A stretch of 51,953 bases of DNA, from NCBI RefSeq assembly GCF_008042145.1, contig NZ_RDBH01000129.1, forward strand, positions 1,726,158 to 1,778,110. The letters are read 5' to 3'. Position numbers and translations under genes: made by a program. The first letter of the stretch is position 1; every line of letters begins with the position of its first letter. Below, piece by piece: positions 1 to 51,953 of the stretch. Source of the stretch: Streptomyces sp. adm13(2018) (GTDB lineage Bacteria; Actinomycetota; Actinomycetes; Streptomycetales; Streptomycetaceae). The notes under the pieces are model-generated. The model was not told where the DNA came from. It saw only the letters and a program-made list of their open reading frames with translations, and did no database searches.

Positions 1-523
1 CCGCCTCCGCGGCCCGCTCCGCCAGCAGCTCCACCGCGTCCGCCTCGCCCAGCGGCGCCAGCGGGAACACCGTCTCGCCCGGCACCCGCAGGGGCCGCCG
101 GCCCGCGGCGAGGACGGTCAGGCCGGGCGCCCGCTCCAGGAGTTCCCGTACGAGCGGCGCGCAGTCCTCCACCAGGTGCTCGAAGCCGTCCAGGACCAGC
201 AGGGTCCGGCGCTCAGCGAGGTGCTCCACCAGGACCTCGCGCGGCTGCCGGGGGGTGTGGTCGGTCAGGTCGAACGCCTCGACCAGGGCGTACGCGATCA
301 GGCCGGGGTCGCGCAGCGGTGCGAGACCGGCGAGCCGGACCCCGTCGCCGTAGCGTTTCTGCACCTCCGTGGCGGTCCGCAGCGCGAGCCTGGTCTTGCC
401 GACCCCGCCCACGCCCACGACCGTGACCAGGCGGGACGTCCCGAGGAGCGCCGTCAGTGCGGCCTGCTCGGTGGTCCGTCCGACGAACCGGTTGAGCTCC
501 GCCGGGAGATTGCTCCGTCGCAT
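1..523 (-). CDS. STAND/AfsR-LuxR type ATP-binding regulator, N-terminal part (cut by window edge)
   Basis: Only the first 174 residues are present; the reading frame runs off the left end of the window without a stop. It starts at the ATG on the minus strand at 523. Residues 10-16 read LNRFVGR, the usual lead-in of regulators of the AfsR/LuxR ATPase group. Residues 37-44 are a Walker A loop (GVGGVGKT), and a Walker B-like stretch LLVLDGFEHL follows near residue 113. The family acts as cytoplasmic ATP-dependent transcription regulators, usually with C-terminal TPR repeats and sometimes a LuxR helix-turn-helix; none of that is visible here. It is divergent from the gene at 677. The call as a signal-transduction ATPase is secure; target and ligand are unknown. 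Confidence 0.75.
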   Translation of the reverse strand, partial: MRRSNLPAELNRFVGRTTEQAALTALLGTSRLVTVVGVGGVGKTRLALRTATEVQKRYGDGVRLAGLAPLRDPGLIAYALVEAFDLTDHTPRQPREVLVEHLAERRTLLVLDGFEHLVEDCAPLVRELLERAPGLTVLAAGRRPLRVPGETVFPLAPLGEADAVELLAERAAEA

Positions 524-676
524 GGGACACGGAGCGTACTCACCCCTGCGCGCTCCGTACAATCGGTTCCCGCAACTCCCGTTCCCGCGGAGGTAATGCG
601 GTTCGGGGCCGCAGCCCGGGCGCGATAGGGTCGGAGGACGACTTCCAGGCCCAACGACAGCAGAGAGCGGTGCAGC

Positions 677-1114
677 GTGACCGGTGGTGAGGTTGCCGGG
701 ATCCTGGTGGCCGTCTTCTGGGCGATCCTGGTCTCCTTCCTCGCCGTGGTTCTGGTGAGGCTGGCGCAGACGCTCAGGGCGACGACCAGGATGGTGGCGG
801 ACGTGACGGAGCAGGCCGTTCCCCTGCTGGCCGACGCCTCGGCGACCGTCCGCTCGGCCCAGACCCAGCTCGACCGGGTCGACGCCATCGCCTCGGACGT
901 CCAGGAGGTCACCTCCAACGCCTCCGCGCTCTCCTCCACCGTCGCGTCCACCTTCGGTGGTCCGCTCGTCAAGATCGCCGCCTTCGGCTACGGGGTGCGC
1001 AGGGCGCTCGGCCGGGGCGGGGACGGCGCGGACGCGCCGAGGGCCTCCTCGCGCCGCACTGTGGTCGTGGGCCGTACCGTGCCGTCCTCGCGACGCCGGA
1101 AGCAGAAGGGCTAG
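677..1114 (+). CDS. DUF948-family small membrane protein
   Basis: This 145-residue protein begins at GTG. It has one N-terminal membrane segment (about residues 7-27, GILVAVFWAILVSFLAVVLV), then a region likely to be helical (about 30-95) built from repeated A/V/T/D-rich heptad-like stretches, then a basic Arg/Lys-rich tail (SRRRKQKG). This is the layout of DUF948 proteins, which resemble a membrane-anchored coiled-coil; no enzymatic function is known. It sits 5 bases before a second small protein and just upstream of alaS, an arrangement I recall as conserved in Streptomyces. An envelope-associated structural role is inference. Confidence 0.8.
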   Translation: MTGGEVAGILVAVFWAILVSFLAVVLVRLAQTLRATTRMVADVTEQAVPLLADASATVRSAQTQLDRVDAIASDVQEVTSNASALSSTVASTFGGPLVKIAAFGYGVRRALGRGGDGADAPRASSRRTVVVGRTVPSSRRRKQKG

Positions 1115-1119
1115 CCGCG

Positions 1120-1476
1120 ATGTTCCGCCGCACGTTCTGGTTCACGGCCGGCGCAGCCGCCGGCGTGTGGGCCACCGCCAAGGTCAACCGGAAGCTGAAG
1201 CAGCTGACCCCCGAGAGCCTCGCGGCCCAGGCCGCGAACAAGGCTGTCGAGACCGGCCACCGCCTCAAGGACTTCGCCCTCGACGTGAGGGCGGGCATGG
1301 TCCAGCGGGAGGCCGAACTGGAGGAGGCGCTCGGCCTCGACGCCCCCGTCGAGCCGCACCCGGCCCAGGCCAGGGAGCTTCCGGAGCCGCGCCGCCGGGG
1401 TGTGCTCGGCGCCGCCCCGCACCCCACCACGCATGCAATTCCCCCGATCTCGTACAACCGGAATGAGGACCACTGA
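1120..1476 (+). CDS. DUF6167-type small hypothetical protein
   Basis: This 118-residue protein starts at ATG 1120, five bases after the preceding stop. Residues 5-18 ([14 protein letters not shown]) form a short hydrophobic segment. An Ala/Lys/Glu-rich stretch that could be helical follows (about 20-70), then a Pro/Arg-rich low-complexity tail. Its stop overlaps the alaS start by one base (TGATG), so the two are translationally coupled. I recognise it as the conserved actinobacterial protein that precedes alaS (DUF6167). No catalytic motif is visible and its function is unknown. Confidence 0.7.
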
Positions 1477-4145
1477 TGGAGTCGGCTGAAATCCGCCGCC
1501 GCTGGCTGAGCTTCTTCGAGGAGCGCGGGCACACCGTCGTCCCTTCGGCGTCGCTCATCGCGGACGACCCGACTCTGCTGCTCGTCCCGGCCGGCATGGT
1601 GCCCTTCAAGCCCTACTTCCTGGGTGAGGTCAAGCCGCCCTACACGCGCGCGTCCAGCGTGCAGAAGTGCGTGCGCACCCCGGACATCGAAGAGGTCGGC
1701 AAGACCACCCGTCACGGCACGTTCTTCCAGATGTGCGGCAACTTCTCCTTCGGCGACTACTTCAAGGAAGGCGCCATCAAGCTCGCCTGGGAGCTGCTGA
1801 CCTCCTCGGTCGAGCACGGCGGCTACGGGCTCGAGCCGGAGAAGCTCTGGATCACCGTCTACCAGGAGGACGACGAGGCCGAGCAGATCTGGCGTGACGT
1901 CGTCGGCGTCCCCGCCGAGCGCATCCAGCGCCTCGGCAAGAAGGACAACTACTGGTCGATGGGGGTCCCCGGACCCTGCGGCCCCTGCTCCGAGATCAAC
2001 TACGACCGCGGCCCCGAGTTCGGCGTCGAGGGCGGCCCGGCCGTCAACGACGAGCGGTACGTGGAGATCTGGAACCTGGTCTTCATGCAGTACGAGCGCG
2101 GCGAGGGCTCCGACAAGGAGAACTTCCCGATCCTCGGCGAGCTGCCGTCGAAGAACATCGACACGGGTCTCGGCCTGGAGCGCCTGGCGATGATCCTCCA
2201 GGGCGTCCAGAACATGTACGAGACGGACACCCTCCAGGTCGTCATCGACAAGGCCACCGCGCTCACCGGCGTCGCCTACGGCAAGGCCAAGGACAGCGAC
2301 GTCTCGCTCCGCGTGGTCGCCGACCACATGCGCACCTCGGTCATGCTCATCGGCGACGGCGTCACCCCCGGCAACGAGGGCCGCGGCTACGTGCTGCGCC
2401 GCATCATGCGCCGCGCCGTCCGCAACATGCGTCTGCTCGGCGCCACCGGTCCGGTCGTCCAGGAGCTCGTCGACACCGTGATCGACACGATGGGCGAGCA
2501 GTACCCGGAGCTGGTCACCGACCGCAAGCGCATCGAGACCGTCGCCCTCGCCGAAGAGGCCGCCTTCCTGAAGGCCCTCAAGGGCGGCACCAACATCCTC
2601 GACACCGCCGTGACCGAGACCAAGGCCGCCGGCGGCACGATCCTCTCCGGTGACAAGGCGTTCCTGCTCCACGACACCTGGGGCTTCCCGATCGACCTCA
2701 CCCTGGAGATGGCCTCCGAGCAGGGCCTCTCCGTGGACGAGGACGGCTTCCGCCGTCTGATGAAGGAGCAGCGGGACCGCGCCAAGGCCGACGCCAAGGC
2801 CAAGAAGACCGGCCACGCCGACATGACCGCGTACCGGGAGATCGCCGACACCAGCGGCGCCACCGAGTTCACGGGCTACACCAACCTGGAGGGCGAGACC
2901 ACGGTCGTCGGCCTCCTCGTCAACGGCGTCCCCTCGCCGGCCGCCACCGAGGGCGACGACGTCGAGGTCGTCCTGGACCGCACCCCCTTCTACGCCGAGG
3001 GCGGCGGCCAGATCGCCGACCAGGGCCGGATCAGGCTGCACAGCGGCGCGGTCATCGAGGTCCGCGACGTCCAGCAGCCGGTCCCCGGTGTCTCCGTGCA
3101 CAAGGGCTCCGTGCAGGTCGGCGAGGTCACCGTGGGCGCCAGCGCCTACGCCAGCATCGACGTGCGCCGCCGCCGGGCCATCGCCCGCGCCCACTCGGCC
3201 ACCCACCTGACCCACCAGGCGCTGCGCGACGCGCTCGGCCCGACGGCCGCCCAGGCCGGTTCGGAGAACCAGCCGGGCCGCTTCCGCTTCGACTTCGGCT
3301 CGCCGAACGCCGTCCCCGGCACGGTCCTCACCGACGTCGAGCAGAAGATCAACGAGGTCCTCGCGCGCGAGCTGGAGGTCCACGCCGAGGTCATGCCGAT
3401 CAACGAGGCCAAGCGCCAGGGCGCCATCGCCGAGTTCGGCGAGAAGTACGGCGAGCACGTCCGCGTCGTCACCATCGGCGACTTCTCCAAGGAGCTGTGC
3501 GGCGGCACGCACGTCGGCAACACCGCCCAGCTGGGCCTGGTGAAGCTGCTCGGCGAGTCCTCCATCGGCTCCGGTGTGCGCCGTATCGAGGCCCTCGTCG
3601 GCGTCGACGCGTACAACTTCCTCGCCCGCGAGCACACGGTCGTCGCCCAGCTGCAGGAGCTGGTCAAGGGACGTCCGGAGGAGCTTCCCGAGAAGATCTC
3701 CGCCATGCTCGGCAAGCTCAAGGACGCCGAGAAGGAGATCGAGAAGTTCCGCGCGGAGAAGGTCCTCCAGGCCGCCGCCGGTCTCGTCGACTCCGCCCGG
3801 GACATCCGCGGCCTCGCCCTCGTCACCGGCACGGTGCAGGACGGCACCGGCGCCGACGACCTGCGCAGGCTGGTCCTGGACGTCCGCGGCCGCATCCCGT
3901 CGGACCGCCCGGCCGTCGTCGCCCTGTTCACCACGGTCAACGGCAAGCCGCTCACGGTCATCGCCACCAACGAGGCCGCCCGCGAGCGCGGCCTCAAGGC
4001 CGGCGAGCTGGTCCGCACGGCGGCCAAGACCCTCGGTGGCGGTGGCGGCGGCAAGCCGGACGTCGCCCAGGGCGGCGGCCAGAACCCGGAGGCCGTCGGC
4101 GAGGCCATCGCCGCCGTCGAGCGCCTCGTGGTGGAGACGGCGTGA
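1476..4145 (+). CDS. alaS: alanine--tRNA ligase
   Basis: AlaS charges tRNA-Ala with alanine in the cytoplasm and hydrolyses mischarged Ser/Gly-tRNA-Ala. The 889-residue product is full length. The class II catalytic core is at the N-terminus (motif 2 region around [18 protein letters not shown], about residues 73-93). The editing domain carries the metal-binding set H573, H577 (HSATH) and C675, H679 (CGGTH). The C-terminal domain has a helical linker rich in Lys/Glu and a glycine-rich end (GGGGGGKPD). The ATG overlaps the stop of the upstream gene by one base. The GTG of ruvX overlaps its own stop. Confidence 0.98.
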
Positions 4146-4612
4146 CGATGCGTCGAGGCCGCCGTCTCGCGGTCGACGTCGGGGACGCCCGGATCGGGGT
4201 CGCCTCGTGCGACCCCGACGGGGTCCTCGCCACGCCGGTGGAGACCGTGCCGGGACGTGACGTCCCGGCCGCCCACCGGCGGCTCCGCCAGATCGTCGCG
4301 GAGTACGAGCCGATCGAGGTCGTCGTGGGACTGCCCCGCTCGCTCAGCGGGCGGGAGGGTCCGGCCGCCACCAAGGTCCGTGCCTTCGCGGGGGAGATGG
4401 CCAGGGGCATCGCGCCGGTACCGGTCCGGCTGGTCGACGAGCGGATGACCACGGTCACCGCGACCCAGGGCCTGCGGGCCTCCGGGGTGAAGGCCAGGAA
4501 GGGGCGGTCCGTCATCGACCAGGCCGCCGCTGTGATCATCCTTCAGAACGCTCTTGAGTCCGAACGGGTATCAGGTAATCCGCCCGGTGAGGGCGTCGAA
4601 GTGGTCATCTGA
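4142..4612 (+). CDS. ruvX: RuvX/YqgF Holliday-junction resolvase-like protein
   Basis: This is an RNase H-fold nuclease of the RuvX/YqgF family, linked to pre-16S rRNA 5' end processing and proposed to cut Holliday junctions. Conserved acidic positions are visible in the first strand ([12 protein letters not shown]), in LVDERMTT and in the late [11 protein letters not shown] segment. At 156 residues from GTG 4142 (or 154 from ATG 4148) it is normal size. GTG 4142 makes a GTGA overlap with the alaS stop, as elsewhere in this operon, but ATG 4148 is an equally possible start. The order alaS-ruvX-mltG-aroE is typical of Streptomyces. Confidence 0.93.
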
Positions 4613-4714
4613 TCGCGATACGGTAACGTTCCGCGCGATGCGGCGGTGTTCGAACAGCTGCCGCACTACGTAGAGGCGGATCGTCCGGAAGCCTCGCGGC
4701 TGTTTTGGGGATCG

Positions 4715-6541
4715 ATGACTGAGTATGGCCGGAGCCCCGGCTCCGAACCGTGGCACCCCGGGGACCCGTTGTACGGGGACCAGGGGTGGGAGGGCCAGCA
4801 GCAGCACTACCCGCACCCGCAGCAGGCAAACCAGTACGGCCAGGGCTACCAGGACCCGTACGGGCAGGGCGGTCAGACCGGCCAGGTTCCCCAGGGGTAC
4901 GAGGCCGACCCCTACCAGCAGCAGCATGCCCAGCAGTACCAGCAACAGCCGCAGGGGTACGTCGATCCGCAGGCGCAGTACCAGCAGCAGGCGCAGCACC
5001 ACGCGCCGCAGCAGTACCAGCAGTCCTACGAGCAGCAGCAACAGCAGCAGCCCCAGGATCACCAGCAACAGCAACAGCAGCAGTACGGGACGGGGTACCA
5101 GGGCGGCTACGACACGCCCGGGCACCTCGGACAGCAGTACGACGGCAACTGGGAGACGGGCCAGGCGGCGATGCCGTACGGCGGGACCCCGGCCGATCCG
5201 TACGGCGGCCAGAACCCCGACCTCTACGGCACGCCCGAGGCGTACCCCCCGCCCCAGCCTCCCGGCCGCCGCCAGAACCCGCCGGAGCCCGTCGTCGACT
5301 GGGCCCCGGAGGAGGAGGCGCGCCCCGAGCCGGAGGAGGAGAAGCACCCCTTCTTCACCGGCGAGGAGGACCCGGACGACGACGCGTACGAGGAGGATTC
5401 CGGCCGCGGCCGGGGCTCCCGCGGCGGCGACCGCGACCGCGAGCGCCGGAGCAAGGACAACAAGCGCAAGGGCAAGAACGGCGTGGCCTGCCTCGTCGTC
5501 GCGCTGGTGCTGGCCGGCGGCGTCGGCGGCGTCGGCTACTTCGGCTATCAGTTCTGGCAGGGCAAGTTCGGGGCGGCGGAGGACTACGCGGGCAGCGGCA
5601 GCGGGGACGTGCAGGTCGAGATCCCCAAGGGCGCGTTCGGCAACGAGATCGGCAACATCCTGAAGAAGGCGGGCGTCGTCAAGAGCGTCGACGCCTTCGT
5701 CTCCGCGCAGCTGCGGAACCCCAAGGGCACCTCGATCCAGGCGGGCGTCTACACGCTCAAGAAGGAGATGTCGGCGGAGAGCGCCGTCACGATGATGCTC
5801 GACCCGGCGAGCCAGAGTAATTTCGTCATTCCCGAAGGCCGGCGGAACGTCTGGGTCTACGAGCAGATCGACAAGAAGCTCGGTCTCGAACCCGGGACGA
5901 CGAAGGACATCGCGAAGACCAAGGCCGACACCCTCGGCCTCCCGGACTGGGCGAAGAACCACCAGAACGTCAAGGACCCGCTGGAAGGATTCCTCTTCCC
6001 CGCCAGCTACCCCGTGGCGAAGGGCAGCAAGCCCGAGGACGCGCTGCGCAAGATGGTGAGCCGCGCGAGCCAGGAGTACGACAAGCTCGAACTCGACGCC
6101 AAGGCGAAGCAGCTCGGCGTCGACAGCCCCTGGCAGCTCGTCACGATCGCCAGCCTCGTCCAGGCGGAGGGCACCTCGCACGACGACTTCCGCAAGATGG
6201 GAGAGGTCGTCTACAACCGGCTCAAGCCCTCGAACCCGCAGACCTACGGCGGTCTCGAGTTCGACTCGACGTACAACTACATCAAGAACCAGAGCAAGCT
6301 GGACCTCTCGCTGGCGGAGGTCCGGAAGTACAACAGCCCGTACAACACGTACTTCGTCAAGGGCCTGCCGCCCGGTCCGATCGGCAACCCCGGTCTGGAG
6401 GCCCTGCAGGGCACGCTCAACCCGACGCACGACGGCTGGTACTACTTCATCTCGCTCGACGGCAAGAGCTCCAAGTTCACGCGGACGAACGCCGAGCACC
6501 AGAAACTCGTCGACGAGTTCAACGAGTCGAGGAAGAACTGA
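4715..6541 (+). CDS. mltG: endolytic murein transglycosylase MltG
   Basis: MltG is a membrane-anchored lytic transglycosylase that cleaves nascent glycan strands and so terminates peptidoglycan elongation. The start chosen is ATG 4715 (MTEYGRSPGSEPW), preceded by GGGG; an upstream in-frame ATG at 4646 lacks comparable context. The first 255 residues are cytoplasmic and very unusual in composition. Residues about 25-150 are dominated by Gln, Tyr, Gly and Pro with runs of up to seven Gln, followed by an acidic and then a basic stretch. A transmembrane helix spans about 256-281. The YceG domain follows, with the probable catalytic glutamate E485 in SLVQAEGTSHDDF. The stop overlaps aroE (TGATG). 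The long tail is known in actinobacteria; its function is not. Confidence 0.93.
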   Translation: MTEYGRSPGSEPWHPGDPLYGDQGWEGQQQHYPHPQQANQYGQGYQDPYGQGGQTGQVPQGYEADPYQQQHAQQYQQQPQGYVDPQAQYQQQAQHHAPQQYQQSYEQQQQQQPQDHQQQQQQQYGTGYQGGYDTPGHLGQQYDGNWETGQAAMPYGGTPADPYGGQNPDLYGTPEAYPPPQPPGRRQNPPEPVVDWAPEEEARPEPEEEKHPFFTGEEDPDDDAYEEDSGRGRGSRGGDRDRERRSKDNKRKGKNGVACLVVALVLAGGVGGVGYFGYQFWQGKFGAAEDYAGSGSGDVQVEIPKGAFGNEIGNILKKAGVVKSVDAFVSAQLRNPKGTSIQAGVYTLKKEMSAESAVTMMLDPASQSNFVIPEGRRNVWVYEQIDKKLGLEPGTTKDIAKTKADTLGLPDWAKNHQNVKDPLEGFLFPASYPVAKGSKPEDALRKMVSRASQEYDKLELDAKAKQLGVDSPWQLVTIASLVQAEGTSHDDFRKMGEVVYNRLKPSNPQTYGGLEFDSTYNYIKNQSKLDLSLAEVRKYNSPYNTYFVKGLPPGPIGNPGLEALQGTLNPTHDGWYYFISLDGKSSKFTRTNAEHQKLVDEFNESRKN

Positions 6542-7368
6542 TGGCGGCAGCACGGCGCGCGGCGGTCCTGGGATCGCCGATCGCGCACTCGCTCTCCCCG
6601 GTGCTGCACCGGGCCGCGTACGCCGCGCTCGGGCTCGACGACTGGTCGTACGACCGCTTCGAGATCGACGAGGCGGGGCTGCCCGGATTCGTCGGCGAGC
6701 TCGACGGCAGCTGGGCCGGACTGTCGCTGACCATGCCGCTCAAGCGGGCGGTCATCCCGCTGCTCGACGGGATCACCGACACGGCCGCGTCGGTCGAGGC
6801 CGTCAACACGGTCGTCCTCCACGGGGACGGGCGACGGACCGGCGACAACACCGACATCCCCGGCATGCTCGCCGCCCTGCGGGAGCGGGGCGTCGAGAAA
6901 GTGGAGTCGGCGGCGGTCCTCGGCGCGGGCGCCACCGCCTCCTCCGCGCTCGCCGCGCTCGCCCGGATCTGCGACGGACCGGTCACCGCGTACGTACGCA
7001 GCGAGGCGCGGGCCGAGGAGATGCGCGGCTGGGGCGAGCGGCTCGGCGTGGAGGTCCGCACGGCCGCCTGGGACGACGCGGCGGAGGCCTTCGCGTCCCC
7101 GCTGGTCGTCGCGACCACCCCGGCCGGCACGACGAACGCCCTGGCGAGCGCCGTCCCCGACGCCGTCGGGACCCTCTTCGACGTCCTGTACGACCCCTGG
7201 CCGACGGCGCTCGCCGCGGCCTGGTCCGACCGCGGCGGCAAGGTCGTCGGGGGACTCGACCTCCTGGTCCACCAGGCCGTCCTCCAGGTCGAACAGATGA
7301 CCGGCGTCCCCCGGGCGCCGCTGGCCGCGATGCGCGCGGCGGGCGAGCGGGCGCTGGCCGCCCGCTAG
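6541..7368 (+). CDS. aroE: shikimate dehydrogenase
   Basis: AroE reduces 3-dehydroshikimate to shikimate with NADPH, the fourth step toward chorismate. Of normal length (275 residues), it has the substrate-binding start GSPIAHSLSPVLHRAAY, the catalytic lysine in LTMPLKRAV, the motif GDNTDIPG, and a nucleotide-binding loop GAGATASSALAAL. It overlaps the mltG stop by one base. The downstream aroC does not overlap: a 210-base gap with a 12-base tandem repeat intervenes, so aroC-aroK-aroB-aroQ may have their own promoter. Confidence 0.95.
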   Translation: MAAARRAAVLGSPIAHSLSPVLHRAAYAALGLDDWSYDRFEIDEAGLPGFVGELDGSWAGLSLTMPLKRAVIPLLDGITDTAASVEAVNTVVLHGDGRRTGDNTDIPGMLAALRERGVEKVESAAVLGAGATASSALAALARICDGPVTAYVRSEARAEEMRGWGERLGVEVRTAAWDDAAEAFASPLVVATTPAGTTNALASAVPDAVGTLFDVLYDPWPTALAAAWSDRGGKVVGGLDLLVHQAVLQVEQMTGVPRAPLAAMRAAGERALAAR

Positions 7369-7382
7369 GGGGCGCCCTGTCC

Positions 7383-7418
7383 GATCGGGCCGCGGATCGG
7401 GCCGCGGATCGGGCCGTG
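7383..7418. repeat. 12-base tandem repeat between aroE and aroC
   Basis: Three consecutive copies of GATCGGGCCGCG (the third ending TG) lie 15 bases after the aroE stop. The rest of the 210-base gap to aroC is not obviously coding. It ends with GAGGAGC just before the TTG start of aroC. No function is apparent; the copy number may vary between strains. Confidence 0.8.
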
Positions 7419-7578
7419 TCCGGTCTCCGCGGTGTCCGGGAACGGCGGGTCCCGCGTCCGACAGCTGGACCGGAGGACGGGTTCGTCCACCGGACGTGGG
7501 AGGATCAGTGGTGGCGGGCCAGGGCCGCGCACCCGGTCGCGCCGTCGCAGTACCCAGGCGCGAGCATGAGGAGCATCG

Positions 7579-8759
7579 TTGAGCAGGTTGCGTTGGCTGA
7601 CCGCTGGGGAATCCCACGGACCCGCGCTGGTCGCGACACTGGAGGGCCTCCCCGCCGGTGTCCCGGTCACCACTGAGCTGGTGGCCGACCACCTCGCGCG
7701 GCGACGCCTCGGCTATGGGCGCGGCGCCCGGATGAAGTTCGAGCAGGACGAGATCACCTTCCTCGGCGGAGTCCGGCACGGACTCTCCCTGGGTTCCCCG
7801 ATCGCCGTCATGGTCGGCAACACCGAGTGGCCCAAGTGGGAGAAGGTCATGGCGGCCGACCCCGTCGACCCCTCCGAACTCAAGGAGACGGGCCGCAACG
7901 CCCCCCTGACCCGGCCGCGTCCCGGTCACGCCGACCTCGCCGGCATGCAGAAGTACGGCTTCGACGAGGCCCGGCCGATCCTGGAGCGCGCCAGCGCCCG
8001 CGAGACCGCCGCCCGCGTCGCCCTCGGCGCGATCGCCCGCTCCTTCATCAAGGAGACCGCGGGCATCGAGATCGTCTCGCACGTCGTCGAGCTGGCCGCG
8101 GCCAAGGCGCCGTACGGCGTCTACCCGACCCCCGCCGACGTCGAGAAGCTCGACGCCGACCCGGTCCGCTGCCTCGACGCCGACGCGTCGAAGGCGATGG
8201 TCGCCGAGATCGACCAGGCCCACAAGGACGGCGACACCCTCGGCGGCGTCGTCGAGGTGCTGGCGTACGGCGTGCCCGTCGGCCTCGGCTCCCACGTCCA
8301 CTGGGACCGCCGTCTCGACGCGCGGCTCGCCTCCGCCCTCATGGGCATCCAGGCCATCAAGGGCGTCGAGGTCGGCGACGGCTTCGAGCTGGCCCGCGTG
8401 CCCGGCTCCCAGGCCCACGACGAGATCGTGAAGACCGACGAGGGCATTCGGCGCACCTCCGGCCGCTCCGGCGGCACCGAGGGCGGCCTGACCACCGGCG
8501 AGCTGCTGCGCGTCCGTGCCGCGATGAAGCCCATCGCGACCGTGCCCCGCGCCCTCGCCACCGTCGACGTCGCCACCGGCGAGGCCACCCAGGCCCACCA
8601 CCAGCGCTCCGACGTCTGCGCGGTCCCCGCGGCCGGCATCGTCGCCGAGGCCATGGTCGCGCTCGTGCTCGCCGACGCCGTCGTCGAGAAGTTCGGCGGC
8701 GACAGCGTCCCCGAGACCCGCCGCAACGTCCGGTCGTACCTCGACAACCTGCGCATCCG

Positions 8760-8763
<4 letters not shown>
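7579..8763 (+). CDS. aroC: chorismate synthase
   Basis: AroC converts 5-enolpyruvylshikimate-3-phosphate to chorismate using reduced FMN; it is the last step of the shared aromatic pathway. The 394-residue product has the signatures [14 protein letters not shown] near the start, RPGHADLAG in the middle and [13 protein letters not shown] near the end. The start is TTG 7579, supported by the GAGGAGC ribosome binding site and by the family N-terminus ([11 protein letters not shown]). Its stop overlaps the GTG of aroK (GTGA). Confidence 0.97.
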
Positions 8764-10818
<2,055 letters not shown>

Positions 10819-10836
10819 CAGGGCACGAGGAAGAGG

Positions 10837-10866
10837 CCCCGGCCGTTCCCCTGGCGGGGGCCGGGG
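10837..10866 (+). terminator. probable terminator after aroQ
   Basis: An 8-base perfect GC stem (CCCCGGCC/GGCCGGGG) with a 14-base loop begins 18 bases after the aroQ stop. It lacks a U-tract, as is common for Streptomyces terminators. Confidence 0.5.
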
Positions 10867-10931
10867 GCGGTAACGTTCCGGCGCACCGGATACACCGGCT
10901 ACAACAGGCGTACGAGACGGAGTGGGACCGG

Positions 10932-12068
10932 ATGCAGCACGCAGTGGGGGGTCCGCTGCCACCGCCGGAGCGACCGGGCCGGGCAACCGGCCCCGGCACC
11001 GGCCCGGGGGGCGTCCCCGGAGCCGCCTCCCTGCCCGGGGGCGTCCCCGGGACGGTGACCGGACCTGGGGTCGGCACCGGGATGGCTCCCGGCCCGGGAG
11101 GCGTCCCCGGAGCCGCCGGTACGGGGACAGGACCGGGCCTCGAAGCCGGGACGGGGCCCTCGTCCGCCGTGCCCGGCGGCGGGCCGGTCGCCGGTGTGCC
11201 CGGCGGGCTGCCGCCGATACCACCGCCTCCGCCCGGCGCCCCGTACCAGGGGCCGCCGACCGGATCCCGGCTCGGCGTGCACCCGGCCGTCCGGGCCGGC
11301 ACGCCCGGGCCCCCGAACTCCGCGCCCCCCGCCGGTCCCGGAACCTGGGGCGGCTCCGGAGCGGTGCCGCCTTCCGGCGGCCCCCACCACCCGGGCGGAC
11401 CGCAGCGCCCCGGCGGGCCGTCCCCGCGCGCCGACCTCACCGGCCAGGTGCCGCTGCCGCCCGTGACCGCGCCGCTCGCGCCCGCCGTGGAGCACGGCGG
11501 CGGGACCGGCGCCGCGACCCTCGCCGTGCTGCTCATCGGCCCCGCCGGGGCCGGCAAGACCACCGTCGCCCGGCACTGGGCGCAGCGCCGCCGGGTGCCC
11601 ACCGCGCACATCAGCCTCGATGACGTCCGCGAGTGGGTCTGCTCCGGCTTCGCCGACCCGCAGTCCGGCTGGAACGAGCACTCCGAGGCGCAGTACCGGC
11701 TCGCCCGCCGCACCTGCGGCTTCGCCGCGCGCAACTTCCTCGCCAACGGCATCTCCTGCATCGTCGACGACGCCGTCTTCCCCGACCGGCCCGTCGTCGG
11801 CCTCGGCGGCTGGAAGCGCCACGTCGGCCCCGGCCTGCTGCCCGTGGTGCTGCTGCCCGGCCTGGAGGTCGTCCTGGAGCGCAACGCCGAGCGCAGCGGC
11901 AACCGCCGCCTCTCGGACGAGGAGGTCGCCGCCATCCACGGGCGGATGGCCGGCTGGTACGGCTCCGGACTGCCGATCATCGACAACTCCACGTACGACG
12001 TCGAGACCACCGCCCGGGTGCTCGACGACGTCCTGGCCCGCGCGATCGCCAGCCCGCCCACCTGGTGA
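10932..12068 (+). CDS. P-loop kinase-like ATPase with Pro/Gly-rich N-terminus
   Basis: The protein has 378 residues. Residues 1-195 are low complexity (Pro, Gly, Ala, Thr). They include imperfect PGGVPGA-type units whose DNA recurs at 11011, 11041 and 11101, multiples of 30 bases apart. The globular part begins near 196 with Walker A GPAGAGKTT (K209), then HISLDDVREWV and a late ID-rich segment. This resembles the AAA_33/zeta-toxin-like group of small-molecule or polynucleotide kinases. Substrate is unknown. The gene lies between aroQ and an M24-fold protein, a position I recall as conserved in Streptomyces, and no partner is evident. A disordered scaffold plus kinase domain is the best description. 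Confidence 0.7.
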   Translation: MQHAVGGPLPPPERPGRATGPGTGPGGVPGAASLPGGVPGTVTGPGVGTGMAPGPGGVPGAAGTGTGPGLEAGTGPSSAVPGGGPVAGVPGGLPPIPPPPPGAPYQGPPTGSRLGVHPAVRAGTPGPPNSAPPAGPGTWGGSGAVPPSGGPHHPGGPQRPGGPSPRADLTGQVPLPPVTAPLAPAVEHGGGTGAATLAVLLIGPAGAGKTTVARHWAQRRRVPTAHISLDDVREWVCSGFADPQSGWNEHSEAQYRLARRTCGFAARNFLANGISCIVDDAVFPDRPVVGLGGWKRHVGPGLLPVVLLPGLEVVLERNAERSGNRRLSDEEVAAIHGRMAGWYGSGLPIIDNSTYDVETTARVLDDVLARAIASPPTW

Positions 12069-12163
12069 GCCGCCCCGGGCCCGGGGGAGCGGACAGCCCC
12101 CGCCGTGCGGCGGGGTCCCGCCCGGTCGGCCGTCCTGAACAGGCCGCCGCGGCGCCCTGCTCG

Positions 12164-12169
12164 TAGGCT
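12164..12169 (+). promoter_or_regulatory. -10 element, probable leaderless promoter of the M24 gene
   Basis: TAGGCT lies six bases before the ATG at 12176, which would place the transcription start on or next to the start codon. No convincing Shine-Dalgarno sequence precedes the ATG and no clear -35 is seen at 17-19 bases. Confidence 0.45.
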
Positions 12170-12175
12170 CGGAGC

Positions 12176-13288
12176 ATGTCAGAGGTGTATGCGGACCGCC
12201 GTGTACGGCTGCGCGACCGGTGCGCGGCCGCGGGCAGCCCGGCGGCCCTGGTCTCCCGCCCCGCCAACGTCCGCTATCTCGCGGGCGGCTCGCCCGCGGG
12301 CGCCGTCCTCCTCGTCGGGCCCGAGCCAGAGGCGGACGTCCTGCTCTGCCCGGTCGCCCCGACCGGCGAACCGGCCGACGGACGGCTCGACGAACTCCTG
12401 CGCAGGCAGGTGCTCTCCGCGGGCGGCGGGGATCCGGCCGTCGCCGCGGTCGACCTCGCCCGCCGGGCGGGCGCCGACGCGCTGGCGGTCGAGGAGCACG
12501 ACCTGACCGTGGCCCGGCACCGGGCCATGGGCGCCGCCGTGCCCGGACTGCGGCTGGCCGACCTGGCCTGCGCCGTGGAGCAGCTGAGGATCGTCAAGGA
12601 CGAGGACGAGATCGCCTGCCTCCGGATCGCCGCGGAGATCGCCGACCAGGCCCTCGGCGAGCTCCTGGAGTCGATCCTGGTGGGCCGGACCGAGCGGCAC
12701 CTCGCCCTGGAGCTGGAGCGGCGGCTCGTCGACCACGGCGCCGACGGGGCGGCCTTCCCGACCTCGGTCGCGACCGGCCCGCACTCCGGCCGCCGCGGGC
12801 ACCGGCCCACCGACCGCCGGGTCGAGGAGGGCGATTTCCTCTCGGTCTGCCTCGGCGCCGACTACCGCGGCTACCGGTGCGAGATCGGCCGCACCTTCGT
12901 CATCGGCACGACGCCGGCCGACTGGCAGATCGAGCTGTACGAGCTCGTCTTCGCCGCTCAGCGGGCCGGCCGGGAGTCCCTGACACCGGGCGCCGAGTAC
13001 CGGGACGTGGACCGGGCCGCCCGCCAGATCCTGCACGCGGCGGGGCACGGAGAGGCCGCCGTACCCCTCACCGGGCACGGGGTGGGGCTCGAAATCGACG
13101 AGGACCCGCAGCTCTCACCCTCGGCCATGGGTAAACTGGACGCTTGTGTGCCGGTCACCGTCGAACCGGGGGTTCACCTCCCGGGACGGGGCGGGGTCCG
13201 GATCGATGACACGCTCGTCGTGCGCCAGGAGGCGGACGGCGGACCCGAGCTACTCACCATCACGACCAAGGAGCTGCTCGCGCTGTAG
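12176..13288 (+). CDS. M24 (Xaa-Pro aminopeptidase-fold) family protein with altered metal site
   Basis: The N-terminal creatinase-like domain (about 1-130) and C-terminal pita-bread domain (about 135-360) are those of the M24B peptidases. Alignment by eye to the family signatures puts the five metal ligands (D, D, H, E, E) at C225, E236, H301, E330 and D344. Only the His and the first Glu keep the canonical residue. The catalytic His of the VHE motif is Asp (LEIDED). Either the protein uses a different metal or it is no longer a peptidase. Length (370) is normal. It precedes efp by 49 bases. The annotation as an active aminopeptidase would be unsafe. Confidence 0.8.
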
Positions 13289-13337
13289 GGCGCGGACGTC
13301 TCCCTGGTCCCACGTCAGTCCAGGAGATTCCGCAACC

Positions 13338-13904
13338 GTGGCTTCCACGAACGACCTCAAGAACGGCATGGTGCTCAAGCTCGACGGGGGCCAGCTCTGG
13401 TCCGTCGTCGAGTTCCAGCACGTCAAGCCCGGCAAGGGCCCGGCCTTCGTGCGCACCAAGCTCAAGAACGTGCTGTCCGGCAAGGTCGTCGACAAGACCT
13501 TCAACGCCGGCGTGAAGGTCGAGACGGCCACCATCGACCGCCGCGACATGCAGTTCTCCTACATGGACGGCGACTACTTCGTCTTCATGGACGAGCAGAC
13601 CTACGACCAGCTGATGGTCGACCGCAAGTCCGTCGGCGACGCCGCCAACTTCCTCATCGAGGGCTTCACCGCCTCGGTCGCGCAGCACGAGGGCGAGGTG
13701 CTCTACGTCGAGCTCCCGGCCGCCGTCGAGCTGACGATCAAGCACACCGACCCCGGTGTCCAGGGCGACCGCTCCACCGGCGGCACCAAGCCCGCCACGT
13801 TGGAGACCGGCCACGAGATCCAGGTCCCGCTCTTCATCACCACCGGTGAGAAGATCAAGGTCGACACCCGCACCAGCGACTACCTCGGCCGGGTGAACAA
13901 GTAG
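13338..13904 (+). CDS. efp: elongation factor P
   Basis: EF-P binds the ribosome and relieves stalling at polyproline. The start is GTG 13338 ([17 protein letters not shown]), giving 188 residues and three beta-barrel domains. The tip loop reads KPGKGPA with Lys33 flanked by prolines, the actinobacterial form thought to work without lysine modification. nusB starts one base after its stop. Purifying use of the loop fits the many Pro-rich proteins encoded nearby. Confidence 0.97.
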
Positions 13905-13905
13905 C

Positions 13906-14343
13906 GTGGCCGCTCGGAGCAACGCCCGCAAGCGCGCCTTCCAGATCCTCTTCGAGGCGGACCAGCGCGGCGCCACCGTCACGGAGGTGCTCGCGGACCA
14001 GGTCCGGCACGCGCGGTCGGACGACCGCCAGCCGCCGGTGAACGACTTCACCATGCAGCTGGTCGAGGGGTACGCGTCCCACGTGGCGCGTATCGACGAG
14101 CTCATCGCGACCTACGCGGTGGACTGGGACCTCGACCGGATGCCCGTCGCCGACCGGAACATCGTGCGCCTCGGGGCGTACGAGCTGATCTGGGAGGACG
14201 GCACGCCGGACGCGGTCGCGATCGACGAGGCGGTGCAGCTCGCCAAGGAGTTCTCCACGGACGAGTCCCCGACCTTCGTCAACGGCCTGCTGGCGCGCTT
14301 CAAGGACCTGAAGCCGCGCCTGCGCCGGGACGCGGACGTCTGA
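13906..14343 (+). CDS. nusB: transcription antitermination factor NusB
   Basis: NusB (145 residues, GTG start) is an all-helical RNA-binding protein that with NusE binds boxA in rRNA leaders and supports antitermination. The family patterns ARKRAFQILFEAD, MPVADRNIVRLGAYELIW and AIDEAVQLAKEFSTDESPTFVNGLL are all present. It is co-transcribed with efp, as in most actinobacteria. Two hairpins follow before the convergent bldD. Confidence 0.96.
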   Translation: MAARSNARKRAFQILFEADQRGATVTEVLADQVRHARSDDRQPPVNDFTMQLVEGYASHVARIDELIATYAVDWDLDRMPVADRNIVRLGAYELIWEDGTPDAVAIDEAVQLAKEFSTDESPTFVNGLLARFKDLKPRLRRDADV

Positions 14344-14366
14344 GTCCGGAGACGTCACCAGCAGCT

Positions 14367-14402
14367 GATGGGGCCCGCAGCACCCGTGCTGCGGGCCCCA
14401 TC
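14367..14402 (+). terminator. terminator after nusB
   Basis: A 17-base perfect stem (14367-14383 with 14386-14402, beginning GATGGGGCCCGCAG) closes a minimal loop 23 bases after the nusB stop. This is a strong factor-independent terminator that can work in both directions. Confidence 0.85.
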
Positions 14403-14466
14403 GGCGTCCCCGAGGGCCGACGTCTCCGTGAGCGAGGGCGACGGCCGTCGTCCCCGCACACGCGAC

Positions 14467-14500
14467 GGGCCCGTGAACGTCGGATGACGTTCACGGGCCC
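14467..14500 (-). terminator. terminator after bldD
   Basis: A 14-base perfect stem (14467-14480 GGGCCCGTGAACGT with 14487-14500) and a six-base loop lie 34 bases past the bldD stop. With the nusB hairpin it isolates the two convergent units. Confidence 0.8.
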
Positions 14501-14533
14501 GGCGGTACGTTTCTGCTGGCTCCCCCGAAGGGG

Positions 14534-15034
14534 TCAGTTCTCCTCGTGGGCGACCGCGCGGCGCGCGTCCGCGTCCAGGACGCCCCAGCTGATGAGCTGC
14601 TCGGTGAGGACCGAGGGGGACTGGTCGTAGATCACGGCCAGGGTGCGCAGGTCGTCCTGACGGATCGACAGCACCTTGCCGTTGTAGTCGCCGCGCTGCG
14701 ACTGGATCGTCGCCGCGTACCGCTGGAGCGGGCCCGCCTTCTCCTGGGGGACGTGCGCCAGGCGCTCCAGGTCCAGGACGAGCTTCGGCGGCGGCTCGGC
14801 CGCGCCGCCGGGCGTCGTGCCCGGCAGGAGCTCCTGGACCGGCACACCGTAGAAGTCGGCCAGCTCGGCAAGACGCTGCACGGTCACCGCGCGGTCCCCG
14901 CGCTCGTACGAACCGACCACGACGGCCTTCCAGCGGCCCTGGGACTTCTCCTCCACCCCGTGGAGCGAGAGACCCTGCTGGGTGCGGATGGCACGGAGTT
15001 TGGCCCCGAGCTGCTTTGCGTATTCGCTGGACAT
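14534..15034 (-). CDS. bldD: developmental master regulator BldD
   Basis: BldD represses the sporulation regulon during vegetative growth when dimerised by tetrameric cyclic di-GMP. The 166-residue product has the N-terminal HTH (about 5-70; SYERGDRAVTVQRLAELADFYG) and the C-terminal ligand domain. The c-di-GMP signature RxD-X8-RxxD is exact: R114-G-D116, then R125-Q-D-D128. The minus-strand ATG at 15034 follows GGGAG. The promoter overlaps a dyad that fits self-repression. S. coelicolor BldD is SCO1489, in the same neighbourhood of nusB and pyrR. Confidence 0.98.
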   Translation of the reverse strand: MSSEYAKQLGAKLRAIRTQQGLSLHGVEEKSQGRWKAVVVGSYERGDRAVTVQRLAELADFYGVPVQELLPGTTPGGAAEPPPKLVLDLERLAHVPQEKAGPLQRYAATIQSQRGDYNGKVLSIRQDDLRTLAVIYDQSPSVLTEQLISWGVLDADARRAVAHEEN

Positions 15035-15084
15035 AACGCTCCCGGACGCTGTGACGACATGCGGCTGCGCCGCGCGGCTGGTAA

Positions 15085-15123
15085 CTCACTGTGAGGTTAC
15101 GCAGCGTTACTCTTTCCCGTCAA
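15085..15123 (-). promoter_or_regulatory. bldD promoter with overlapping BldD-type operator
   Basis: On the minus strand TTGACG (15118-15123) and TAACCT (15094-15099) are separated by 18 bases, a good vegetative promoter. A perfect 11-base dyad CTCACTGTGAG (15085-15095) covers the end of the -10 and the predicted start. It is flanked by GTAAC and GTTAC (15081-15100). Its AGTGA and TCAC half sites match the reported BldD consensus elements, although their order and spacing are not the textbook arrangement. Confidence 0.65.
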
Positions 15124-15197
15124 GCCGAAAGGTCCGTACCGCCCCCTCCCGAGGGACGGCGTCCGTGGCGGGGGTGACGGCGCGGGCAGGGGCGCCC

Positions 15198-15226
15198 GTG
15201 AAGCCTCCGCGCGCCCCTGGTATCGT
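15198..15226 (+). promoter_or_regulatory. candidate promoter of the pyr operon
   Basis: TATCGT (15221-15226) is a plausible -10, with a weak GTGAAG at 15198-15203 spaced by 17 bases. Transcription would start near 15233, leaving a leader of about 60 bases that contains the PyrR hairpin. Confidence 0.35.
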
Positions 15227-15253
15227 GGTCGACGCACATCCGACGTCCTTTAA

Positions 15254-15859
<606 letters not shown>

Positions 15860-15946
15860 CCGGACCGGCTTTCCCCCCGCGGGGCCGGGGCACCCCCCTG
15901 CGCCCCCGCATGCCCTCACACCTCCCCACCACGGAGAGACTCACCG

Positions 15947-17019
15947 ATGATGCGCCACCTCATCTCGGCCGCCGACCTCACCCGCGACGACGCCGTCCTG
16001 ATCCTCGACACCGCCGAGGAGATGGCCCGGGTGGCCGACCGGCCCATCCGGAAGCTGCCGACCCTGCGCGGCCGGACCGTCTGCAACCTGTTCTTCGAGG
16101 ACTCCACCCGGACCCGGATCTCCTTCGAGGCCGCCGAGAAGCGCCTCTCCGCCGACGTCATCAACTTCGCGGCCAAGGGCTCCAGCGTCTCCAAGGGCGA
16201 GTCCCTCAAGGACACCGCGCAGACCCTGGAGGCCATGGGCGTCGACGCCGTCGTCATCCGCCACGGCGCCTCCGGAGCCCCGTACCGCCTCGCCACCTCC
16301 GGCTGGATCGACGCCCCCGTCATCAACGCCGGCGACGGCACCCACCAGCACCCCACCCAGGCCCTCCTGGACGCCTTCACCATGCGCCGCCGCCTCGTCG
16401 GCCGCGACGCCGGACTCGGCCAGGACCTCGCGGGCAAGCGGATCACGCTCGTCGGCGACGTCCTGCACAGCCGGGTCGCCCGCTCCAACGTCGACCTGCT
16501 GCACATGACGATGGCGTGCTCCGGCATCTTCGCCATCCGCTCGCCGTCGAGCCCGTACCGGCGGGAGTACTCGCGCTCGGTGGGGAAGAAAGCGGCGTTC
16601 ATCCGCTCCCGCTGCACGCGCAGCATCATGACGGCGTCGGACTTCGGCAGCACGCGGTCGAGGTCGTACGAGACCTCGCAGGGCCAGGTCTCGACGCCGT
16701 CATGATGCTGCGCGTGCAGCGGGAGCGGATGAACGCCGCTTTCTTCCCCACCGAGCGCGAGTACTCCCGCCGGTACGGGCTCGACGGCGAGCGGATGGCG
16801 AAGATGCCGGAGCACGCCATCGTCATGCACCCCGGCCCCATGGTCCGCGGCATGGAGATCACCGCCGAGGTCGCCGACTCCGACCGCTGCACGGTCGTCG
16901 AGCAGGTCGCCAACGGCGTCTCCGTCCGGATGGCCGTCCTCTACCTGCTGCTCGGCGGCAACGACTCCGACTCCGCCGCCCCCTCCCCCAGCACCCCCCG
17001 CACCGAGGAGAGCAAGTAA
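15947..17019 (+). pseudogene. pyrB: aspartate carbamoyltransferase PyrB, disrupted by an inverted duplication
   Basis: ATCase joins carbamoyl phosphate and aspartate. Residues 1-186 (15947-16504) are normal, with the carbamoyl-phosphate motif STRTR (53-57), HQHPTQ (133-138) and [12 protein letters not shown]. After ...DLLH the DNA switches to the reverse complement of sequence further down the same gene (16504-16691). It then resumes in another frame at [13 protein letters not shown] and runs through HPGPMVRG to the TAA at 17019. Reading on in frame gives a 252-residue chimera with about 67 unrelated residues. The aspartate-domain part between DLLH and [10 protein letters not shown] is missing from the plus strand. 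As written the gene cannot make active enzyme. The ATG at 15947 follows GGAGAG. Confidence 0.93.
16504..16827. repeat. 136-base perfect inverted repeat inside pyrB
   Basis: The left arm 16504-16639 is the exact reverse complement of the right arm 16692-16827; the 52-base spacer is 16640-16691. The spacer, read on the minus strand, encodes [16 protein letters not shown], the genuine pyrB sequence that should precede the right arm. The whole block 16504-16691 is therefore an inverted copy. Joining its reverse complement to 16828 restores a continuous pyrB frame through [10 protein letters not shown]. Both arms agree at every base I compared. Confidence 0.95.
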
Positions 17020-17021
17020 CC

Positions 17022-18308
17022 ATGAGCAAGATCCTGATCCGTGGTGCGAAGGTGCTCGGCGGCGAGGTGCGGGACGTCCTCATCGACGGCGAGACCGTCT
17101 CCGAGGTCGGCACCGGCCTCTCCGCCGAGGGCGCCACCGTCATCGAGGCCGAGGGCCAGATCCTCCTGCCGGGCCTCGTCGACCTCCACACCCACCTGCG
17201 CGAGCCCGGCCGCGAGGACTCCGAGACCGTCCTCACCGGCACCCGCGCCGCCGCCTCCGGCGGCTTCACCGCCGTCTTCGCCATGGCCAACACCCACCCG
17301 GTCGCCGACACCGCCGGCGTCGTCGAGCAGGTCTACCGGCTCGGCAAGGAGTCCGGCTACTGCGACGTGCAGCCCATCGGCGCCGTCACCGTCGGCCTGG
17401 AGGGGAAGAAGCTCGCCGAGCTGGGCGCCATGCACGACTCCGCCGCCGGCGTCACCGTCTTCTCCGACGACGGCAAGTGCGTCGACGACGCGGTGATCAT
17501 GCGCCGCGCCCTGGAGTACGTGAAGGCCTTCGACGGCGTCGTCGCCCAGCACGCCCAGGAGCCCCGCCTCACCGAGGGCGCCCAGATGAACGAGGGCATC
17601 GTCTCGGCCGAGCTCGGTCTCGGCGGCTGGCCCGCCGTCGCCGAGGAGTCGATCATCGCCCGCGACGTCCTCCTCGCCGAGCACGTCGGCTCCCGCGTCC
17701 ACATCTGCCACCTCTCCACCGCCGGCTCCGTCGAGATCGTCCGCTGGGCCAAGTCCCGCGGCATCGACGTCACCGCCGAGGTCACCCCGCACCACCTCCT
17801 CCTCACCGACGAGATGGCCCGGAGCTACAACCCGGTCTACAAGGTCAACCCGCCGCTGCGCACCGAGAAGGACGTCCTCGCGCTCCGCGAGGCGCTGGCC
17901 GACGGCACGATCGACATCGTCGCCACCGACCACGCCCCGCACCCCCACGAGGACAAGGACTGCGAGTGGGCCGCGGCCGCCATGGGCATGGTCGGCCTGG
18001 AGACCGCGCTCTCCGTCGTCCAGCAGACGATGGTCGAGACCGGCCTCCTCGACTGGGCCGGCGTCGCCGACCGGATGTCCTTCGCCCCCGCCCGCATCGG
18101 ACGGGCCACGGGCCACGGACGACCCGTCTCGGCTGGTGAGCCCGCGAACCTGACGCTGCTCGATCCGGCTTACCGTGGTGTCGTGGACCCCGCGGACTTC
18201 GCCTCCCGCAGCCGCAACACCCCGTACGAGGGCCGCGAGCTGCCGGGACGCGTCACCCACACCTTCCTGCGGGGCCGGGCAACGGTCGTGGACGGGAAGC
18301 TGGCGTGA
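17022..18308 (+). CDS. pyrC: dihydroorotase
   Basis: PyrC cyclises carbamoyl aspartate to dihydroorotate with a zinc centre. The 428-residue product is a class I-type amidohydrolase with [10 protein letters not shown] (metal His pair), [10 protein letters not shown], the [10 protein letters not shown] His region and the catalytic [15 protein letters not shown]. It starts two bases after the pyrB stop, and its own stop overlaps the next gene (GTGA). It is intact, unlike pyrB. Confidence 0.97.
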
Positions 18309-18877
18309 CACCACTCATCGCAATCGCCGCAGAGGCTGCCGAGCAGAAGTCGGCGGAGGTGACCGACTGGGCCGGACGGCTCGGCTGGGTCGCCGGACTG
18401 CTCCTCTTCATCGCCTTCGTGTACTGGCTCATGCGCCAGGGCTGGAAGTGGCGCGGGAGCCTCCAGTCGGACCTTCCCGAGCTCCCCACCGTGCCCGAGA
18501 CCCCGGGCGAGGCGAGACTGACCCTCAGCGGGCGCTACCACGGGTCCACCACCGCCGGGCAGTGGCTCGACCGGATCGTGGCCCACGGACTCGGCACCCG
18601 CAGCCGCGTCGAGCTCACCCTCACCGACGCCGGGATCGAGGTCGTACGCCCCGGGGCGAACGACTTCTTCATCCCGGCCGAGGCCCTCCGCGAGGCCCGC
18701 CTCGACAAGGGCATCGCCGGCAAGGTCCTCGCCGAGGGCGGCCTGCTGATCGTCACCTGGACGCACGGCGGCAAGCCGCTCGACTCCGGCTTCCGGTCCG
18801 ACCGGGCGGCCGAGCACGCCGCCTGGGTCGAGGCCATCAACTCCATGACCACCACGACGGAAGGCATCGCACGATGA
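18305..18877 (+). CDS. small membrane protein of the pyr operon (PH-like domain)
   Basis: The 190-residue product starts at GTG, coupled to the pyrC stop. One transmembrane helix lies at about residues 26-45 ([20 protein letters not shown]). A soluble beta-rich domain follows with a PH-like pattern ([24 protein letters not shown]... [15 protein letters not shown]). It sits between pyrC and carA, as in other Streptomyces (SCO1485 position by recall) and mycobacteria. Its stop overlaps carA (ATGA). No enzymatic residues are apparent. The strict placement suggests a role linked to the pyrimidine enzymes at the membrane, but that is inference. Confidence 0.8.
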
Positions 18878-20014
18878 CGACCTCCACCCGGGGAACCAGC
18901 AAGGTTCCCGCCGTACTCGTCCTGGAGGACGGCCGCATCTTCCGCGGCCGCGCCTACGGGGCCGTGGGGGAGACCTTCGGCGAGGCCGTGTTCTCCACCG
19001 GCATGACCGGCTACCAGGAGACCCTCACCGACCCGTCGTACCACCGCCAGGTCGTCGTCATGACCGCCCCGCACGTCGGCAACACCGGCGTCAACGACGA
19101 GGACCCCGAGTCCGCGCGGATCTGGGTCTCCGGCTACGTGGTCCGCGACCCCGCCCGCGTCTCCTCCAACTGGCGCGCCCAGCGCTCGCTGGACGAGGAG
19201 CTGGAGCACCAGGGCGTCGTCGGCATCTCCGGCATCGACACCCGCGCCCTCACCCGCCACCTGCGCGAGCGCGGCGCCATGCGCGTCGGCATCTTCTCCG
19301 GCGCGGCCTGGTCCGGCATCCGCGACGAGGCCCTCCTCGACAGGGTCAAGGCCCAGCCCCAGATGAAGGGCGCGAACCTCTCCGCCGAGGTCGCCACCAC
19401 CGAGACGTACGTCGTCCCCGCGATCGGCACCAAGAGGTTCACCGTCGCCGCGATCGACCTCGGCATCAAGGGCATGACCCCGCACCGCATGGCCGAGCGC
19501 GGCATCGAGGTCCACGTGCTGCCCGCCACCGCGACCGTCGAGGACGTGTACGCGGTCGCCCCGGACGGCGTGTTCTTCTCCAACGGCCCGGGCGACCCGG
19601 CCACCGCCGACGGCCCCGTCGCCCTCATGCAGGCCGTCCTGGAGCGCAAGACCCCGCTCTTCGGCATCTGCTTCGGCAACCAGATCCTCGGCCGCGCGCT
19701 CGGCTTCGGCACCTACAAGCTGAAGTACGGCCACCGGGGCATCAACCAGCCGGTCCAGGACCGTACGACCGGCAAGGTCGAGATCACCGCGCACAACCAC
19801 GGCTTCGCCGTCGACGCCCCCCTCGACCAGGTCTCCGAGACCCCCTACGGGCGTGCCGAGGTCTCGCACGTCTGCCTGAACGACAACGTCGTGGAGGGCC
19901 TTCAGCTGCTCGACCAGCCCGCCTTCTCCGTGCAGTACCACCCCGAGGCGGCCGCGGGCCCGCACGACGCCGCGTACCTCTTCGACCGTTTCACTTCTTT
20001 GATGGAGGCCGAGC

Positions 20015-20022
<8 letters not shown>
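18874..20022 (+). CDS. carA: carbamoyl-phosphate synthase small subunit
   Basis: CarA hydrolyses glutamine and passes ammonia to CarB. The 382-residue product has the N-terminal CPSase domain ([23 protein letters not shown]) and a class I amidotransferase domain. The triad is C266 (GICFGNQ), H356 and E358 (QYHPEA). The ATG overlaps the stop of the membrane-protein gene. carB starts eight bases before the carA stop. Confidence 0.97.
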
Positions 20023-23323
<3,301 letters not shown>

Positions 23324-23336
23324 CAGCCCGTCGGAA

Positions 23337-23372
23337 GAGGGGGACACCGGCAGGATCTGCGGTGTCCCCCTC
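23337..23372 (+). terminator. hairpin between carB and pyrD
   Basis: A perfect 13-base stem (GAGGGGGACACCG, 23337-23349, with 23360-23372) and 10-base loop sit between carB and pyrD. It could be an intra-operon terminator or attenuator that separates pyrD-pyrF expression from the upstream genes, or an mRNA stabiliser. It ends 27 bases before the preferred pyrD start. Confidence 0.65.
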
Positions 23373-23399
23373 GTCATGAGCAGACCCGGACCGGAGCAC

Positions 23400-24505
<1,106 letters not shown>

Positions 24506-24509
<4 letters not shown>

Positions 24510-25351
24510 CTCTCTCCTTCGGCACCCGCCTGCGCTCCGCCATGGACGAGCGCGGCCCGCTCTGCGTCGGCATCGACCCGCACGCAGCCCTCCTCGACTC
24601 CTGGGGCCTGACCGACGACGTCGCCGGTCTGGAGCGGTTCACCTTCACGGTGGTCGAGGCGCTCGCGGACACCGTGGCCGTCTTCAAGCCGCAGTCCGCC
24701 TTCTTCGAGCGCTTCGGCTCGCGCGGTGTCGCCGTCCTGGAGCGCGCCGTCGCCGATCTGCGCGCGGCGGGCGGCCTGGTCGTCATGGACGCCAAGCGCG
24801 GCGACATCGGCTCGACCATGGCCGCGTACGCCGAGACGTACCTGCGCAAGGGCTCCCCGCTGTTCTCCGACGCGCTCACGGTCTCCCCGTACCTCGGCTA
24901 CGGCTCCCTGAAGCCGGCCGTCGACCTGGCCCGCGAGTCCGGGGCCGGTCTCTTCGTGCTGGCCCTGACCTCCAACCCGGAGGGCGCGGAGGTCCAGCGG
25001 GCGGTGCGCACCGAGGACCCGGCCGGCCGGACGATCGCCGCGACCATGCTCGGCCACCTGGCCGCGGAGAACGCCGGCGAGACCCCGATGGGCTCCTTCG
25101 GCGCGGTCGTCGGCGCCACCCTCGGCGACCTGTCCTCGTTCGCGCTGGACATCAACGGCCCGCTGCTCGCCCCCGGCATCGGCGCCCAGGGCGCCACCCC
25201 GGCCGATCTCCCCGCCGTCTTCGGCGCGGCCGTCGGCAACGTCGTCCCGAACGTCAGCCGCGGGGTCCTGCGGCACGGTCCGGACGCGGCCGCCCTGCGG
25301 GACTCGGCGCACCGGTACGCGGACGAGATCCGCGCGGCCGTCGAGGGCTGA
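24506..25351 (+). CDS. pyrF: orotidine-5'-phosphate decarboxylase (long form)
   Basis: PyrF decarboxylates OMP to UMP. At 281 residues it belongs to the longer bacterial subgroup. LCVGIDPHAALL is the substrate-binding Asp region and VVMDAKRGDIGSTMAAYAE carries the catalytic Asp-Lys-Asp set. The GTG start is coupled to the pyrD stop. It ends the pyr operon; orotate phosphoribosyltransferase (pyrE) is not in the window. Confidence 0.96.
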
Positions 25352-25538
25352 CGGGCTCCGCGGTCTCTCCGCAGGTCGGAGCGGATCGGCCCGGATGTCG
25401 GCACTGTTCCGGCCCGGTGGGACGACCCGTCCCGCCGGGCCGTCGTGCTCCTTGACGAAAACTTGGCTCAAAACCGGGTCGTTATGCCGGATAAGTCCCG
25501 GTCGGTCGATGCTGACCAGGACTTTTCCTTCGTTCTCG

Positions 25539-25567
25539 CTGACTGGAGCGGCCTCGGCCGCTAGTCT
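25539..25567 (+). promoter_or_regulatory. promoter of the IHF gene with a dyad in the spacer
   Basis: CTGACT (25539-25544) and TAGTCT (25562-25567) are spaced by exactly 17 bases, giving a start near 25574 and a leader of about 110 bases. A perfect dyad AGCGGCC-TC-GGCCGCT (25547-25562) fills the spacer and would be a good repressor site. This is the main element in the 331-base gap between pyrF and the IHF gene. Confidence 0.55.
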
Positions 25568-25586
25568 CCGGGGCAGAGCAGGCGTT

Positions 25587-25603
25587 CAACGGCCACGCCG
25601 TTG
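25587..25603 (+). other. leader hairpin of the IHF mRNA
   Basis: CAACGGC-CAC-GCCGTTG is a seven-base perfect stem with a three-base loop. It lies inside a larger imperfect pairing of GAGCAGGCG with GGCGTTGCTC. The predicted leader from about 25574 to 25682 is therefore structured. I could not match it to a known RNA family. Confidence 0.4.
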
Positions 25604-25682
25604 GGCGTTGCTCCACTGGTGTGGGGCGCGAGGTTCCTCACCGGTCCGTATCCGACAGATCGACATCCGAGGTGACGTAGGC

Positions 25683-26006
25683 GTGGCTCTTCCGCCCCTT
25701 ACCCCTGAACAGCGCGCAGCCGCGCTCGAAAAGGCCGCCGCGGCTCGCCGGGAGCGGGCCGAGGTCAAGAATCGACTCAAGCACTCCGGCGCCTCCCTCC
25801 ACGAGGTCATCAAGACCGGCCAGGAGAACGACGTCATCGGCAAGATGAAGGTCTCCGCCCTTCTCGAGTCCCTGCCGGGCGTGGGCAAGGTCCGCGCCAA
25901 GCAGATCATGGAGCGCCTCGGCATCTCCGAGAGCCGCCGCGTGCGCGGTCTCGGTTCCAACCAGATCGCCTCCCTGGAGCGCGAGTTCGGCAGCACCGGC
26001 GCCTGA
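25683..26006 (+). CDS. mihF: integration host factor, actinobacterial type (sIHF/mIHF)
   Basis: This small nucleoid-associated protein bends and bridges DNA and affects sporulation and antibiotic production in Streptomyces. The start is GTG 25683 (ALPPLTPEQRAAALEKA) after GAGGTG, giving 107 residues. A basic N-terminal helix (AAARRERAEVKNRLKHSG) is followed by a helix-two-turn-helix DNA-binding fold (ALLESLPGVGKVRAKQIMERLGIS). It corresponds to SCO1480 of S. coelicolor, which also lies between pyrF and gmk. It is unrelated to enteric IHF. Confidence 0.97.
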   Translation: MALPPLTPEQRAAALEKAAAARRERAEVKNRLKHSGASLHEVIKTGQENDVIGKMKVSALLESLPGVGKVRAKQIMERLGISESRRVRGLGSNQIASLEREFGSTGA

Positions 26007-26066
26007 TCCGGGTGCCGGTCCGGCTTCCGATCCGGGGCACGCGTCCCGGGCACCCCGGTGAAGCTG

Positions 26067-26073
26067 GAATAAT
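26067..26073 (+). promoter_or_regulatory. -10 element of a probable leaderless gmk promoter
   Basis: GAATAAT ends seven bases before the gmk ATG at 26080, one of the few AT-rich words in the area. The transcript would begin at or beside the start codon. No Shine-Dalgarno sequence precedes the ATG. Confidence 0.5.
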
Positions 26074-26079
26074 CGCTGC

Positions 26080-26652
26080 ATGGCAGCAGAGGTACGTCCG
26101 CGGCTGACCGTGCTCTCCGGCCCCTCCGGGGTCGGCAAGAGCACGGTCGTCGCTCATATGCGCAAGGTCCACCCCGAGGTCTGGCTCTCGGTGTCGGCGA
26201 CGACACGGAAGCCCCGCCCCGGCGAGAAGCACGGCGTCCACTACTTCTTCGTGACGGACGACGAGTTCGACAAGCTGATCGCCAACGGTGAACTCCTCGA
26301 ATGGGCCGAGTTCGCGGGCAACCGCTACGGCACCCCGCGGCGCGCGGTCCTCGACCGCCTCGACGCCGGGGAGCCGGTGCTCCTGGAGATCGACCTCCAG
26401 GGCGCCCGCCAGGTGAAGGACTCGATGTCCGAGTCCCAGCTGGTCTTCCTCGCCCCGCCGAGCTGGGAGGAACTGGTCCGCCGCCTCACCGGCCGCGGCA
26501 CCGAGTCGCCCGAGGTCATCGAGCGCCGTCTCGCCGCCGCGAAGGTCGAGCTGGCCGCCGAGTCGGAGTTCGACACCACCCTCGTCAACACCTCCGTCGA
26601 GGACGTCGCGCGTGAGCTGCTAACGTTGATGCTGTTGACTTCTGGGGAATGA
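26080..26652 (+). CDS. gmk: guanylate kinase
   Basis: Gmk phosphorylates GMP to GDP. The 190-residue product has the P-loop [11 protein letters not shown] (about 12-22), the GMP-binding stretch [21 protein letters not shown] and the lid region [17 protein letters not shown]. It starts at ATG 26080 without a visible ribosome binding site, and a -10 element lies close. rpoZ follows after 64 bases, the common gmk-rpoZ pair. Confidence 0.97.
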
Positions 26653-26716
26653 TCCACTGTTTCCCCCGGACACCCACCGGTTGTCCGATCCTTTTTCCAT
26701 CTTCGGAAGGTAGAGC

Positions 26717-26989
26717 GTGTCCTCTTCCATCACCGCGCCCGAGGGCATCATCAACCCCCCGATCGACGAGCTGCTCGAGGCCACGGACTCGAAGTACAGC
26801 CTCGTGATCTACGCGGCCAAGCGCGCGCGTCAGATCAACGCGTACTACTCCCAGCTCGGCGAGGGCCTGCTGGAGTACGTGGGTCCGCTGGTCGACACCC
26901 ACGTCCACGAGAAGCCGCTCTCGATCGCCCTGCGCGAGATCAACGCGGGTCTGCTCACGTCCGAGGCCATCGAGGGCCCGGCCACCTGA
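26717..26989 (+). CDS. rpoZ: RNA polymerase omega subunit
   Basis: Omega helps assemble RNA polymerase around beta-prime. The 90-residue actinobacterial form starts at GTG 26717 after GGAAGG. It contains [29 protein letters not shown]-type core sequence, with the conserved KYSLV and AAKRARQIN stretches. It is downstream of gmk and upstream of a strong hairpin, so gmk-rpoZ form a unit. Confidence 0.96.
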
Positions 26990-27010
26990 GCACGGCACGT
27001 TCCTGCACCC

Positions 27011-27039
27011 CAGGCCCGGCGGAACATCCGCCGGGCCTG
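27011..27039 (+). terminator. terminator after rpoZ
   Basis: A 13-base perfect stem (CAGGCCCGGCGGA, 27011-27023, with 27027-27039) closes a three-base loop 22 bases after the rpoZ stop. Confidence 0.85.
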
Positions 27040-27086
27040 TGGTGTCTCATGGAGTCGTAGGCAACCGAGTGCGGGGAGTGGCAGTG

Positions 27087-28313
27087 GTGACCAAGCCGAA
27101 GGTCGTTCTGGGCGTCAGCGGCGGCATCGCCGCCTACAAGGCCTGTGAGCTGCTGCGGCGGCTCACCGAGTCGGGCCACGACGTCCGGGTCGTCCCCACC
27201 GACTCCGCCCTCCACTTCGTCGGCGCCGCCACCTGGTCCGCGCTCTCCGGCCACCCCGTCTCCACCGAGGTGTGGGACAGCGTCCACGAGGTGCCGCACG
27301 TCCGCATCGGCCAGGCCGCCGACCTCGTCGTGGTAGCCCCCGCCACCGCCGACATGCTCGCCAAGGCCGCCCACGGCCTCGCGGACGACCTGCTCACCAA
27401 CACGCTGCTCACCGCGCGCTGTCCCGTCGTCTTCGCCCCCGCCATGCACACCGAGATGTGGGAGCACCCGGCCACCCAGGAGAACGTGGCGACGCTGCGG
27501 CGCCGCGGGGCCGTCGTCATCGAGCCCGCCGTCGGCCGCCTCACCGGCGTCGACACCGGCAAGGGCCGGCTGCCCGACCCGGCGGAGATCTTCGAGGTCT
27601 GCCGGCACGTCGTGAACCGGCACCGTCTCACCCCCGGCGGCGCCGCCCCCGACCTCGCCGGACGGCACGTCGTGGTCAGCGCCGGCGGCACCCGGGAGCC
27701 CCTCGACCCCGTCCGTTACCTGGGCAACCGCTCCTCGGGGAAGCAGGGGTACGCGCTCGCGCGGGCCGCCGCCGCCCGGGGGGCCCGGGTCACCCTCGTC
27801 GAGGCCAACACCGGCATCCCCGACCCGGCCGGCGTCGACGTCGTCCACGTCGGCACCGCCGTCCAGCTCCGCGAGGCCGTGCTCAAGGCCGTCGCCGACG
27901 CCGACGCCGTGGTCATGGCGGCCGCCGTCGCCGACTTCCGCCCGGCCGTCTACGCCATCGGGAAGATCAAGAAGAAGGACGACGGCGGGGCGCCCACCGT
28001 GGAACTCGTCCGCAACCCCGACATCCTCGCCGAGATCTCCGCCGACCGGGCCCTGCCCGGCCAGGTGGTCGTCGGCTTCGCCGCCGAGACCGACGACGTC
28101 CTCGCCCACGGCCGGGACAAGCTCCGCCGCAAGGGCTGCGACCTCCTCGTCGTCAACGAGGTGGGGGAGCGCAAGACCTTCGGCTCCGAGGAGAACGAGG
28201 CCGTGGTGCTCGCCGCCGACGGCGCCGAGACCCCCGTGCCGTACGGTCCGAAGGAGGCGCTCGCCGAGACCGTCTGGGACCTGGTCCTGCCCCGGCTGCG
28301 CCCCACGACCTGA
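27087..28313 (+). CDS. coaBC: bifunctional phosphopantothenoylcysteine decarboxylase / phosphopantothenate--cysteine ligase
   Basis: CoaBC performs two consecutive steps of coenzyme A synthesis. The N-terminal flavin-dependent CoaC half has LGVSGGIAAYKACELL, VVVAPATADMLAKAAHGLADDLLTN and PAMHTEMWEHPATQENV. The CoaB half has VSAGGTREPLDPVRYLGNRSSGKQG and the late KKCDLLV-like segment (KGCDLLVVNEVG). GTG 27087 is preferred because GGGGAG ends eight bases before it; GTG codons at 27078 and 27084 are alternatives. That gives 408 residues. Confidence 0.95.
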   Translation: MTKPKVVLGVSGGIAAYKACELLRRLTESGHDVRVVPTDSALHFVGAATWSALSGHPVSTEVWDSVHEVPHVRIGQAADLVVVAPATADMLAKAAHGLADDLLTNTLLTARCPVVFAPAMHTEMWEHPATQENVATLRRRGAVVIEPAVGRLTGVDTGKGRLPDPAEIFEVCRHVVNRHRLTPGGAAPDLAGRHVVVSAGGTREPLDPVRYLGNRSSGKQGYALARAAAARGARVTLVEANTGIPDPAGVDVVHVGTAVQLREAVLKAVADADAVVMAAAVADFRPAVYAIGKIKKKDDGGAPTVELVRNPDILAEISADRALPGQVVVGFAAETDDVLAHGRDKLRRKGCDLLVVNEVGERKTFGSEENEAVVLAADGAETPVPYGPKEALAETVWDLVLPRLRPTT

Positions 28314-28472
28314 CGCATCTCACCCGGGCGGACCCCGAGCGGACCGTCGATCCAGCGCGATGCGTGTGACGTACGCCCCATCAGGGCGTTCGTCCGCCGG
28401 GAAGCGGCCGGATTCACCCGCTCAGGGCATTCGCCAGGCGAGACACCTGGTCCATCCCGCGACCACGACCGA

Positions 28473-28478
28473 TAGACT
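28473..28478 (+). promoter_or_regulatory. candidate -10 of metK
   Basis: TAGACT lies 81 bases before the metK GTG, predicting a leader of roughly 75 bases with a short GGGGC-GCA-GCCCC hairpin. The -35 region is weak. The rest of the 246-base gap after coaBC shows no coding frame. I looked for a SAM riboswitch and could not recognise one. Confidence 0.4.
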
Positions 28479-28559
28479 GTCCGCGGAACGTCTTGGGGCG
28501 CAGCCCCCTGCCGGTCCGTCAACGAAGAGCCAGCAGCCGCTGCAACCCCAGGGAGCGTT

Positions 28560-29768
<1,209 letters not shown>

Positions 29769-29784
29769 GCACCCCTGGCACGTC

Positions 29785-29823
29785 GCCGAAGCCCGGTACC
29801 CCGCGGGGGCACCGGGCTTCGGC
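29785..29823 (+). terminator. terminator after metK
   Basis: A 13-base perfect stem (GCCGAAGCCCGGT, 29785-29797, with 29811-29823) encloses a loop that can pair further (CCCC/GGGG). Confidence 0.85.
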
Positions 29824-29861
29824 CTGCCCGGCTGTCGGTGGCGTCTGGTAGGTATGGGGCT

Positions 29862-32000
29862 GTGAGCAGCGAGAAAGAGAGTCCCGACGCGGCCCATGAG
29901 CCCGAGCAGCTCGCGCTCATCCGGGAGACCGTGCGGACGGCGAAGGTGCCGCGGGCCAAACCCCGGACCTGGCGCGGCGCCGCGCTGGCCAAGGAGCTGC
30001 CCGTCGCGCGGGTCGTGGTCAACAAGGGATCGCTCCACCTCGACCAGTTCTTCGACTACGCGGTCCCCGAGGAGCTGGACGAGGCGGCTCAGCCCGGGGT
30101 CCGGGTCCGGGTGCGCTTCGGCGCGGGGGCCCACCAGGTCAAGAACGGACGCCGGGAGGGCGGGCGGCTCATCGACGGCTTCCTCGTCGAGCGCCGGGCC
30201 ACCTCCGACTACTCGGGCCCCCTGGCCGCGCTCGCCGACGTCGTCTCCCCCGAACCGGTCCTCGGACCGGAACAGCTCGGACTCGCCCGCGCCGTCGCCG
30301 ACCGGTACGCCGGGAGCCTCGCCGACGTGCTCCAGCTGGCCGTGCCGCCGCGCAGCGCCCGCGCCGAGGGACGCCCCTCACCGGAGCCGCTGCCCCCGCC
30401 CGCCGCGCCGGAACCGGCGAGCTGGGCGCGGTACGAGCGCGGGCCCGCGTTCCTCGACTCCCTCGCCCGCGGCGGGGCCCCCCGGGCCGTGTGGAACGCC
30501 CTGCCGGGACCGCACTGGGCCGAGGAGATCGCCCGCGCCGTCGGCGCCACCCTGGCCTCCGGCCGGGGCGCCCTCGTCGTCGTGCCCGACGGCCGCGCCG
30601 CCGACCGGGTCGACGCCGCCCTCACCGCCGTCCTGGGGGAGGGGCGGCACGCCCTGCTCACCGCCGACGCGGGCCCCGAGAAGCGGTACGCGCAGTGGCT
30701 CGCCGTGCGGCGGGGCTCCGTCCGTGCCGTCGTCGGCACCCGGGCCGCGATGTTCGCCCCCGTCCGGGACCTCGGCCTGGTCGCCCTCTGGGACGACGGC
30801 GACGGCAGCCACAGCGAGCCGCACGCTCCGCAGCCTCACGCGCGCGAGGTGCTGCTGCTCCGCGCCGCCCACGACCGCTGCGGCTTCCTGCTCGGCAGCA
30901 CCGCCTGCACTGTCGAGGCCGCCCAGCTCGTCGAGTCCGGCTGGGCCAAGGGGCTGTTCGCCGGACGGGAGCAGGTCCGCAGGGCCGCACCGCTGATCCG
31001 CACCGTGGGCGACGGCGAACTGGCCCGTGACGAGGCCGCGCGGGCCGCCCGGCTGCCGTCGCTGGCCTGGCAGACCGTGCGCGAGGGGCTCAAGACCGGC
31101 CCCGTCCTCGTCCAGGTGCCCCGCCGGGGGTACGTGCCGCGGCTCGCCTGCGAGCGCTGCCGGACGCCCGCCCGCTGCCGGCACTGCGCCGGGCCCCTGG
31201 AGGCCCCCGAGCAGCAGGAGCTGCACTGCGGCTGGTGCGGGCGCGGCGCGGGCGACTGGCACTGCGTGGAGTGCGGCTCGACCAGGCTGCGGGCCCAGGT
31301 CGTCGGCGCGCGCCGGACGGCGGAGGAGCTCGGCCGGGCCTTCCCGGCGGTACCGGTGAGGACCTCCGGCCGCGACCACGTCCTCGACACCGTGCCCGGG
31401 CGCCCCGCGCTCGTCGTCTCCACCCCGGGCGCCGAACCGGTCGCCGAGGGCGGCTACGCGGCGGCGCTGCTCCTCGACGGCTGGGCCATGCTTGGCCGGC
31501 CGGACCTCCGCGCGGGCGAGGAGGCCCTGCGCCGCTGGATAGACGCGGCCTCGCTCGTCCGGGGCCAGCCCGAGGGCGGCACCGTGGTCGTGGTCGCCGA
31601 GCCGACGCTCCGGCCCGTGCAGGCGCTGGTCCGCTGGGACCCGGTCGGGCACGCCCAGCGCGAGCTGGCCGAGCGCGCCGAGCTGGGCTTTCCGCCGGTC
31701 TCCCGGATGGCGGCCGTCACCGGCCCGCCGGAGGCCGTCGAGGGACTCCTCGCGGCGGCCGGGCTGCCCTCCGACGCCGAGATCCTCGGTCCGGTGCCGC
31801 TGCCGGTGGTCCGCCCCGGCGGCCCCCGCAGACCGGGCGATCCGCCGCCGGGCGAGCAGTGGGAGCGGGCGCTGGTACGGGTCCCGCCGGGCAGCGGCGC
31901 GGCCCTGGCGGCCGCACTCAAACAGGCGCGGGCGGCCCGGCTGACCCGAGGTGGCGGCGACCCGGTCCGGATCCGGGTGGACCCGCCGGACATCGGCTGA
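29862..32000 (+). CDS. priA: PriA-like primosomal protein N' lacking helicase motifs
   Basis: PriA reloads the replisome at stalled forks in other bacteria. The 712-residue product from GTG 29862 keeps the 3'-DNA-binding N-terminal domain (RVVVNKGSLHLDQFFDYAVP) and the cysteine-rich zinc insert (CERCRTPARCRHC ... CGWCG ... CVECG). It has no Walker A sequence: the expected GxTGSGKT site reads ATLASGRGALVVVPDG, and DEEH is WDDGDGSH. This degenerate form is the rule in actinobacteria, so it probably acts as a scaffold and not a motor. A TAGGTA six to seven bases before the GTG suggests leaderless transcription. Confidence 0.9.
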   Translation: MSSEKESPDAAHEPEQLALIRETVRTAKVPRAKPRTWRGAALAKELPVARVVVNKGSLHLDQFFDYAVPEELDEAAQPGVRVRVRFGAGAHQVKNGRREGGRLIDGFLVERRATSDYSGPLAALADVVSPEPVLGPEQLGLARAVADRYAGSLADVLQLAVPPRSARAEGRPSPEPLPPPAAPEPASWARYERGPAFLDSLARGGAPRAVWNALPGPHWAEEIARAVGATLASGRGALVVVPDGRAADRVDAALTAVLGEGRHALLTADAGPEKRYAQWLAVRRGSVRAVVGTRAAMFAPVRDLGLVALWDDGDGSHSEPHAPQPHAREVLLLRAAHDRCGFLLGSTACTVEAAQLVESGWAKGLFAGREQVRRAAPLIRTVGDGELARDEAARAARLPSLAWQTVREGLKTGPVLVQVPRRGYVPRLACERCRTPARCRHCAGPLEAPEQQELHCGWCGRGAGDWHCVECGSTRLRAQVVGARRTAEELGRAFPAVPVRTSGRDHVLDTVPGRPALVVSTPGAEPVAEGGYAAALLLDGWAMLGRPDLRAGEEALRRWIDAASLVRGQPEGGTVVVVAEPTLRPVQALVRWDPVGHAQRELAERAELGFPPVSRMAAVTGPPEAVEGLLAAAGLPSDAEILGPVPLPVVRPGGPRRPGDPPPGEQWERALVRVPPGSGAALAAALKQARAARLTRGGGDPVRIRVDPPDIG

Positions 32001-32182
32001 GCGGCTACGGGCGCCGCGGGGGCGGCACGAGGGCGGCCCGGCCCGGGAGGCCCCGGGCCGGGGGCGGACGGCCGCCCGCCCCGCGTGGCCCGGCCCGGGG
32101 CGGCGCCCGGCCCCGCGTGGCCCCGGCACGGCGGCGGCCGCCCGCCCCGGTCGGGGCGGACGGCCGTGGGGCCGTTCCCGGG

Positions 32183-32629
32183 TCAGCCGTTGCGCGGGCC
32201 CGGGACTCCTGGGACGCGGTGGGCTCCGCCCTCGGCGTCACCAAGCAGGCCGTCCACCGCCGTTATGGTGCCCGGCTGGGGCGCCCGCCGGGCACCATAA
32301 CGGCGGTGGACGGCCTGCTTGGTGACGCCGAGGGCGGAGCCCACCGCGTCCCAGGAGAAGCCGAGGGAGCGGTCGAAGTCGACCGCGGCGGTCACCAGGG
32401 TCTCGACGCTGTCCCGCAGTTCCTGGGCGAGCCGGACGGTGGGGGCGGGGGCCCGCCCGTAGACGACGAAGCCCGTGGACGGGCCGGAGCGGCGAGGGCG
32501 GTAGACATTGCCCAGCTGGGCCGTGAGCGTGCGCAGTGCGTCCACCTGCCGCCGGACCCGCTCGATGTCCCGCACCAGCAGGTGCAGACTCGCCCGGGCC
32601 TGGGCGTCGTGGGTGGCGTGGTCGGCCAT
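32183..32629 (-). CDS. small HTH protein with 3' end altered by an inverted duplication
   Basis: The gene starts at the minus-strand ATG 32629 ([15 protein letters not shown]) after AGAGG. Residues 10-40 are likely helical, and a conserved-looking [23 protein letters not shown]-type segment follows. A helix-turn-helix is at about 90-113 ([20 protein letters not shown]), similar to sigma region 4-like HTHs. From about residue 117 (ARRAPQPG...) the sequence is the antisense of its own HTH-coding DNA and ends at an arbitrary stop (148 residues). The native C-terminus is therefore missing or displaced. The position between priA and fmt matches a conserved Streptomyces hypothetical. DNA binding is inferred; target unknown. 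Confidence 0.75.
32206..32357. repeat. 71-base perfect inverted repeat at the 3' end of the HTH gene
   Basis: The left arm 32206-32276 is the exact reverse complement of 32287-32357; the spacer is 10 bases. The right arm carries the sense HTH coding sequence of the minus-strand gene, so the left arm is the extra inverted copy. This is far longer than any terminator stem in the window except the comparable structure in pyrB. The GC-rich stretch 32001-32182 beyond it shows no convincing gene. It may hold the displaced 3' end. Confidence 0.93.
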
Positions 32630-32804
32630 GTGAGAGCCTCTCGAACCGGCATGTAAGGGGAAGGGCCGCAGGGGGGAACGGCGACCCGATTCGGTCAATC
32701 TCTCTTGACCAACGCGCCACCCGGGGTTGGGTCACGCTGCGGGGGCGTACACGCATATGCGCGGGGCGCTCGTCCTTCCGTACGCCCCCTCCGCCGGGGG
32801 CGCC

Positions 32805-32810
32805 TAGACT
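32805..32810 (+). promoter_or_regulatory. -10 element of fmt
   Basis: TAGACT, identical to the candidate -10 of metK, lies 46 bases before the fmt ATG. A -35 is not clear. Confidence 0.45.
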
Positions 32811-32856
32811 GGTGCGCTGCCCGCAAAGCCCCCGGAGAGACAGGCAGTCGACACTC

Positions 32857-33789
32857 ATGAAGCTCGTCTTCGCAGGCACCCCCGAGGTCGCCGTTCCCGC
32901 CCTGGACGCCCTGCTCGCCTCCGGCCGGCACGAGGTGGCCGCCGTCGTCACCCGCCCGGACGCCCCGGCGGGACGCGGCCGGCGGCTGGTCGCGAGCCCG
33001 GTGGCCCAGCGCGCGGAGGAGGCGGGCATCGAGGTCCTCAAGCCCGCCCGGCCGCGGGACGAGGAGTTCCTGGCCCGGCTGCGGGAGATCGCCCCCGACT
33101 GCTGCCCGGTGGTCGCCTACGGCGCCCTGCTGCCCAAGGTCGCCCTCGACATCCCCGCCCGGGGCTGGGTCAACCTGCACTTCTCGCTGCTGCCCGCCTG
33201 GCGCGGTGCCGCGCCCGTGCAGCACTCGCTGATGGCGGGCGACGAGGTGACGGGCGCGTCGACCTTCCTCATCGAGGAGGGCCTGGACTCGGGGCCGGTC
33301 TACGGCGTGGTCACCGAGGACGTCCGGCCGACCGACACCAGCGGCGACCTGCTCACCCGGCTCGCCTTCGCGGGCGCCGGGCTGCTCGCCGCGACCATGG
33401 ACGGCATCGAGGACGGCGCGCTCCAGGCCGTCCCGCAGCCGGTCGAGGGGATCACCCTCGCCCCGAAGATCCAGGTCGAGGACGCCCACGTCGACTTCGC
33501 CGCCCCCGCGCTGCGGGTGGACCGCGTGGTCCGCGGCTGCACCCCGGCCCCCGGCGCCTGGACCGTCTTCCGGGGCGAGCGCCTCAAGCTGATCCAGGTC
33601 GCCCCGCTGCCCGACCGCACCGAGCTGGCCCCGGGGCAGCTCGTCGTGGGCAAGAACAACGTGTACGCGGGCACCGGCTCGTACGCCGTGGAGCTCCTCT
33701 GGGTCCAGCCGCAGGGCAAGAAGCCGATGAAGGCCGCGGACTGGGCCCGCGGCGTGCGGATCAGCGAGGGCGAGCGCCTCGGCGTCTGA
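32857..33789 (+). CDS. fmt: methionyl-tRNA formyltransferase
   Basis: Fmt formylates initiator Met-tRNA using 10-formyl-THF. From ATG 32857 ([19 protein letters not shown]) it has 310 residues. The formyltransferase core has the Asn-His and SLLP region ([18 protein letters not shown]), the GxxxF loop [17 protein letters not shown], and the C-terminal OB-like domain beginning near 205. It is followed by a hairpin and rsmB. Confidence 0.97.
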
Positions 33790-33794
33790 CCGCA

Positions 33795-33823
33795 CCGCCG
33801 GTCCCGCGGGACGGGACCGGCGG
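33795..33823 (+). terminator. terminator after fmt
   Basis: A 12-base perfect stem (CCGCCGGTCCCG, 33795-33806, with 33812-33823) and five-base loop lie five bases after the fmt stop. Confidence 0.75.
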
Positions 33824-33932
33824 CACGGCGGCCGTGCCGGGGCCGGTCGCCGCCGGGGGCGTTTTCCCCGGCACGCGCCCGCGGACGTACGCTGAGGTGG
33901 TTCGACCCCTCATTTCGTCACGCGGAGCACCT

Positions 33933-35345
33933 TTGAGCGAGCAGGCACGTCGCCGTCCCCACAAGCCCTACCGGCGGCCCCAGAAGGACCCCGTCCGGAT
34001 GCTCGCCTTCGAGGCGCTGAGGGCGGTGGACGAGCGCGACGCCTACGCGAACCTGGTGCTGCCGCCGCTGCTCAAGAAGGCCCGTGACGCCGGGAACTTC
34101 GACGGCCGGGACGCGGCGCTCGCCACCGAGCTGGTGTACGGGACGCTGCGCCGCCAGGGCACGTACGACGCGATCGTGGCCGCCTGCATCGACCGGCCGC
34201 TCCGCGAGGTCGACCCGCCGGTGCTCGACGTGCTCTCGCTCGGCGCCCACCAGCTGCTCGGCACCCGGATCCCGACCCACGCCGCCGTCTCCGCCAGCGT
34301 CGAGCTGGCGCGGGTCGTGCTCGGCGACGGACGGGCCAAGTTCGTGAACGCGGTCCTGCGGAAGATCTCGCAGCAGGACCTGGACGCCTGGGTGGCCCAG
34401 GTCGCCCCGCCGTACGACGCGGACCCCGAGGACCACCTCGCCGTCGTCCACTCGCACCCCCGCTGGGTCGTCTCGGCGCTGTGGGACTCCCTCGGCGGCG
34501 GCCGCGCCGGGATCGAGGACCTCCTGGAGGCCGACAACGAGCGCCCCGAGGTCACCCTCGTGGCCCGTCCCGGCCGCTCGACCACCGCCGAGCTCGCCGA
34601 GGCCGTCGAGAGCCTGCCGGGCCGCTGGTCGCCGTACGCGGTCCGGATGGCCGAGGGCGGCGAACCCGGCGCCATCGAGGCGGTCAAGGAGGGGCGGGCG
34701 GGCGTGCAGGACGAGGGCAGCCAGCTGGTGGCCCTCGCCCTCGCGGACGCGCCGCTCGACGGCCCCGACACCCGCTGGCTCGACGGCTGCGCGGGCCCCG
34801 GCGGCAAGGCCGCGCTCCTGGCGGCCCTCGCCTCGCAGCGGGGGGCCGCCCTGCTCGCCTCCGAGAAGCAGCCGCACCGCGCGCGGCTCGTCGAGCGCGC
34901 CCTCGCCGGGAACCCCGGCCCGTACCAGGTGATCGCCGCCGACGGCACCCGGCCGCCGTGGCGCCCCGGCTCCTTCGACCGCGTCCTCATGGACGTCCCC
35001 TGCTCGGGTCTCGGCGCGCTCCGCCGCCGGCCCGAGGCACGCTGGCGGCGCCGCCCCGAGGACCTGGACGGCTTCGCGCCGCTCCAGCGCGCGCTGCTCA
35101 CGCAGGCGCTCGCCGCGGTCCGGGTCGGCGGGGTCGTCGGGTACGCGACCTGCTCGCCGCACCTGGCCGAGACACGGGTGGTCGTCGACGACGTCCTGAA
35201 GAAGGTCGGTGGCGCCGAACTCATCGACGCCCGCCCGCTGATGCCGGGCGTCCCGGCGCTCGGCGACGGCCCGGACGTCCAGCTCTGGCCGCACCTCCAC
35301 GGCACGGACGCCATGTACCTGGCCCTCGTTCGGCGCACGGCGTGA
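33933..35345 (+). CDS. rsmB: 16S rRNA m5C967 methyltransferase RsmB (Sun/NOL1 family)
   Basis: RsmB methylates 16S rRNA at C967. The 470-residue product begins with a NusB-like RNA-binding domain (DPVRMLAFEALRAVDERDAYANLVLP, residues about 18-150), followed by a Rossmann methyltransferase domain. SAM binding is at LDGCAGPGGKAALLAAL. The two catalytic cysteines are C357 (PCSGLG) and C407 (TCSPH). The start is TTG 33933, chosen for the family N-terminus SEQARRRPHKPYRRP and a GGAG seven bases upstream. An in-frame start at 33834 would add an unlikely extension. Confidence 0.94.
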   Translation: MSEQARRRPHKPYRRPQKDPVRMLAFEALRAVDERDAYANLVLPPLLKKARDAGNFDGRDAALATELVYGTLRRQGTYDAIVAACIDRPLREVDPPVLDVLSLGAHQLLGTRIPTHAAVSASVELARVVLGDGRAKFVNAVLRKISQQDLDAWVAQVAPPYDADPEDHLAVVHSHPRWVVSALWDSLGGGRAGIEDLLEADNERPEVTLVARPGRSTTAELAEAVESLPGRWSPYAVRMAEGGEPGAIEAVKEGRAGVQDEGSQLVALALADAPLDGPDTRWLDGCAGPGGKAALLAALASQRGAALLASEKQPHRARLVERALAGNPGPYQVIAADGTRPPWRPGSFDRVLMDVPCSGLGALRRRPEARWRRRPEDLDGFAPLQRALLTQALAAVRVGGVVGYATCSPHLAETRVVVDDVLKKVGGAELIDARPLMPGVPALGDGPDVQLWPHLHGTDAMYLALVRRTA

Positions 35346-35353
35346 CGCCGGGG

Positions 35354-35378
35354 TCCGCCGGGCCGCGCGTCCGGCGGA
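35354..35378 (+). terminator. hairpin after rsmB
   Basis: TCCGCCGG (35354-35361) pairs with 35371-35378 across a nine-base loop. The gap of 233 bases to rpe is otherwise GC-rich and then turns AT-richer (about 35520-35560), where a promoter for rpe is likely, but no clear -10/-35 pair could be fixed. Confidence 0.5.
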
Positions 35379-35578
35379 GGGTGTGACGGCCGGGTCCGCC
35401 GGTCCTTCGCGTCCGGCGCGCGGCGTGGCGCCCGGACCCGTCGACCCTTCGATCACCTGACCGTAATCTCCCGGTCTGATCCGGTCCGGACTCGTCGCTT
35501 CGCACCGAAAGTGGTCTGGACCGGAGCCGAAACCGCTTGGCGGCAAAGAAGTAGCCAAGAACGTGGGAGGCTTGGCTC

Positions 35579-36262
35579 ATGGCGCAGATCAACCCCAGCA
35601 TCCTGTCCGCGGACTTCGCCCGGCTCGCCGATGAGGCGAGGGCCGTCGACGGGGCCGACTGGCTCCACGTCGACGTGATGGACAACCACTTCGTGCCCAA
35701 CCTGACCCTGGGTGTGCCGATCGTGGAGTCGCTCGCCCGCGCGACCGACACCCCCCTCGACTGCCATCTGATGATCGAGGACCCCGACCGCTGGGCGCCC
35801 CAGTACGTCGAGGCGGGCGCCGGTTCGGTGACCTTCCACGTCGAGGCGGCCGCCGCGCCCGTCCGGCTTGCGCGGGAGATCCGGGCCAAGGGGGCGCGCG
35901 CCGCGATGGCGCTCAAGCCGGCCACGCCCATCGAGCCGTTCGAGGACCTGCTCCCCGAGCTCGACATGCTGCTGATCATGACCGTGGAGCCCGGCTTCGG
36001 CGGCCAGGCCTTCCTCGACATCATGCTGCCCAAGATCCGCCGCACCCGTGAGCTGATCTCCAAGCACGGTCTGGAGCTGTGGCTCCAGGTCGACGGCGGG
36101 GTCGCCGAGTCCACGATCGAGCGGTGCGCCGAGGCCGGGGCGGACGTCTTCGTCGCCGGTTCCGCCGTGTACGGCGCGGCCGACCCGGCCGCCGCCGTCG
36201 CCTCGCTGCGGGCCCGGGCGGAGGCCGTGACGGCCACCGCCCCGTGGGCGTGTGGCCACTGA
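35579..36262 (+). CDS. rpe: ribulose-phosphate 3-epimerase
   Basis: Rpe interconverts ribulose-5-P and xylulose-5-P in the pentose phosphate pathway. The 227-residue TIM-barrel product has the N-terminal [30 protein letters not shown] (metal ligands H and D), [12 protein letters not shown], and QVDGGV and VAGSAVYG phosphate-binding loops. The ATG at 35579 follows GGGAGG. A SorC-type sugar regulator lies downstream. Confidence 0.97.
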
Positions 36263-36384
36263 GCCTCCGGCCGGTGAACGCGGTCCGTCGGGCCGCCGAC
36301 AGGACTGATCAAGGCCCGCCGTATCTGACAGGATGGGACGGCGAGTCCAGAGTGTGAACGACAGCGGTGCGCGCCCGGCGCGCG

Positions 36385-36406
36385 GCGGACGTCCGAGGAC
36401 GTCCGC
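36385..36406. promoter_or_regulatory. 22-base palindrome upstream of the SorC-type regulator
   Basis: GCGGACGTCC and its exact reverse complement are separated by two bases. The dyad lies 57 bases before the GTG of the regulator, in the 201-base gap after rpe. A self-regulatory operator is plausible. Confidence 0.5.
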
Positions 36407-36463
36407 GGACATCGGTGGATGTCGGTACTGAACAGCGGTACGAGAACAGGTGAGGAGATCGCG

Positions 36464-37489
36464 GTGGCGGGAATGTCGGCGGGACGGTCAGCCCTGCGGA
36501 TGGGCCCCGCGGAGCTGGTGCAGGCGGCGGCCATGGCCCGTCGCTTCTACCTCGAGGGCAAGTCCAAGATCCAGATTGCCGAGGAGTTCGGCGTGAGCCG
36601 CTTCAAGGTGGCCCGGGTCCTGGAGACCGCCCTGGAGCGCGATCTCGTGCGCATCGAGATCCGCGTACCGGCCGAGCTGGACGCCGAGCGCTCCGACGCG
36701 CTCCGCGCCCGCTACGGGCTCCGCCACGCCGTCGTCGTCGAGTCCCCGGCGGAGGGCGAGGACGAGTCGCCCGATCCCGAGAACCTCGGCGAGGTCGCGG
36801 CCGACCTGCTCGGCGAGCTGGTCACCGAGGGCGACGTCCTGGGCCTCGCCTGGGGCCGCTCCACCATCCACATGGCGGCGGCCCTCGACCGGCTGCCCCC
36901 GTGCACCGTCGTGCAGCTCACCGGCGTGTACGACGCCGGGACCGCCGAGCGCGGCTCCGTCGAGGCCGTCCGTCGCGCCGCGCAGGTCTCCGGCGGCGAG
37001 GCGCACCCGATCTACGCGCCCATGCTGCTGCCCGACCCGGCCACCGCGGCCGCGCTCCGCAGCCAGACCGGCATCGCGCGGGCCTTCGAGTACTTCGACA
37101 AGGTGACCGTCGCCTGCGTCTCCATCGGCTCCTGGGAGCCGGGCATCTCCACCGTCCACGACATGCTCTCGGACGAGGAGCGCGCCCACTACGCCTCGCT
37201 CGGCGTCGCCGCCGAGATGTCCGCGCACCTCTTCGACGCCGACGGACGCCGGGTCGGGCGCGACCTGGGCGAGCGCTGCATCACCGTCGAGGCCGACCGG
37301 CTGCGCCGGATCCCCGAGGTCGTGGCCATCGCGGGCGGCCAGCGCAAGGCGGCGGCGATCGGTGCGGTGCTCCGCTCCGGCCTCGTCACCAGCCTGGTCA
37401 CCGACCGGGCCGCGGCGGACTACCTGCTCACCGAGTCCAGCCCGGGCACCCACCCGGCCCTCGACCGGACGGACCCCGACAGCGCCTGA
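36464..37489 (+). CDS. sugar-binding transcriptional regulator, SorC/DeoR type
   Basis: The 341-residue cytoplasmic regulator has an N-terminal HTH (about 15-60; YLEGKSKIQIAEEFGVSRFKVARVLETA) and a C-terminal sugar-phosphate-binding domain of the SorC group (GLAWGRSTIHMAAAL, VQLTGVYDAG, VACVSIGSWEPG, VVAIAGGQRKAAAI). GTG 36464 has GAGGAG six bases upstream; ATG 36419 and ATG 36473 are alternatives. Next to rpe, a pentose phosphate ligand is a reasonable guess only. A perfect palindrome upstream may be its own operator. Confidence 0.88.
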   Translation: MAGMSAGRSALRMGPAELVQAAAMARRFYLEGKSKIQIAEEFGVSRFKVARVLETALERDLVRIEIRVPAELDAERSDALRARYGLRHAVVVESPAEGEDESPDPENLGEVAADLLGELVTEGDVLGLAWGRSTIHMAAALDRLPPCTVVQLTGVYDAGTAERGSVEAVRRAAQVSGGEAHPIYAPMLLPDPATAAALRSQTGIARAFEYFDKVTVACVSIGSWEPGISTVHDMLSDEERAHYASLGVAAEMSAHLFDADGRRVGRDLGERCITVEADRLRRIPEVVAIAGGQRKAAAIGAVLRSGLVTSLVTDRAAADYLLTESSPGTHPALDRTDPDSA

Positions 37490-37540
37490 ACGAAGGCCCG
37501 GCGATCCGGGTCGGTCGAGGGCCGGAGCGTCCCGTGACGG

Positions 37541-37546
37541 TAGTTT
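37541..37546 (+). promoter_or_regulatory. -10 element of a probable leaderless RNase promoter
   Basis: TAGTTT stands six bases before the ATG at 37553 and no ribosome binding site is visible. Confidence 0.45.
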
Positions 37547-37552
37547 CGGGAC

Positions 37553-38017
37553 ATGTCGCTCCGGCCCTCGCGCATGCTCCTCGCGCTCCTCCTCTGCGTC
37601 CTGCTGGCCGGGTGCTCCTCGTCGGGCGGCGGCGCCGCACCGGCCGCCCCCGCCCGCACCACCACCGGCGCGCCCGACGCCACCAAGGCACCCGCCACCA
37701 CCAGGGCACCCGCCCCCACCGGGGACTCCGGACTGCCCGCCGTCCGGGCCGCCGACCTGCCGCCCGAGGCGCGCAGGACGCTGGACCTCATCGCCCGCGG
37801 CGGCCCCTTCCCGTACGCCAAGGACGGCAGCGTCTTCGGCAACTTCGAGCGGATCCTGCCCCGCGAACCGCGCGGCTACTACCGCGAGTACACCGTGAAG
37901 ACCCCCGGGGAGCGCGACCGCGGGGCGCGTCGGATCGTCACCGGGCGGGAAGGCGAGCTCTACTGGACCGACGACCACTACGCGAGCTTCCGGGAGGTGA
38001 TCACGGATGGGGATTGA
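37553..38017 (+). CDS. secreted guanyl-specific RNase (RNase Sa/barnase type), predicted lipoprotein
   Basis: The 154-residue product begins with a lipoprotein signal (lipobox LLAGC, cysteine 21). A Pro/Ala/Thr linker follows to about residue 60, then a microbial RNase domain. The region GYYREYTVKTPGERDRGARR aligns closely with RNase Sa. Catalytic residues by that alignment are E112, R123, R127 and H142 (TDDHYASF), all present. It should cleave RNA 3' of G outside the cytoplasm. The next gene encodes a barstar and overlaps it by 11 bases, an RNase/inhibitor pair. A lipid anchor would keep it on the cell surface, unlike the freely secreted RNase Sa. Confidence 0.9.
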   Translation: MSLRPSRMLLALLLCVLLAGCSSSGGGAAPAAPARTTTGAPDATKAPATTRAPAPTGDSGLPAVRAADLPPEARRTLDLIARGGPFPYAKDGSVFGNFERILPREPRGYYREYTVKTPGERDRGARRIVTGREGELYWTDDHYASFREVITDGD

Positions 38018-38339
38018 CGATCCCGTCCTCCTCGATCTGACCGGCGTCACGGACAAGGCCGGACTCATGGACCGGTGTGCCGCCGCCCTCGCCCTGCCCG
38101 ACTGGTTCGGCCGCAACTGGGACGCCCTCGCCGACTGCCTGACCGACCTGCCGGAGCCGGTCACGCTCGTCGTCACCGGCTGGCAGGAGTACGCCGGCAC
38201 GCACCCGCGCGACTGGCGGACCGCCCAGGACGTCTTCGCCACAGCCGTGGACGAGCGCCCCACCCGCCTCACGGTCCTCGTCGCCCTGGGGCGGACCTTC
38301 GGAGGATCCCACCAACCTCCCGCCGCGAGCCTCGGATGA
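38007..38339 (+). CDS. barstar-family RNase inhibitor
   Basis: The 110-residue cytoplasmic protein has the barstar core: DWFGRNWDALADCLTDL provides the acidic helix that plugs the RNase active site, followed by TLVVTGWQEYA and LTVLVAL strands. It overlaps the RNase gene, so toxin and inhibitor are co-translated. A Pro-rich C-terminal tail ends at 38339. It protects the cell from the RNase before export. The family is well known in Streptomyces. Confidence 0.9.
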   Translation: MGIDDPVLLDLTGVTDKAGLMDRCAAALALPDWFGRNWDALADCLTDLPEPVTLVVTGWQEYAGTHPRDWRTAQDVFATAVDERPTRLTVLVALGRTFGGSHQPPAASLG

Positions 38340-39887
<1,548 letters not shown>

Positions 39888-39908
39888 TCCCGGCACATCG
39901 GTGACGGT

Positions 39909-39942
39909 GCGGGCCCCCGGGACATCGTCCCCGGGGGCCCGC
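39909..39942 (+). terminator. terminator after guaB1
   Basis: A 13-base perfect stem (GCGGGCCCCCGGG, 39909-39921, with 39930-39942) and eight-base loop lie 21 bases after the stop. Confidence 0.85.
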
Positions 39943-39964
39943 CGCCGTCCCGTACGGTCACCGC

Positions 39965-40519
39965 ATGGACCCTGTGGACCGTACGGAGATCCGGCCCTGC
40001 CGCGCGGCCGACCTGCCCCTGCTCGACCGGCACCTTCCCGCGCCCGGGGCGCCGACCCGCCACGCCGACCGGTTCGCCCGCCAGGAGGCCGGGAAGGGCA
40101 CGTACCTCCTCGCCTGGCGGGACGGGGTCCCCGTCGGCCACGGACAGGTCCGCTGGGACGGCTGCGCGGCCCCGGAGGTCCGGGCGGCGGTGGGGGAGTG
40201 CCCGGAGTTCAACGGCCTCGACGTCCGGGAGGGGCTCCGGGGGGAGGGCATCGGCACGGCACTGGTCCGCGCGGCCGAGGCACTGGTCCGCGAGCGCGGC
40301 GGGACCGCCCTGGGGCTCGGGGTGGGAGACGGCAACCCCCGCGCGGCGGCGCTCTACGCCCGGCTCGGCTACGCCCCCGTCGTCGCCTACACGGACCGCT
40401 GGACCTGGACGGACCCGAAGGGCCGCACGCACACCGCCGCCGACGCCTGCACCTTCCTGGTCAGGACTCTGGAGACAGCGGACGTCCGGCGGGCGGGAGC
40501 CCCTCCAGGACCCCGCTGA
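39965..40519 (+). CDS. GNAT-family N-acetyltransferase
   Basis: The 184-residue product has the acetyl-CoA loop LDVREGLRGEGIGTALVRAAE (motif A) and a late NPRAAALYARLGY (motif B). The substrate is unknown. TACGGT six bases before ATG 39965 suggests a leaderless start. Its 3' end overlaps the 3' end of the convergent SGNH hydrolase gene by 59 bases. Confidence 0.85.
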   Translation: MDPVDRTEIRPCRAADLPLLDRHLPAPGAPTRHADRFARQEAGKGTYLLAWRDGVPVGHGQVRWDGCAAPEVRAAVGECPEFNGLDVREGLRGEGIGTALVRAAEALVRERGGTALGLGVGDGNPRAAALYARLGYAPVVAYTDRWTWTDPKGRTHTAADACTFLVRTLETADVRRAGAPPGPR

Positions 40520-41534
40520 GGGCCTCCACGACGGCCGCAGCGATCCTGGCGTGGCCGCGGTCGTTCGGGTGCAGACCGTCCGCGAGGTCGTCCGGGCCGA
40601 GCAACGGCCGCCCCGGGAGGAGCAGGAGGTGCCCGTCGCCCTCCGCCGCCAGATCCAGGCCCGCCCGTTCCATGGCCCGGCGCAGCTCCGTGAGGGTCGC
40701 CCCGAGGGCGTTGCGGGTGTGCTCCGCCTCCGGACGCAGCACCGGCGAGACGAGCAGCAGCGGGGTCTCCGGGTGGCCCCGGCGCACCAGGCCCACGAAG
40801 GCCCGGACGGTGGCGTAGAGCCAGTCGGCCGTCGCCGGCACCGTGGACCAGCAGTTGGTGCCGAACGCCAGGGTGATCACGTCGCCGGGCAGCCGTGCCA
40901 GGTGCTCCGCGAGCGGCAGTTCGCCGCGCGCCCCGCCCGCGAACCCGAGGTTCACCGCGTCGACGCCCATCAGCCGGCCCGCCGTGGCGGGCCAGGAGTG
41001 CGCCGGGCGACTCGACCACCAGCCCTCGGTGATCGAGTCGCCGTGGACCAGCCAGCGGGGCTGCGCGGGGGCGGGGGAGAGCGACCCGCCGAGGGCCTGC
41101 AGGGCGAGCGGCACCGGCGCCTGTCCCTCGGGGAGGTGGACGGTGAAGACGCCGCCCCCGGGAGGCAGCGGGAGCGTCACGGTGGACTCGGCGGCCGGGG
41201 CGGCGCAGGCCTCGCCGACCAGCCGCGTACCGCTCCAGAGGGCGAAGCAGTGGCGGAGCCCGGCGAGCGGGTCGTCGGCCTCCGGGACGGCCGCCCGGTA
41301 GCGCAGCCGCACCGCGCGCGTGCCGGGGGCGGCCGTGAACTCCAGTCGTACGCCGATGGGCAGCGCGGCCCGTTCGGCGATGTCCCACGGCAGCCGCCCC
41401 AGGTCGTCGGGATCGGCGCGGACCGGCCTGTTCCCGTCCAGCCAGGCCGTGCCGCGCAGGAAGGGCGCCGGGTCGAGCCAGCCCACCGGGGCCTCCGATC
41501 GAGGGGGTCGTGGAGTCCTCGCGGCGTGGGTCAT
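40461..41534 (-). CDS. SGNH/GDSL-type hydrolase
   Basis: The 357-residue protein has an N-terminal beta-rich domain (about 1-155) with a jelly-roll-like composition and a C-terminal SGNH hydrolase domain. Block I is HGDSITEGW with the nucleophilic Ser, block III is TLAFGTNCW with the Asn, and block V is DGLHPNDRGH with the Asp and His. It resembles two-domain GDSL esterases that act on acylated carbohydrates. No signal peptide is evident. It is divergent from the amino acid permease across a 296-base gap. Confidence 0.85.
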   Translation of the reverse strand: MTHAARTPRPPRSEAPVGWLDPAPFLRGTAWLDGNRPVRADPDDLGRLPWDIAERAALPIGVRLEFTAAPGTRAVRLRYRAAVPEADDPLAGLRHCFALWSGTRLVGEACAAPAAESTVTLPLPPGGGVFTVHLPEGQAPVPLALQALGGSLSPAPAQPRWLVHGDSITEGWWSSRPAHSWPATAGRLMGVDAVNLGFAGGARGELPLAEHLARLPGDVITLAFGTNCWSTVPATADWLYATVRAFVGLVRRGHPETPLLLVSPVLRPEAEHTRNALGATLTELRRAMERAGLDLAAEGDGHLLLLPGRPLLGPDDLADGLHPNDRGHARIAAAVVEALSGVLEGLPPAGRPLSPES

Positions 41535-41602
41535 GGGGCCCGGGGATTCGATGCGCGAGGAGGTGGTTCACCTGCCCCCAATGGGTGGATTCATGCGGGG
41601 GA

Positions 41603-41682
41603 GCGCAATGTTTCCCCGTCTGCGTTCCCAGCGCGCAATGATCATCCGGCAGTGCGCAACAACCCTGCATTACGAGTGCGAA
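41603..41682 (+). promoter_or_regulatory. CGCAAY array upstream of the APC permease (candidate Lrp sites)
   Basis: GCGCAATG occurs at 41603 and 41633, GCGCAAC at 41654, and CGAGTGCGAA at 41673-41682. The first three are 30 and 21 bases apart, close to whole helical turns. A TTAGGCT at about 41694-41700 may be the permease -10. The same set occurs before davA at 44179-44266. This occupies the 296-base gap between the divergent SGNH hydrolase and permease genes. Confidence 0.5.
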
Positions 41683-41830
41683 CCTCTGACCCTTAGGCTC
41701 GTGCCTCGTACCAGGAGTGGCGTGGACCGTCTGCTCGGCGGTTCCCCTCCCCCGTGGGCGTCCTCGGTGATGCCCGCGTACCGCTGCGGTCCTCCGTCAC
41801 GACGACAGGCAGCGATAAGGAGCCTCCGCA

Positions 41831-43318
41831 GTGCTGGACCACGGCGCAGCCCCACCGGTCGAGGAATCGACCACCCGCAAGACCTCCGCTCTCGGCGCAC
41901 TGACCCGGCGCAAGCCGGTGGAACAGCTGGTCGCAGAGGGTGGCCAGGGTGAGGGTGGCAGTCTCCGCCGCTCGCTCTCCATGTGGCAGCTGACCATGAT
42001 CAGCATCGGCGCCACACTGGGCACCGGCATCTTCGTCGTCCTCGGCGACGCCGTCCCCGAGGCCGGCCCGGCGGTCACCCTCGCCTTCGCCATCGCCGGT
42101 CTCGCGGCGCTCTTCTCGGCCCTCTCGTACGCAGAGCTGGCCGGTTCCATACCGGTCGCGGGCTCCTCGTACTCGTACGCTTACGCAACGATGGGCGAAC
42201 TCGTCGCCTGGGTCTGCGGCTGGTGCCTGGTCCTGGAGTACGGCGTCTCGGTCGCCGCCGTGGCCGTCGGCTGGGGCGAGTACCTCAACGAACTGCTCGA
42301 CGGCACCATCGGGGTCACCATCCCCGACGTGCTCTCCTCCGCCCCCGGCGAAGGCGGCGTGATCAACCTGCCCGGCCTCGTGGTCGTGCTGCTCGCCATG
42401 GTGTTCCTGCTCGGCGGCGCCCGTGAGTCCGCCGTGGTCAACACGATCATGGTCTTCGTGAAGATCGTCGCCCTCGTGCTCTTCTGCGCCATCGGCTTCA
42501 TGGGCTTCAAGTCCGGCAACTACGAGGACTTCATGCCGCTCGGCATGGCCGGCGTCGGCGCCGCCGGGGCCACGCTCTTCTTCTCGTACATCGGCTTCGA
42601 CGCCGCCTCCACGGCCGGCGAGGAGGCGAAGGACCCCAAGCGCGACCTGCCCCGTGCGATCATGCTGTCGCTGCTGATCGTCACGGTCCTCTACGTCCTG
42701 GTCGCGGCCGTCGCCGTCGGCGCGTGGAACTGGAAGGACTTCGACGGCTCCGAGGCCACCCTCGCCGCGATCATGAACGACGTCAGCGGCCAGAAGTTCT
42801 GGGGCACCCTGCTCGCCGCCGGCGCCGTCATCTCGATCGCCAGCGTCGTGCTCACCGTCCTGTACGGCCAGACCCGCGTGCTCTTCGCGATGTCCCGCGA
42901 CGGTCTCGTGCCCAAGGTCTTCGGCAAGGTCAACGCCAAGACCGGTACGCCCCGCGTCAACACCGTGATCGTGTCGCTGTTCTGCGGCGCCCTCGCCTCC
43001 GTCATCCCGCTGGGCAAGCTCGTCGACGCCACCAGCATCGGCACCCTGTTCGCCTTCGGCCTGGTCAACATCGCGGTGATCGTGCTCCGCCGGACCCGCC
43101 CGACCATGGACCGCACCTTCCGCGTGCCGCTCGGCTGGACCTTCCCCATCCTCGGCTTCGTGGCCTGCGCGTACCTGATGTACAACCTGGACGCGATCAC
43201 CTGGGTGGTCTTCGGTTGCTGGATGGCCGCGGGCCTCGTGTTCTACTTCCTGTACGGCATGCGCCGCTCCCGGCTGGCCTCCGCGCCGGCCGTGGCAGAG
43301 ACCTCAGCAGAGAAGTGA
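41831..43318 (+). CDS. APC-family amino acid permease (cationic amino acid transporter-like)
   Basis: The 495-residue integral membrane protein starts at GTG 41831 after AAGGAG. It has a cytoplasmic N-terminus of about 50 residues and about 12 membrane segments. The APC signature ISIGATLGTGIFVVLG is in the first helix, and FFSYIGFDAASTAGEEAKDPKRDLP is the CAT-type loop. It precedes the Lrp regulator by 10 bases and lies near DavA/DavB-like genes, so lysine is the best substrate guess. Substrate specificity is not shown by sequence. Confidence 0.88.
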   Translation: MLDHGAAPPVEESTTRKTSALGALTRRKPVEQLVAEGGQGEGGSLRRSLSMWQLTMISIGATLGTGIFVVLGDAVPEAGPAVTLAFAIAGLAALFSALSYAELAGSIPVAGSSYSYAYATMGELVAWVCGWCLVLEYGVSVAAVAVGWGEYLNELLDGTIGVTIPDVLSSAPGEGGVINLPGLVVVLLAMVFLLGGARESAVVNTIMVFVKIVALVLFCAIGFMGFKSGNYEDFMPLGMAGVGAAGATLFFSYIGFDAASTAGEEAKDPKRDLPRAIMLSLLIVTVLYVLVAAVAVGAWNWKDFDGSEATLAAIMNDVSGQKFWGTLLAAGAVISIASVVLTVLYGQTRVLFAMSRDGLVPKVFGKVNAKTGTPRVNTVIVSLFCGALASVIPLGKLVDATSIGTLFAFGLVNIAVIVLRRTRPTMDRTFRVPLGWTFPILGFVACAYLMYNLDAITWVVFGCWMAAGLVFYFLYGMRRSRLASAPAVAETSAEK

Positions 43319-43328
43319 TCCACCCGTA

Positions 43329-43784
43329 GTGCGACTCAACGACCTCGACGAACGCATCGTCCACGCCCTCGCGGAAGACGCCCGCCGCAGCTACGCCGAC
43401 ATCGGCTCGCTCGTCGGGCTCTCCGCCCCCGCCGTGAAGCGGCGCGTGGACCGGCTCAGGGCCGAGGGCGCCATCACCGGCTTCACCGTACGGGTGGATC
43501 CGGCGGCGCTCGGCTGGGAGACCGAGGGCTTCGTCGAGATCTACTGTCGCCACAACACCTCGCCGGACGACATCCGGCGAGGTCTGGAGCGGTACCCCGA
43601 GGTGGTGTCCGCGTCGACCGTCACCGGTGACGCGGACGCCGTCGTCCAGGTCTTCGCCTCGGACATGCGCCACTTCGAGCGGGTCCTGGAACGCATCGCG
43701 GGCGAGCCCTTCGTGGAGCGCACCAAGTCCGTCCTGGTGCTGTCACCCCTGCTCCGCCGCTTCTCCTCGGGCTCGCCCGCGTAG
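43329..43784 (+). CDS. Lrp/AsnC-family transcriptional regulator
   Basis: The 151-residue product starts at GTG 43329, ten bases after the permease stop. It has an N-terminal HTH (DARRSYADIGSLVGLSAPAVKRRVDRL) and a RAM/AsnC ligand domain with the beta-alpha-beta pattern. It presumably senses an amino acid imported by the permease. The repeated CGCAAY/CGAGTGCGAA elements before the permease and davA are its likely sites. Confidence 0.92.
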   Translation: MRLNDLDERIVHALAEDARRSYADIGSLVGLSAPAVKRRVDRLRAEGAITGFTVRVDPAALGWETEGFVEIYCRHNTSPDDIRRGLERYPEVVSASTVTGDADAVVQVFASDMRHFERVLERIAGEPFVERTKSVLVLSPLLRRFSSGSPA

Positions 43785-44050
43785 ACCCCGGTCCGCCCAC
43801 ACCCGTGGGGCGGCCCGAGGGACCGGCCCTGGCGGGCCGGGTAGTCGAGTGTCCCCGGCAGGACCCGGAAGTCGCCGGTACCGGCCTCGACCCGCTCGAA
43901 CGGGGCCGCGGCGTTGCACGGCGGCGCCTCGTCCTTCGTCGGGTCCGAGGCCAGCCGGCTGTATCCGAGCCGGTCGCGCCGGCCGTCGTCGTGCGCCGAC
44001 ACCCCGACCCGCCGGTGCAGCAGCCCCGGCACGCCGGTCTCGGCCTTTCG
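43785..44050 (-). other. possible gene remnant between the Lrp gene and davA
   Basis: The 535-base gap 43785-44319 has no plus-strand gene with a good start. On the minus strand one frame over 43785-44050 has nearly every third base G or C (reading ETGVPGLLHRRVGVSAHDDG and FERVEAGTGDFRVLPGTL), a mark of coding DNA here. Upstream (about 44040-44130) the coding-like frame shifts by one (VPAEEWWSSGGTPADLPKG). No intact start and no known domain were found. A decayed gene is possible; a GC artefact cannot be excluded. The rest of the gap holds the davA promoter region. Confidence 0.25.
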
Positions 44051-44178
44051 GCAGGTCCGCCGGGGTTCCGCCGGACGACCACCACTCCTCCGCCGGGACC
44101 GCGCCCGGGCGTCGTGCCGCGGGACGGTTGCCCCTCTGCCGCGCGGCGGAGGCGGAACCCGCCCCGGGCGGAGCCGTA

Positions 44179-44266
44179 CGCAACGAATCGCCGCCCCGAC
44201 GGCCCATCGCGCAATGGTTCGACGGTCGGTCCGCAACGCTGCCGTCTTGTCCCGACCGAGTGCGAA
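44179..44266 (+). promoter_or_regulatory. CGCAAY array upstream of davA (candidate Lrp sites)
   Basis: CGCAAC at 44179, GCGCAATG at 44209 and CGCAAC at 44232 are 31 and 22 bases apart counted at the CGCAAY word. CGAGTGCGAA is at 44257-44266. The order and spacing nearly match the array before the permease. davA starts 53 bases after the last element. Confidence 0.5.
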
Positions 44267-44319
44267 ACCGTACCGTTTTTGACGTCTTCCCCCTGTACTC
44301 CGACCACCGAGGATCACGC

Positions 44320-45126
44320 ATGCCCGCGCTGCGCACCGCCCTGCTCCAGAGCTCCGGTGAGCTCGGTGACGTGGCCGGCAACCTCAAGATCCTCGACGAG
44401 GCCGCCGGCCGCGCCGCCGCCGCCGGAGCGGACCTGCTGCTCGCCCCCGAACTCTTCCTCACGGGGTACGCCATCGGCGCCGACATGGCCCGTCTCGCCG
44501 AGCCCTCCGACGGCCCCTCCGCCCGAGCCGTCGCGGCCATCGCGGTCCGCCACGGCCTGGCCGTCGGCTACGGCTACCCGGAGCGCGACACCGAGGCGCA
44601 CGGCGTCCTGTACAACGCGGCGCGGCTCGTCGGCGCCGACGGGGAACCGCTCGCCGACTACCGCAAGACCCATCTCTTCGGCGGCTTCGAGACGACCTGG
44701 TTCACCCCCGGCGACCGGCCCGTCGTCCAGGCCGAGCTCGGCGGGCTCACCGTCGGCATGATGATCTGCTACGACGTCGAGTTCCCGGAGAACGTACGGG
44801 CGCACGCGCTGGCCGGCACGGACCTCCTCCTCGTGCCGACCGCGCTCATGCACCCCGCCGAGATCGTGCCCCTGTCCGTGCTCCCGGTCCGCGCCTTCGA
44901 GAACCAGCTGTACATCGCGTACGCCAACCGGACCGGCCCCGAGGGTGACTTCGAGTTCGTCGGCCTCTCCACCCTCGTGGGCCCCGACGGCACCGCCCGG
45001 GCCCGGGCCGGCCGCGGTGAGGACCTCGTCCTCGGCGATGTCGACCCCGCCTTCCTCGCGGCCTCCCGCGAGGAGAACCCCTACCTCCGCGACCGGCGCC
45101 CGGGGCTCTACCGCTCCCTCGTCTGA
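44320..45126 (+). CDS. davA: carbon-nitrogen hydrolase, DavA-like 5-aminovaleramidase
   Basis: The 268-residue nitrilase-superfamily enzyme has the catalytic triad E44 (APELFLTGY), K116 (YRKTHLFG) and C150 (MICYDVEFPE). The sequence around these residues and the length resemble Pseudomonas DavA, which hydrolyses 5-aminovaleramide to 5-aminovalerate. The downstream flavoprotein resembles DavB, which makes that amide from lysine, so the pair supports the call. It starts at ATG 44320 and davB follows after 71 bases. Another aliphatic amidase activity remains possible. Confidence 0.75.
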   Translation: MPALRTALLQSSGELGDVAGNLKILDEAAGRAAAAGADLLLAPELFLTGYAIGADMARLAEPSDGPSARAVAAIAVRHGLAVGYGYPERDTEAHGVLYNAARLVGADGEPLADYRKTHLFGGFETTWFTPGDRPVVQAELGGLTVGMMICYDVEFPENVRAHALAGTDLLLVPTALMHPAEIVPLSVLPVRAFENQLYIAYANRTGPEGDFEFVGLSTLVGPDGTARARAGRGEDLVLGDVDPAFLAASREENPYLRDRRPGLYRSLV

Positions 45127-45197
45127 GCCGCCCCTCCCGCCCCGACCCGCGCAGTCGCCACGACTCACCCTTTTTCCGTGCAAGGAGTCCGTACCCC

Positions 45198-46895
45198 ATG
45201 ACGTCCACGGTGCCCACGACCGCCGTCCCCCACAGCGACGGCCAGCCGCCGATCACCATGTTCGGTCCGGACTTCCCGTACGCCTACGACGACTTCCTGG
45301 CCCACCCGGCCGGTCTCGGCCAGATACCGGCGACCGAGCACGGCACCGAGGTCGCGGTCATCGGCGGCGGTCTCTCCGGCATCATCGCCGCGTACGAGCT
45401 GATGAAGATGGGCCTCAAGCCCGTCGTCTACGAGGCCGACCAGATCGGCGGCCGGCTGCGGACCGTCGGCTTCGAGGGCACCGCCACCGAGGGCCTCACC
45501 GCCGAGATGGGCGCCATGCGCTTCCCGCCCTCCTCGACCGCGCTCCAGCACTACATCGACCTCGTCGGCCTGGAGACCACGCCCTTCCCGAACCCGCTGG
45601 CCGAGACGACCCCCTCGACCGTCGTCGACCTCAAGGGCGAGTCGCACTACGCCACCACCGTCGACGACCTCCCGCAGGTCTACCGCGACGTGATGAACGC
45701 GTGGAACGCCTGCCTCGACGAGGGCGCCGACTTCTCCGACATGAACCAGGCCATGCGCGAGCGCGACGTCCCGCGCATCCGCGAGATCTGGTCGAAGCTC
45801 GTCGAGAAGCTCGACAACCAGACCTTCTACGGCTTCCTCTGCGACTCCGAGTCCTTCAAGTCCTTCCGGCACCGCGAGATCTTCGGCCAGGTCGGCTTCG
45901 GCACCGGCGGCTGGGACACCGACTTCCCCAACTCCATCCTGGAGATCCTCCGCGTCGTCTACACCGAGGCCGACGACCACCACCGCGGTATCGTCGGCGG
46001 CTCCCAGCAGCTCCCGCTGCGGCTGTGGGAGCGCGAGCCGGAGAAGATCGTGCACTGGGCGCCGGGCACCTCGCTCAGCTCCCTGCACGAGGGCGCCCCG
46101 AAGCCGGCGGTCACCCGGCTGAACCGGACCGCCGGCAACCGGATCACCGTCACCGACGCCTCCGGCGACATCCGCACCTTCCAGGCGGCGATCTTCACAG
46201 CCCAGTCCTGGATGCTGCTCTCCAAGATCGCCTGCGACGACTCGCTCTTCCCGATCGACCACTGGACGGCGATCGAGCGCACCCACTACATGGAGTCCTC
46301 GAAGCTGTTCGTCCCCGTCGACCGGCCGTTCTGGCTGGACAAGGATGAGGAGACCGGCCGGGACGTCATGTCGATGACGCTCACCGACCGCATGACCCGC
46401 GGCACGTACCTGCTCGACGACGGCCCGGACAGGCCCGCGACCATCTGCCTCTCGTACACCTGGTGCGACGACAGCCTGAAGTGGCTGCCGCTGTCCGCGA
46501 ACGAGCGGATGGAGGTCATGCTGAAGTCGCTGGGCGAGATCTACCCGAAGGTCGACATCCGGAAGCACATCATCGGCAACCCGGTGACGGTCTCCTGGGA
46601 GAACGAGCCCTACTTCATGGGCGCGTTCAAGGCGAACCTGCCCGGTCACTACCGCTACCAGCGGCGTCTGTTCACGCACTTCATGCAGGACCGGCTGCCC
46701 GAGGACAAGCGGGGCATCTTCCTCGCGGGCGACGACATCTCGTGGACGGCCGGCTGGGCCGAGGGCGCGGTGCAGACGGCGCTCAACGCCGTGTGGGGCG
46801 TGATGCACCACTTCGGCGGTGCCACCGACGGGACGAACCCCGGTCCGGGCGACGTGTACGACGAGATCGCCCCGGTCGAGCTGCCGGAGGACTGA
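45198..46895 (+). CDS. davB: flavin monooxygenase, DavB-like L-lysine 2-monooxygenase
   Basis: The 565-residue protein has the FAD-binding VIGGGLSGIIAAYE (about 54-67) and the GG-doublet GGRLRTVGF. It belongs to the flavin amine oxidase group. The opening PITMFGPDFPYAYDDFLAHP and the ends AGDDISWTAGWAEGAVQT and NPGPGDVYDEI closely resemble Pseudomonas lysine 2-monooxygenase as I remember it. That enzyme decarboxylates and oxidises lysine to 5-aminovaleramide. The adjacent amidase fits. Phenylalanine or tryptophan monooxygenase activity cannot be excluded without substrate-site analysis. A short hairpin follows. Confidence 0.78.
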   Translation: MTSTVPTTAVPHSDGQPPITMFGPDFPYAYDDFLAHPAGLGQIPATEHGTEVAVIGGGLSGIIAAYELMKMGLKPVVYEADQIGGRLRTVGFEGTATEGLTAEMGAMRFPPSSTALQHYIDLVGLETTPFPNPLAETTPSTVVDLKGESHYATTVDDLPQVYRDVMNAWNACLDEGADFSDMNQAMRERDVPRIREIWSKLVEKLDNQTFYGFLCDSESFKSFRHREIFGQVGFGTGGWDTDFPNSILEILRVVYTEADDHHRGIVGGSQQLPLRLWEREPEKIVHWAPGTSLSSLHEGAPKPAVTRLNRTAGNRITVTDASGDIRTFQAAIFTAQSWMLLSKIACDDSLFPIDHWTAIERTHYMESSKLFVPVDRPFWLDKDEETGRDVMSMTLTDRMTRGTYLLDDGPDRPATICLSYTWCDDSLKWLPLSANERMEVMLKSLGEIYPKVDIRKHIIGNPVTVSWENEPYFMGAFKANLPGHYRYQRRLFTHFMQDRLPEDKRGIFLAGDDISWTAGWAEGAVQTALNAVWGVMHHFGGATDGTNPGPGDVYDEIAPVELPED

Positions 46896-46911
46896 GCCGT
46901 ACGGGGGCGCC

Positions 46912-46930
46912 GCCGTCTCCGCGAGACGGC
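46912..46930 (+). terminator. terminator after davB
   Basis: GCCGTCTC-CGC-GAGACGGC is an eight-base perfect stem with a three-base loop, 17 bases after the davB stop. It lies in the gap to the convergent DUF5995 gene. Confidence 0.65.
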
Positions 46931-46984
46931 CCGGCCCGGCCCGGTTCCGGACGCGACCCGGCCCGCCCTGAGCCCCCGGGCCGT

Positions 46985-47719
46985 TCAGGGCATGGTCAGC
47001 GGGGTGAGGAGCATCCGCCCCACCAGACCCACCGAGCGGTCCAGGCGTTCCGTGAACTCCTCGGCCAGTTCGGGCAGGCCGCGCAGCTGCCACAGCGAGC
47101 GCGCCGCCAGCCAGGCCCCGTCGCGGGCCCGGTCGAGGCTCCAGCAGCCGAGCAGATGCGTCAGCGGGTCCGCGACCTCCAGGAGGTCCGGGCCCGGCAT
47201 CAGTTCCTCCCGGATGCGCTCCTCCAGGAGGACCAGCACGTCGCCCACCCGGTCGAACTCGTCCTCCAGGTCCGCGGGCGCGCACTCCAGGACCCGGCAG
47301 GCGTCGACCACCGCGAGGGCCAGGTCGTGGCCGATGTGGGCGTTGATTCCGGCCAGCGCGAACTGCAGCGGCCGTACGCCGGGGTGGCGGCGGTAGCGGA
47401 ACAGTGGCCGCCAGCACGCGGGGGAGGGGAGTCCGGCGGCCGCCGCGTCCACCGCGGTCAGGTACCGCTCGGCGAACCGCACGTCGAGGGTGGCGGCGGC
47501 CCGCCGGTCGGCGAAGCCGCCCGCCTCTATCGCGTGGCCGATCTCCTCCGTGACGGTGAGATAGACCCGGTTGAACACGGCGACCCCGTCGGCCGGATGC
47601 CAGGCCGTGCGGAAGGCCCGCATCCGGGCCACCACGGGGTCGACCGCGAGGAACGGGCCGGGCTGCCGCCCGACCCGCCGTGTCTGTTCGCTCTGCCCGA
47701 TCTGCTGGGTCTGCGCCAT
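46985..47719 (-). CDS. DUF5995-family protein
   Basis: The 244-residue protein has the DUF5995 pattern: VVARMRAFRTAWHPADGVAVFNRVYLTVTE near the start, DVRFAERYLTAVDA and PLQFALAGINAHIGHDLALAVVDACR in the middle. His, Asp and Glu residues in the latter suggest a metal or acid-base site, but no activity is established for the family. It is all-helical by composition and has no signal peptide. It is convergent with davB and 73 bases downstream of the permease gene on the same strand. Confidence 0.8.
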   Translation of the reverse strand: MAQTQQIGQSEQTRRVGRQPGPFLAVDPVVARMRAFRTAWHPADGVAVFNRVYLTVTEEIGHAIEAGGFADRRAAATLDVRFAERYLTAVDAAAAGLPSPACWRPLFRYRRHPGVRPLQFALAGINAHIGHDLALAVVDACRVLECAPADLEDEFDRVGDVLVLLEERIREELMPGPDLLEVADPLTHLLGCWSLDRARDGAWLAARSLWQLRGLPELAEEFTERLDRSVGLVGRMLLTPLTMP

Positions 47720-47792
47720 GCGGGCAGGCTCCCAGCCGCCGGGCCCGGGAGGGAACTCCTCCGGCCCGGCTTCCCCAGAACGGGCGAATCAC

Positions 47793-49193
47793 TCAGCTCT
47801 TCGACGGCGGCTCGTCGCCGGACGTGCTCTCGTACGAGCTGGTGCCGGAGTCCAGCAGCGGCTCCTGCTGCTTGAGGTGGGCCGGGGCGAAGGCCCGCAG
47901 CACGTGGTAGCCGGTGATGACCACGATCGTGCCGAGCGCGATGCCGCCCAGTTCGAAGGTGTCCGTGAAGGTCAGTTTCACCCCGCCGACGCCGATGATG
48001 ATGCCCGCGGCGGCCGGGACCAGGTTGAGCGGGTTGCGCAGGTCGACCTTGGCGTTGATCCAGATCTGGGCGCCGAGCAGGCCGATCATGCCGTACAGGA
48101 TGACGGTGATGCCGCCGAGGACGCCGCCGGGGATGGCGGCGACGACCGCGCCGAACTTCGGGCAGAGGCCGAAGAGGAGGGCGAAGCCGGCGGCGGCCCA
48201 GTAGGCGGCTGTGGAGTAGACCCGGGTGGCGGCCATGACGCCGATGTTCTCCGAGTACGTCGTGTTCGGCGGGCCGCCCACGGCCGTGGACAGCATCGAG
48301 GCGGCGCCGTCGGCGGCGATCGCGGTGCCGAGCTGGTCGTCCAGCGGCTTGCCGGTCATCTCGCCGACGGCCTTGACGTGTCCGGCGTTCTCGGCGATCA
48401 GCGCGATGACGACGGGCAGCGCGACGAGGATCGCGGACCACTCGAAGCTCGGGGCGTGGAACGAGGGCAGGCCGACCCAGTCGGCCTGGGAGACGCCGGA
48501 GAGGTCGAGCCGCCAGTGGTCGGTGACCTGGCCGCTCGCGGACATGGAGTGGATCTTGCCGAAGACCAGGTCGAGGATCCACGAGAGGGCGTAGCCGAAG
48601 ATCAGGCCGAGGAAGATCGCGATGCGGGACCAGAAGCCGCGCAGGCAGACGACGGCGAGGCCGGTGAACAGCATCGTGAGCAGGGCCGTCCACTGGTCCT
48701 GCGGCCAGTACGTGGCCGCGGTGACCGGGGCCAGGTTGAAGCCGATCAGCATCACGACGGCGCCGGTGACGATCGGCGGCATCGCCGCGTGGATGATGTG
48801 CGCGCCGAACCGCCGGACCGCGAGTCCGGCGAGGAAGAGCACCCCGCCGACGACGAACACCGCGCCCGTCACGGTGGCGCTGGTGCCGCCCGCGGCCCGG
48901 ATGGCGGCGGCGACACCGACGAACGAGAGCGAACAGCCCAGGTAGGAGGGGACCGTGCCGCGGGTCGCGAGCAGGAAGATCGCGGTCGCGAATCCGGACA
49001 TCATGATCGCGAGGTTGGGGTCCAGGCCCATCAGGACCGGGGCGACGAACGAGGCCCCGAACATCGCCACGACGTGCTGGGCGCCGAGGCCGACCGTGCG
49101 CGGCCAGGAGAGTCGTTCGTCCGGGCGGACGACGGCTCCGGGAGCGGGTGTCTTCCCGTCGCCGTGCAGAGTCCAGCGCACGCCGAGGTTCAT
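47793..49193 (-). CDS. uracil/xanthine permease, NCS2 (UraA-like)
   Basis: The 466-residue integral membrane protein has about 14 membrane segments and the NCS2 pattern QHVVAMFGASFVAPVLMG. The signature GGPPNTTYSENIGVMAATRVYS with the conserved Asn-Thr-Thr-Tyr and Glu is the form seen in uracil transporters. It imports pyrimidine base by proton symport. The C-terminal tail is hydrophilic and rich in Ser/Glu. If pyrB were truly broken, uptake through this protein plus PyrR's phosphoribosyltransferase activity would be the salvage route. Confidence 0.9.
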   Translation of the reverse strand: MNLGVRWTLHGDGKTPAPGAVVRPDERLSWPRTVGLGAQHVVAMFGASFVAPVLMGLDPNLAIMMSGFATAIFLLATRGTVPSYLGCSLSFVGVAAAIRAAGGTSATVTGAVFVVGGVLFLAGLAVRRFGAHIIHAAMPPIVTGAVVMLIGFNLAPVTAATYWPQDQWTALLTMLFTGLAVVCLRGFWSRIAIFLGLIFGYALSWILDLVFGKIHSMSASGQVTDHWRLDLSGVSQADWVGLPSFHAPSFEWSAILVALPVVIALIAENAGHVKAVGEMTGKPLDDQLGTAIAADGAASMLSTAVGGPPNTTYSENIGVMAATRVYSTAAYWAAAGFALLFGLCPKFGAVVAAIPGGVLGGITVILYGMIGLLGAQIWINAKVDLRNPLNLVPAAAGIIIGVGGVKLTFTDTFELGGIALGTIVVITGYHVLRAFAPAHLKQQEPLLDSGTSSYESTSGDEPPSKS

Positions 49194-49346
49194 GAGGTGG
49201 CTCCCGTTCTACGGTTCCGGCGGCCGCGTCGCGACCGCAAAAGATCAGCCACATGGTATGCGCCGCCGGGGGCGGGGGACGTGCGCCCCGGCCCCCGACG
49301 GCGCCGTCCGGGCGGTGCGGGTCAGGCAAGATCCGGAAGAGACGGC

Positions 49347-50561
49347 CTAGCCGACGGGGCCAGGGGTCCGCTCCGGGGCGGACTTCGCCGGCGCGGACTC
49401 CCGCCCGGCGGAGCGGAGGACGCCCGCGCCGAGGACGAGCCCCAGGGCGAGCAGGGTGACCAGGCCGAACGAGAAGACCAGCGAGGTCGCGTCGGCGATG
49501 CCGCCGATCGCCGAGGGGGCGATGAGCCCCGACGTGTACGTGATGGTGGCGACGCCCGCGATGGCCTGGCTCGGGTTCGGGCCGCTGCGCCCGGCCGCGG
49601 CGAAGGCGAGCGGGACGACGACCGCGACCCCGAGGCCGATGAAACCGAAACCGGCCATGGCGACGGCGGCGTGCGGGGCGGCGACCACCATGGCGCCGCC
49701 GAGGGTGGCGACGACGCCCCCGACCCGTACCGTGCGGACCGCGCCGAAGCGGTCCACGACCCGGTCGCCGGCCAGCCGGGCGATGGTCATGGTCAGGGCG
49801 AAGGCGGTCGTGGAGGCGGCCGCGAGGCCGGCCGAGCCGCCGAGCTCGTCCCGGAGGTAGACGGCCGACCAGTCGAGGCTCGCGCCCTCCGCGAAGACCG
49901 CACAGAACCCGACCGCTCCGATGATCAGCGCGGACTTCGGCGGCAGCGAGAAGCGCGGCGGCGCCTCCTCGTCCGGGGTGCTGTGCACGTCCAGGACGCC
50001 CTGGCAGAAGACCAGGCCGAGGGTGGTGAGCACCAGGGCCGCGATCAGATGGTGGAGCCGGGCGTCGCCGCCCAGGTGCGCGGCGACCGTGCCCGCGGCG
50101 GAGCCGATGAGGGCGCCGGCGCTCCACATGCCGTGCAGGCTCGACATGATGGACCGGCCGAGCCGGTTCTCGGTCTCGACCCCGAGCGCGTTCATCGCCA
50201 CGTCGGACATGCCGGCGGTCGCGCCGTACACGAAGAGGGCGGCGCACAGGCCCCAGACGTTCGGCGCGAGCGAGGGCAGCGTCAGGGCGAGCGTCCAGAG
50301 GGCGAGCAGGCCGCGCAGCGCCGTCCGGGCGCCGAACCGGTGCGAGATGGCGCCCGCGAGCGGCATCGCGAGGGAGGCGCCCAGCGCGGGGAAGGCGAGG
50401 GCGAGTCCGAGCTGGCCCGCGCTCACGCCCGCGTGCTCCTGGATCCAGGGGATGCGGGTGGCGAAGCTGCCGGTCACGGCGCCGTGGACGCAGAAGACTG
50501 CGGCGACGGCGAAGCGCGCCCGCCGCAGGCGATCGGTGCTGGTGACGGTCTCCGCCGCCAT
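49347..50561 (-). CDS. MFS transporter
   Basis: The 404-residue protein has 12 hydrophobic segments, short loops and a central hydrophilic loop (DVHSTPDEEAPPRFSLPPKS). The first cytoplasmic loop reads GAISHRFGARTALRG, an MFS A-like motif, and LGLALAFPALGASLAMPLAG is a typical N-terminal helix. The substrate is unknown. It is divergent from a ROK regulator, with a perfect dyad between them, so the regulator probably controls it. Confidence 0.9.
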   Translation of the reverse strand: MAAETVTSTDRLRRARFAVAAVFCVHGAVTGSFATRIPWIQEHAGVSAGQLGLALAFPALGASLAMPLAGAISHRFGARTALRGLLALWTLALTLPSLAPNVWGLCAALFVYGATAGMSDVAMNALGVETENRLGRSIMSSLHGMWSAGALIGSAAGTVAAHLGGDARLHHLIAALVLTTLGLVFCQGVLDVHSTPDEEAPPRFSLPPKSALIIGAVGFCAVFAEGASLDWSAVYLRDELGGSAGLAAASTTAFALTMTIARLAGDRVVDRFGAVRTVRVGGVVATLGGAMVVAAPHAAVAMAGFGFIGLGVAVVVPLAFAAAGRSGPNPSQAIAGVATITYTSGLIAPSAIGGIADATSLVFSFGLVTLLALGLVLGAGVLRSAGRESAPAKSAPERTPGPVG

Positions 50562-50610
50562 GGGCCCTCCCTGGGGGGTGTGGGGTCGTCGAGTGGGTGC
50601 GGCCGTAAAC

Positions 50611-50631
50611 TATCAGGAACCCTGCCTGATA
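50611..50631. promoter_or_regulatory. operator-like dyad between the MFS and ROK genes
   Basis: TATCAGG (50611-50617) and CCTGATA (50625-50631) are perfect inverted arms separated by seven bases. They sit in the AT-richest part of the 122-base divergent gap, 50 bases from the MFS start and 53 from the ROK start. This is the expected site of a dimeric ROK repressor acting on the MFS promoter. Confidence 0.65.
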
Positions 50632-50683
50632 AATAGACCGCGAACGGCCCTCCGTACCCGGACGCGTCTGAGAGGATCGCCGC

Positions 50684-51832
50684 ATGGCCGCATCCCCGAG
50701 CACCGCACGAGCCATCAACGACCGGTTCGCCCTGCGACTGCTCCAGGACGAAGGGCCGTTGACGGCCGCTCAGCTCAAGACCCTCACCGGGCTCTCCCGG
50801 CCCACCGTCGCCGATCTCGTCGAGCGCCTGCGCGGCTCCGGGCTCGTCCACGTCGTCGGTGAGTCCGGGGCGGAGCGCCGGGGGCCCAACGCCAAGCTGT
50901 ACGGGCTGGTCGCCGACCGCGCGCACCTGGCCGCCCTCGACGTCCGGACGCGGTCGGTCTCCGTCACCGTCACCGACCTGCTCGGCGCCACCCTCGCCGA
51001 GGCCTCCGTGCCCGTCGGCGACGACAGCGACACCGGGCCGGCCGTCGAGAAGGCGGTCGCGCTCCTGGAGCGCACCGCACGGGAGGCGGGGGCCGACCGG
51101 CTGCACACCGTCGCCGTCGGCGCGCCCGGTCTGATCGACCCGGCCACCGGCGAACTCCGCGACTCCTCGGGACTGCCCGCCTGGCACCGGCGGCTCGTCG
51201 GCGTCCTCCAGGAACGGCTGCCCGCGCACGTCCTCGTCGAGAACGAGACCAACCTCGCCGCCGTCGCCGAACTCCGCGAGGGCGCGGCGCGCGCACGCGA
51301 GGACTTCGTCCTGCTCTGGCTCGGCCAGGGCGTCGGCGCGGCGGTCGTCCTCGGCGGGCGGCTGCGCCGCGGCGCCTCCGGCGGCGCGGGCGAGATCGGC
51401 TTCCTCCCGGTGCCCGGCACCTCCGGCCTGCCCTCGGCCACCGGCTGTGACGGCGGCTTCCACGAGCTGGCCTGCGCGGCCGCCGTCGAGGCCCTGGCCG
51501 CCGCCCACGGCCTCAGCGCGGCGGAGGCGCTGGGCTCGGGCCCCGACCCCTTCCTCGACGCCCTGGCCCGCCGCCTCGCGATCGGCGCGGCCGCCGTCGT
51601 CTCGGTCCTCGACCCCGGCTGCGTGGTCCTCGCCGGGGAGACCGGCCACCAGGGCGGCGCCGCGCTCGCCGCGCGCGTGGAGGCCGAACTGGCCGCCCTC
51701 TCCCCGCTCCGCGCGGAGGTCCGCGCCACGGACCTGGGGGACGCGGCGGTGCGGCGCGGAGCCCTGCTCCTGGCCCGTGACACGGCCCAGGACGAGCTCT
51801 TCGGGGCGCCGACCGCGGGGCTCGGGAGCTGA
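50684..51832 (+). CDS. ROK-family transcriptional regulator
   Basis: The 382-residue product has a winged HTH (about 14-65; GPLTAAQLKTLTGLSRPTVADLVERLRGSGLV) and a ROK sugar-kinase-like domain. The ROK metal motif CxCGxxGC is reduced to GCDGG, and the usual catalytic Asp of the NDxN site reads ENETN. Kinase activity is therefore unlikely and it should act as a sugar-responsive repressor. GAGGAT six bases before the ATG could be a -10 of a leaderless transcript. The dyad in the intergenic gap is its probable operator. Confidence 0.9.
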   Translation: MAASPSTARAINDRFALRLLQDEGPLTAAQLKTLTGLSRPTVADLVERLRGSGLVHVVGESGAERRGPNAKLYGLVADRAHLAALDVRTRSVSVTVTDLLGATLAEASVPVGDDSDTGPAVEKAVALLERTAREAGADRLHTVAVGAPGLIDPATGELRDSSGLPAWHRRLVGVLQERLPAHVLVENETNLAAVAELREGAARAREDFVLLWLGQGVGAAVVLGGRLRRGASGGAGEIGFLPVPGTSGLPSATGCDGGFHELACAAAVEALAAAHGLSAAEALGSGPDPFLDALARRLAIGAAAVVSVLDPGCVVLAGETGHQGGAALAARVEAELAALSPLRAEVRATDLGDAAVRRGALLLARDTAQDELFGAPTAGLGS

Positions 51833-51876
51833 GGCCGTCCCCGCGCCCCTCCCGTACGGCCCCGGACACGCGAGCG

Positions 51877-51953
51877 TGCCGTGCCCCGGGAACGCGAGCG
51901 CGCCGCGCCCCGGACAGGGGGGCGCGGCGCGCTCGCGTTCCCGGGGCACGGCA
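51877..51953. repeat. 35-base perfect inverted repeat ending at the window edge
   Basis: 51877-51911 is the exact reverse complement of 51919-51953, with a seven-base spacer. It starts 44 bases after the ROK stop and ends on the last base of the window, so the arms may be longer. It could be an exceptionally strong terminator or the visible part of another inverted duplication. Confidence 0.85.

Follow-up and report, generated by a model that had tools for sequence, protein, structure and literature searches.

Template-switch mutation of the fold-back, MMBIR type occurs in living cells. Inverted chimeras carrying an intervening deletion and 2–21 nt of complementarity, of the sort that strand-switching polymerases generate in vitro, are known from phi29 amplification (PMC1855051). 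In that report, 406 of the 475 chimeras obtained with amplified E. coli DNA (85%) were inverted, and complementarity reached 21 nt. In a second report (PMC4060946), phi29-amplified Illumina libraries were assembled with a quality comparable to that of unamplified ones, so that amplification alone need not cause such errors. The structure studied here lies in pyrB, within a 51,953-nucleotide stretch of Streptomyces DNA (the window). It joins nearby segments in inverted orientation with loss of the sequence between them, as do the chimeras of multiple displacement amplification described by Lasken and Stockwell (2007, PMC1855051), and its two junctions share 2 and up to 8 nt, inside the range of complementarity given above. 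However, those chimeras were found in individual reads derived from a single amplified E. coli cell, whereas pyrB shows two junctions in an assembled consensus. With MMBIR-type mutation, the pyrB structure has in common a direct-inverted-direct anatomy, microhomology and a local deletion. Unlike such mutations, fold-backs recur throughout this one assembly and cluster at its gaps, two features that mutation leaves unexplained. We conclude that the pyrB inversion is, with very little doubt, an artefact of the draft assembly.

A sequence-only reading had described a perfect 136-base inverted duplication with a 52-base spacer inside pyrB. Its coordinates were reproduced exactly (Table 1), with arms 100% complementary to each other, and the 16-residue peptide that it placed on the minus strand of the spacer was seen on translation. 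In the inverted-repeat search of the surrounding 2.2 kb, the runner-up had arms of merely 29 nt at 79%, and the pyrB repeat is therefore far beyond chance. The same reading had called for a comparison with the pyrB of close relatives. In both G015 (L005, 328 aa) and G004 (L006, 326 aa) the gene is uninterrupted. Aligned with these two genes, the direct pyrB sequence extends to nt 559, is followed by an inverted copy of nt 609–804, and restarts at nt 669. The reverse-complement insert is thus present in the assembled sequence but spans 196 nt, not the 188 bases (16504–16691) first proposed. Likewise, a stretch after the residues DLLH is indeed missing, though it amounts to nt 560–608 (49 nt, about 16 residues) instead of about 18 residues. 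The 2 nt in common at the left junction are CA, as had been noted; at the right junction the shared word is not just CGAC but up to 8 nt (CGACGCCG) when judged against G004, and fewer against G015.

Table 1. Features of the pyrB structure and of other fold-backs (window positions, except where a locus is named)
Feature	Position	Strand	Remarks
pyrB 5′ part, correct frame, ~186 codons	15947..16505	+	NCBIfam PRK00856.1; ungapped match to L005/L006
Inverted copy of pyrB nt 609–804 in place of the 49 missing nt	16504..16699	-	96% to L005 and L006, opposite strand; includes left arm 16504–16639 and 52-nt spacer 16640–16691
pyrB 3′ part, other frame, to stop	16692..17019	+	First 136 nt (16692–16827) are the right arm
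Fold-back	32206..32357		Arms 32206–32276 and 32287–32357, 71 nt perfect, 10 nt apart
Small fold-back at window end	51877..51953		Arms 51877–51911 and 51919–51953, 35 nt perfect
Broken dnaG	L051:14366-16390 (G000:C34:714366-716390)		Fold-back inside the gene

The net length change is +77 nt, which shifts the frame. The assembled pyrB frame opens at 15947, is correct until about codon 186, then reads antisense and stops at 16705 (252 aa). The aspartate carbamoyltransferase model PRK00856.1 matches its 5′ part over residues 3–185 with 234.4 bits, under the cut-off of 263 bits because the frame is truncated. For a functional ATCase gene, the two carbamoyltransferase domains have to be read in a single frame. 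In the assembled frame only PF02729 is present, while the intact protein of a relative (P0001) holds PF02729 and PF00185.

The genes around pyrB were then considered. It is flanked by pyrR (302.4 bits, cut-off 230) and pyrC (764.6 bits, cut-off 538), with carB further along (1613.8 bits, cut-off 599; all NCBIfam), and the earlier statement that the rest of the pyr operon is intact holds for these three. On other contigs of the assembly, no intact pyrB and no copy of the missing 49-nt piece was found; outside the pyrB locus, there were just two matches, both weak, one of 41 nt on C334 and one of 48 nt on C49. Nor was a second ATCase gene found in the assembly. The domain OTCace_N matched at three places. 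The match on C34 is pyrB itself, and that on C17 was judged by eye, without a profile run, to be an ornithine carbamoyltransferase. The third, a 307-aa protein on C301, had its highest score with the ornithine carbamoyltransferase model (229.3 bits, cut-off 306) and stayed under both ATCase cut-offs (136.6 of 263 and 141.9 of 236.95 bits). This last gene (L003, G000:C301:19511-20425) lies near a contig end and encodes a carbamoyltransferase nearest to the ornithine carbamoyltransferase family, although under every NCBIfam cut-off.

Taken at face value, these observations are compatible with a real and recent double template switch (fold-back, MMBIR-like) that broke pyrB and left the strain a uracil auxotroph, living by salvage on rich medium. 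The remaining pyr genes that were tested are intact, no second ATCase was found, and the identical arms and the short words in common at the junctions fit such an event as well as they fit an artefact. On the other hand, a PyrB protein match with an E value of 1e-165 or better was present in 385 of 392 genomes of the genus, the own genome being counted among the 392 and the table read by eye. The seven exceptions are the own genome (2e-116), G103, G106, G163, G222, G366 and G399, and four of these seven reach no more than 86% completeness. For named genomes there were 586 records, and in each of the best 80 the match covers at least residues 1–314 of the 328 of PyrB; one of these 80 is titled Microtetraspora and the remainder Streptomyces.

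Had pyrB suffered a lone mutation, no such structures would be expected elsewhere in the assembly. A sample of the assembly was searched for perfect inverted repeats whose arms measure at least 40 nt and lie within 5 kb. It consisted of the window together with 20 stretches of scaffold C34 (451,953 bases in all) and 20 stretches of C17 (400,000 bases). These yielded 19 and 16 pairs, respectively, a total of 35 pairs in 851,953 bases or about one per 25 kilobases in the sampled parts. A few pairs, in L109, L122, L044 and L055, share or overlap arms, so that the number of separate fold-back places is somewhat below 35. Arms were 42–267 nt long (median 95), and the spacer was at most 300 nt in 25 of the 35 pairs. 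The same scan returned no pair in 400,000 bases of the closed genome G015, none in 180,000 bases of the draft G003 and none in 160,000 bases of the draft G030, making 0 pairs in 740,000 bases of clean assemblies. The structure found in pyrB therefore recurs here and is absent from the sampled bases of the clean assemblies of relatives.

The inverted repeats were next compared with the assembly gaps. Of the N runs in the own sample, 49 are exactly 100 N long, 27 are single N and 2 are of other lengths. Arms terminating no more than 2 nt from an N run were seen in 15 of the 35 pairs; when the same 35 pairs were placed at random 2000 times, the mean was 0.14 and no placement exceeded 3. As a set, the fold-backs thus coincide with assembly gaps, though 20 of the 35 pairs have no N beside them, the pyrB event among these; the window itself contains no N. 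The last base of the window directly precedes a 100-N scaffold gap, and the 35-nt fold-back at the window end abuts that gap. Another gapped Streptomyces draft, G065, which has 100-N and single-N runs as in the own assembly, gave 3 pairs in 60,000 bases (loci L100 and L102 on G065:C197), and all three touch N runs. With the same gap style and the same fold-backs, the two drafts may have come through a common pipeline.

The high density of perfect inverted duplications might also be read as the mark of a genuine fold-back hypermutator, in which these duplications are real and widespread. We hold this to be extremely improbable. Mutation would not be expected to end at assembly gaps, as 15 of the 35 pairs do; the same fault occurs in G065; and dnaG would be broken, as described below. 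Still harder to credit is a functional role of the inverted copy as a regulatory hairpin, a recoding signal or part of a split gene. A perfect 136-nt hairpin would be very stable if real, but no support for such a role was found, the frame is broken and the copy is one of many in the assembly. Moreover, a 30-base word across the pyrB junction had no match in the other genomes of the genome_contigs collection, where very near records may be absent, and the plasmid collection gave one irrelevant match only.

Three further fold-backs without adjacent N (window 32206–32357, L058 and L051) were compared with G004, G015 and G331. Together with pyrB, 4 of the 35 pairs were set against relatives, and some of the others may be natural. 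In all four cases, 49–136 nt of the relatives' sequence is missing and an inverted copy of a flank is present, while the sequence shared at the left junction varies from 0 to 20 nt. At window 32206–32357, 136 nt of all three relatives is missing, the sequence turns back on itself and the left junction has no word in common. Gene calls spanning this stretch are unreliable. L058 lacks 73–108 nt, depending on the relative, and carries a 272-nt inverted copy of its left flank, the two sides of the left junction having 20 nt in common. L051 lacks 98 nt of G004 and carries a 148-nt inverted copy of its left flank, seen against all three relatives, with 9 nt shared. GC content was considered as a cause of gaps: the missing stretches have a GC fraction of 0.77–0.82 in G004, and the G015 sample averages 0.724. 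In pyrB, however, the full 109 nt separating the direct ends has a value of 0.72, and these four cases give a hint at most.

The fold-back of L051 lies in dnaG. The assembled frame (674 aa) tracks the DnaG of G004 (630 aa) to residue 439 and then reads antisense; residues 445–630, the last 186, are in another frame. It retains PF10410 and the catalytic domains and has lost the DnaB-binding domain PF08278 that is present in the DnaG of the relative. No other dnaG copy was found in the assembly. As known from E. coli, a cell is not expected to live on a primase that lacks the C-terminal domain for helicase binding. By that standard, the fold-back breaks a gene that a living cell cannot lose, and it should be false, since a living strain could hardly bear a primase deprived of its helicase-binding C-terminus. 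The dnaG and pyrB fold-backs are alike in build.

Overall, because like errors occur about every 25 kilobases sampled, and one even sits in the sole dnaG found, the break in pyrB is almost certainly an error of sequencing or assembly. A real mutation confined to pyrB does not account for the 35 like structures, of which 15 lie at N runs and one in dnaG, nor for the near-constant presence of PyrB in the genus, and we consider it very unlikely. The earlier view that pyrB is destroyed is therefore not supported in an assembly so full of similar structures. Of the two interpretations left standing by that reading, an assembly chimera is strongly favoured and a recent mutation giving a uracil auxotroph is disfavoured. 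The strain's own pyrB is probably intact.

Such an artefact probably arose as follows. Some template molecules or reads would fold back or switch strand at short shared words, so that a stretch becomes linked to its own reverse complement and the sequence between is lost. At places of failing coverage, the assembler or gap closer would extend contig ends into these chimeric reads. Some of the extended ends would halt at an N gap, and others, those in pyrB included, would meet and merge to give gapless false sequence. Chimeric fold-back reads are the likely source of the inverted copies; reads with hairpins or strand switches, as ordinary libraries of such GC-rich DNA may contain, would do just as well.

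The genome is scored as 99.96% complete with 0.41% contamination, and such scores are blind to local errors. Gene losses read from this draft can therefore be false despite that completeness, and so can those read from other drafts of like gap style, G065 for instance. A scan for perfect inverted repeats of at least 40 nt within 5 kb, checked against N runs, offers a quick test of quality; here it separated the draft from three clean assemblies.
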